Source: an uncultured Acidimicrobiales bacterium
GTDB lineage: Bacteria; Actinomycetota; Acidimicrobiia; Acidimicrobiales; SHLQ01
Reading direction: 5' to 3'
NCBI GenBank assembly: GCA_938015295.1
Contig: CALLQB010000059.1
Coordinates: 1-64,000, forward strand
DNA length: 64,000 nucleotides
Made by a program: the position numbers and the translations under genes. Position 1 is the stretch's first letter; the number at the start of each line of letters is the position of its first letter. The notes under the pieces are model-generated. The model was not told where the DNA came from. It did not search any database and was given only the letters and a program-made list of their open reading frames with translations. Below are positions 1-64,000 of the stretch, piece after piece.

Positions 1-7
1 CCCGAAG

Positions 8-592
8 TTGTGCACGCGCTGGCAGGGCTACGTCAGCGACAAGCGCTCGTCGCCGAGCCCACTGCTGGACCTCCGCGGGCCCACGACTGGCTGGATGACC
101 ACAAAGGGCCAGCGGTTCTGCCCTCGGTACTTCGAAAGCGCCGAGGAGGCGTGTGCCCACTTCCTCTGGATGGAAGCCAACTGGGTCCTTCGCCGGGTTC
201 GGACATGGGCGGACGCCGTCCCAACGGAAGCGCTCGCTCAGATTGCAGAAGAGGAATCGAAGGAAGCGTTCGACTCAGCACTGGAGGAGTTCCGTGCCGC
301 CCAAGGGCTCGAGATCAGTGACGCGATCGAGGTCGTTGCGGTTGTAGTCGCCGAGCAGTTTCTCAAGCACACAGTGTCATTCGAGCAGGGGGACCAGATC
401 CTCAACCTCCTCTGGATCCGAATCACCGACGACCTGGTCGAACAAGGCACAAGCTCGTCCCTGCCCAAGCTCGCCTACGACATCTACGACGCCTTCGATG
501 CCGGCGAGTACGACCACGGAGATGGCAAGGACCCCGTCATGACGCACACGATCCCGGCGCTCCAAGAGACTCTCACCAACCTCGGCGCGTGA
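8..592 (+). CDS. hypothetical protein, possibly 5' truncated by the window edge
   Basis: Open frame from a TTG at 8 to a stop at 592; may extend upstream of the window. No family recognised. Confidence 0.5.
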   Translation: MCTRWQGYVSDKRSSPSPLLDLRGPTTGWMTTKGQRFCPRYFESAEEACAHFLWMEANWVLRRVRTWADAVPTEALAQIAEEESKEAFDSALEEFRAAQGLEISDAIEVVAVVVAEQFLKHTVSFEQGDQILNLLWIRITDDLVEQGTSSSLPKLAYDIYDAFDAGEYDHGDGKDPVMTHTIPALQETLTNLGA

Positions 593-648
593 ACCCGCCT
601 GGACCCGAGTACATCCACACCGACCACATTCGTGCCTACAACGTGCCT

Positions 649-690
649 AGAACATCGGGGAACAGGGGTCGCGAGCGGGGTCCAGCGGTC
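649..690 (+). repeat. direct repeat copy 1
   Basis: agaacatcggggaacaggggtcgcgagcggggtccagcggt; near-identical to 1109-1149. Confidence 0.75.
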
Positions 691-762
691 AGAGCACAAT
701 CCGTCGAAAACCGCCTCCTATCAGGGAAAACGCTGGTCAGCGGCGGATCGCCCCAACCCAGC

Positions 763-813
763 CGAGCAGCTTCCCAAGCTGAGAACGCGAGTTCGATTCT
801 CGTCACCCGCTCT
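763..813 (+). pseudogene. 3' half of a tRNA-Gly(CCC): anticodon arm, T arm and 3' acceptor strand only; probable attachment-site scar
   Basis: cgagcagcTTCCCAAgctgagaacGCGAGttcgattCTCGTcacccgctct: anticodon loop with CCC, T arm, 3' acceptor CACCCGC. No matching 5' acceptor (GCGGGTG) or D arm upstream. Confidence 0.7.
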
Positions 814-1108
814 ACTCGAAAGCCCCGATAGCCAGCGGTTTCGGGCCCAACCACTGGATCGCTACCACGCTCCCTGCGTGTAATAGGCGGATCTTCTTTC
901 TTCGGCACTACCCGAAGACGACGACCGTCAAGCCGTCGTCGCCGACCTGCGTCCGCGCCGAAACGCAACCCGCTGAAGTAGCCCTCAGGGGCTTGGACGA
1001 GTTCGACGCTGAGCTCGAGTCCGCTGTCAGCGGCACCGAGACCGATCAGTCGCGCAAGTTTCGGGGGCGAAACTTGGAATTACAGGTCTGTAATCCAAGT
1101 CTGGAGCC

Positions 1109-1149
1109 AGAACATCGGGGAACAGGGGTAGCGAGCGGGGTTCAACGGT
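1109..1149 (+). repeat. direct repeat copy 2
   Basis: agaacatcggggaacaggggtagcgagcggggttcaacggt; near-identical to 649-690. Confidence 0.75.
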
Positions 1150-1208
1150 GGAGCTGATCTCGCCATCCTTGCGACAAGACCGTTTGCGCAGCGGGAGCCG
1201 CCCAGTGT

Positions 1209-1952
1209 TCAGGTGTTTGGCGCTCGGCGTAGAATGAACTCTGTGACAAACGGTGTGGTCTTGTGTTCACTGACGACCTGAAGTCCCGCTGCTACGAAGT
1301 CAGCACTCCACACAGATTTCGGCAAGAAGTGCGACACTCCTGCGCTAAACGCCAGTGCGTTCGGGATATCTCGAAGGTGTTCAACCACGACGAGTGTCCC
1401 GCCTTCGGCGACGCCATCTTTCAGCTCGATCAGCAGTTGCCGCCTCGTAGCTTGGATGCGGATCTCGTGAAGACACATGAAGGCGACCACCCAATCGAAT
1501 GTCCCGGCCCTCAGCAAGGGTTGACCGCTGGTGGCGCTGCTTGAGCCAGGTGCCACGGCTTGATCTTGAGCTCGGCGGATTGATGGTTCGGCGAGCTCGA
1601 TCCGGTCGTAGAAGCTCACCGCGTGCGGGTCTGCGCCGAGGCGTGCCCTGAGTAGTGGCGAGACTTCGTCAAAGCCAGCGTGGACCACCACAACGCGATC
1701 GCTTCGGTTGATCGTGTTTGACCACCTGAGGTCATAGAGAGCCGACCGGTCATAGACCCAATGGCTGACGCCGAGCGAGACAGCCACTCCGAACACGATC
1801 GTTGCTATCGCAATCAGCGCCGCGAACCTAGAGCTGGCATACGTCGCTGCGACGGCGAGAGCAGCAACAGCGACGAGCGCGGCGACGTACTTGCCTCGGT
1901 TGAACCGCACGATCTTCGCAACCCCCGAGAATCCGGGTCGAGTTGAGGTCAT
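1209..1952 (-). CDS. class I SAM-dependent methyltransferase-like protein with N-terminal hydrophobic segments
   Basis: Two hydrophobic stretches near the N-terminus, then a methyltransferase-like pattern (VVVVHAGFDEVS...FDWVVAFMCLHEI...GGTLVVVEHL). Confidence 0.6.
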   Translation of the reverse strand: MTSTRPGFSGVAKIVRFNRGKYVAALVAVAALAVAATYASSRFAALIAIATIVFGVAVSLGVSHWVYDRSALYDLRWSNTINRSDRVVVVHAGFDEVSPLLRARLGADPHAVSFYDRIELAEPSIRRAQDQAVAPGSSSATSGQPLLRAGTFDWVVAFMCLHEIRIQATRRQLLIELKDGVAEGGTLVVVEHLRDIPNALAFSAGVSHFLPKSVWSADFVAAGLQVVSEHKTTPFVTEFILRRAPNT

Positions 1953-2809
1953 ACGTCGATCCGGCTGTTGCGCCAGAGATAGTCTACGTTCTCGACCTCG
2001 ATGGCGTTTGGTGGTCCATCGAACTCGATACCCAATTCATCTACCGTTGCGAGATCGGCCTTCAAGACCGTCGTCGGTCGTGGCTTCCAGCCCCTTAACA
2101 CGCCGCGAATTACAAGGGTCGCATTGGAGCGGCTCAGGTGTTGGAAGTTGAAAGACCTGGGCTTGGACAGCTCGTCGTAGTAAGGCCACGCTCCCTCCTT
2201 GTTATCCGGAATACCTGCGAGCGAGAGGGCGACGTCGATGCCGGCCTTGTCCGATTCGAACCGTCTGATCTGATCGGTATGGGTGACCTCTAGGTCGATC
2301 TTGCGGAACCGGTAGTGGGTAAAGAGCCGGCTCCCAGCGCAAGCCAGGATGCTCGGAGTGTCTGATCGGAGCAGGTAGAGACCCCGCATCTGGCGCCCAT
2401 CCGATGACTCGTAGGTGACGAATGCGAGGTACTCGACCATGAAGAAACCACGGCCTACCCAACGAGGAAGGCCTCGAAGGCGAAAGTCACGTTGATCAAC
2501 GAATGCGACAGCGAGATGGCCGCGCCCGCCAATCACATCGACCTCGATGCCCGGGCAAACCAACCGTTGAAGATCACTCGGTTCACACGAGTACAGCAGA
2601 ATCGAGTTCGTGACGAACGTGCTGGCAATTGCGAGGCGGCCGTTTCGAGGGTCGAGACGATCGAGAACATGAGATGGGTTGTCCCGAGCCATCTCCTCCC
2701 ATCGGTCAAGGCCACCCAATACTGTGGCCGACCGAATAGCTACCGCCAGGGCATGAGGCCAACTCGCCGCCGTTAGGTCGCCTAACCGCCAACCACTCCT
2801 GTGCCGCAA
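1949..2809 (-). CDS. DUF2071-like protein
   Basis: 286 aa ORF, ATGA overlap with the downstream methyltransferase; pattern resembles DUF2071 / acetoacetate decarboxylase-like fold. Start may be internal. Confidence 0.45.
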   Translation of the reverse strand: MRHRSGWRLGDLTAASWPHALAVAIRSATVLGGLDRWEEMARDNPSHVLDRLDPRNGRLAIASTFVTNSILLYSCEPSDLQRLVCPGIEVDVIGGRGHLAVAFVDQRDFRLRGLPRWVGRGFFMVEYLAFVTYESSDGRQMRGLYLLRSDTPSILACAGSRLFTHYRFRKIDLEVTHTDQIRRFESDKAGIDVALSLAGIPDNKEGAWPYYDELSKPRSFNFQHLSRSNATLVIRGVLRGWKPRPTTVLKADLATVDELGIEFDGPPNAIEVENVDYLWRNSRIDV

Positions 2810-4329
2810 TCGACCGCGAAGGAGTCGTTCAACAACTCGCCATTCAGGAACTCGATAGCAACGGTCGAGCGGAGAATGCGGGTGCCTTCCGGAAAGCCGA
2901 TCTTGGAGGTAGCGCGAACGCTCTGCCCGGATACTCGACCGACTTCGGACTGCGTGAAATCCTCACCTGGAAGCGCCCAGGCATACCGATACACCCACCC
3001 GACGCCGTCGCTTGCGAAGATACCTTCGGCTTCCCATTCGAGAGTCACACCGTCGCCCCGATCGACAACCGTACAGCTAGTAATATTGGCGTCAACGGAC
3101 CCGCCAACCGTTGCGGACCCGCACTCAGCTCTTGCCCCCGAAGTGATCTCGCCATCGGCAAACTCAACCGTGACCGTGGCAGACGGCACGTTTGTGCCGA
3201 CTGGCCACTCGATCTTGTTCGTCGCACGAACCGATGCTCCATCGATCCGGCCAACCTCGCTGAACAGCGAGTCGTCACCAGGAAGCCGCCAGCTATACCG
3301 GTATGCCCAAGTCACTCGGCCGAAACGTTCGGTGTTGTCGGCATCCCACTCAATAGTCACACCGTCACCCTGGTCAACGATCCGACAATCAGTGATCACA
3401 ATCGCCGGTACTTCTCCGCCGACCGTGGCCGTCCCGCAAGAAATCGATGGGGTGTAGCGACCAGTCGCATCCTGCCCGGACAAAAACACCGCCACGTTCG
3501 TGCCCGCCGGCCCGGCTGCGATATCGACCTGGTTGCCGGTTGCGCCACCGTACCGATTGTTTTGGCCAGCAACCTCAAGCCGGTAGACGTAACGAACGGC
3601 GGAATCCTTGGTAGTCCAGGTCAACGAAAGGCCATCGCCACTCGATTCGACTGCACAGGAAAATGGCTTCTCGCCAGTGCCAGAAGTCGCAACGCCAGAT
3701 CCGCAAGCGACGCTTGGTTGATAACGCCCATCGGCGTAAACCGCCGAAACAGCAACCCCAGCCTCGATGCCCTCGGGCAGCGGAATGAACGTCGACGTGC
3801 CACTGACCCTGTCGTAGCGAACAGCAAACTCACGAGTGGTCAACCGGTAGACATAGGTAACGGCCCCCCGCACTGGGGTCCACGCCACATCGATCCCACC
3901 ATCGGCCGAGGTGACAGTGCACGCACTATCTTGTGTGCCCGTGCCCGGCAACGCTTCGCCGCTCCCACAGGAGCGGCGTGGCTCGTACGTGCCGTCCGCG
4001 TATTTCGACGACAGAGCAACGTGGGCGACAACGCCATCACGCAGCTCAATGAACGCGGTTCCCCCATCAACCTGGCCATACCGGGGGTTCGCGCCCTCGA
4101 CCTCAAGCCGGTAGACGTAGGTCGCAGCGGCCGGATCGAGAGTCCACGAAAGCGCGATGCCGCCATCAGCAGAGGACACCGAACACGTCGTGCCCGACTG
4201 CGCACTTACGCTTGGAACAATGGCCAACAACGGGGCCAGTAAGGCCAACACCAGGAGGCCGATGGCCCTCATAAACAATCGCCGAACGGTCAACATCTGT
4301 TTTCCTTGCGTCTTTGGGGGAAGCAGCAA
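2782..4329 (-). CDS. secreted protein with five tandem Cys-containing beta-sandwich-like repeats
   Basis: Signal peptide (MRAIGLLVLALLAPLLAIVPSVSAQ) and five repeats of the form C..V..DGG/GDG..L.W......YVYR...C. Confidence 0.75.
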   Translation of the reverse strand: MLLPPKTQGKQMLTVRRLFMRAIGLLVLALLAPLLAIVPSVSAQSGTTCSVSSADGGIALSWTLDPAAATYVYRLEVEGANPRYGQVDGGTAFIELRDGVVAHVALSSKYADGTYEPRRSCGSGEALPGTGTQDSACTVTSADGGIDVAWTPVRGAVTYVYRLTTREFAVRYDRVSGTSTFIPLPEGIEAGVAVSAVYADGRYQPSVACGSGVATSGTGEKPFSCAVESSGDGLSLTWTTKDSAVRYVYRLEVAGQNNRYGGATGNQVDIAAGPAGTNVAVFLSGQDATGRYTPSISCGTATVGGEVPAIVITDCRIVDQGDGVTIEWDADNTERFGRVTWAYRYSWRLPGDDSLFSEVGRIDGASVRATNKIEWPVGTNVPSATVTVEFADGEITSGARAECGSATVGGSVDANITSCTVVDRGDGVTLEWEAEGIFASDGVGWVYRYAWALPGEDFTQSEVGRVSGQSVRATSKIGFPEGTRILRSTVAIEFLNGELLNDSFAVDCGTGVVGG

Positions 4330-4436
4330 GATCTAGTCAAGCTTTGACCAGCTGAAAGCACAAATACACCAGCGATGTCGGCGAACGGACAACCGTCCGT
4401 CCACCGACACCTTTCCGACGTGTGGGTCGGCCTAAC

Positions 4437-4973
4437 TCAGAGCCTTACGCTTCCGCGATAGTCAAACTCAACGCCGATCGAATTGCCGTCGGCATCGCGC
4501 TCGATGATGTCTTTGAAGTCGAGTCGTCCGGTTGCACCCTCAAAGTCGCCAGTACCGCTGCCAGGCACAATCTTGTGTTGGCAACGTCCAAACACCTGAT
4601 TGGACTGCCCCGGAAGACCGTCCCACTTCGACGTTATGTGCGCCACAAGATCGAACGAACCACACAGATCACCCAAGCAGCCGACAAACGTTTCGGTGTT
4701 TCTGACCGACAACGTGCCGCCCTTCGAGAACTTCACGGGACCGCGGACGCCATACAGGCAACCGGTGAGGTCACCCGAACCCTCGGGCATCGCAAGGATG
4801 TAGTCGACGGGCCCCGTGGCCGTCGGGTCACACGTGTCTGGAGCCACCGGGAATGGCACGGCCGTCCCCGACACCCGGCTGCCATTGCCTGCCGCAGCAG
4901 TGCCGGGCAATGCAGCAAGCATTGAGAGAGCCAACAACACAACGGTTACCAATCGAAAACTTCTTCGCCCCAT
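4437..4973 (-). CDS. secreted hypothetical protein
   Basis: Signal peptide MGRRSFRLVTVVLLALSMLAALPGTAAA; compact Cys-containing mature region. Confidence 0.65.
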   Translation of the reverse strand: MGRRSFRLVTVVLLALSMLAALPGTAAAGNGSRVSGTAVPFPVAPDTCDPTATGPVDYILAMPEGSGDLTGCLYGVRGPVKFSKGGTLSVRNTETFVGCLGDLCGSFDLVAHITSKWDGLPGQSNQVFGRCQHKIVPGSGTGDFEGATGRLDFKDIIERDADGNSIGVEFDYRGSVRL

Positions 4974-5123
4974 AAGGGATTCCTTCCGTCACGGACAAAC
5001 CACACAGCTCGCCCTGTCTTGCTAGCTAGTCGGCTGCCGACCTCAGAATCCCTCGCTACTGGAGGTTGTTGCTGGCCTCGCTCCTTCAGCAATCCTTCAG
5101 CTGGGATCCCGTACGGTTGCCCC

Positions 5124-6536
5124 ATGAGTACGCAACACCAAACTCCTTTTTGGCGTTCCGCCCTCGGCCGACCGGCCGACTGGAACCTTCGCCGACCAGC
5201 TCTAGGCCGTCCGCGCCCCGGAATCCACTGGTCAGGCCCAGCAACAATCCTCACCTCACTGGCAGTTTCGTGGTTTGCCTTCAAAGACGCGACCGGCGAC
5301 GGAAACGTTGCCTTTGGTTTGTTCATCGGGGCCGTCTCGATCTTGCTTATGGCGTGGAGCTTTGTGCTCGCCCTCCGACTGCAATGGCTCGAACGATTCT
5401 TCGGCGGCCTGGACTCGATGTATCGCGTGCACCGGTGGGCCGGAGTGCTCGCCATCATCGCCATGTACCTGCACACCTCTATCGAACCCGAAATTGAAGG
5501 CGGCTTCAGAGGTGCAAGCCGTTCGATTGCCAAAGCCGCCGAAGACCTGGCCGAAACCGGGCAAACGATGCTCTACATCCTGGTGGGCATATCGCTGCTG
5601 CGTTGGCTTCCGTACCGTTGGTGGAGGTGGACACACAAGCTGCTTGGCGTGCCATTCGCGTTCGCCAGTTGGCACTTCTTCACCGCGATGAAGCCCTATG
5701 AGAACAACTCGCCTTGGGGCTGGTATTTCGCAACCTTCATGGTGGGAGGACTCGCCGCCTACGTCTGGCGTGTGGTCGTCCGCGACATGTTGATGCGTGG
5801 CTCGGACTACGAGGTTTCTGCGATGGAGACAACCGGTACGACTACGGCACTCTCGCTGAAGCCCAAGGGCAAACCGCTACGCCATGAAGCCGGCCAGTTT
5901 GCCGTGCTGAAGATCGAGGCGCCAGGGCTTCGCGAACCGCATATCTTTACCATCGCCTCATCCCCCGAAGACCCGCACCTGAAGTTCTTCATTAGAGACC
6001 TTGGCGACTGGACTGCGCGGCTGCAGGGCACCGACATCACCGGAACTCGCGTTCGGGTGGAAGGGCCCTACGGCGAGTTCGCTCCGACCCGTGCGGTTGA
6101 TGGGCCCACGGTATGGATAGCTGGCGGAGTCGGTATCACACCTTTCCTGTCCGCCATCGCGGGCCTGCGACAACCCGATACGCGCAACCGACCGACCTTG
6201 TTCTATTGCGTTCGCAGTGAACAAGAAGCGACCGCTCTTGCCGAGCTGCGTTTGGCCGAGGCGTCAGGGCTGATCGACCTCGAAATCTGTAGCTCTTCTG
6301 ATCAACGACGTTTCACTGCCGACCTGCTCAACGAGCGCTACGGACCCCAGGGTCTGCAACAAGCGCACGTCGCCGTGTGCGGTCCAGCAGGACTCATCAG
6401 CACGGCGACCAGCGCAGCGCACGCGTTGGGGGCTCGACGGGTCGAGCACGAAGACTTCGACATTCGCCAAGGCTTCGGACCAGACCTTTCAAAGCGCATC
6501 GACCAACTCACACAGCGGCTCACCCCAAGCAGATAG
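5124..6536 (+). CDS. ferric reductase-like transmembrane / FAD-NAD(P) oxidoreductase
   Basis: Ferric-reductase-like TM region, then FAD-binding (HIFTIASSP) and NAD-binding (VWIAGGVGITPFLS) motifs. Start set at ATG 5124 within ORF 5019-6536. Confidence 0.85.
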   Translation: MSTQHQTPFWRSALGRPADWNLRRPALGRPRPGIHWSGPATILTSLAVSWFAFKDATGDGNVAFGLFIGAVSILLMAWSFVLALRLQWLERFFGGLDSMYRVHRWAGVLAIIAMYLHTSIEPEIEGGFRGASRSIAKAAEDLAETGQTMLYILVGISLLRWLPYRWWRWTHKLLGVPFAFASWHFFTAMKPYENNSPWGWYFATFMVGGLAAYVWRVVVRDMLMRGSDYEVSAMETTGTTTALSLKPKGKPLRHEAGQFAVLKIEAPGLREPHIFTIASSPEDPHLKFFIRDLGDWTARLQGTDITGTRVRVEGPYGEFAPTRAVDGPTVWIAGGVGITPFLSAIAGLRQPDTRNRPTLFYCVRSEQEATALAELRLAEASGLIDLEICSSSDQRRFTADLLNERYGPQGLQQAHVAVCGPAGLISTATSAAHALGARRVEHEDFDIRQGFGPDLSKRIDQLTQRLTPSR

Positions 6537-6616
6537 CTGGCGCTAGTTGGCCCCGCCGGCCGCACTCGCCGACAAATGCACCAACAAAGACTCGAACCCT
6601 GAGGCACAATAGACAG

Positions 6617-7063
6617 ATGCTGATCGACACCATTCGTGCAGACCTCACCACCGCGATGAAAGCCAAGAACACCATCGAACTCCGCACGCTGCGGTCGGTA
6701 ATCGCTGCGGTGCAGGAAGCCCAAACCTCGGGCAACGGACCGGCCGAACTCGACGACGACGGCGTGAAGAAGGTCATCAGCGCCCAGGCGAAACGACGCG
6801 TTGAAGCAGCCGAAGCGTTCGCCGAGGCTGGTCGACCCGAACAAGAAACCGCCGAACGCGACGAACTCGCCATTCTCGAACGCTATCTACCAGCGGCCTT
6901 GGGTGAGGCAGAACTGGAAGCGCTCGTCGACGTGGTGCTGGCCGACAACGGCTTCACCGCCAAGGCCGACATGGGTGCAGCAATGAAGGCCGTAAATGCC
7001 GAAGTGGCCGGCCGGGCCGATGGTCGAGCCGTTGCAGATCTGGTGAAATCCAAACTGCTTTGA
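6617..7063 (+). CDS. GatB/YqeY domain-containing protein
   Basis: MLIDTIRADLTTAMKAKN...ELRTLRSVIAA...RYLP matches the YqeY family. Confidence 0.88.
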   Translation: MLIDTIRADLTTAMKAKNTIELRTLRSVIAAVQEAQTSGNGPAELDDDGVKKVISAQAKRRVEAAEAFAEAGRPEQETAERDELAILERYLPAALGEAELEALVDVVLADNGFTAKADMGAAMKAVNAEVAGRADGRAVADLVKSKLL

Positions 7064-7076
7064 CCGATAGAAGGCG

Positions 7077-8627
7077 ATGGTTGAAACACCGTTCGGGCTT
7101 AGCTGGCTTCGGCACTGGCGCTTCCTCGCCGCCCTATCAGCCCCGTTGCTCTTTTGGTTCACGATGGCCGTGGTGCCGAGTTTTAACGTCACCTTCCTGA
7201 ACGAAATCTTCCACCTTTGGTTAATGGTGGCGATTGCCGCAATCTCCTTCGCTGTAGCGGTGATGGCGGCGGTTGCCTCATCACAAGTTCGCCAGCCCGG
7301 TGTGGTGTTACTCGCCTGCGGTTGCCTACAAGTTGGGCTTCTTTTGCTCGGCCATGGGCTGACTACACCGCTCGTTTTTGGACAACCCACCAATCAGTGG
7401 GTCGGCCGACTTCCCTTGCTGACGCTTTCACTTCTGTCACTATGCCTACTTCTTGCCGCCAGCCGACGAGCCACCCGTCGACTCGCCTGGGTCGGCCATC
7501 ACCCGGTTGTGATGATGTCGGCGGTAGCCATCGCCGCCGGGTCTCTCACCGTGGTCGTGTCGTTATGGCCTACCGCGCTTCACGGTTCGACACCGATTCC
7601 CTACGAAAACGAGCTCCGGCAAGCCATCGTCGCCCTTTCGGTCATACTCCTCGTGCCCGTCGCAAGGCTCCACTGGAGGCGCTACCGTCTCGGGCTCGAC
7701 ATCGTGCAGTTGGCGCTCACCCTCGCAGCGGTCATGACCGGCGCAGCGATGCTATCGATGAAGTTCGCCGACCTCTGGAGCTTGTCGTGGTGGAACTATC
7801 ACGGCTGCCTAATCGCCGGATTCGCTGGCGTGTCATTCGCCGTGTTCAAGCGTTGGTCGGTAACACATACCGCAGCCTCGATCCTCGACACGGCCTTCGT
7901 CGATGATCCACTGACGTTGATCGCCCACAACTACCCAGTGCCACTCCAAAACCTGGTCGCCGCGATGGAGGAAAAGGACCCCTACACCCACGGCCACTCG
8001 GCTCGCACCGCCGAACTAGCGGTCGCAATCGGTGTTCGCCTCAACCTTGACCCAGACGAACTTCGCACCCTCGCCCAAGGTGCGTACCTCCACGACATCG
8101 GCAAGCTGGGCATCCCCGATGAGCTGTTGAACAAACCCGGCGCTCTCACCAGTAACGAACGAAAGATCATGCAAACCCATCCGGTCATTGGTTACGTCAT
8201 GACCGAGGGTCACGATGTCTTGAAACCGTGCCTTCCAATCATCCGACATCATCACGAACGGTTCGACGGTGACGGCTACCCCGATGCCTTGGCAGCCGAC
8301 GACATCCCGTTGCTTGCCCGCATTGCCGCCGTGGCCGACGTCTGGGATGCGTTGACAACCGACCGTGCGTACCGGCCCGGCTGGAGCCCAACCCGTGCGC
8401 TCGACCATATGGTCGACGGTGCCGGAAAACACCTCGACCCCGTAGTGCTGGCCGTCCTCCTTGAAATTGCGAGCGAAGAAGGCCACAAACCATCGGGGAT
8501 CGGTGGCGACAGCGCCGAAATCGACGCGGCGACGGCCGATTGTCACGAGTCGGGTGCAACCAGCGCCGACATCACCGGTTCAGTCCACCGCCTGCTCGCC
8601 GACGCGGGAGTCGACCCCGAGGGTTGA
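7077..8627 (+). CDS. membrane HD-GYP domain phosphodiesterase
   Basis: N-terminal TM segments; C-terminal AAMEEKDPYTHGHSARTAELA...LHDIGKLGIP...HHHERFDGDGYP. Confidence 0.88.
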   Translation: MVETPFGLSWLRHWRFLAALSAPLLFWFTMAVVPSFNVTFLNEIFHLWLMVAIAAISFAVAVMAAVASSQVRQPGVVLLACGCLQVGLLLLGHGLTTPLVFGQPTNQWVGRLPLLTLSLLSLCLLLAASRRATRRLAWVGHHPVVMMSAVAIAAGSLTVVVSLWPTALHGSTPIPYENELRQAIVALSVILLVPVARLHWRRYRLGLDIVQLALTLAAVMTGAAMLSMKFADLWSLSWWNYHGCLIAGFAGVSFAVFKRWSVTHTAASILDTAFVDDPLTLIAHNYPVPLQNLVAAMEEKDPYTHGHSARTAELAVAIGVRLNLDPDELRTLAQGAYLHDIGKLGIPDELLNKPGALTSNERKIMQTHPVIGYVMTEGHDVLKPCLPIIRHHHERFDGDGYPDALAADDIPLLARIAAVADVWDALTTDRAYRPGWSPTRALDHMVDGAGKHLDPVVLAVLLEIASEEGHKPSGIGGDSAEIDAATADCHESGATSADITGSVHRLLADAGVDPEG

Positions 8628-8631
8628 TGCT

Positions 8632-9114
8632 CTAGATCTCCATGGGGCAGCTCTGCTCGGGGGCAAGCACCTGCGTCAGACGACCAAGGCCAAGAAAGCT
8701 GGCTACCAGCACCGACAGGTCCATGATTTCTGGATCGTCCCACTCAGCTCGGAAGCGGACCCAGAAGTCGTCGTCCAACGCAAGGTGATCGATCGCGAAC
8801 AGTTCGGCGTACTCGATGGCGACTCGCTCGCGACTAGTGAACCGGTCGCTGGTACGCCATTCGGCCACTGCCTGGTAGTCGTCTTCGGTCAGTCCGTGCT
8901 CCGCTAACTGCGCAGCCCTTGTTCCAAGTCACGTAAGACACTGATTGATCTGAGCGATACGCATTCGCACCAGTTCGCGCTCGCGTACAGCTACCTGCGA
9001 TTTCTCGTACGCCTTCGCACTGAACGAGCCCGCAACCCCACCCATAGCGGGGTTCGCACCCCACATACGGATGATCTCGTTCTCCGGTCCATCAGGAATA
9101 GTGATTCGAGCCAT
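8632..9114 (-). CDS. carboxymuconolactone decarboxylase/AhpD-like family protein, predicted selenoprotein (CxxU) read through TGA at 8929-8931
   Basis: ORFs 8929-9186 and 8632-8868 lie in the same frame, separated by one TGA: MARITIPDGP...RIAQINQCLT[TGA]LGTRAAQLAEHGLTEDDYQAVAEWRTSDRF. The TGA replaces the second Cys of the CxxC motif. Hairpin follows. Confidence 0.78.
8898..8916 (-). promoter_or_regulatory. candidate bacterial SECIS hairpin
   Basis: 12 nt after UGA: GCUGCGC-AGUUA-GCGGAGC, a 7-position stem with one mismatch and a G in the second loop position. Confidence 0.5.
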
Positions 9115-9186
9115 AGCCAACGCTAACCCACACGCCGCCCGCTCTCCCAAGAAATGCACCCGCTCTCCGAGAAGTACAGTGTGCAT

Positions 9187-18489: not shown

Positions 18490-20228
18490 TGGTCGGCTCC
18501 GATCAGACCGAGCGCCAAAGCACTCTTGATTGCTGAGGCGGCGGTATGGCCAAGGCCACAAATCGACGCATCGGCCATAACTTTCACCATGTCTTCGTGA
18601 AGGTCGCGTTTGTCTTGCGGCATTGGTTTGCTGCCAATCGCCACAATCATTTCGTGTTGGCGAACCGCCCCCACTCGACACGGCACGCACTGTCCGCATG
18701 ATTCGTTTTTGAAAAACTCGGCGATCCGCTGACACACGTCGACCAGATCATCCGACGCGTTGAACACCATGACCACACCCGAACCAAGAGTGGTTCCGGC
18801 TTCGCGAGTGGCTTCGAGGGTGAGAGGAAGGTCCATCGAATCGGCGGTGACAAAACTGCCAGCCGCGCCCCCGAGCAGCACAGCTTGCACGTCGCCCTCA
18901 GCGCCACCGGCCGCGGCGATCACATCACCAAGCGTCGCACCAAAGGCGTGTTCGTACAGACCTGGTGTGACCACTCGACCAGATACACAGAACAACCGAG
19001 TTCCCGGCGAACGCTCGGTGCCGCGCGACCGGTACGCCTCAGCACCCTCGAGAACAATAGGGACGATGTTGAGGAGCGTCTCGGGGTTATTGATGACCGT
19101 TGGTTGATCGAACAAACCGTTGGTGGTGGGAAACGGCGGCTTGTTGCGCGGTTCACCACGGAAACCCTCAAGTGAATTAAACAGCGCTGTTTCCTCACCA
19201 CAGATGTACGCGCCGGCACCGCGCCGGACTTCAAGCTCGAAGCTTTGTCCCGAGCCAGCGACATCATCGCCGAGCAGTCCAGCGTCGCGCGCTTGGGCGA
19301 TGGCGTTCTCGAGACGACCTGTGGCCTGTGGGTACTCGCCACGGATATAGATCCACCCGTTTGACGCGCCAGTGGTTACCGCGGCAATGGTCATTGCTTC
19401 GACCAGCGCAAACGGGTCGTGCTCCATGACCATACGGTCTTTGAACGTTCCGGGCTCGCTCTCATCGCAGTTAGCGACGATGTGTTTGTCGGCGCCCTCG
19501 GCCTCGCGAACAGCAGTCCACTTGATGCCAGTGGGGAAAGCAGCTCCACCGCGGCCCGACAGGCCTGCGTCGGTGATGGCCTCAAGCACGGCTTCGGGGC
19601 CCATCTCAAGGGCACGCGTGAGTGCTTGGTACCCGCCGTGTTCCAAGTACGACTCGAGGCTGGTGGGATCAACCACGCCAAGGCGTTTCAGCAGTTGCAA
19701 GTTGCCGTCGCCGGCTTGGGGCAGCACGAAGGGCTCGGCATCGGCGGGCACCACGTCGGGCGCTTTGCGGCCCTGAATGAACACGGCGGGCGGCCGCTCG
19801 CACTGACCAAGACACGGGCTGCGGTGAACGTGCTTGCCTTCGGCTTCGAGCGACGCGATCAGTTCGTCGGCACCATCAATGCGGCAGGCCGGGTCGATAC
19901 AAACATGCACCACATCGTCATCGTGCCCAGGTTCGGTATCGACCCTGAACATCTCGTAGAAACTCGCCACGCCATAGGACTCCGCAGGTGGTACCTGGAG
20001 AACCTCCGACACATAGTTGAGACCACCGGGGCTTATCCAGCCCGACTCCTTTTGCAGCGCATGCAAGGCCGGCAAAAGGAGATGACGGAGACCCCGTCGA
20101 CGGCTTGCGCCACCACGGACGACTCGCTCACCTTCGGCTTCGGTCGCTCGATTATCGCCCAGCGCGAGGTCGATAGCGACACGTTCGCCATCGGTCGCAA
20201 CGGCATCGGTGAAATGCAGATCGGCCAT
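18486..20228 (-). CDS. NAD-dependent formate dehydrogenase flavin subunit (NuoE-NuoF fusion-like)
   Basis: NuoE-like N-terminus (CxxxxC...CLGQC) and NuoF-like part (GLSGRGGAAFPTGIKW, GAGAYICGEETAL, ESCGQCVPCRVG). Confidence 0.88.
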   Translation of the reverse strand: MADLHFTDAVATDGERVAIDLALGDNRATEAEGERVVRGGASRRRGLRHLLLPALHALQKESGWISPGGLNYVSEVLQVPPAESYGVASFYEMFRVDTEPGHDDDVVHVCIDPACRIDGADELIASLEAEGKHVHRSPCLGQCERPPAVFIQGRKAPDVVPADAEPFVLPQAGDGNLQLLKRLGVVDPTSLESYLEHGGYQALTRALEMGPEAVLEAITDAGLSGRGGAAFPTGIKWTAVREAEGADKHIVANCDESEPGTFKDRMVMEHDPFALVEAMTIAAVTTGASNGWIYIRGEYPQATGRLENAIAQARDAGLLGDDVAGSGQSFELEVRRGAGAYICGEETALFNSLEGFRGEPRNKPPFPTTNGLFDQPTVINNPETLLNIVPIVLEGAEAYRSRGTERSPGTRLFCVSGRVVTPGLYEHAFGATLGDVIAAAGGAEGDVQAVLLGGAAGSFVTADSMDLPLTLEATREAGTTLGSGVVMVFNASDDLVDVCQRIAEFFKNESCGQCVPCRVGAVRQHEMIVAIGSKPMPQDKRDLHEDMVKVMADASICGLGHTAASAIKSALALGLIGADQ

Positions 20229-20236
20229 TGTTTGCC

Positions 20237-22171
20237 TTACCTTCTCGCCGCGGCGAGCGGCTCGACGCGGATGGACGCTGCTTTGAATTCAGCGGTTCCT
20301 GACTTTTTGTCCCACGCATCGTTGGTGAGCACGTTGGCATCGACCAGGTCGGGGAAGTGAAAGGTAGTGAAAGTGAGCCCTTCGACCAACGAATCGTCGA
20401 TACGGATGCGCATCTCGACCGACCCGCGGGGCGACGACACCACGGCCATATCACCATCGGCGAGACCGAGACGCTCGGCGTCGATGCGATGCATATCGAG
20501 CGCGTCGCCGTAACGAATCGGCGAACTGAAGCCACCCGATTGCACACCGGTGTTATACGAATCGAGCGCCCGCCCTGTAGTGAGGCGAAGGGGAAATTCG
20601 TCGGTGAGTTCTTCCTGCGGCCCCTGGTGGGTAACGGGCACAAATGGTGCCGGAGCCCGACCTTCGAGATCGTCGGCCCAGAGCCAGCCGTGGAGAAATG
20701 GCGACCCAGGATGATCGAGTGATGGACAGGGCCACTGCAGCCCGCCGGTTTCTTCCAAACGGTCCCAGCTCATGCCTTGGTGCATCGGCGAAAGCGTGCG
20801 CAGTTCATCCCATAGCTGCTGAGGGTCGGGTTGTCCCCAGTCGTGTCCCATGCGCTCGGCAAGAGCGAACAGGATGTCGATGTCGTGACGCGCTTCGCCT
20901 GGCGGCGGCACGGCCGCCCGACTCCGCTGCACCCGTCGCTCAGATGAGGTGACGGTGCCGTCGGACTCTGCCCAGGCCACCGACGCAGGAAACACGACAT
21001 CGGCCATTTCGGCGGTGCGAGTAAGGAAGATGTCCTGCACAACCAGTAGGTCGAGACCCTCGAGAAGTTTGCGAGCGTGCTGAATGTCGGCCTCAGAGTC
21101 GGCAGGGTTTTCGCCCAATACATACGCCGCTTTGATCTCGCCACGTTCCATCGCTTCGAACATCAACGTGAGGTGCAGGCCCGGTTTGGGATTGAGATCG
21201 ATGCCATAGGTCTCTTCGAACTTGCCGCGCGCTGCGTCGTCGTCGATGTTCTGGAAGCCAGGCAACTTGTTGGGAAGCGCACCCATGTCGCCGCCACCCT
21301 GGACGTTGTTTTGTCCACGCAGGGGCACAAGGCCACTCCCCCACTTACCAATGTGTCCGGTAAGAAGCGCCAAGCTGCAAAGAGCCAAAACGTTATCGAC
21401 CGCGTTGTGGTGTTCAGTGATGCCGAGCGTCCACAGAATTTGCGCCTTCTCGGCGGTGGCATAGTCGTGTGCCAGTTCGCGAATGACATCGACAGGAAGA
21501 CCAGTTAGTTGGCTCGTGAACTCAAGCGTGTACGGCTCAACAGCTTCTTTGTACGCGTCGAAACCTTGGGTCGAGTGGGCGATGAACTCTTCGTTCGCGA
21601 GGCCAGCGGCAATGATCTCGCGACCGAGGCCATTTGCGAGAGCAACATCGCTACCAAGGTTGAGGCCCATCCAAACGTCGGCGAATTTGGCCGACGACGT
21701 GCGACGCGGATCGACGGCGAACATCTTGGCGCCATTGTCGATGCCCTTCATCAGGTGATGGAAGAAGATCGGGTGTGCGTTACGGGCGTTCGAGCCCCAA
21801 AGCACGATGAGATCGGTTTCTTCGATCTCGGTGTAGGAGGAGGTTCCGCCGCCTGCACCAAACACTGTCGCCAGACCGACGACCGAAGGAGCGTGTCAAG
21901 TTCGGTTGCAAGAGTCGATGTTGTTCGACCCCAACACCACCCGGGAAAATTTTTGCGCCGCGTAGTTCATCTCGTTTGTCGCCTTCGAGCAACTGAACAT
22001 CGCAAAACCGTCTGGGCCGTGCTCGTCGAGCACCTTGGCGAAGCCACCGGCGACCCGATCGAGCGCTTCGTCCCAGGACGCCGGGCGGAGCGTGCCGTTC
22101 TCGCGAATCAGCGGAGTAGTGAGGCGCTTCTTGGGGAGGAACTGCTGTGTTCCCCATTTCGACTTCGACAC
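20237..22171 (-). CDS. fdhA: formate dehydrogenase catalytic (molybdopterin) subunit, predicted selenoprotein read through TGA at 21896-21898
   Basis: ORFs 21896-22261 and 20237-21865 are in one frame separated by one TGA: SNNIDSCNRT[TGA]HAPSVVGLATVFGAGGGTSSYTEIEETDLIVLWGSNARNAHP. Position equals the Sec140 context of E. coli FdhF (CARVUHGPSVAGL). Start at GTG 22171 with AGGGG upstream. Confidence 0.88.
21867..21883 (-). promoter_or_regulatory. SECIS hairpin of fdhA
   Basis: 12 nt after UGA: GUCGUC-GGUCU-GGCGAC, 6-bp stem with a GGUCU loop like the apical loop of E. coli fdhF SECIS (GGUUGCAGGUCUGCACC). Confidence 0.75.
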
Positions 22172-22308
22172 GCCGAACCCCTTGCATAGATGAATAGGTA
22201 AATCTCCCCGAATCCTACCGACCAGCCAACGGTCGTGAAGAGCGCAGCCAAAACTTCCCACATTGTGGGATTGGGTTTCCCAAAACGACTTTCGTTGGCC
22301 CTGTTGGC

Positions 22309-22332
22309 TCCACTAGTAACTCCACTAGTAAC
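22309..22332 (+). repeat. 12-bp tandem repeat tccactagtaac x2 in the fdhA/SDR divergent region
   Basis: Exact duplication, containing palindromic ACTAGT. Confidence 0.7.
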
Positions 22333-22377
22333 TGCACTGTTGGCGGCGGTGAATACATCAACCCTAGGGTGCGAGCC

Positions 22378-23163
22378 ATGACCTCTCCTGCCGCCGACAT
22401 GGCCCCAACGCAAGTCGCAACAAGTGACGTCGCCATCGTGACCGGCGGAACACGTGGCATCGGTGAAGCGGTTGTTCGACGACTCATCACCGAGGGCCGG
22501 ACCGTGGTCGCTTCTTATGTACAGAACAACACTGCAGCAAGCGCCCTCGTCGCGGATCTCGCCGACGCGCCAGGTTCGCTCACTGTTGTGCAGGCTGACG
22601 TCGCAAACGAAGCCGACGTTCTGCGAATCTTCGCCGCTGCCGACGAACTCGGCGTCGTCACCTCCGTTGTCAACAACGCCGGGCTCATCTTTCCTATCGG
22701 CCGACTCGCCGACTTCGACGCAGCAAGAATCGAACGAACAATGGCCGTCAACGTCACGGGATTGCTTCTTTGCTGTCGAGAGGCCGTACGTCGAATGTCG
22801 ACCGAGTCGACCGGGCACGGAGGTTCGATAGTCAATGTGTCGTCGAGAGCAGCGTCGTTCGGCAGCCCCAACGATTTCATCGACTATGCCGCATCAAAAG
22901 GTGCCGTCGATACCGCAACCATCGGTCTTGCCACCGAAGTCGCCCGAGAAGGAATCCGGGTCAACGCGGTACGCCCCGGCCTTATCGATACCGACATTCA
23001 CGCAGATGCCGGATTCCCCGACCGGGTATTCGCCCTAGGCGACAAGGTTCCGATGGGACGACACGGCACCGCGGATGAAGTAGCGGCGACCATCACCTGG
23101 CTGCTGTCGGACGAAAGCTCCTACGTCACCGGCGCGCTACTCGACGTTGGTGGTGGCCGGTAA
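22378..23163 (+). CDS. short-chain dehydrogenase/reductase
   Basis: VTGGTRGIGEAVVRRL; NNAG; YAASKGAVDT; C-terminal VTGALLDVGGG. Confidence 0.9.
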   Translation: MTSPAADMAPTQVATSDVAIVTGGTRGIGEAVVRRLITEGRTVVASYVQNNTAASALVADLADAPGSLTVVQADVANEADVLRIFAAADELGVVTSVVNNAGLIFPIGRLADFDAARIERTMAVNVTGLLLCCREAVRRMSTESTGHGGSIVNVSSRAASFGSPNDFIDYAASKGAVDTATIGLATEVAREGIRVNAVRPGLIDTDIHADAGFPDRVFALGDKVPMGRHGTADEVAATITWLLSDESSYVTGALLDVGGGR

Positions 23164-23197
23164 AGCGTCCTGCTCTGGCGCAGGACTCGAGCCAGTG

Positions 23198-23866
23198 TTA
23201 GTTCGGCAACTGCCACTCGATCGGAGCACGACCGGCTCGTTCTAGCGCTGCGTTCGCCGCCGAAAAGTGGCCACTGCCAAAGAACCCGCGGTGCGCGGAC
23301 AGCGGTGATGGATGCGGCGCCTCAAGCACCACGTGCCGAGCGGTGTCGATGAGCGCCTTCTTCTTTCTTGCGAAAGCTCCCCAAAGCAAAAACACCACCA
23401 GGTCGTCTTTTGCACTCACCGCCCGAATGACCTCGTCGGTGAAAGTTTCCCAACCGCGGTTCTGATGCGACCCGGCGTCCCCGCTCCGAACGGTCATGGT
23501 GGTGTTGAGCAGCAGCACACCTTGGTCTGCCCAGTGTTCGAGGTTGCCGTGATTCGGCGCCACAAAACCAACATCAGTCGCAAGCTCTTTGTACATGTTT
23601 GCCAGCGATGGCGGCACCCGCACGCCGCGGCGCACACTAAAACAGAGACCATGGGCCTGCCCTGGCCCGTGATAGGGATCTTGACCAAGAATCATGACCC
23701 GCGTGTTCGCCAACGACGTGAGGTGTAGCGCCGCAAACACCTCGTCGTGCGGCGGAAACACCGCCGTCTGCGCTCGTTCGTTGGCCACGAACTGTTGCAG
23801 TTCGGCCCAGTACGGCTTGTCGAACTCGCCGCGCAGAACAGGGTTCCAATCGGTTGTAGCCATCAC
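23198..23866 (-). CDS. ung: uracil-DNA glycosylase
   Basis: [46 protein letters not shown]. Confidence 0.95.
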
Positions 23867-23885
23867 TCCCTAAGACACACTCTCC

Positions 23886-24095
23886 CTAAGACATGATGCT
23901 CGCTATCGCCCAGATCGACGCAGCGATACCGAGGACGATGTAGACGAGACTTCGTGTGAGCGGAGCGGCTGCGAGATCGTCGTCACCTTTCGGTGCTTCA
24001 GGCGGGCGGATCAGTGCCAACAGGTTGCCGGCTGCCATCGCACCACCGATCGCTAGGACCAGAAGCGGAAGAAGGTTGTCACCAAGTGGGTTCAT
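23886..24095 (-). CDS. small membrane protein
   Basis: MNPLGDNLLPLLVLAIGGAMAAGNLLALIRPPEAPKG...; two TM segments. Start chosen inside the longer ORF. Confidence 0.6.
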   Translation of the reverse strand: MNPLGDNLLPLLVLAIGGAMAAGNLLALIRPPEAPKGDDDLAAAPLTRSLVYIVLGIAASIWAIASIMS

Positions 24096-24316
24096 CGAAA
24101 TATTTTTCTCAAGGTCTTGCCAGGGACGCCGATCATCTTTGTACACCAGTGGAATCGCCCCTGCTGGTGTAACGGGTTCTGAGTGGGAGTCACTTACTCC
24201 CTCCAACGCATAGCCACCAGCGCTTTTCCAGGGTGCTGGCACGCAATGATAGTGGCTTCCGCTCAACCCACCCGTCTTAGCGAGACGACGCGACGTTCGA
24301 GATCTTGCGGCCGATG

Positions 24317-25060
24317 TCACTCACCTCGCGGCACTTCACCGAGCATCACTAGGAAATCATCAGTGGTGACCTCGGTTCGCACGTTTTGGGCTTCGACCGT
24401 TTCGACAATGCCGTTCGAGAACTCGGTACGACTACGAACAAGCGTTCCGTTTTGTGGGTCGAAGCAATAGGTCGCCAAGTCACCAAACGGCGCTTCGAGC
24501 GTCTCGATTGTCAGGAGCAACTCCCAACAACCTGGCGTGTCATCAGCAAAGATTCGGTATGCCGGCGGGTTGCCCGAGAACAAAGCCTCGAGCGACAAAA
24601 CTTCGGCGTCAAGGGCCGCATCGATGCCCGGACTACCGTCGAGATCTCGACACGAAAGCTCACTTGCACCCTCAACGGTTGTTTCGGGCGTCGTGCAAAA
24701 CACTTCGACGCCACCAAGGTAGCCCTGCACGCCAGCGAGGCTTCTGATCAGCCTGTCGCCAGGGCGTTGCGCCAGAAGTTCGACGGTCTCAAGTCGTTCG
24801 CCGTCGGCGGTCGTTCGCACCCACGTCGACTCAACCAGACTCTCGACGGTACGAAAGGTCGTCCAAGCTTCAACGAAGGCCTCGGCCCGCTCGGCCTGCT
24901 GCGCTGGAGATACCTGTTCAAAAGCCGTCTCAGCGACCGCGACCGATTCGTCGGTCGCCGGACGCGAGTCGGCATCATCGTCCAGCACGACAACGGCCAA
25001 GATCACGCCAAGACCGACACCGATCGCCAAGCCAAAAACCACGAGAAAGCCGAGTCGCAC
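24317..25060 (-). CDS. membrane-anchored hypothetical protein
   Basis: N-terminal TM helix and extracytoplasmic region with Cys residues. Confidence 0.65.
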   Translation of the reverse strand: MRLGFLVVFGLAIGVGLGVILAVVVLDDDADSRPATDESVAVAETAFEQVSPAQQAERAEAFVEAWTTFRTVESLVESTWVRTTADGERLETVELLAQRPGDRLIRSLAGVQGYLGGVEVFCTTPETTVEGASELSCRDLDGSPGIDAALDAEVLSLEALFSGNPPAYRIFADDTPGCWELLLTIETLEAPFGDLATYCFDPQNGTLVRSRTEFSNGIVETVEAQNVRTEVTTDDFLVMLGEVPRGE

Positions 25061-25110
25061 AACAAAAGGGTACGACCTGCGCCTCCAGAATCCGCTTCGG
25101 TGAGCGGGAC

Positions 25111-25719
25111 TCAGGTCGAAACGGCTACCGGGAGTCGATGCACCGAAACCGCATACTTCGACTCGTGCTGAAACGGTTCGCCATCCCAGGTGGCGAACCG
25201 GTCAACAAACTCCAGACCACTAGCGAAACAGAACTGGTCGTAGTCGCCGACCTGCAGAACGCCGTTGAGCTGAAAACCAGCTATCAGATACCCACCTGGC
25301 AAAAGGTGCTCTACCAGCCGTTCGACGACGGCAGCTTCAGTGCCGGGAAGCAGAAAGATCATGACGTTGCCCGGCAACGCAACAACGTCAAAGAGGTCGT
25401 CGAGTTCGAGCGATGCAAGGTCGGCGAGGACCCATTCGATAGCTGGTTCCTTTTTCCGGGCCTGCGCAAGCATGCTTTCGTCGAGGTCGGTTCCGACGAC
25501 CTCGATGCCGCGGTTAAACAGCTCGATGGCTACGCGACCCGTGCCACACCCGGCATCGAGCACTCGGTTCGGCGCGAAGCGTTCGATGAACGCAACTTCG
25601 CCATGCATCTCTTTGCCGGTTGCCGCTAGCGCAGCGAACCGCTGGTCGTACTCGGCGCCGTCGGCGCCACGTGCCGACCAGCGCGAGGGTGGTCGCGAGC
25701 TGGGAGGAGTATCAGCCAT
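25111..25719 (-). CDS. class I SAM-dependent methyltransferase
   Basis: NRVLDAGCGTGRVAIELFNRGIEVVGTDLDESML. Start MADTPP at 25719. Confidence 0.87.
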   Translation of the reverse strand: MADTPPSSRPPSRWSARGADGAEYDQRFAALAATGKEMHGEVAFIERFAPNRVLDAGCGTGRVAIELFNRGIEVVGTDLDESMLAQARKKEPAIEWVLADLASLELDDLFDVVALPGNVMIFLLPGTEAAVVERLVEHLLPGGYLIAGFQLNGVLQVGDYDQFCFASGLEFVDRFATWDGEPFQHESKYAVSVHRLPVAVST

Positions 25720-26305
25720 CGTGGCGCAAAACCCACACATGCAACGTGTCGACATCGGTTTCGCCATCGATCGTCCACCCCGATGCCTGATACATCCCGA
25801 CGTTGTCGGGGTTCGTTGTCTCAAGAAACGCGGTACCCGAAGCCGAAGCCACCGTATCGAGCCCGACGCGCATAACGCCGCGGCCAAGACCCTTACCCCA
25901 GTGGCTGGGGTGCGTAGCCAATATGCCGAGGTACCAACAATCAGCGGGAACCAACGCGTCGACCTTCTGGTCGTAGGCGGTCAGGCGATCGAACGCTCCC
26001 GCAAAGGGAACGAGAGCTTGTTCCATGGGTGAAGACTCGGCGTCGGATTCTCCGGGACCATCGGGAGGCGACCACATCGCCAAGGCCGAGCCGTCATCGG
26101 TCATCCATACCGCCCGGTGATCCACCCGTTTGTCGAACAACAGCCCGACAAATCGCGAGGCGGCTTCATCGAAGGTGTCCTCATCGGCAAAGAAGTAACG
26201 AAACGCCGGATCATCGGCGAACGCGGCGACCGTAGTGGCCACCACAACCTCTCGATCGGTTGGCTCAGCGATCCGGATTTCTCGTGGCTGTGCGGGTTGT
26301 GTCAC
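25712..26305 (-). CDS. GNAT family N-acetyltransferase
   Basis: YLGILATHPSHWGKGLGRGVM...FLETTNPDNVGMYQASGW. Confidence 0.87.
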   Translation of the reverse strand: MTQPAQPREIRIAEPTDREVVVATTVAAFADDPAFRYFFADEDTFDEAASRFVGLLFDKRVDHRAVWMTDDGSALAMWSPPDGPGESDAESSPMEQALVPFAGAFDRLTAYDQKVDALVPADCWYLGILATHPSHWGKGLGRGVMRVGLDTVASASGTAFLETTNPDNVGMYQASGWTIDGETDVDTLHVWVLRHDG

Positions 26306-27654
26306 ACCGACCGGGCCATGTTTGCGAACCTTGTGTAGTGCGGGAGGAATGCGAGCCGAACAGTACCGACCGGTCCGTTTCGGTGTTTGGCGATAATGAT
26401 CTCAGCCGTGCCTTGATCAGGGCTTTCGGCGTTGTACACCTCGTCGCGGTAGATGAACATGACGACGTCGGCATCCTGTTCGATCGAGCCACTCTCACGA
26501 AGGTCGGCAAGCATTGGCCGTTTGTCTTGTCGCTGCTCAAGCTGACGAGAAAGCTGCGACAAACCAACCACCGGACACTCGAGCTCGCGGGCAAGGATTT
26601 TGAGTCCACGACTGATCTCGGAGACCTCGACCTGGCGACTCTCAGCGCCGGCTCGACCGGTCATCAGCTGGATGTAGTCGACGACCACCATGCCAAGATC
26701 GCCAACGCGACTCTTCAGCCGCCGAGCCTTGGCACGAATTTCCATGATCGTAAGGTTTGGATTGTCATCGATAAAGATCGGCGCCTGCGCAAGGCGTCCG
26801 ACGCCGTGGCTGATTTTCGACCAGTCCTTCTCAGTGAGCTGACCGTCGCGGACGTTCTTCGAATCAACCTTGGCTTCCGAGCAAAGGATGCGGTTGGTCA
26901 GTTCGAGCTGGCTCATTTCGAGCGAGAACATCAAGACAGGTCGGTCGGACTCGACCGCCGCGTGAGTAAGCGCTCCGAGGGCAAAACTGGTCTTACCCAT
27001 TGCAGGACGAGCGCCAATAATAATGAGTGCGTTCGGTTGGAACCCCGACAACAACTCGTCAAGATCGACGTACCCGGTTTGCGTTCCAGTTATGGCGTCG
27101 CCGCGTTCGTACAGCTCTTCGAGACGGTCGAGGTTCGCGTCAAGTAGATCCGAAATCTGCGCCATGGTGTCAGCAACCCGACCCTCGGCCACCTTGTACA
27201 TCAGTGATTCGGCGGTATCGATTGCCTTGACGACATCGTCGGGTTTGCTATAGCCAATCTCGCTGATTTCGCCAGCGACCTCGATAAGCCGACGAAGCTG
27301 ATATCGCTCAAAAATGATGTTTGCGTATCGGCCAGCGCTCGACGTTGCTGGTGTGTCGATCTGCAGGTTCACTAAAACCGCGGGGCCACCAATGGGTTCG
27401 AGCATGCCGGCCCGGTCGAGTTCGTCGGCGACGGTCACGGGGTCGGCCGGCTCACCCGCTCCGTACAAGGTGGTAATGGCATCAAAGATGTGTGCGTGGG
27501 CCGGCTTGTAGAAATTCTCCGTCGTCACCACTTCGATGGCGTCGGCGATCGCGTCACGCGAAAGCAACATGGCACCAAGCAGCGATGCCTCGGCGTCGAG
27601 GTTGTGGGGCGGAACCAGGCGACTGGCAGGCGGATTGGACGAAAACTCAGACAT
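26302..27654 (-). CDS. dnaB: replicative DNA helicase DnaB
   Basis: PPHNLDAEASLLGAMLLS; IIGARPAMGKTSFALG; VVDYIQLM; KHRNGPVGTVRLAF. No intein. Confidence 0.97.
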   Translation of the reverse strand: MSEFSSNPPASRLVPPHNLDAEASLLGAMLLSRDAIADAIEVVTTENFYKPAHAHIFDAITTLYGAGEPADPVTVADELDRAGMLEPIGGPAVLVNLQIDTPATSSAGRYANIIFERYQLRRLIEVAGEISEIGYSKPDDVVKAIDTAESLMYKVAEGRVADTMAQISDLLDANLDRLEELYERGDAITGTQTGYVDLDELLSGFQPNALIIIGARPAMGKTSFALGALTHAAVESDRPVLMFSLEMSQLELTNRILCSEAKVDSKNVRDGQLTEKDWSKISHGVGRLAQAPIFIDDNPNLTIMEIRAKARRLKSRVGDLGMVVVDYIQLMTGRAGAESRQVEVSEISRGLKILARELECPVVGLSQLSRQLEQRQDKRPMLADLRESGSIEQDADVVMFIYRDEVYNAESPDQGTAEIIIAKHRNGPVGTVRLAFLPHYTRFANMARSV

Positions 27655-27876
27655 CGGGGCTCTGGTTGTGAAGAAGACGGGGCTGTGAGAAAGGCAAGAC
27701 AGGGACGAAGTAGTTGTGACGAAGTAATTGTGCTGATGAGGTCTGACAAACCAGACCCCTGGGGACAACGCACCGCATTTCTCTACGTTCCTACCATGCC
27801 TCAGAGTGCCTGTGAGTCACCAGAGGATAACCTCGGGAAAACCCCTATGAACTGGGGAATTACGTGGGGAAATTCC

Positions 27877-27947
27877 TGTGGACAGACCACTTGGGCCTGT
27901 GGAGCTGCAGTGGACAACCAGCGAGTTTTCCACAGCTTTGTGGATAA
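27877..27947 (+). promoter_or_regulatory. cluster of DnaA-box-like 9-mers upstream of dnaB
   Basis: TGTGGACAG (27877), TTTTCCACA (27926-27934), and the perfect-consensus TGTGGATAA (27939-27947; reverse TTATCCACA). Confidence 0.55.
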
Positions 27948-28133
27948 CTTGACGAAGGGGGAAAACGGCGCCGAGCATGCTCGCGCACCGCCTGGCGAGG
28001 CGCAAATTGCGCCCAAAAAAGTGTCACAGCCGCACCCCCTTTTCGAGTAACAACCGAATAGTTGCGACTCGCAAAGAAGATGCGACTGTGATCAATGATC
28101 AACCGCTGCAGTCAGCGGGGAAGATCGGTAACG

Positions 28134-28583
28134 TTAGGAAACGGCGACGATGTCGAGAGAGATCGGGAACTGCACCTCAGGGTGCAGTTCGGCCATCACC
28201 TGATGACTGCCGACCGTCTTGATTGCTTCATCGGAGTGAATCTTGCGCTTGTCGATGACAATGCCGGTCTGCTCTTCAACCGCGGTAGCAATGTCGGCCG
28301 TGGTAATCGAACCGAACAACTTGCCTTCCGAACCGGCCTTTGCGCCGATCGTGATGACCGACGGTACGAGCTTGGTGGCAACTTCTTCTGCCTCGGCACG
28401 ATCCTCGGCTGACTTCATCACACGCGCTTCGCGCATGGCCTCAGCCTGAGCCTCGGCGCCGGGAGTCGACTTCATTGCGAGACCCTTGGGCAGAAGGTAG
28501 TTACGGGCGTAGCCAATAGCTACCTCAGCAATATCGCCTTTCTTACCAAGGCCGTCGACGTCGGAACGAAGGATTACCTTCAT
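28134..28583 (-). CDS. rplI: 50S ribosomal protein L9
   Basis: [36 protein letters not shown]. Confidence 0.97.
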
Positions 28584-29053
28584 GCTTCCTCCTCAACAAC
28601 CGGGGTGTCGCTTGGACCAGCGTCGACCGTTACTCCTTCGATGTTGCTTACATCGAAATCGTCGGTCGTGATGGCGTCGTCAACCACTGTCTCGTCACCC
28701 TCGCCCTCGTCCCCACCTGGCGGCGGAGCTGTTGGACGTGGTGGTGGGCCGTCGGCGCGTGAGCCACGCTCACGACCGCTTCCGCGCTGAGTGGTTACTC
28801 GGTTGGTGTACGGCAGAAGAGCCATCTCGCGAGCGTTCTTGATTGCTCGTGCGATTTCGGCCTGCTGTTGGGTGCTGTTACCCGTTACTCGACGAGCACG
28901 GATCTTTGCGCGATCGGAAACAAACCGACGGAGCAAATTCATGTCTTTGTAATCGACGTAGTCGATCTTTTCTTCGGTAAGGACGCTGACCCGTTTTTTC
29001 GCCCGACGGGCGTTGTCCTTGTTCTTACCGCGCTTGGGCGCTGGCTTAGCCAT
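28580..29053 (-). CDS. rpsR: 30S ribosomal protein S18 with long acidic C-terminal extension
   Basis: [53 protein letters not shown], then about 65 residues rich in G/P/D/E. Confidence 0.93.
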
Positions 29054-29073
29054 AGTTTGTGTCGTTCCTGGAT

Positions 29074-29544
29074 CTAGAAGGGTTCTTCATCGGTGTCATA
29101 GGCCGGTGCAGCGGGAGCGCTAGGAGTGTTGGAGACCGGACGGTTGCCGCCTCCACCTTGTCCTCCGCCTTGACCGGCACCGGGGGGACCGTTGTATTCG
29201 TTTCGGGTGATCTGTGCACTGGCCCACTTGAGGCTTGGTGCAACATCGTCGGCCACGATTTCGACCTTGGATCGCTTGTCGCCATCCTGGGTCTGCCACG
29301 AGCGCTGCTCGAGTCGGCCGTAGACGACGACACGGGAACCCTTGGTAAGGCTCTCGCTGACGTTCTCGGCCAACTGACTCCAGCAGGTCACATCGAAGAA
29401 GGAAACTTCATCTTCTCGACCATTTTGCCCCTTCTTGTTCCACGCGACGCCAAAGTTGGCGACGGCGGCACCACTGGGGGTGAAGCGGAGTTCAGGGTCG
29501 CGGGTAATGTTTCCTACAACGGTGATGGTGTTATCGAATGCCAT
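29074..29544 (-). CDS. ssb: single-stranded DNA-binding protein
   Basis: [32 protein letters not shown]; acidic tip ending DTDEEPF. Confidence 0.95.
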
Positions 29545-29562
29545 GTCAGATACCTCGTTGGG

Positions 29563-29913
29563 TTAACCGGCGGTGGCCGGTGCAGCGCCACCCTCGAGCA
29601 GGCCACGTTTTTGGCCCTCATGCTCAGGAAGACGCAGAAGCTTGTGGCGAACGACATCGTCCGCGAGTCGAAGCATGCGCTCGATATCGTTGAGATTCGT
29701 CGCTTCGGTAACGATCTCGTGGACCACGTAGGTGCCTTCCCACTTGTGGTCGATCTGGTAGGCAAAGCGTTTTTTGCCCCAGTTGTCGGTGCTGGCGACG
29801 GATCCGTTGCCGGCCACCACCATCTCCTCGACGCGCTTGAGAATGGCATCGATGGCTGGCTGTTCTGCCTCGCCCTCGAAAATGGTCATCAATTCATACG
29901 CCCTAGTGGGCAT
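29563..29913 (-). CDS. rpsF: 30S ribosomal protein S6
   Basis: MPTRAYELMTIFEGEAEQPAIDAILKRVEEM...WGKKRFAYQI. Start at 29913. Confidence 0.95.
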   Translation of the reverse strand: MPTRAYELMTIFEGEAEQPAIDAILKRVEEMVVAGNGSVASTDNWGKKRFAYQIDHKWEGTYVVHEIVTEATNLNDIERMLRLADDVVRHKLLRLPEHEGQKRGLLEGGAAPATAG

Positions 29914-30307
29914 GGATAATCTCCCTTTGGTTCCGAATTCCGGAGCCCCACACGATGTGGAGCAGGGTCTTCCGCCAACCTGCGTGAGCGTTGGACGCCC
30001 GTTGCAGGTGAAACGGATATGACCGGTCAATCCTACAGACGAAACACCAAATTCCCGAACTGGGGCGAAAGCGCATACCAACATCGTGCCCCGAGGGTGT
30101 GACAGGCCCGATTTCAGCCACCTATTCGCCTTCCGTGAACGCCTATCTCTTTCGCGAACACCACTTTCGCGAGCGCCAATCTTTGAGAACACTGTCTGCC
30201 TTTGAAAACACTGTCTGCGCCGGGTTTCCCTTGACCAACTCTCCGCCATCGGAGATACTGAATCCACCGCTGAGAGCCACTGGCCTTGGACGGGAAAGGA
30301 GCCAGAG

Positions 30308-31195
30308 ATGGCAGAAAATGCTGGCGCAGACCACCCTGCGCGTAAAAAAGTCACCGCACCCTCTATTGGGTCAAAGAAGGTCGCCGAGGGTCACGAACCC
30401 ATGGTGATGCTGACCGCCTACGACGCTCCGGGCGCCCGCATGGCCTCCGAAGCTGGCGCCGACATGATTCTCGTCGGCGACTCGGTAGCCATGGTCGTGC
30501 TCGGCTACGACGACACGCTGCAAGTCACGGTCGACGACATGGCACATCACACGGCCGCGGTGGCCCGGGCCAAACCACATTGCCTCATCGTTGGCGATCT
30601 GCCCTGGATGAGCTACCACGTCTCTGCGGAAGAAACCGTCCGCAATGCGGCAACCCTGATTCGGGCCGGCGCCGAGTGCGTCAAGCTTGAAGGCGGTCGC
30701 AAACGGCTGCCGATGATCGAAGCGTTGATCGATGCCGAGATTCCGGTGATGGGGCACCTTGGCCTCACGCCCCAATCCGTTCACACGATGGGCGGCTTCA
30801 AGGTGCAGGGCAAGAAGGCCGACGCGGCGCTCGCACTCGTCGAAGATGCCAAAGCCCTCGCCCACGCCGGCTGTTTCGCTGTGGTGCTCGAAGGCGTGCC
30901 GGTGCGAGTAGCCGAGATGATCACCAACGCCATCGACATCCCCACTATCGGCATCGGTGCCGGACCTCACTGCGATGGTCAGGTGCTCGTGTACCACGAT
31001 GTCTTGGGAATCGAAGACCGGTTCGTGCCAAAGTTCGTCCGCCGCTACGCCGACCTCAAGTCGGCAAGCATCGATGCGCTCAGCCAGTACGCTGCCGACG
31101 TTCGTTCAGGAGCCTTCCCGAACGACGAAGAGAGTTACCACATGGGCGACAGTGAAGCCGATGCCCTTGGCCTGTACGGCTCAGGCGAACGCTGA
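30308..31195 (+). CDS. panB: 3-methyl-2-oxobutanoate hydroxymethyltransferase
   Basis: MLTAYDAPGARMASEAGADMILVGDSVAMVVLGYDDTLQVT; HLGLTPQSVHTMGGFKVQGK. Confidence 0.95.
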   Translation: MAENAGADHPARKKVTAPSIGSKKVAEGHEPMVMLTAYDAPGARMASEAGADMILVGDSVAMVVLGYDDTLQVTVDDMAHHTAAVARAKPHCLIVGDLPWMSYHVSAEETVRNAATLIRAGAECVKLEGGRKRLPMIEALIDAEIPVMGHLGLTPQSVHTMGGFKVQGKKADAALALVEDAKALAHAGCFAVVLEGVPVRVAEMITNAIDIPTIGIGAGPHCDGQVLVYHDVLGIEDRFVPKFVRRYADLKSASIDALSQYAADVRSGAFPNDEESYHMGDSEADALGLYGSGER

Positions 31196-31256
31196 CCTCG
31201 AAACATATCCACCTGGCACGACAACCGGGCTAACCCAAGTAGCTGGCCAAACCCAA

Positions 31257-32258
31257 TTACCTGGCCGCATCAACCGATCGGTAGTGCGTGGTCAGCTCAT
31301 CGAGTTTCGCTTTGAGATCCGCATCCATCGGCGTCTCGACAGCAGCGATCGAATCAACCAGCTGCGAAGCCTTGCTCGCACCAACAATCGGAATAATGCC
31401 GGCCGGGTTGGCCAGCACCCAAGCCATCGACATCTGCACCATCGACATGCCGGCATCGGCCGCCAACGACTTCATTTCCTCGATAACGGCAAACTTGTCG
31501 TCGTTCCAGTAGCGCTGCTGGTACCGAGCGGCAGCTCCTTCGCCAAGCGTAAAGCGAGTGCCCTCCGTTGGACCGGTGCCCTGTTGGTGTTTGCCGCTCA
31601 ACATGCCGCCAGCCAACGGGTTGTACACAAGGATCGACAGACCTTCGTACTCACACATGGGTACTAGCTCGCGCTCGATGTTTCGAAACAGCAGGTTGTA
31701 GCGAGGTTGGACTGACTCATAACGAACAAGTCCCAGCGCCTCGCTTCTTCCGACAGCCATCGAAACCTGCCACGCCGCATAGTTCGAACAGCCGATGTAG
31801 CGAATCTTTCCAGCGCGCACCAGATCATCGAGCGTACGAAGCGTCTCCTCGACCGGCGTCGTCTCGTCGAAAAAATGAATCTGGTAAAGATCGAGATACT
31901 CGGTTTGCAGCCGGGTCAGTGAATCTTCCAACGCCCGCAAAATGTGCTTCCGGCTGGCACCCATGTCCCAAGGGTTCGGACCCATCGGTGCATAGAACTT
32001 GCTGGCCAACACCACGTTCTCGCGATGGTTTCCGGCCTGCATCCAGCGGCCAATGATTTCCTCGGTAAGGCCAGCCAACTCGCCTTCCTGCCCATTCGGG
32101 TAGAAGTCGGCGGTATCGATGAAAGTAATGCCGGCATCAAAGGCGGCGTCGAGAATACCGAACGACGTCGATTCGTCGGCCTGCGTTCCGAACGTCATTG
32201 TGCCAAGGCACAGGCGGGAAACCTTGAGGCCGGTCCGACCAAAGCGAGTGTGTTCCAT
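31257..32258 (-). CDS. aldo/keto reductase
   Basis: MEHTRFGRTGLKVSRLCLGTMTFG; DTADFYPNGQ; DLYQIHFFDETTPVEETL. Confidence 0.93.
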   Translation of the reverse strand: MEHTRFGRTGLKVSRLCLGTMTFGTQADESTSFGILDAAFDAGITFIDTADFYPNGQEGELAGLTEEIIGRWMQAGNHRENVVLASKFYAPMGPNPWDMGASRKHILRALEDSLTRLQTEYLDLYQIHFFDETTPVEETLRTLDDLVRAGKIRYIGCSNYAAWQVSMAVGRSEALGLVRYESVQPRYNLLFRNIERELVPMCEYEGLSILVYNPLAGGMLSGKHQQGTGPTEGTRFTLGEGAAARYQQRYWNDDKFAVIEEMKSLAADAGMSMVQMSMAWVLANPAGIIPIVGASKASQLVDSIAAVETPMDADLKAKLDELTTHYRSVDAAR

Positions 32259-32302
32259 CTCTCTTTCTTAGTGCGGAACGACTCTCTCGCCGAATTACCG
32301 GC

Positions 32303-32728
32303 CTAGCGAGCCTGCAACGGACGAAGCAGATACGTGCGCGTGAGATGATTCCAGCCACAGCCCGTGCAAACCTCAACCACGTAGCCGGAGTAGTTTCCGG
32401 CCTTCTCGCGAAGCCGTTTCATCTCGGCCTTCGTCGTAACGCACCGACCTGAGGATGGCAGTCGCGGACCAAACACGTAGGTGACGTGCACCAATTCGTA
32501 GTCGTCGCATACCGGGCACATGTCGCCCGTCGCGGTGCCACAGAACTCGGCGTTGCGGTGTAGTTCGGGCTGTGCATCACAAACCTGGTTGCGATCGAGG
32601 TCGCCAGATCGGTACTCGTTGAGCACACGTTGGCGTTCGAGGCGGTAGTCGATTTCGCCCGGGCCCGACGATTCGCTGGGCTTTTTGGCGTCGGTGGATT
32701 CGCCAGTGTGGTTGCCGCTCAGGCTCAT
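32303..32728 (-). CDS. DUF5318-like zinc-ribbon protein
   Basis: CDAQPELHRNAEFCG...MCPVCDDYELVHVTYVFGPRLP...VEVCTGCGWNHL. Start MSLSGNH at 32728. Confidence 0.75.
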   Translation of the reverse strand: MSLSGNHTGESTDAKKPSESSGPGEIDYRLERQRVLNEYRSGDLDRNQVCDAQPELHRNAEFCGTATGDMCPVCDDYELVHVTYVFGPRLPSSGRCVTTKAEMKRLREKAGNYSGYVVEVCTGCGWNHLTRTYLLRPLQAR

Positions 32729-32768
32729 GTTCCACAGGGTAGGCCACTTCGGGCCGTACACTGACACG

Positions 32769-33458
32769 GTGCCCACTACCGAACCTTCCTGGCATCGATA
32801 CACCACCTCATTTCCGGGTGGCCGCTACCGTCCCACCGATCACGTCGAACTCGGTCCGAATTTGCCGGCCGGCCTCGATCGCCGTCTGCTCGGCGACGTC
32901 GCCGACAAGCGGGTGCTCGAACTCGGCACCGGGATGGGACACAGCGCGGTCGCCATGGCCAAAGCTGGCGCAAAAGTAATTGCCGTCGATCCCGACGCGT
33001 CGCAACTCGACCACGCGCGCCAGCTCGCCGAAGAACACGAAATACGGGTCGAACTTCACCACGGCGACCTTGCCGACCTGGCCTTTATGCGCAACGAAAG
33101 CATCGACATGGTGGTGAGCATTCATGCGCTCGCGGCCGAAGCCGATCTCGACCGAGCATTTCGCCAAGCACATCGTGTACTCAAAGCCGACATGCCCTTC
33201 GTCGTGTCACTCCCCCACCCAACAGCATCGCTGGTCGATCATTTCAGCGACGACGAGCATCGGGTCATTCGCGGCTATTTCGATGCGGCGACGCTAGGCA
33301 GTGGCCCGTCGGTGACTCACCGGCATCTCATCGGCGATGTGTTCTCGGCGCTTACCCGGGCGAACTTCAGGATCGACACGCTGATCGAGAACCCCTACGC
33401 CGACAAACCAGGATTACCCGAAACCTTGGTGTTCCGCGGCAAGAAGATCGGTAACTAA
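32769..33458 (+). CDS. class I SAM-dependent methyltransferase
   Basis: KRVLELGTGMGHSAVAMAKAGAKVIAVDPDASQL. GTG start proposed. Confidence 0.85.
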   Translation: MPTTEPSWHRYTTSFPGGRYRPTDHVELGPNLPAGLDRRLLGDVADKRVLELGTGMGHSAVAMAKAGAKVIAVDPDASQLDHARQLAEEHEIRVELHHGDLADLAFMRNESIDMVVSIHALAAEADLDRAFRQAHRVLKADMPFVVSLPHPTASLVDHFSDDEHRVIRGYFDAATLGSGPSVTHRHLIGDVFSALTRANFRIDTLIENPYADKPGLPETLVFRGKKIGN

Positions 33459-33473
33459 CGCCACGACGGCGAG

Positions 33474-34703
33474 TCAACGAGTTGAGCGGCGCTGCCAGAA
33501 ATCGCGAACATGATCTTCGAGTGCCTCGGGTGAATGTCGACCCTCGCGTAGTCGCAAGTCGCCCAGCTCGGCCAACACTTCACCCACCATCGGACCAGGT
33601 CCGAGGTCGAGAAGTTTCATCACCTGCTCGCCAGTGAGCTCGGGTCCAAGATCATCGAGGTCGCCGGACTCCCGTTGGCGGCTGATCGATTCAACGAGAG
33701 CCGCTGCGTGCGGAAGGTTCAGCGAGACGCCCAGCGAGACAAACCGGTCGAGCTCGCCACCGAACCGAGCGGCAAGTCGACGGACAGCTTCGTCGTCGTG
33801 AGCACTGCGGCGGCGTGACCATGTCGAGGCTGCGTCAGCCATCTTCGCAATGGTGCGAGTGTCGTCGTTGCTATGGCGGAGCGCCTGCAAACGGGTCTTC
33901 ACCACGTCGGGCTTCTCACCAATCATCGCGGCAGCTAGGCGGAGGTCGGGAGCCGCTTCGACAGCGCCGATACGTTCCACCGCCGCGGTATCGAGCTCAG
34001 GCCAGAAACTGGCGGTGAGTTGGTTTGCCAACAAAAACGCGAGACCAGCCGACGGGTCGGGTAGCCGAAGCAGCTTGTGTACTTCGTCGCGAATCCTCTC
34101 GACCGACACGATCTGGAGACGGTCAGCCATCTCGTTGGCCGAAGCGACCAGGGCCGGCTCGGGCGCCAGGTCGAAGCGGGTAAGGAACCGGGCCGCCCGC
34201 AACATGCGCAAGGGGTCGTCACTGAACGACACGTCGGGGTCAAGCGGGGTGCGGAGGACCTTGGCCGCCAGATCCGCCTGGCCCCCGTAGGGGTCGATGA
34301 GGGCACGGTCGGGAATCCGCCACGCCATGGCGTTCACCGTGAAGTCGCGGCGGCTGAGATCGTCGATGATTGCGGTGCTGAAGGCAACCGAAGGTTTACG
34401 CGAGTCGGGCTGGTAGGCCTCGGCGCGGTGGGTGGTGATCTCGTACACCCGGTCGCCAACCTTCCCACCGATCGTTCCGAACCGTTCTCCCTGGGTCCAC
34501 AGCGCCTCGAACCAGTCGCGCACGAGCCGTTTTATGTCGGCGGGTTCAGCATCGGTGGTGAAATCGACATCGTCGAGGTCGGCGTGAATGCCTGCCAGGT
34601 GATTGCGAACGATGCCACCGACGAGATAAAGCGAGAAACCAGCGTCGGTAAACCGTTGACCAAGTGGTTCGATTTCGCCAAACAGCTCGTCAAGCTCAGC
34701 CAA
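33474..34703 (-). CDS. CCA tRNA nucleotidyltransferase / poly(A) polymerase family
   Basis: LYLVGGIVRNHLAGIHADLDDVDFTTDA; RRDFTVNAMAW; DDPLRMLRAARF. TTG start proposed. Confidence 0.9.
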   Translation of the reverse strand: MAELDELFGEIEPLGQRFTDAGFSLYLVGGIVRNHLAGIHADLDDVDFTTDAEPADIKRLVRDWFEALWTQGERFGTIGGKVGDRVYEITTHRAEAYQPDSRKPSVAFSTAIIDDLSRRDFTVNAMAWRIPDRALIDPYGGQADLAAKVLRTPLDPDVSFSDDPLRMLRAARFLTRFDLAPEPALVASANEMADRLQIVSVERIRDEVHKLLRLPDPSAGLAFLLANQLTASFWPELDTAAVERIGAVEAAPDLRLAAAMIGEKPDVVKTRLQALRHSNDDTRTIAKMADAASTWSRRRSAHDDEAVRRLAARFGGELDRFVSLGVSLNLPHAAALVESISRQRESGDLDDLGPELTGEQVMKLLDLGPGPMVGEVLAELGDLRLREGRHSPEALEDHVRDFWQRRSTR

Positions 34704-35715
34704 AACCGTGAAGGTCCTGCGCCACAGCAACCATCTGGGCAACCTCAGTCGTGCTGCCTGAGGTGACCGGCTCCGGGCGCACCGAAGCGCCGCACAGTGC
34801 ACCAAGCGCGGCAACCGTCGACATCGTAAGGGCGTCTAGGTCGTAGCCGCCTTCAAGGTACACAAGACGCCGACCAGCTGGAACGACGGGCAAAAGTCGC
34901 TCGATCAGGTCGCCGTAGTCGCCCGACGACAAACCAAGATCGGTGATGGGGTCATTGCGGTGTGCGTCGAAACCAGCGGAGATAAGCAGCCACGTTGGCG
35001 AAAAGGCTTCGATGCTCGGCAGGACGACCGAGTCGAATGCCACCCGGTACGAATCGCCCTGCGTGCCCGGAAGCATCGGCAGATTCACTGTCGAGCCAAT
35101 CGCGTCGCCATCGCCGATCTCGCCGACCGCACCCGAGCCCGGATAACAGGGCATTTGGTGAAGCGAAACAAACAACACGCTGGGGTCCTCGTAAAAAATG
35201 TCCTGGGTACCGTTGCCGTGGTGCGCATCGATATCGACGATGGCCACGCGCTCGCCGCGATCGGTGAGCGACCGAGCGGTCACCGCGATGCTGTTAAAGA
35301 GACAGAACCCCATCGACTGCGATGGCGTCGCATGGTGGCCCGGCGGACGCACCGCACAAAAGGCGCTGTCGCCTTCACCGGCTTCAAGTGCCGCCACCGC
35401 ATCAAGGCCGGCACCGGCGGCGAAGAGCGCGGCCTCAAAGGAGGCTGCGTTGGTTTTCGTGTCGGGATCGAGCCGGCCACCGCCTTCGCGATCAAGCGCC
35501 GCAATATGGTCGAACAAGGCGCCGGTGTGCACCTTTTCGATCATCGCCCGGTCAGCTTTTGTTGGCAGACGCAGGTCGAGGTCGTCAGCGAACGCCGACT
35601 GCGACACGCCTCGTTGCACCGCGCGAAGCCGATCGGGACGCTCAGGATGACTAAAGCCGGCCTCGTGTTCGAGATACCGGTCATGGGAGAACCAAAGGAC
35701 GCTCACAAGTTTCAT
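34696..35715 (-). CDS. histone deacetylase family protein
   Basis: VRPPGHHATPSQSMGFCLFNSIAV; VDIDAHHGNGTQDIFY; ISAGFDAHRNDP; YLEGGYDL. Confidence 0.94.
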   Translation of the reverse strand: MKLVSVLWFSHDRYLEHEAGFSHPERPDRLRAVQRGVSQSAFADDLDLRLPTKADRAMIEKVHTGALFDHIAALDREGGGRLDPDTKTNAASFEAALFAAGAGLDAVAALEAGEGDSAFCAVRPPGHHATPSQSMGFCLFNSIAVTARSLTDRGERVAIVDIDAHHGNGTQDIFYEDPSVLFVSLHQMPCYPGSGAVGEIGDGDAIGSTVNLPMLPGTQGDSYRVAFDSVVLPSIEAFSPTWLLISAGFDAHRNDPITDLGLSSGDYGDLIERLLPVVPAGRRLVYLEGGYDLDALTMSTVAALGALCGASVRPEPVTSGSTTEVAQMVAVAQDLHGFG

Positions 35716-35739
35716 CCTACCTCCTAGTAGTTTGCTCGT

Positions 35740-36450
35740 ATGGAGGTGCTCTCGGCAGGAAACGACCGATTCCGTGTTGGCTCATGGCGCGGCGATCCTG
35801 CTGTTGGGTATCTGATGCCACTCACCCGCATCGGACCCGGTGCGCTCGACACCGCGTTGCGCAGCATGCACAGCGAGGGTTACCGCAGAGTGGTCACCGG
35901 CGCACTTGGCCATGACGAACAAGGACCTTTCCTCCGTCAGGGTTTCGTGGTGCATGAGCGCCTCCACCTGCTGAAACACGACCTCCGAACCATCCCGTTC
36001 GCGAAGCGCGACGTTCGCATTCGACGCGGCTGGCGACGCGACCGGCAAGCCGCGATCAACATCGACAACCGGGCATTTGACGACTTCTGGCGATTCGATA
36101 AAGCCAGCTTTACCGAGGCAGTCGAGGCCACGCCGATCAGCAGGTTCCGAGTCGCCTCAGCCTTCTCGCCAGATCGACCAGCCGACCGCACGCGAATTTG
36201 CGGCTACAGCGTCGCAGGCCGGGCGGGACGAACCGGCTACTTGCAACGCCTCGCAGTGGACCCGTCGGTGCAAGGCCGGGGGGTCGGAACAGCACTCATT
36301 GTCGACACCCTCGAGTGGCTCGATCGTCGTGGAAGCGTCGCCGCTTTGGTCAATACCCAAGAAACAAATGTGGGCGCGTACGAGCTCTACCTTCGGCTTG
36401 GCTTCGAGCCAATCAAACCAGGACTCGCTGTTCTCGAGATCATGTTGTGA
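35740..36450 (+). CDS. GNAT family N-acetyltransferase
   Basis: LQRLAVDPSVQGRGVGTALIVDTLEWL...NTQETNVGAYELYLRLGF. Confidence 0.88.
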   Translation: MEVLSAGNDRFRVGSWRGDPAVGYLMPLTRIGPGALDTALRSMHSEGYRRVVTGALGHDEQGPFLRQGFVVHERLHLLKHDLRTIPFAKRDVRIRRGWRRDRQAAINIDNRAFDDFWRFDKASFTEAVEATPISRFRVASAFSPDRPADRTRICGYSVAGRAGRTGYLQRLAVDPSVQGRGVGTALIVDTLEWLDRRGSVAALVNTQETNVGAYELYLRLGFEPIKPGLAVLEIML

Positions 36451-38684
36451 AGCAGACGGCGAAACACCGCACCTTCCTGATGACCCGACGGTTGGTTTCT
36501 GTACTCGGCGTGTTTGTTCTGCTCGCGGTTTCGCTCACACCCGGTACTGCGGCTGCGTCTCAACGTGCGGGTTCGATCGAGTTGGTTAACCAGGTGGCGG
36601 CCATCAAACCCGGCCGACAGTTCACGATGAACCTTTTGATGCAAGGCGGGTCGAACGATCATCTCATTTCGGCCAGCGTGTTTGCTCCTGTCGCCAATCG
36701 GGACGAGTTTGCGCTCCAGATTCGGGGGTTTGCCGAGTTTGGCGAACCTCTCTTCACGCTTGATCCGGTAGCGGTTCAAAAAGTCCGGTCCGGAAGAACC
36801 GCTGGAACACTCAGTCTGATCGTCCTTGAAATTTCGACCTCCGACAACCCGAACTCGAAAGCAGATCTTCTCATCGAGCAACCTGGCGTGTACCCGGTGA
36901 TTGTGACGCTCGCCGACCCCGACGGCTCACAGCAAGACGAACTACTTACCTATCTGGTCATCGCGCCGCGTGGACAGCAATGCCCCATAGTCGAAGCAGG
37001 CGACCCTGCGACAGACCCACCAGATACAGACCCACCAGACACAAACCCACCAGACACAGACCCGGCGAGTGGTGACGGTGCGGTCGAACCCGAAAGTTCT
37101 CCGAGGCGAACCCCTCGAGATTGCGTGAACCCGCTGCGGGTCAACATCACCCTGCCTCTGCAAGCCAGTCCTGCACTGCAACCCGATCAAAGCAGCTTCG
37201 TCAGCGAATCCGACCGCACACAGATGCGCACCATTGTTGATGTCATTGCGAGTCGACCCAGTATGGATCTCACCATCGCTGTCGTACCCGAGTCGGTGGT
37301 CGCGCTCGAAAGCAACATCGACGACATCGATCTGCTCACCCAGCTATCGGTGGCCACGGCGCAACGTGAAGTTCTGCGACTCCCCTACGTCAATGTCGAC
37401 GAAGAAGGGTGGCGTCGCGCCAATATCGAGGAGGTGTACACCAAGTTGCTTCGAGCAGGCGACCGCGTACTCGAACGCGACCTCGGGGTCGGAAGCATTG
37501 TCACCGCGGCGTATCTCGACAGCGATGCCGACCCGAACACCCTCGCGATGCTCGCAACGCAGGGCTACGACCGATTCCTCGTCGCCGACACACAATTGTC
37601 TCCACTTCCGCCGGCAATGTTCCCCTTCCCGGTCACCCAGCAGTTCGAAATCATCGACGCGGATGGCAAACGCCAGCCAACAGCAGCGGTCGACACAGCC
37701 CTCGGCCAGCATTTCGGCGCGAACGACAATGAGATCCTCGACGCTCACAATTTCATCGCCGAGCTCGCCCTTCTCTGGTTCGACCAACCAGACATCACCC
37801 GCGGTGTTGTCGTGCGGCCCTCGCGTGAATGGGATGTCGACGACAACGTGCTCACTCTCGCCCTGTCGGGAATTACGGCGACTCCCATCTTTCGAGCCGT
37901 CAGCCTTGAGATGTACTTCGACGAAGTGAGCGTTCTCCCAAGTGCAGGACACGAAGCCAGCAAGGTGGGGAAAGTACCGAGAGCAGTGCGGCGAGAACTC
38001 GTACCAACGGGCGCTCCCGAAGACCTCGTCGATTTCGCCAACAGGTACGCACAAACCGAAGCCACCTTGGAGAGCTACGAAGAGATCGTCGGTGGCCGAA
38101 CGCCCGAATCAGCGCCGTTGCGCGAACTTCTGCTGGTCGCCGGCGCCCGCGGGGTCGACTTTCGCGACCGACTCGACTACCTCCAGGCTGTCGACGACGC
38201 AGTCGACGATGTCGCCCGCCTCATCAGCGGTCCGGGTGAAAACCTTGTGAGCATCACCGCTCGCGAAGCAAACATTCCCTTTAGCATCGTGAGCGAGCTG
38301 GCTGGCGACGCGCAGGTGGTGTTGCGTCTCAGTTCGAACAAACTCGAGTTTCCCGATGGACCACAACAGTCGGTCGTCTTATCGCCTGGTCGCAACGACC
38401 TCACCGTTGGCGTCAAGTCACGGTCGTCGGGCGACGCAAACCTTCGCATCAGTGTGATGTCGCCCGATGGATCCATTCAATTGGCCGCGCCGTCAACGAT
38501 CGTGGTGCGAAGCACGGTGTTCTCCGGCTTGGGCCTGCTCATCTTGGTGGCCGCTTTGATCATCCTTGCGATCTGGTGGCTGCAACAGTTCCGTGGAAAC
38601 GACACCGACACCCGAGACACCGGAGACACCGACACCTCGGAGCTCACGCACGAGCTACCGGCTCGAATCACCAAAACGACGTAG
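36447..38684 (+). CDS. secreted, membrane-anchored hypothetical protein with DPPDT repeat linker
   Basis: Signal peptide, DPPDTDPPDTNPPDTDP linker, C-terminal TM helix. GTG start overlaps the preceding TGA. Confidence 0.75.
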   Translation: MKQTAKHRTFLMTRRLVSVLGVFVLLAVSLTPGTAAASQRAGSIELVNQVAAIKPGRQFTMNLLMQGGSNDHLISASVFAPVANRDEFALQIRGFAEFGEPLFTLDPVAVQKVRSGRTAGTLSLIVLEISTSDNPNSKADLLIEQPGVYPVIVTLADPDGSQQDELLTYLVIAPRGQQCPIVEAGDPATDPPDTDPPDTNPPDTDPASGDGAVEPESSPRRTPRDCVNPLRVNITLPLQASPALQPDQSSFVSESDRTQMRTIVDVIASRPSMDLTIAVVPESVVALESNIDDIDLLTQLSVATAQREVLRLPYVNVDEEGWRRANIEEVYTKLLRAGDRVLERDLGVGSIVTAAYLDSDADPNTLAMLATQGYDRFLVADTQLSPLPPAMFPFPVTQQFEIIDADGKRQPTAAVDTALGQHFGANDNEILDAHNFIAELALLWFDQPDITRGVVVRPSREWDVDDNVLTLALSGITATPIFRAVSLEMYFDEVSVLPSAGHEASKVGKVPRAVRRELVPTGAPEDLVDFANRYAQTEATLESYEEIVGGRTPESAPLRELLLVAGARGVDFRDRLDYLQAVDDAVDDVARLISGPGENLVSITAREANIPFSIVSELAGDAQVVLRLSSNKLEFPDGPQQSVVLSPGRNDLTVGVKSRSSGDANLRISVMSPDGSIQLAAPSTIVVRSTVFSGLGLLILVAALIILAIWWLQQFRGNDTDTRDTGDTDTSELTHELPARITKTT

Positions 38685-38750
38685 GCGAAGCGGCCGGCCG
38701 CACGCGGCACCGAGTCGGCGTATACGCCTCTCGTTCGCTACCCTCCGGGC

Positions 38751-39593
38751 ATGCTTGGCATCGTCACCGACAGCGCGTCAGACCTCGAACAATCAGACAC
38801 CACCACCCTCGGGATCGAGGTGGTTCCACTCTCGATCCGATTTGGCGACAGCGAATACGTCGATGGTGTCGACCTCTCAATCGACCAGTTTTACGAAAAA
38901 CTGGCGTCTTCGGAAGACCTTCCCGAAACGGCTGCACCAGCGCCAGGCGCATTTGTCGAAGCGTATGAACGGCTCAAGGCCAAAGGCGCGACCGAAATCG
39001 TCACCATCAACCTTTCCTCTGCGCTTTCAGCAACGATGCAGTCAGCGATTACCGCCGCGGAAATGATCGACGGCGTCGACGTGCACGTTGTCGACTCCAA
39101 AAGCATCACTGGTGGCCTTGGCAACATGGTGCTGAGCGCCGCAAGCGCCGCCGCCGACGGAGCCAGTGCCGCCGACGTTGTGGCGGCCATTGAATCGCAG
39201 CGCACACGCACCCGTGTCTACGGCGCACTCGACACGCTCGAGAACTTGAAGAAGGGCGGCCGCATCGGTGGTGCCCAAGCGATGTTAGGCACGATGCTCT
39301 CGGTGAAACCGCTACTTGACCTGAGCTCTGGCGAAGTCGAAGAAGCCGGTCGTCAACGCACCCGAAAGAAAGCAATGGGCTGGGTCCGAGAGAAACTCAT
39401 CGAAGCAGGGCCCAACGCCGAACATCTCACCGTGCTTCACGGCAATGCCCCTGACATCGACGACTTTCTGGCACTGATCAAAGACGATGTCGATGTCGCC
39501 AGTCTTCGCATTGGCAAGATCGGGCCGGTTATCGGCACCCATGGCGGGCCACGAGTACTCGGCATCGCCTACCAAATACCAGCAACATCATGA
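38751..39593 (+). CDS. DegV family protein
   Basis: LGIVTDSASDLEQSD...VTINLSSALSATMQSA...KKGGRIGGAQAMLGTMLSVKPLL. Confidence 0.93.
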   Translation: MLGIVTDSASDLEQSDTTTLGIEVVPLSIRFGDSEYVDGVDLSIDQFYEKLASSEDLPETAAPAPGAFVEAYERLKAKGATEIVTINLSSALSATMQSAITAAEMIDGVDVHVVDSKSITGGLGNMVLSAASAAADGASAADVVAAIESQRTRTRVYGALDTLENLKKGGRIGGAQAMLGTMLSVKPLLDLSSGEVEEAGRQRTRKKAMGWVREKLIEAGPNAEHLTVLHGNAPDIDDFLALIKDDVDVASLRIGKIGPVIGTHGGPRVLGIAYQIPATS

Positions 39594-39648
39594 GCGGTAG
39601 CTTTAGGCGCGGAGTAGCACTAGCCAACTCCCGTTAGCGTCGGTACCG

Positions 39649-41286
39649 GTGAGCAACGCAGTACCCCCTCTGACAACCTCGACCCGAGCAGGAACCCTGC
39701 TCGGTGATCGCTACCGTTTTCAACAGCTCATCGCTACCGGTGGCATGGCACAGGTTTGGAAGGCGACCGACGAGGTTCTTGGACGTTCGGTCGCTGTCAA
39801 GGTGCTCCACGAACACCTTGCCGACGATAGTTCGTTCATCGCTCGGTTCAAGTCCGAAGCCGTGTCGGCGGCTCGCCTGAACCATCGAAATATCGTCGCC
39901 ATCTACGACACGGTCAGCGATAGTGGCATCGAAGCAATCGTGATGGAGCTCATCGAAGGGCGAACGCTACGCGATCTTCTCGACGAACGCGGTCCAACCG
40001 ATGTCAACGAGGTTGTGCGCATCATCAGCGATGTCTGCGAAGCGCTCGACGTGGCGCACGGCGCTGGAGTTGTGCACCGCGACATCAAACCGTCGAACGT
40101 ACTGTTGTCTACCGATGGCCGGGTGGTGGTCACCGACTTCGGCATCGCGAAAGCCGAGCAGTCACTCGACCTCACACAGACCGGCGACGTTATGGGTACG
40201 GCCAAGTACCTGGCTCCCGAGCAGGTACATGGCGAAGATGTCGATGGGCGCGCCGATCTCTACAGTTTGGGTGTGGTGCTCTATGAGGCTGTCTGCGGCC
40301 GACCACCCTTCGATGCAGGAACCCAACTCGCTACCGCAATTGCCCGCACAACCACCGACCCTCCTGCCCCTCGAAACATCCAACCGGGCTGTTCGAAGCA
40401 ACTCGAACAAGTCATTCTTCGATCGATCAGACGCAATCGTGAGAAGCGCTACGACTCCGGAAGCGCGTTCCGACTCGCTCTCACCGAGGCGGTAGCCGAA
40501 GGCGGTGTGCCTGCCGACCGAGATGCGGCGATAAGCGCCCCGACAATCGACCTGAGGGTGCCTGCAGCGAACCCAGCGGCCAACCCCACCGCCAACTTCG
40601 CCCGGTCCGAGCGCGGGTGGCTCATCCCTGCTGTTGCCCTCCTCGTGCTTAGCGGCGGATTGATCCTGGCAGCGGTGTTCTTTGGCGGCACCGAAGCCGG
40701 CCGCGACATTGTTCGCGACACCGCAGGCGCAGTGGGTATTGGCGATCCGGATGAGCCGAGCGAGTCTGCCGACGACTCGATCGAGGTTCTTGGTGAGACA
40801 GAATCGGCCAGCGACGAAGACACCACCACCGAGCCTCCTTTGGCACAAATAGAGTTGGCCGCGTCGTTTGACCCACTCGGCGACGGTACCGAACACAACG
40901 ACAAGGTCGCCTTACTGTCCGACGGCAATCCGGCGACGTTCTGGCGTACCGAGCGATATGCCACCAACAACTTCGGCAATCTCAAGACGGGCGTGGGTGC
41001 GTGGGTCTCGCTGAACGAGTCACTCGACATTTCCTCGCTCGAGATCGATTCGCCGAACAACAACTGGTCCGTCGCAATTTTTGCGGCTGACGGCACAACT
41101 CCGCCGCAAACACTCGACGCATGGGGCGAACCGTTGGCAACCGTGAACGAGATTTCCGCCGGCACGGCTGTTATCGACCTCGACGGCAGCGCTGCGGACT
41201 CGGTGTTGATTTGGATCACCGATCTTGGCGACGGTGCCACGCCTATTCGCATGGAGATCAGCGAGATCCGCCTCAGCGGCTCCTAG
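39649..41286 (+). CDS. serine/threonine protein kinase with TM helix and extracytoplasmic discoidin-like domain
   Basis: Kinase motifs VVHRDIKPSNVLL, DFGIAKAE, TAKYLAPEQ; single TM; C-terminal F5/8C-like region. Confidence 0.9.
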   Translation: MSNAVPPLTTSTRAGTLLGDRYRFQQLIATGGMAQVWKATDEVLGRSVAVKVLHEHLADDSSFIARFKSEAVSAARLNHRNIVAIYDTVSDSGIEAIVMELIEGRTLRDLLDERGPTDVNEVVRIISDVCEALDVAHGAGVVHRDIKPSNVLLSTDGRVVVTDFGIAKAEQSLDLTQTGDVMGTAKYLAPEQVHGEDVDGRADLYSLGVVLYEAVCGRPPFDAGTQLATAIARTTTDPPAPRNIQPGCSKQLEQVILRSIRRNREKRYDSGSAFRLALTEAVAEGGVPADRDAAISAPTIDLRVPAANPAANPTANFARSERGWLIPAVALLVLSGGLILAAVFFGGTEAGRDIVRDTAGAVGIGDPDEPSESADDSIEVLGETESASDEDTTTEPPLAQIELAASFDPLGDGTEHNDKVALLSDGNPATFWRTERYATNNFGNLKTGVGAWVSLNESLDISSLEIDSPNNNWSVAIFAADGTTPPQTLDAWGEPLATVNEISAGTAVIDLDGSAADSVLIWITDLGDGATPIRMEISEIRLSGS

Positions 41287-41389
41287 ACCCGGCACCTATC
41301 CGAGTTCGCTCTTGCGACAGACATGACCCCAAACGGGCTTCGGACGGCGCTAGGTTACAACGATCAATACTGACGCCGAAGACCTCGCA

Positions 41390-41944
41390 TTGGTCGAGGC
41401 GGCGCAGCAGGGGGATCAGGCGGCACTCGACGCTCTTCTGCGGCGCCACTACGACCGCATTTACGCCGTTTGTCGGCGTTTGGCTGGCAATGAGGCCGAC
41501 GCGCTCGATGGCGCGCAAGAGGCGTTGATCACGATTGCCAAACGGCTCGACCGTTTTGACGGCCGTGCGAAGTTCAGCACTTGGGCCTACCGCGTCGCCA
41601 CCAACGCGTGCCTCGATGAGATGCGTCGGCGCGGTCGCCGACCTGTACCCGGCCTACCCGAATTCGAGGTCGACGTGACTCCCCTGCACGCGGCTGGTGG
41701 TGCGAGCGGCCACGACGAGAACATCGTCAACCAGATGACCGTTGAGAGCGCGTTGCAACAGTTGCCTGAGGACTACCGTTCGGCGGTGGTGCTTCGCGAT
41801 ATTGCCGACATGGACTATGCGCAGATCGCAGAGGTACTCGAAATCCCCCCGGGCACCGTACGATCTCGGATTGCGCGTGGCCGTTCGGCTCTCGCTGAAA
41901 TTCTCGGGAACCAGAAGCTGCCCGGAGAACGTCCAAGTCCCTGA
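41390..41944 (+). CDS. RNA polymerase sigma factor, ECF type
   Basis: Sigma-70 region 2 (KRLDRFDGRAKFSTWAYRVATNACLDEMRRRGRR) and region 4 (LPEDYRSAVVLRDIADMDYAQIAEVLEIPPGTVRSRIARGRSAL). True start may be a little upstream. Confidence 0.92.
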   Translation: MVEAAQQGDQAALDALLRRHYDRIYAVCRRLAGNEADALDGAQEALITIAKRLDRFDGRAKFSTWAYRVATNACLDEMRRRGRRPVPGLPEFEVDVTPLHAAGGASGHDENIVNQMTVESALQQLPEDYRSAVVLRDIADMDYAQIAEVLEIPPGTVRSRIARGRSALAEILGNQKLPGERPSP

Positions 41945-41949
41945 ACCCT

Positions 41950-42933
41950 ATGACCTCTTTCGACCCCTCCTCTGACGAACTTGTTTCGGCGTATATCGAT
42001 GGCGAAGCCACCGCGGCCGAAGTCGCGCTCGTCGAAGCCGACCCAACGCTGCTGGCTCGAGTTGCGCACTACCGGGCGATCGCTGAGGTGGTGGCGTCTC
42101 CCCCACCCGCTCCGAGCGCCGAAGCTCGCGAAGCCGCTATCGCTGCCGCTCTTGGCGCCTCGACTACCTCGAAGAAGGTCACCAGTCTCGCACCAATCCA
42201 ACAGCGCCGCAGCCGCTTCGCCAACCAAAAGGCCATGGTGCTGTCTGCGGCCGCGGTGTTACTGGTGCTCTTTCTTGGGGTCGCGGTTGTGTCGAATCTT
42301 TCTGGCAACGACAGCCAGGACACAGCGAGTGCCGGTGATGCCACCAGCGACGCCGCCGAAACCGATAGCGAGGACACGGGTCGTCTCACCACCGAATCTG
42401 CCGACATGGCCGACGATGACGGTGGGTCGATTGCCGGGTCCTCCGCCGCAGCAGAGTCGGGTCTGGACGCAGCTGGAGAAGACGAAGCGATGGAAGAAGA
42501 AGCCATGGAAGAAGAAGCCGAAGAAGAGGCGATGGAAGAAGAACCAGATGCACTCTTCGCCGACGACGCGGTAACCGAAGAGGCAGCTTCCGATACACCA
42601 GCCGATGAACCCACCGCCAGCACCATCCGCTCCTTCGGGTCCCTTGAAGAACTCCTAGCCACCGTGAGCGCCGAGCAGGACAACCGCCAACAACAGGCAC
42701 CCGAGACACCAGCGGTGACCTCGCCCGACACGCTGGCAAAGATCGAACAATGCCGGGCCGACGACGGTCTTAACACCAACTCGCTGGTGTTTGTCGAGGC
42801 AGCAGTGCTCCGTGACACCACGGCAAATGGCGACGATGCAAGTATCGACGTGTTGATCTATCGCGACGAGCTGCTCGATACGACAGCGTTTATTCAGGTC
42901 TTCGACGCTGCCGATTGCAGCAGAATCCAGTAA
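41950..42933 (+). CDS. anti-sigma-factor-like membrane protein with acidic repeats
   Basis: Directly follows the ECF sigma; single TM (VLSAAAVLLVLFLGVAVV); EEEAMEEEAEEEAMEEE stretch. Confidence 0.75.
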   Translation: MTSFDPSSDELVSAYIDGEATAAEVALVEADPTLLARVAHYRAIAEVVASPPPAPSAEAREAAIAAALGASTTSKKVTSLAPIQQRRSRFANQKAMVLSAAAVLLVLFLGVAVVSNLSGNDSQDTASAGDATSDAAETDSEDTGRLTTESADMADDDGGSIAGSSAAAESGLDAAGEDEAMEEEAMEEEAEEEAMEEEPDALFADDAVTEEAASDTPADEPTASTIRSFGSLEELLATVSAEQDNRQQQAPETPAVTSPDTLAKIEQCRADDGLNTNSLVFVEAAVLRDTTANGDDASIDVLIYRDELLDTTAFIQVFDAADCSRIQ

Positions 42934-43029
42934 CCCGTCGCTCCGCAGGCCCAGTCGGGCGGCCGGTAATCTTGTGTCCGATCACCGCCGACGGTGAAAA
43001 TCGGACGCCCAGGCCATTATGATCGCTGC

Positions 43030-43386
43030 ATGGCTGAACACGTTCCAACCGAGTCATCGTTCGACTCCCTGTCCACGGCGACCAAAGAAGAAACCGATTG
43101 GCCCAGCCAGATCACGTCTTCGATCGTCGGCTACATCGATCAGGTTCGGGCGAAGACCACCAAGCCCGCCATTGTGGCAAGCCGTGCGCTCGTCTTTGGT
43201 TTGCTGATTTTGCTGTTTGTTCCGGTCGCTCTGGTGCTGTTGGCCGTCACCCTCATCCGATCGACGTCGTTTCTCTACGCGCTTGCCTCAGACACGCACG
43301 CCGTGTGGGCGTCCTATGCCACGTGGGGTGCAATCCTGCTTTTGGTCGGCCTGTTTATTTTCAATAAGCGGAAGGCTGCGGCCTGA
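43030..43386 (+). CDS. small two-TM membrane protein (putative holin-X/phage-holin superfamily-like)
   Basis: Two hydrophobic segments; ATG at 43030. Confidence 0.55.
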   Translation: MAEHVPTESSFDSLSTATKEETDWPSQITSSIVGYIDQVRAKTTKPAIVASRALVFGLLILLFVPVALVLLAVTLIRSTSFLYALASDTHAVWASYATWGAILLLVGLFIFNKRKAAA

Positions 43387-43432
43387 AATCGGGTTTACGG
43401 CCACAACAATTCACGACTGAAAACACGAGTTC

Positions 43433-44395
43433 ATGACCGAAGTACGGCAAGTAACCATTATCGGCTCGGGTCCCGCCGGCCTCACCGCAGCCATCTATAC
43501 CGCTCGCGCCAACCTTGCGCCACTGGTCCTCGAAGGCGAACCGTCATCAACAAGCGATCAGCCTGGTGGGCAGTTGATGCTCACCACCGATGTCGAGAAC
43601 TTTCCCGGCTTTCCTGAAGGAATCATGGGCCCTGAGCTCATGATGAATTTCCGCACCCAAGCGGCACGGTTCGGCGCACAAATCGAAACCGTCAAGGCAT
43701 CAAGAGTCGACCTCTCAGAACGGCCATTTAAGATCTGGGTAGGCGACACCGAAGCCGAGCCCACCTACCTCAGCGAAAGCATCATTATCTCGACCGGCGC
43801 ACAGTCACTCATGCTCGGCCTCGAAAACGAAGCACGCCTCATGGGGTACGGCGTCTCGACCTGTGCCACGTGCGACGGCTTCTTCTTCCGTGATCAAGAA
43901 ATCGCTGTCGTAGGCGGTGGCGACTCGGCACTTGAAGAAGCTGGCTTCCTCACCCGCTTTGCGTCGAAGGTCACACTTATCGTGCGTCGCGACGAGTTGC
44001 GGGCTTCGAAGATCATGCAGGACCGGGCGCTTGCGAACGACAAGATCGAAATCCTCTGGAATCACCGGGTCACCGATGTGCTCGGAGAATCGAAGGTGGC
44101 ATCGCTGACCTTGGAGAACACCCAGACCGGCGAGCCGAGCAGCCTCGATGTTTCGGGCATGTTCGTGGCGATTGGGCATCGACCCAACACCTCGTTGTTC
44201 GAAGGACAGCTCGACATGAAAGACAACGGCTACCTGGTTGTCGAACCTGGCACCACTCGCACCAAGATCCCTGGTGTGTTCATTAGTGGCGATGTGCAGG
44301 ACGACTACTACCGCCAGGCAATCACCGCTGCCGGTAGTGGCTGCATGGCAGCAATCGACGCCGAGCGGTGGCTTGAAGCCCAACACGATGCGTAG
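43433..44395 (+). CDS. trxB: thioredoxin reductase
   Basis: IIGSGPAGLTAAIYTARANLAPLVLEG; CATCDGFFFRDQEIAVVGGGDSA. Confidence 0.97.
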   Translation: MTEVRQVTIIGSGPAGLTAAIYTARANLAPLVLEGEPSSTSDQPGGQLMLTTDVENFPGFPEGIMGPELMMNFRTQAARFGAQIETVKASRVDLSERPFKIWVGDTEAEPTYLSESIIISTGAQSLMLGLENEARLMGYGVSTCATCDGFFFRDQEIAVVGGGDSALEEAGFLTRFASKVTLIVRRDELRASKIMQDRALANDKIEILWNHRVTDVLGESKVASLTLENTQTGEPSSLDVSGMFVAIGHRPNTSLFEGQLDMKDNGYLVVEPGTTRTKIPGVFISGDVQDDYYRQAITAAGSGCMAAIDAERWLEAQHDA

Positions 44396-44500
44396 GTTCG
44401 AGAACCGCATCGGGAATGTCTCTCGGACTGCGGTGGTTCTTAGCAGTACAGTACAAACAACAGTGCAATTTTTTGACAACAGCGACGCAGGAGGCCCCCA

Positions 44501-44827
44501 ATGGGCGATGCAGTAACCACCCTCTCTGAAGGTTCATTCGACGAAGAGATTGCCGCGGGCGACGAGCCCGTGCTTGTGGACTTTTGGGCTGAATGGTGCG
44601 GCCCCTGCAAGATGATCGCACCCGTGCTCGATGAGATCGCTGGCGAGCAGGTGGGCAAGCTCAAGATTGCCAAACTCAACGTCGACGAAGCGCCCGAAAT
44701 CGCTCGACGCTTCGAAGTCATGAGTATCCCCACCCTCATTCTGTTCAAGGATGGCGAACCAGCGAAACGCATCGTGGGCGCCAAGGGCAAGGCTCAGCTT
44801 CTCGAAGAAATCGGCGAATTTCTCTAG
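44501..44827 (+). CDS. trxA: thioredoxin
   Basis: VLVDFWAEWCGPCKMIAPVLDEIA. Confidence 0.97.
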   Translation: MGDAVTTLSEGSFDEEIAAGDEPVLVDFWAEWCGPCKMIAPVLDEIAGEQVGKLKIAKLNVDEAPEIARRFEVMSIPTLILFKDGEPAKRIVGAKGKAQLLEEIGEFL

Positions 44828-44967
44828 AGGTTCCGTGGCCGGGTATTCCGGTTTGGAGTGAACCTTTCTTTCACAGCCGTCGTCCCTTGAGGCGGCGGCT
44901 GTTTCGCGTCTTCGTGGCACTAAACTGACTTTTCCGCCGCCCACCCTTCACTTGGATCCACTCTGTC

Positions 44968-45954
44968 GTGACCATCCCCGGTCTACCTCTCCAGCTAGGA
45001 AGCACGGGCGAGCCTGTCGTCGACCTTCATCGCCGACTCGCGGCCGCTGGGTTCGGCGGTGCCACTGACGATCGTCGCCACTTCTGCGAATTGACCGAAG
45101 CGTGTGTTGTCGCGTTCCAGACCGATCGCAAGATCGAACCGAGCGGCATTGTTTCCGACGCAACATGGACAGCGCTCGTCGAGGCTGGCTACAAGCTGAG
45201 CGACCGGCGCCTGTACCACCGCTCGCCAATGATGCGTGGTGACGACGTCGCTGAGCTGCAGCTACAGCTCGGTTCGCTCGGCTTCGATGCCGGGTGGATC
45301 GATGGCATCTTCGGTCCCGACACCGCTGCCGCCCTGATCGATTTCCAGCGAAACGCAGGACTGGCGGTCGATGGCATTGCCGGCGTCGACACCTACCGGA
45401 GTCTCAAGCGCCTTGGCGCCAAAAGCGCACGCACAACCACGGTGGCGTCGCTTCGGGAGTTCGAACAACTCAACACTAACCACGGCCTGCAGGGCCGCAA
45501 GATAGCCGTCGGTGAACAAGAAGGTCTCGCCCCGCTAGTGCGCGCGATCGTCCGCTTGCTTCGCCAAAGTGGTGCCGACGTCCTCGAATTGCATACCCCC
45601 CACGCCGACCGCCAGGCCCGGGCAGCAAACGAGTTCGACGCCGAACTGTTTCTTGGGCTCACGATGCTCAGTGAGCCCGGTTGCGAGGCGCACTTCTTCT
45701 CCACGACCGGATTCGAAAGCTCGGGCGGTCGCCGTCTTGCTGAAGGGCTGGCCGAAGCACTTCCGCCACTGCTAGGCAACAGCATTGGCCAAACCGAGGG
45801 CCGCCGCGACCCCATCTTGCGCGGCACTCGAATGCCCGCAGTCGACTGCCGCATTGGTCCTCCACCGTTGGTCGTTCAGCACGTGAGCGAGCTCGCAGAG
45901 GCCATCTTCACCACGGTTGAGGGTTGGTGGAGCGAACCCTTGACCAACGGCTGA
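44968..45954 (+). CDS. CwlM-like protein: two peptidoglycan-binding domains plus amidase_3-like domain
   Basis: Two PG_binding_1-like repeats (LGSTGEPVVDLHRRLAAAGF; RGDDVAELQLQLGSLGFDAGWIDGIFGPDTAAAL); position between trxA and parB as in mycobacterial cwlM. Confidence 0.75.
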   Translation: MTIPGLPLQLGSTGEPVVDLHRRLAAAGFGGATDDRRHFCELTEACVVAFQTDRKIEPSGIVSDATWTALVEAGYKLSDRRLYHRSPMMRGDDVAELQLQLGSLGFDAGWIDGIFGPDTAAALIDFQRNAGLAVDGIAGVDTYRSLKRLGAKSARTTTVASLREFEQLNTNHGLQGRKIAVGEQEGLAPLVRAIVRLLRQSGADVLELHTPHADRQARAANEFDAELFLGLTMLSEPGCEAHFFSTTGFESSGGRRLAEGLAEALPPLLGNSIGQTEGRRDPILRGTRMPAVDCRIGPPPLVVQHVSELAEAIFTTVEGWWSEPLTNG

Positions 45955-45963
45955 ACTTCAGGG

Positions 45964-45972
45964 TTATACACA
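45964..45972 (+). promoter_or_regulatory. DnaA box TTATACACA
   Basis: Perfect match to TTATNCACA in the cwlM/parB convergent gap. Confidence 0.55.
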
Positions 45973-46070
45973 CCGTTCTCCCCAGATGGGGATAACTTGT
46001 ACGGGCGTCATAGCCTCTAGTGCCGCTGAAGTGTTTAAGCACTGTACGTGAACTAATTTGCCCGAACGAT

Positions 46071-47060
46071 TTACTCTACGTGAGATTCGCCGGTTACCAC
46101 AAGCCTTGCGATGCGTTCGAGGTCGTCGAGATCGGCAAACTCGACCACGATCTTGCCGTGCTTTGCTCCCATCTCGACGGCTACTCGAGTGTCAAGCCGG
46201 TCGGCGAGGAGTTGTTCAAGATCGAGCAATGCTGCCGAGCGTGTACCAGTGGCGCGGTCGCGCCGGACACTCGTTGGCGACGGGTCATTGTCGAGCCCGG
46301 TCGGAGTTCGATCACCGCCCGGTGCAGACGAGGATGGCACCTCGCGGGGACTATCGCCACGGACAACAGCTTCGGCCTGACGGACGGTCATTCCCTCGGC
46401 AACGATCCGAGTCGCCAGTTCTTCCTGCAGTTTTGGGCTGTCGACAACCACCAAAGCACGGGCATGCCCAGCGCTGAGAAGCCCGTCGACCAACAGCCGT
46501 TGCACCGGGGTCGTGAGGTGCAGCAGCCGAAGTGTGTTCGCAACACCCGATCTACTCTTGCCCACCCGAGATGCGACCTCGTCTTGTGTCAGCCCAAAAT
46601 CCTCGATCAGTTGCTGGTACGCAGCAGCTTCCTCAATCGCATTGAGATCCTGGCGATGCAAGTTCTCGACGATCGCATGCTCAAGCGAGACCTGGTCGTC
46701 GACGGTACGGATGATGGCCGGGATCGTGGTGAGCCCCGCTCGCTTGGCCGACCGCCACCGCCGCTCGCCAGCGATAAGTTCGTAGCCCTCGTCGGTCGGA
46801 CGGACGAGAATCGGCTGAAGGACCCCGAGTTCGCGTATCGACGAGGTCAGCGAAACGAGGCTTTCCTCATCGAAATGATCGCGGGGTTGTAACTTGTTCG
46901 GGACCACTGCCTCGATAGGCAACTCTTGTAGAGCGCCTGCATCGTCGGAAAGCGATACTTCGTTCGGGATGAGTGCTCCGAGCCCTCGACCTAAGCCGCT
47001 TTTTCTTGACATATCGTTCGTGCCTTTCACCGTCTCGGTTGAGGTAGCTGTTTGGGTCAC
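46071..47060 (-). CDS. parB: chromosome-partitioning protein ParB
   Basis: GRGLGALIPNE; GVLQPILVRPTDEGYELIAGERRWRSAKRAGLTTIPAI. Confidence 0.96.
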   Translation of the reverse strand: MTQTATSTETVKGTNDMSRKSGLGRGLGALIPNEVSLSDDAGALQELPIEAVVPNKLQPRDHFDEESLVSLTSSIRELGVLQPILVRPTDEGYELIAGERRWRSAKRAGLTTIPAIIRTVDDQVSLEHAIVENLHRQDLNAIEEAAAYQQLIEDFGLTQDEVASRVGKSRSGVANTLRLLHLTTPVQRLLVDGLLSAGHARALVVVDSPKLQEELATRIVAEGMTVRQAEAVVRGDSPREVPSSSAPGGDRTPTGLDNDPSPTSVRRDRATGTRSAALLDLEQLLADRLDTRVAVEMGAKHGKIVVEFADLDDLERIARLVVTGESHVE

Positions 47061-48094
47061 CCGTCGACACCTGAAACTTCTTTGGCCAAGTCACGGTAAG
47101 CCAGCGCACCTCGCGACGTGGGGTCGAACACATTGATGGGCTGCCCAAACGACGGGGCCTCAGAGAGTCGCACGGAGCGGGGAATGACCTGACGGCAAAC
47201 GACCGGACCAAAGTGGTCTCGAACCTCTTTTGCCACCTGCGACGCGAGTTTTGTTCGAGCATCAAACATGACCAATACGATGGTGCTCAGGTCAAGCGTC
47301 GGATTGAGGTTCTTCTTGACCAGGTCAACGTTTCGAAGAAGTTGGCCCAGTCCTTCAAGTGCGTAGTATTCGCACTGAATCGGAACCAATACCTCGGTAG
47401 CTGCTGTGAGCCCGTTGACGGTAAGAAGGCCGAGCGATGGGGGACAGTCGATTAGTACGTAGTCGTAGTCTTCCGACACCGCCTCAATCGCCGCCTTCAA
47501 CCGGCGTTCGCGGTTAAAGGCCGGTACCAACTCGATCTCGGCGCCCGCGAGATCGAGGCTAGCTGGCGCACAAAACAGGTTCTTTACCGCTGTGGCCTCA
47601 ATACAATCCTCAAGGGGAGTGTCGTGCAAGAGCACGTCGTACATCGACGACTCGATCGACCGAGGGTTGATACCAAGACCCGTACTGGCATTCGCCTGCG
47701 GATCGAGGTCGATGATTAACGTTCGAAGTCCGAGCTCAGCGAAGCACGATCCGAGGTTGACGGTGGTTGTCGTCTTCCCAACACCGCCCTTCTGATTCGC
47801 CACAGCGAAGATACGTAAGTTGTGTCGTTTCTCGCCTGCGGCGGTGAGGTCACCTGCAGGTTCGGGGCTGTGAGGCGTGGGATCCAGCGTTTCACCAATT
47901 CGCGCACTGAATCCAGCAACCGCAGTCGACACGGGCGCCGTGTTTACTGCCTCGACCGTTGGAGCGGGCGCCGATGGAGGCGTTGGTGTAGGAGAGGACG
48001 GGGGCTGATACAACGGCGGATCTGCACTTTCTGCAGCCGGCGAACCCGCGGGGTTCGGGGCTCCTGGGGGGTTCGTACTCGGGGCATCAGACAC
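47057..48094 (-). CDS. parA: chromosome-partitioning ATPase ParA
   Basis: IFAVANQKGGVGKTTTTVNLGSCFAELGLRTLIIDLDPQANASTGLG. Confidence 0.96.
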   Translation of the reverse strand: MSDAPSTNPPGAPNPAGSPAAESADPPLYQPPSSPTPTPPSAPAPTVEAVNTAPVSTAVAGFSARIGETLDPTPHSPEPAGDLTAAGEKRHNLRIFAVANQKGGVGKTTTTVNLGSCFAELGLRTLIIDLDPQANASTGLGINPRSIESSMYDVLLHDTPLEDCIEATAVKNLFCAPASLDLAGAEIELVPAFNRERRLKAAIEAVSEDYDYVLIDCPPSLGLLTVNGLTAATEVLVPIQCEYYALEGLGQLLRNVDLVKKNLNPTLDLSTIVLVMFDARTKLASQVAKEVRDHFGPVVCRQVIPRSVRLSEAPSFGQPINVFDPTSRGALAYRDLAKEVSGVDG

Positions 48095-48228
48095 GGGCAG
48101 AATTCGCTTTCAACAGGCGTCTAGTCACCCACGAAGCCTACTGTGGACCTCTGACATTCGGTGTTAGGCCCATGAATAATTTCTGACAGCGTCCCACATA
48201 AGAAGCGAGTGGGGGCGCAGTACGGGTG

Positions 48229-48244
48229 TGTTTCACGTGAAACA
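48229..48244 (+). promoter_or_regulatory. parS site 1
   Basis: tgtttcacgtgaaaca, perfect match to the conserved parS palindrome. Confidence 0.93.
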
Positions 48245-48296
48245 GCCATTTTTGTCGGACAAGTGGTGCCACGGAGATCGAGTTGCAGGTTCGGGT

Positions 48297-48312
48297 TGTT
48301 TCACGTGAAACG
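48297..48312 (+). promoter_or_regulatory. parS site 2
   Basis: tgtttcacgtgaaacg, one terminal mismatch. Confidence 0.9.
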
Positions 48313-48323
48313 TCGCCTGGCCA

Positions 48324-48947
48324 CTACGAAAACAGTAGTCGTTTCTCCGGCACACCCACGCGCCGCGGATAGCGGCTATCGAGTGGTTCGGTCTTTCGAA
48401 AGGCGCGGTAGTGGCCTTCTGCCCCATTCCACGCATCCTCGAGACGCAAAGACACCAGAGTTAGACCATCGGCAGGCCACCGTGCATCACCGCCATCAGG
48501 CGGCTCGCTTACCACCAGTACGCCGCCCACCCGAAGGAACGCCGAACCGATCTCGGCGGTGACGGCGGGTTTCGCAAAACCTCTCGCCGTAACAAGGTCC
48601 TGTTGTTCTCGTAAGTCCGCCAAGCGTCCCAACTCCTCACCTCGACCGCCGACCACCGATACCCGCCCGGCGAACGTCTCGTCTTCGATCGCTAGGGACA
48701 GGTGCTCCTGGCTGCGCTGGCGGGCATCCAAGAGCCGCCAAGTCGACGAGGGGAAGTCTGTGGCCAGCACGAGCCCCGGTAAGCCACCCCCCGATCCCAG
48801 ATCTAACGCTAGGCATGTCTCGGAGGCGAGCAGCTCACGAACGCAGGGGCTATCTGCAAACCCCTGAGCGTGTTCGGTATGAAAACGCAAAGACGCCGGG
48901 CCAATCAGCCCGACGTCTTGTGCTTTTTCCATCCAGTTACCCATCAT
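48324..48947 (-). CDS. rsmG: 16S rRNA (guanine-N7)-methyltransferase
   Basis: CLALDLGSGGGLPGLVLATDFPSSTWRLLDARQRS; synteny with parA/jag. Confidence 0.93.
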   Translation of the reverse strand: MMGNWMEKAQDVGLIGPASLRFHTEHAQGFADSPCVRELLASETCLALDLGSGGGLPGLVLATDFPSSTWRLLDARQRSQEHLSLAIEDETFAGRVSVVGGRGEELGRLADLREQQDLVTARGFAKPAVTAEIGSAFLRVGGVLVVSEPPDGGDARWPADGLTLVSLRLEDAWNGAEGHYRAFRKTEPLDSRYPRRVGVPEKRLLFS

Positions 48948-49007
48948 GGGTACTGTCTACTGCAGTTTGCCGTGCCCCGTTATCTCGGGCCGATCAACGT
49001 TGCGACG

Positions 49008-50045
49008 TCAGTCGCTTGGGACAAGAATGACCCGTCGACGGGGGTCTTCACCCTCAGAAGTCGTTGAGACACCAGCGATCTCGGTCGCTGCATCGTGCAC
49101 GATCTTCCGGTCAGCGGACCCCATTGGCTCAAGCGCTTGCGCTTTGCCGGTCTCGATAACCTTCGCTGCAATCTTCTCGACGAATTGCTCGAGTGCTTCC
49201 TTTCGACGAGCGCGGTAGCCACCCACGTCGATCCGAATGCGGCCAGCTGGCGAGCCACCAGCATGTCGTTGAATGACGGTGCGTGACAGCTCTTGCAGCG
49301 AGTTCAGTGTGCGCCCACCCGGACCCACCAACAAGCCGACATTCTCGCCTGCAACTTGCACTGTGGCTTCGTCTTCGAGCACGTTCTCGATCCCGACGGT
49401 ACCTGCGAGGCCCATGTTCTCAAGCAGACCTTCCATGAAGGTCTTGGCGACGGCGGCCTGATCTGGGACGCTCATATCACTTTCGTTGTGCATATTGTTC
49501 TTCCCCTTGGCACCCTTTCGGCTTTCACCGTTGCGGTTGTTGCTTTGACCACGACCACGATCGTTCGTGTTATTGCCGTTCGAGTTATTGCCGTTCGAGT
49601 TACCGCCGGCATCGGCGTTTGTCGCCGATGTCGAGGACTCGTCGCCCCGAGTTACCGCCGCGGCGCCAGCTACTGCAGCAGCGCCACCTGCGGCGGCTGC
49701 GTTGCGGCCACCTTTGCTCTGCTGTGGACTACCTTGCCCACTAGATTGGTTGCTCGCCTGACCACTGGACTGGTTGCCAGACCCTTGGCCACCCTTGCGG
49801 TTACGGCCCTGATTACGGTTGTTGCCGCCCTTTTTGCCGCGTTCACGACGTTCCTGTTTGGGCCGAGGAGTCGTCGGCGTTACCCGCGCCCGCACGCGAG
49901 CTTCGGCCTTCACACGACCAAACCAACCAGTTTGGGGCTCTTCGAGTACTTCAAACTCTGCTTCTGATGCATCGACGCCAAGGCGATCGAGTGCAGATTC
50001 TTTGGCAAGCTCAACGCTCTGCCCGGTGGTTTCCACCCATTCCAT
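49008..50045 (-). CDS. khpB: KhpB/Jag RNA-binding protein with long low-complexity linker
   Basis: Jag-N (EWVETTGQSVELAKESALDRLGVDASEAEFEVLEEPQTGWFGRVKAEARVRAR), KH (GLLVGPGGRTLNSLQ), R3H (MGSADRKIVHDAA). Confidence 0.92.
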   Translation of the reverse strand: MEWVETTGQSVELAKESALDRLGVDASEAEFEVLEEPQTGWFGRVKAEARVRARVTPTTPRPKQERRERGKKGGNNRNQGRNRKGGQGSGNQSSGQASNQSSGQGSPQQSKGGRNAAAAGGAAAVAGAAAVTRGDESSTSATNADAGGNSNGNNSNGNNTNDRGRGQSNNRNGESRKGAKGKNNMHNESDMSVPDQAAVAKTFMEGLLENMGLAGTVGIENVLEDEATVQVAGENVGLLVGPGGRTLNSLQELSRTVIQRHAGGSPAGRIRIDVGGYRARRKEALEQFVEKIAAKVIETGKAQALEPMGSADRKIVHDAATEIAGVSTTSEGEDPRRRVILVPSD

Positions 50046-50053
50046 CTTCGGTT

Positions 50054-51316
50054 TTACCTTTTCTTCTTGCGGGGGCGTGGGGAAACGGTTCCCTTAGGAG
50101 TGGTACGTCCGCTTCCTGTGCCCCGGTCGGTTCTGGAGACTTCGGCTTTGCTGGAGCCGTTTTTGGTTGAGGATTTTCCGGCACTATTGCCGTCGTTCCC
50201 CTTTTTCTTCTTCGAGCCGAAGAGCCCACCCAATGAACTTGGGGCCTCCTCAGCAGATGATATGGCGGCTGTACCGCCGCCAATTCGGCCGGCTTTACCC
50301 GAGCCGTTGCTCTTCGACGCAGGACGAATGTCGTTGTCCTCGCCAGACTTTGTTGTTCCCTTGCCGCCAGGCTTGTCGCGGCCAGATCCTTTTTGGCTCG
50401 ACGTGCCCTTCTTGGCGTCGGTCTTGGGCTTCTTGCGTTTCTTGCCCGCGTTCTTTGGATCGAATCCCTCAGGGTAAATCACTTCAATCTCGCCGGTTTC
50501 GCTACCGCTATACAGGGTGCGAGTGATGTATCCCTGTTGTAAGAGTCTGTACAGGTTTGACACGAGGAAGTAGATCACCAACGCGGCCTGCAGATTGAAA
50601 CTGATGATTGGCAGGAAGAACGGCATGAACTTCATGATCGCTTGCTGCTGTGGATTGATCACCGCGCCGGGACGCTGACGTCCCTGGATTTGGCGCTGCT
50701 GCCAAAAGCCCATCGCACCGACCACAAGTATCAACAAGATGTAGGGGAGGCCGTCGACAAAGTTGTTGGAGATGACGTCGAGAGCCGTGTCGGCGAGATC
50801 GAATACCCTCAGGAACGGCATGTCGTCGCGCGTAGCGAGGTCGCGGTAGAGCTGGGTATCTGCATCGAGATACTGGGGGTTGAAACGATTCGCCGCGTCG
50901 ATGTTTTCGGCCAGCGACCCATCGACGTTGCCGCCCGCTCCCAACCCAGCGCCGAACCCGCTACCAACACCGATGTCACTCACTCGGCGGGTCACGCCGC
51001 GGATCACCTGGTAAAGAACAATGAAGACCGGCATCTGAATGAACATCGGGAGACAACCACCGACGGGGTTGATGCCGTTCGCCTGATAAAAGGCCATGAC
51101 CTGCTGGTTTTGCAGCTCTTTGTCGTCTTTGTAGTACTCCTGCACAGCCTTCAGATCTGGCTGAAGGCGCTGCATTTTGATCATTGACTTGGTACCCGCA
51201 AGGGTCAACGGCGTGGTGATGAGCATCACGCCGAGGGTGAGCAACATGATGGAGCCACCAAACGATGGCCACACCGAATACAACCAAGCGAGAATCGTGC
51301 TGATCAGGTCAAACAT
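50054..51316 (-). CDS. yidC: membrane protein insertase YidC
   Basis: LTLAGTKSMIKMQRLQPDLKAVQEYYKDD...NPVGGCLPMFIQMPVFIVLYQVIRG; long basic C-terminal tail. Confidence 0.95.
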   Translation of the reverse strand: MFDLISTILAWLYSVWPSFGGSIMLLTLGVMLITTPLTLAGTKSMIKMQRLQPDLKAVQEYYKDDKELQNQQVMAFYQANGINPVGGCLPMFIQMPVFIVLYQVIRGVTRRVSDIGVGSGFGAGLGAGGNVDGSLAENIDAANRFNPQYLDADTQLYRDLATRDDMPFLRVFDLADTALDVISNNFVDGLPYILLILVVGAMGFWQQRQIQGRQRPGAVINPQQQAIMKFMPFFLPIISFNLQAALVIYFLVSNLYRLLQQGYITRTLYSGSETGEIEVIYPEGFDPKNAGKKRKKPKTDAKKGTSSQKGSGRDKPGGKGTTKSGEDNDIRPASKSNGSGKAGRIGGGTAAISSAEEAPSSLGGLFGSKKKKGNDGNSAGKSSTKNGSSKAEVSRTDRGTGSGRTTPKGTVSPRPRKKKR

Positions 51317-51585
51317 GATTCCTGTTCCTCATTTCTGAAAGAATTTCGGGGAGAATTGTGCAGCGCCGCCTTGTTGGGCGGCACGGGGTCGAGACCGTGT
51401 CCACCCCACGGGTTACAGCGACAAATCCGCCATGCACCCATGCAGGTGCCCTTAAGCGCACCGTGTACTTCGACAGCCTCACTAGCGTACGAGGAACACG
51501 ACGGCACGAAACGGCACGGCGAGGGACGGCCAGAAAAAGCCTTTTGATACCAGCCAATCGCCCACAGCACGAACCGCTTAGCCAC
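51304..51585 (-). CDS. yidD: membrane protein insertion efficiency factor YidD
   Basis: WYQKAFSGRPSPCRFVPSCSSYASEAVEVHG...RICRCNPWGGHGLDPVP. Confidence 0.95.
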   Translation of the reverse strand: MAKRFVLWAIGWYQKAFSGRPSPCRFVPSCSSYASEAVEVHGALKGTCMGAWRICRCNPWGGHGLDPVPPNKAALHNSPRNSFRNEEQESCLT

Positions 51586-51935
51586 TAGTGGTCACCCGAT
51601 TGTCCAGTGAAAACCCGTGCGTTTCTACCGATTGTTTCGACCCAACTCTGGGCGATGGAATGTGGTGCCCGAGCGAAATCCCCGCCAGCCCCAACGAGAA
51701 AGGTACCAGTAAGGTTTGGTTGCCTTTTGGCCTCTTCGCGAAAGAGCGCTCGCAGCCGTCTCTGGGCTCGGTTACGAGCGACGGCGTTGCCGTATTTTCG
51801 GCCGATTGCGAAACCGAGGCGCGGCGGAGTGGACCCATCGTCGAGCATCCGGACAAATAGTGGCCCGGAACGAAGTACGTGGCCATGGGAATGAAGCTCG
51901 TCGAAAGATCGACGGTCCGAAATCGGCTGGATCAA
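51585..51935 (-). CDS. rnpA: ribonuclease P protein component
   Basis: [28 protein letters not shown]. Confidence 0.93.
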
Positions 51936-52066
51936 GCCGACAGACGCTGACGGCCCCTACGGCGCCGGTTCTTTACAACAGCCCGCCCGGCGCGCGTTTG
52001 CATGCGACTCCGGAAACCGTGCTTCTTCGATCGTTTCCGAACATTTGGCTGGTACGTGCGCTTCAT
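51932..52066 (-). CDS. rpmH: 50S ribosomal protein L34 (missing from the ORF track)
   Basis: Reverse strand reads [44 protein letters not shown]. Confidence 0.97.
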
Positions 52067-52615
52067 CGATTTATCCTCGGGATACGTTGTGGAGAAACAA
52101 GAACATCCGGGTGCATTGCCGGAGGGTGGATCAGTTAAGAAAACTGACGTCCAACTGCTGCTGCGTTGATTGTCTCTCGCGAGGCGCTCAGGTTACCTGC
52201 GCCTCGTCAGATACAGATCAGTACACGCTACGGCTCTACGGCTCAAGAGGCAACTGGGGCGCAAAGATACTTGTGGACAACCAAAAATCAAACGACGTTT
52301 CGTCGAACAGACCCATTGTTGTAAAACCGGCTCTGAACTGGTGAAATAGCGATTGATTCGCGCGCCTTGTGCAGGCATCACGAGGTAATGCTACGGTCGC
52401 CAAGCTGCACCATCCACCTCTTGGCATTCCGCCCCTGCTATCGCCACTGGCGTCTTGGTGTCGCTACCCGTTTATCTTTTGCAAGCTTCCCCACGAGTTA
52501 CCCAGCTATCAATCATCGTTTTCACCCATCCGAACAGATTGCCCACACCTTTTCTCGCCTTTGTCCACACCTGTGAATGGCGGTGTGGACAACTCACTCT
52601 CGCAAGCACCTCTTC
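52067..52615 (+). other. rpmH-dnaA intergenic region, candidate part of oriC
   Basis: DnaA boxes TGTGGACAA (52272-52280), TTGTCCACA (52561-52569), TGTGGACAA (52584-52592), plus near matches. Confidence 0.6.
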
Positions 52616-54148
52616 ATGCCCCACGATCCACATGCAGACCACTCCGACCCGGCAATTCTTTGGCATTCCATCGCTACGCAGATGCGCACACAGGTCTCCG
52701 AAGCCGTGTGGTCAACAACTTTTGCCGATATCAGCTTTATCGACCTGACCGACGACAACCTCCGACTCGCGGTACCGAGTTCATGGGTCAAGGATCGACT
52801 CGAAGGAAAATTTCTGGGAATTGTGCAGTCCGCTGTCGAAGAAAACAGCGATGCACCGCTCAGCCTTCGCATCGAGGTTCGCACGCAAACCTTCGACGAC
52901 GCCCCCGAGTCCGACCCTCAAAAGCACGACCTTCAACAGCACGACCTTCAACAGCAAGGCGTACAGGACCCCGGACCCCTTTCGACCGGAGCAGCGGCAC
53001 CCACCAGCTACAACCCGAGCGATATCGCCGAAATTGACCTGACGAAGCGGTCGCCCGAAGTCACGTTGACGCCAAGCCTCGCCGCCAGCCCAGCGACCAC
53101 AAACGACCCCGCAACCGGGTTACCACGATCGCACCCCTTCACGTTCGACGATTTTGTTATTGGGCAAAGCAACCGTTTCGCACACGCTGCGGCTCTCGCC
53201 GTAGCCGAACGCCCTGCGCTGGCCTACAACCCGCTCTTTATTTATGGCGACGCCGGCCTGGGCAAAACCCACCTGCTTCGCGCCATCGCAAATTATGTTG
53301 GCGACCATTACGCCCACTACAGCGTGCGCTACGTGTCGTCCGAGGAATTCCTCAACGACTTCGTCGAAGCTATTCGTCTCAGCACGTTGCCCGAGTTTAA
53401 ACGTCGCTATCGCGAGGTTGACCTGTTACTGGTCGACGATATTCAGTTCATTGAAGGCAAGGAAGGCTTCCAAGAAGAGTTCTTCCATACGTTCAACACC
53501 CTTCATCAGGGCCAACGCCAGATCGTGGTGTCGTCGGACCGACCGCCCGATTCGATCCCCACCCTCGAAGACCGTCTGCGAAGCCGGTTCAAAATGGGTC
53601 TCATCACCGACATTCAGCCCCCCGACCTCGAAACACGGCTCGCTATTTTGCGCCAGAAGGGTCTAAGCAGTGAGGCCCGCAACCTCCCTGATGACGTTTT
53701 GCAATTCATTGCGATCAACATCAAGGAAAACATCCGCGAGCTTGAGGGCGCCCTCATCCGAGTTACCGCATACGCAAACCTTACGAACCAAGAACTCACC
53801 GTGGCCTTGGCCGAGAAGGTTCTTGGCGACACTCTCTCCGACCGCCAACCTCACCAGATAACACCCGACCTCATCCTCACCCGCACCTCAGAGATGTTCT
53901 CGTTGAGTATCGAGGAGATAACCGGCGGTAGTCGCCGACGCCCGCTGGTGACCGCACGTCAGGTCGCTATGTACGTCATGCGAGAGCTCACCGACCTTTC
54001 TTATCCAGCCATTGCGCGTGAGTTTGGCGGGCGTGACCACACAACAGTGATCTACGCCGTTGAAAAAATTGGCAACCTCATGGCCGAGCGTCAGCAGATC
54101 TTCGACCAAGTCACTGAACTCATCGCCCGGATCAAGAGCAGCGACTGA
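52616..54148 (+). CDS. dnaA: chromosomal replication initiator DnaA
   Basis: [61 protein letters not shown]. Start MPHDPH at 52616 (ORF track has 52577). Confidence 0.97.
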
Positions 54149-54391
54149 TGGTACTGTTTTCCACAATTTCGCCCACAGCCTGTGGGGAAATCGCGCCGCG
54201 AGCTGTGATTTCCTGTGCATCATTGTCCCATCGCGTCACACCCCGCTACCAGACTGTGGACACCTGGGGATGGCACGCGAATAACAAAACCCAATCTGAG
54301 CAGGGGTTACGCGACGTCATCCCCAATTCACAGGCCCTACTGCTTACTACTGCTAATCACGTAAAACTCTCCTTGTGAAAGAAATAGACCA
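54149..54391 (+). other. dnaA-dnaN intergenic region, candidate oriC
   Basis: Near-consensus DnaA boxes TTTTCCACA (54157-54165) and TGTGGACAC (54255-54263); conserved dnaA-dnaN origin position. Confidence 0.6.
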
Positions 54392-55486
54392 ATGAAGTTT
54401 CGATGCGAACGCGCCGATCTCGAGAAAGTTCTCGGCACTGCTGGACGAGCAGTTACCACCCGCGGTGGAGCTCTTCCCGTTCTTGCCGGCATCCATCTCG
54501 AACTCGTCGGCGACCAATTGCGCGCTACCGGTACCGACCTTGACCTGACTATCAGCGTCACCGCGGTTGTCGGCGGCGAAGAAGACGGCACAGCCGTGCT
54601 TCCCTCAAAGCTGGCAAATGACATCGTCAAGGCGGTGCCACCCGGCAAGATCGAGGTGAACATCGAAGGCGACGAAGCACACATCACCGCCGCACGATCT
54701 GAGTTCTCTCTTCGTGTTATTCCCGCCGACGAGTTCCCTCGTATGCCAGAAGCCCCCGATTCGGCAGTCGAGCTCGATGCAGCGGCTTTCCGCGACGCGC
54801 TCAAACAGGTGGTCAAAGCGGCGTCGTCTGATGATTCACGACCCATTCTCACCGGTGTCCTCATGGCAGCTGAAGAAGACGGACTTCGTTTGGTATCGAC
54901 CGACTCCTACCGGTTGTCGGTACGAGACCTACCTGGCACGTCGGTGCTTTCGGGCGACGAGAGCGTGTTGGTACCGAGTCGTTCACTCAACGAACTAGCA
55001 AAGGTGCTCGACGGCGACGAAACCCTCACGCTGCGGCTCGGCGAACGCGATGCTGCTTTTGAGATTGGTGAAGTTCGAGTATCTACCCGCCTTATCGAAG
55101 GTGATTTCCCGAACTATCGCGGCCTCATTCCGCAAGCGCAGCCGAACACCCTGGTGGTGAACCGAGCTGAACTGCTTGAAGCGGTGCGCCGTGTTCGCCT
55201 TCTTGCCCAAGAAGCCACACCTGTGCGCCTCATCATGAAATCCGACGGCCTTGAGTTGGTGGCCGTCACCCAGGATGTTGGTCAGGCCCACGAGTCAATC
55301 GACGCCCGCTACGACGGCGAAGAACTGACGGTGGCCTTCAATCCCGAGTACCTCCTTGACGGCCTTGAGGTCACCAGCGGCGATGAGGTCTCTCTCGAGA
55401 CGGTCGATGCGTTGAAGCCAGCCGTTCTTCGCTCGAGCGATAACCCAGATTTCTTGTACCTGTTGATGCCCGTTCGCGTTTCTTAG
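54392..55486 (+). CDS. dnaN: DNA polymerase III beta clamp
   Basis: MKFRCERADLEKVLGTAGRAVTTRGGALPVLAGI; C-terminal LYLLMPVRVS. Confidence 0.97.
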   Translation: MKFRCERADLEKVLGTAGRAVTTRGGALPVLAGIHLELVGDQLRATGTDLDLTISVTAVVGGEEDGTAVLPSKLANDIVKAVPPGKIEVNIEGDEAHITAARSEFSLRVIPADEFPRMPEAPDSAVELDAAAFRDALKQVVKAASSDDSRPILTGVLMAAEEDGLRLVSTDSYRLSVRDLPGTSVLSGDESVLVPSRSLNELAKVLDGDETLTLRLGERDAAFEIGEVRVSTRLIEGDFPNYRGLIPQAQPNTLVVNRAELLEAVRRVRLLAQEATPVRLIMKSDGLELVAVTQDVGQAHESIDARYDGEELTVAFNPEYLLDGLEVTSGDEVSLETVDALKPAVLRSSDNPDFLYLLMPVRVS

Positions 55487-55526
55487 AAACCGGTGACCAC
55501 GTGAACCTTGCAAACATGGCAGCACC

Positions 55527-56612
55527 GTGAGGTTGCGGCAGCTGTGGGTGCAGAATTTCCGTGGGTATGCGTCGATCGACATCGAGTTTCCCGAAGGCCT
55601 CACCGCGGTCATCGGGAGAAACGGTCACGGGAAAACGAATCTGGCTGAATCTATTGGTTGGCTGGCGTCGCTGAAATCGTTCCGTGGAGCGCCCACAGCT
55701 GCTCTGCTGCGGACCGATGCCGAAGCTGCGATTGTGCGTGGCGATATCGACAGTGCTGGTCGTGAGGTGCTGATCGAAACCGAAATACCGCGCCAGGGCC
55801 GCGTGCGAGCGCAGGTCAATCGACAACGTTTGACGCGTTCGCGCGATCTGCTGGGCCTGTTTCGGGTCTCGGTGTTTTCGCCGGAAGATCTCAACCTAGT
55901 CAAGGGAAGCCCGGGCGAACGGCGGACCTATATCGACGATGTCTTGGTTGACCTGCATCTTCGCAACGACAAATTACAAGGCGATGTCGACCGTATTCTC
56001 AAGCAACGCAACGCGCTGCTTCGAGGAGCCGGTGGACGCCTTACCCAGGATGTGCAGCTCACACTTGATGTTTGGGATGCGAAGCTCACGACCTCAGGTG
56101 AAGCATTAGCCAAGGCGCGGTGCGAGGCGCTCGATTTGTTGGTGCCCGCGCTAACTCGCGCGTACGACGACGTCGCTCGTGAGCCCGCAGAGGTGCACGC
56201 GACGTACCGGTCCGAATGGCAGGACGTTGGGTTAGCCGAAGCGCTTCTGGCGGCCCGTAAGGACGATCTGCGTCGAGGCGTCACCACGACCGGCCCACAC
56301 CGCGACGACATCGAGTTGTTGTTAAACGGCTTGTCTTCACGCACCCATGCGTCGCAGGGCGAACAACGGTCGGTCGCACTGGCGTTGCGCCTCGCTGCTC
56401 ACGAGGCGGTCACCGAGGTCACCGGTTCGCCGCCCGTGCTGTTGCTCGATGATGTCTTTTCCGAACTCGATCCTTACCGCAGCGCTGCGTTGGTCGAGTA
56501 CCTCCCGAAGGGGCAGGCGGTTTTGACCTCGGCTTCTGGCCTCCCTCCGGGTGCCGAACCCGAACTCACCATCGAAGTCGTCGAGCACACGCTGCGGCCA
56601 AAACCTCGATGA
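55527..56612 (+). CDS. recF: DNA replication/repair protein RecF
   Basis: MRLRQLWVQNFRGYASIDIEFPEGLTAVIGRNGHGKTNLAESI; ASQGEQRSVALALRLA; LLLDDVFSELD. Confidence 0.96.
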   Translation: MRLRQLWVQNFRGYASIDIEFPEGLTAVIGRNGHGKTNLAESIGWLASLKSFRGAPTAALLRTDAEAAIVRGDIDSAGREVLIETEIPRQGRVRAQVNRQRLTRSRDLLGLFRVSVFSPEDLNLVKGSPGERRTYIDDVLVDLHLRNDKLQGDVDRILKQRNALLRGAGGRLTQDVQLTLDVWDAKLTTSGEALAKARCEALDLLVPALTRAYDDVAREPAEVHATYRSEWQDVGLAEALLAARKDDLRRGVTTTGPHRDDIELLLNGLSSRTHASQGEQRSVALALRLAAHEAVTEVTGSPPVLLLDDVFSELDPYRSAALVEYLPKGQAVLTSASGLPPGAEPELTIEVVEHTLRPKPR

Positions 56613-56902
56613 GTACCGAACCGCGGCCGTTGGCCGGAAGTCTCGAGCGGCTCCTGAATCACCTGGGCGCACCCAAGGCTCGCACGGTTGTCGATGTGTT
56701 CGATCGCTGGCCAGAGCTCGTCGGCGCCGAAATAGCGAAACATACCAAGCCGGTCTCGTTTGCCGATAACCGTTTAGTGATCGCCGCGAGCGATGCTGCC
56801 TGGGCGTCACAGTTGCGTTGGGCCGAGACGGAACTACTAGTCCGACTCGCGCAAACATTGGGCGACGGCGAGGTACAGTCGCTCGATATCCGTATCGAGT
56901 AG
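56609..56902 (+). CDS. DUF721 family protein
   Basis: Between recF and gyrB; VFDRWPELVGAEIAKHTKPVSFADNRLVIAASDAAWASQL. Confidence 0.88.
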   Translation: MSTEPRPLAGSLERLLNHLGAPKARTVVDVFDRWPELVGAEIAKHTKPVSFADNRLVIAASDAAWASQLRWAETELLVRLAQTLGDGEVQSLDIRIE

Positions 56903-57015
56903 GTCTGAATCGCGCGTCAAAAATCGACCGCATAACGTCACGGAACACCGATGTGAGGACTCTTCGGAGAATTGCTTACAAAAGTGCAGGTCAGAGGTGC
57001 TGTAGTGGACTCGGA

Positions 57016-57053
57016 GTGACACGAACATGTCACGGTCAGCTGGTACAATTGTA
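57016..57053 (+). promoter_or_regulatory. gyrB upstream inverted repeats / candidate promoter region
   Basis: gtgaca-cgaaca-tgtcac (57016-57033) and palindrome tacaattgta (57044-57053). Confidence 0.4.
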
Positions 57054-57124
57054 GGTACCTCATTTAGATGTTTTTGTCCCTCGCTTCCTGGCGGTTTTCA
57101 TACGCTGCGAAGACCTGGAGATGA

Positions 57125-61746
<4,622 letters not shown>

Positions 61747-61811
61747 CCCCTCACAACACTTTCCCCAACGACCACAGCTGACGTTCAGTCAGCGTTCTTT
61801 GGGGACCCATC

Positions 61812-62165
61812 GTGTACGTGTTGTTCCGAGTATTCCGCTGTCGCTCTCGAAGCGACAGCGGCCAAGCCAGTCTTGCCGTCGTCCTACTCCTGGTGGCGTG
61901 TACAACCTTCGCGCTGCTGTCGGTAGCAGTAGCCGAGGTGCTTATCGATAGGGCACAGGCACAAACGGCCGCCGACGCGGCCGCGCTTGTCGGCGTTGTT
62001 GAAGGTCGCGAGGCGGCACGAACCTATGCCCAACTCAACGGCGCCAACCTGATCGACTTTGCTGCACACGGCACACGTGTTTCGGTGACGGTTCGACGTG
62101 GTCGGGTGCAAGCAACCGCCGTGGCCGAACGTCGCACCCGCCTCGTTTGGCCCGGCGAACCGTGA
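61812..62165 (+). CDS. TadE/pilus-assembly-like secreted small protein
   Basis: N-terminal GQASLAVVLLLVACTTFALLSVAVAEVLIDRAQAQTAADAAALVGV, typical Tad/helicase-secretion neighbourhood motif. Confidence 0.6.
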   Translation: MYVLFRVFRCRSRSDSGQASLAVVLLLVACTTFALLSVAVAEVLIDRAQAQTAADAAALVGVVEGREAARTYAQLNGANLIDFAAHGTRVSVTVRRGRVQATAVAERRTRLVWPGEP

Positions 62166-62198
62166 TTGAACCATTGACCGCGTCGGCACGTCGAACCC

Positions 62199-63053
62199 GT
62201 GATGGCCCCAACACAAGGAAGTCTGGACCATGACAGTGATCCCGGGGTGCAAGATGCCTACACTGTCTCAGTGTCCCCTCAATCTGACTCGTCTGAACTC
62301 GACCCGTCTGATGTCTCGAACGAGACTGTTCAGACTGCGGTAATTACCGACGATATGACCGACTTCGACTCGACTGATGCTGAGTATCTTGACGACGCTG
62401 GCGAGACCGACGTGTCCGCCACCGATGTTTCTGGTGCCGATGAAACGGCAAACGCCGATGCGGTCGACGACGTGCAAGACGTAGCGCTTGTAGAAGAAGA
62501 TATAGCGCCGACCATGGCGCCCGCCGCTGCAGAACCATACCTTCCGCCCGACCTTGTTGAGCCGGTAGTTCCGGTTGCAGCGCCGCTTCCCGCCAACAAG
62601 ACCCCGAGTCCGACATGGCGTGACCGTCGTGCAGCAAGTCGCCTTCGAGCTCGCAAGGTTCGCCGTTTGGTTCGCCACATCGAACCATGGTCGATGCTCA
62701 AGATTTCGCTCTTGTTCTACTTCTGTTTGTGGATCATCCTTTTGGTTGCCGGCGTTTTGCTCTGGGGTGCCGCCGTCAACTCCGGCACCGTCGACAACAT
62801 CGAGAACTTCATTCGAGAACTCTTCGCGCTCGACACGTTTGAATTTGATGCAGACAAAATCTTCCGCTCCAGTGCCCTTGGTGGCCTGGTCATGGTGGTT
62901 GCTGCCACCGGATTCAACGTGCTGTTGGCCGTGCTCTTCAACCTGATTAGCGACCTTACGGGTGGCGTGCGCATCACTGTTGTCGAAGAAGAATCGGCGC
63001 GAATGTTCGCTCGCCCAGTCAAGCGCACCCGCAAGGAACGCAAAGCGCAATAA
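62199..63053 (+). CDS. DUF3566 transmembrane protein
   Basis: C-terminal two-TM domain (VRHIEPWSMLKISLLFYFCLWIILLVAGVLLWGAA); conserved actinobacterial position after gyrA. Confidence 0.85.
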   Translation: MMAPTQGSLDHDSDPGVQDAYTVSVSPQSDSSELDPSDVSNETVQTAVITDDMTDFDSTDAEYLDDAGETDVSATDVSGADETANADAVDDVQDVALVEEDIAPTMAPAAAEPYLPPDLVEPVVPVAAPLPANKTPSPTWRDRRAASRLRARKVRRLVRHIEPWSMLKISLLFYFCLWIILLVAGVLLWGAAVNSGTVDNIENFIRELFALDTFEFDADKIFRSSALGGLVMVVAATGFNVLLAVLFNLISDLTGGVRITVVEEESARMFARPVKRTRKERKAQ

Positions 63054-63110
63054 TTCCTTCGTCGCCCGGGGTAGCAACACCGGCTAGACAACGATACCTT
63101 TGCATCTTCC

Positions 63111-63184
<74 letters not shown>

Positions 63185-63365
63185 CGTCGTTCGCTTCGCT
63201 CACTTACGGAGTTTGGCTTCGCCAAACATCCACTGTGGCGGAGCGTTCTGCGTTTTGTCTGTCGCTGTTTGGATGCTTTCACCCTCCTGTGCGTTTCGGT
63301 GTTGATTGCTGCAATCTCACTGTGAGTAACAGATCTTTGGGTGATCGCCGGTACCTTTGCGGCTT

Positions 63366-64000: not shown

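Follow-up and report, generated by a model that had tools for sequence, protein, structure and literature searches.

Introduction

A 2005 study of the Sargasso Sea (PMC1088965) described selenoproteins of the CMD-domain, AhpD-like kind that carry a CxxU motif; they were counted in the GOS data in 2008 (PMC2398784), and a 2026 catalogue holds both a PF02627 CxxU and a TIGR01926 CxxU entry (PMC13188914). In these proteins selenocysteine (Sec) occupies the position of the second Cys of the motif, a SECIS lies just downstream of the UGA and homologues with Cys exist. The closest solved relative of the protein described here, both in sequence and in fold, is PA0269 of Pseudomonas aeruginosa (PDB 2o4d, 2ijc). 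The proton relay of AhpD and PA0269 consists of Glu, Cys, His/Tyr, Cys and His, and PA0269 has weak peroxidase activity (PMC3141380).

Here we analyse a gene in a 64,000-nucleotide stretch of DNA (the window) from an uncultured Acidimicrobiales bacterium, whose genome comprises 5.0 Mb in 140 contigs. It belongs to the same superfamily as the catalogued CxxU proteins and resembles them in the placement of the predicted Sec, in the SECIS and in having Cys homologues. Whereas the catalogued lists are made up of marine metagenome reads and other taxa, the present subfamily occurs in Acidimicrobiales and Chloroflexota.

Results

A CMD-domain gene split at an in-frame UGA

Ordinary ORF calling divides the gene into two short frames (8632-8868 and 8929-9186), as the initial annotation had noted. 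When the TGA at 8931-8929 of the minus strand is read through, positions 9114 to 8632 form a single frame of 160 codons, and translation bore out the proposal that the frame is intact on both sides of the TGA in a CLT[TGA]LGTR motif (Table 1). The joined protein scores 45.6 bits against Pfam CMD (PF02627; cut-off 23) in a match that spans the TGA, and coding is kept on both sides of it at 71-81% identity among relatives.

Position 9114, which the initial annotation had given as the end coordinate, is most likely the ATG start of the gene as judged by alignment, because a MARI..P.G beginning is common to the relatives and stop codons occur just upstream in several of them. The ORF start at 9186 lies too far upstream. 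Other in-frame stops (TAG, TAA) in some relatives were considered as recoding sites and rejected, as their positions lie upstream of the true start.

Table 1. Positions of the features discussed, numbered along the window.
Feature	Position	Strand	Details
CMD/AhpD-like predicted selenoprotein CDS	8632-9114	-	160 codons (UGA as Sec) and TAG stop; translation, Pfam CMD, MARI start
In-frame UGA, codon 62, predicted selenocysteine (C59-L-T-U62)	8929-8931	-	Only TGA or TGC/TGT at the column in 70 sequences of the order
Cys59, first residue of CxxU	8938-8940	-	TGT; Cys in 70/70 sequences
Arg66, at the position of the AhpD proton-relay His	8917-8919	-	AGG; Arg in 70/70; His55 in PA0269
Putative bSECIS hairpin, 12 nt after UGA	8898-8916	-	GCUGCGC 8916-8910, loop AGUUA 8909-8905, GCGGAGC 8904-8898; covariation in TGA forms
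Thioredoxin-like protein	TGA 13004-13006, frame ~12674-13324	+	In-frame TGA in WFYAPH[U]PTC (UxxC)
fdhA, formate dehydrogenase alpha subunit	TGA 21897-21899, frame ~22234-20237	-	In-frame TGA, CNRT[U]HAPSV

The second motif position is either TGA or Cys

Of 297 genomes searched within the same order, 92 held relatives; we extracted 70 loci, including that of the window, in which the codons of both motif positions were read. The first position is Cys (TGC/TGT) throughout, and the second is TGA in 43 loci and a Cys codon (TGC/TGT) in the remaining 27. The claim that TGA replaces the second Cys of the family's CxxC thus holds across the order. The initial annotation had regarded a residue other than Cys at the TGA column as evidence against Sec; no such residue was found among the 70 loci or in four Cys homologues from outside the order (Streptomycetaceae, Sphingomonadaceae), all of which carry TGC. 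Within the order the TGA forms span many families. Ten named loci, six from uncultured Acidimicrobiales and four from Chloroflexota, all have TGA, some of the six being the same species as loci from the order search. On a tree computed with the trait column masked, six changes between Sec and Cys forms are needed.

The genome of the window also holds a second CMD selenoprotein paralogue (C134:1866-2318) with a CDV[U]QNTR motif, about 46% identical and accompanied by a hairpin of its own.

A hairpin downstream of the UGA is tied to the TGA forms

The hairpin GCUGCGC-AGUUA-GCGGAGC, said in the initial annotation to start 12 nt after the UGA, lies exactly there, and the asserted agreement in spacing with fdhA is found too, the predicted fdhA hairpin (GUCGUC-GGUCU-GGCGAC) also beginning 12 nt downstream of its TGA. 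The window's own stem forms six of seven pairs, with one G.G mismatch, and its folding z-score is a moderate -1.9, computed on a single sequence.

The signal becomes clear in the alignment of the TGA forms. Here 92% of cells are paired in a stem of 7 bp that closes a 5-nt loop, a value matched by none of 500 shuffles, while registers slid along the sequence give 20-49%. Changes on both sides of the stem occur at six of the seven pairs (44 such cells), and almost every TGA form has G as the second base of the loop. At the same positions the Cys forms are paired in 34% of cells, which is the shuffle level. Mean folding energy fails to separate TGA from Cys forms (-13.7 versus -12.4 kcal/mol), whereas position-specific pairing does, and neither the window nor the gene region gave an Rfam match relevant to the hairpin. 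Since the protein is constrained in both groups and the pairing in the TGA forms only, the contrast points to a function of the RNA that is tied to the UGA, and we conclude from this comparative pattern that the hairpin is a bacterial SECIS under selection.

Four loci (L074, L075, L079 and L086) make up a divergent TGA clade (RIAVINQCPI[U]LDTRSAS) in which the hairpin retains part of the stem only; the SECIS of this clade may be of a different shape.

Sec machinery and other predicted selenoprotein genes

Absence of Sec-decoding genes would, according to the initial annotation, have spoken against the assignment. A genome search found a tRNA-Sec (TCA anticodon, 71 bits), SelA and SelB adjoining each other on contig 34, and SelD. 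The SelD of this genome is apparently a selenoprotein too, with a Sec-type UGA in LTEFSHGAG[U]GCK.

Of 35 genomes with a TGA form, 32 contain SelA, as against 10 of the 26 whose only forms carry Cys (Fisher p = 1.4e-5, kinship not counted). The three TGA-form genomes that lack it are assemblies of 520-750 contigs, two of which contain SelD. As Sec form and SelA yield only five phylogenetically independent pairs, too few to reach significance, we take this co-occurrence as support and not as proof.

The gene had been labelled the third selenoprotein of the window, in keeping with the two further genes in Table 1. Besides fdhA, the thioredoxin-like UPTC gene has a strong predicted hairpin downstream of its TGA and is likely the window's second selenoprotein; its product is probably a lipoprotein.

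UGA codon 62 is very probably read as selenocysteine

Codon alignment, hairpin and genome content together make it highly probable that UGA codon 62 is read as selenocysteine and that the gene encodes a selenoprotein. If the TGA were instead a true stop, in a pseudogene or in a CxxC gene that was misread in sequencing, a single base change from TGC or TGT would suffice, and the splitting of the gene by ORF calling would follow. However, the TGA is shared with 42 other sequences of the order and with Chloroflexota, which rules out an error or pseudogene in the window; the coding downstream is conserved and the hairpin covaries only where the TGA is present, and we consider a true stop extremely improbable. 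We give just as little credence to a UGA read as another amino acid (for example Trp or Cys) or generally reassigned in this genome. The frame would indeed be open whatever residue stood at the TGA, but the genome holds a tRNA-Sec with the full Sec machinery, the in-frame TGA of three window genes falls at redox or known Sec positions and not at Trp positions, and Trp never appears at the TGA column in relatives.

Fold and active site

The AlphaFold model (53 sequences) has a mean pLDDT of 92.7 and is all-helical and AhpD-like. Its best PDB match is PA0269 (E 3.5e-6, TM 0.73/0.81), beside which stands the AhpD-like Atu0492, followed by other peroxidase-related proteins and the debrominase Bmp8. 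In sequence PA0269 matches with an E of 6e-11, and its Glu and two-residue redox motif align with the present protein, although it has CxxC where the latter has CxxU. AhpD of M. tuberculosis (1gu9, 1knc) is a marginal structural match (E about 1) that shares the CMD-type helical hairpin, the CxxC and the upstream Glu.

Glu47, which is invariant, Cys59 and Sec/Cys62 of the relay are kept. The relay His that follows the second Cys at a distance of four residues (His137 in AhpD, His55 in PA0269) is absent, and Arg66 takes its place in all 70 sequences, Sec and Cys forms alike. The middle His/Tyr position (His132 in AhpD, Tyr50 in PA0269) is Thr61 here. With an invariant Arg in place of the relay His, peroxidase activity is not to be assumed, and on the basis of these two exchanges AhpD peroxidase chemistry may be inapplicable. 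The Cys-x-x-Sec pair speaks for a redox reaction of the thiol/selenol type, of which peroxidase activity is one possibility only.

Relation to catalogued families

The protein combines a PF02627 domain with CxxU, as in the PF02627 CxxU entry of the 2026 catalogue (PMC13188914). Among the models that define the catalogued lists, only the broad Pfam CMD reaches its cut-off on the present subfamily. The TIGR01926 peroxidase-related enzyme model, which underlies the AhpD-like CxxU entry (PMC13188914), scores 31.9 against a cut-off of 81.8. The best NCBIfam match, NF053654 (YciW-related (seleno)protein), aligns over the CxxU helix and beyond, but its 59.1 bits against a cut-off of 310 do not make the protein a member; NF041047 (GSU3128 (seleno)protein) and NF041238 (AhpD-related (seleno)protein) give 17.3 against 110 and 12.6 against 175. 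A literature search for Acidimicrobiia and selenoproteins, with most subscription papers outside its scope, returned nothing relevant. The kind of protein has been known since 2005, and the gene is a new member of it, perhaps of an unlisted subfamily; that subfamily is set apart by model cut-offs and may already be among the Sargasso or GOS reads.

Discussion

In the reading we prefer, SelB and tRNA-Sec would decode UGA codon 62 at the bSECIS hairpin 12 nt downstream, yielding a protein of 160 residues that belongs to the CMD superfamily and has an all-helical, AhpD-like fold. Cys59-x-x-Sec62, which opens the active-site helix, would form a redox couple in which Sec probably attacks a peroxide, a disulfide or another oxidised substrate. 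Cys59 would then resolve Sec as a selenenylsulfide, which the cellular thiol or thioredoxin system might reduce.

Whether this selenoprotein is a peroxidase in particular is, from sequence features, an evenly balanced question. A rather unlikely alternative is that it is an AhpD-fold CxxU oxidoreductase without peroxidase function, acting for instance in reductive dehalogenation, like Bmp8, or in the reduction of a metabolic intermediate. The presence of Bmp8 among the structural and profile matches points in this direction, as do the replacement of the AhpD His by an invariant Arg in both Sec and Cys forms and the dehydrogenase/reductase genes that adjoin two plasmid-borne Cys homologues. Against it, Bmp8 is distant (15% identity) and the nearest solved relative, PA0269, is itself a weak peroxidase (PMC3141380). 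The neighbourhood of the Sec clade does not help the case: no neighbouring gene is conserved, the HD-GYP, methyltransferase and regulator genes beside the window's gene not being retained in relatives, and the context therefore gives no substrate. More speculatively still, the proteins could be an AhpD-fold subfamily, unlisted and comprising Sec and Cys forms, that has the signature Glu-(11 residues)-C-x-x-U/C-x-x-x-Arg with an invariant Arg for the relay His and whose chemistry is other than AhpD peroxide reduction.

Reading UGA codon 62 as selenocysteine extends the use of Sec in AhpD-fold proteins to a further lineage, the Acidimicrobiales, and the locus is a clean example of how ordinary ORF calling breaks a selenoprotein gene into two pieces. 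The Cys forms, which have no SECIS, serve as an internal control against which the RNA signal stands out with unusual clarity, and the change from His to Arg raises a testable question about the function of these proteins.
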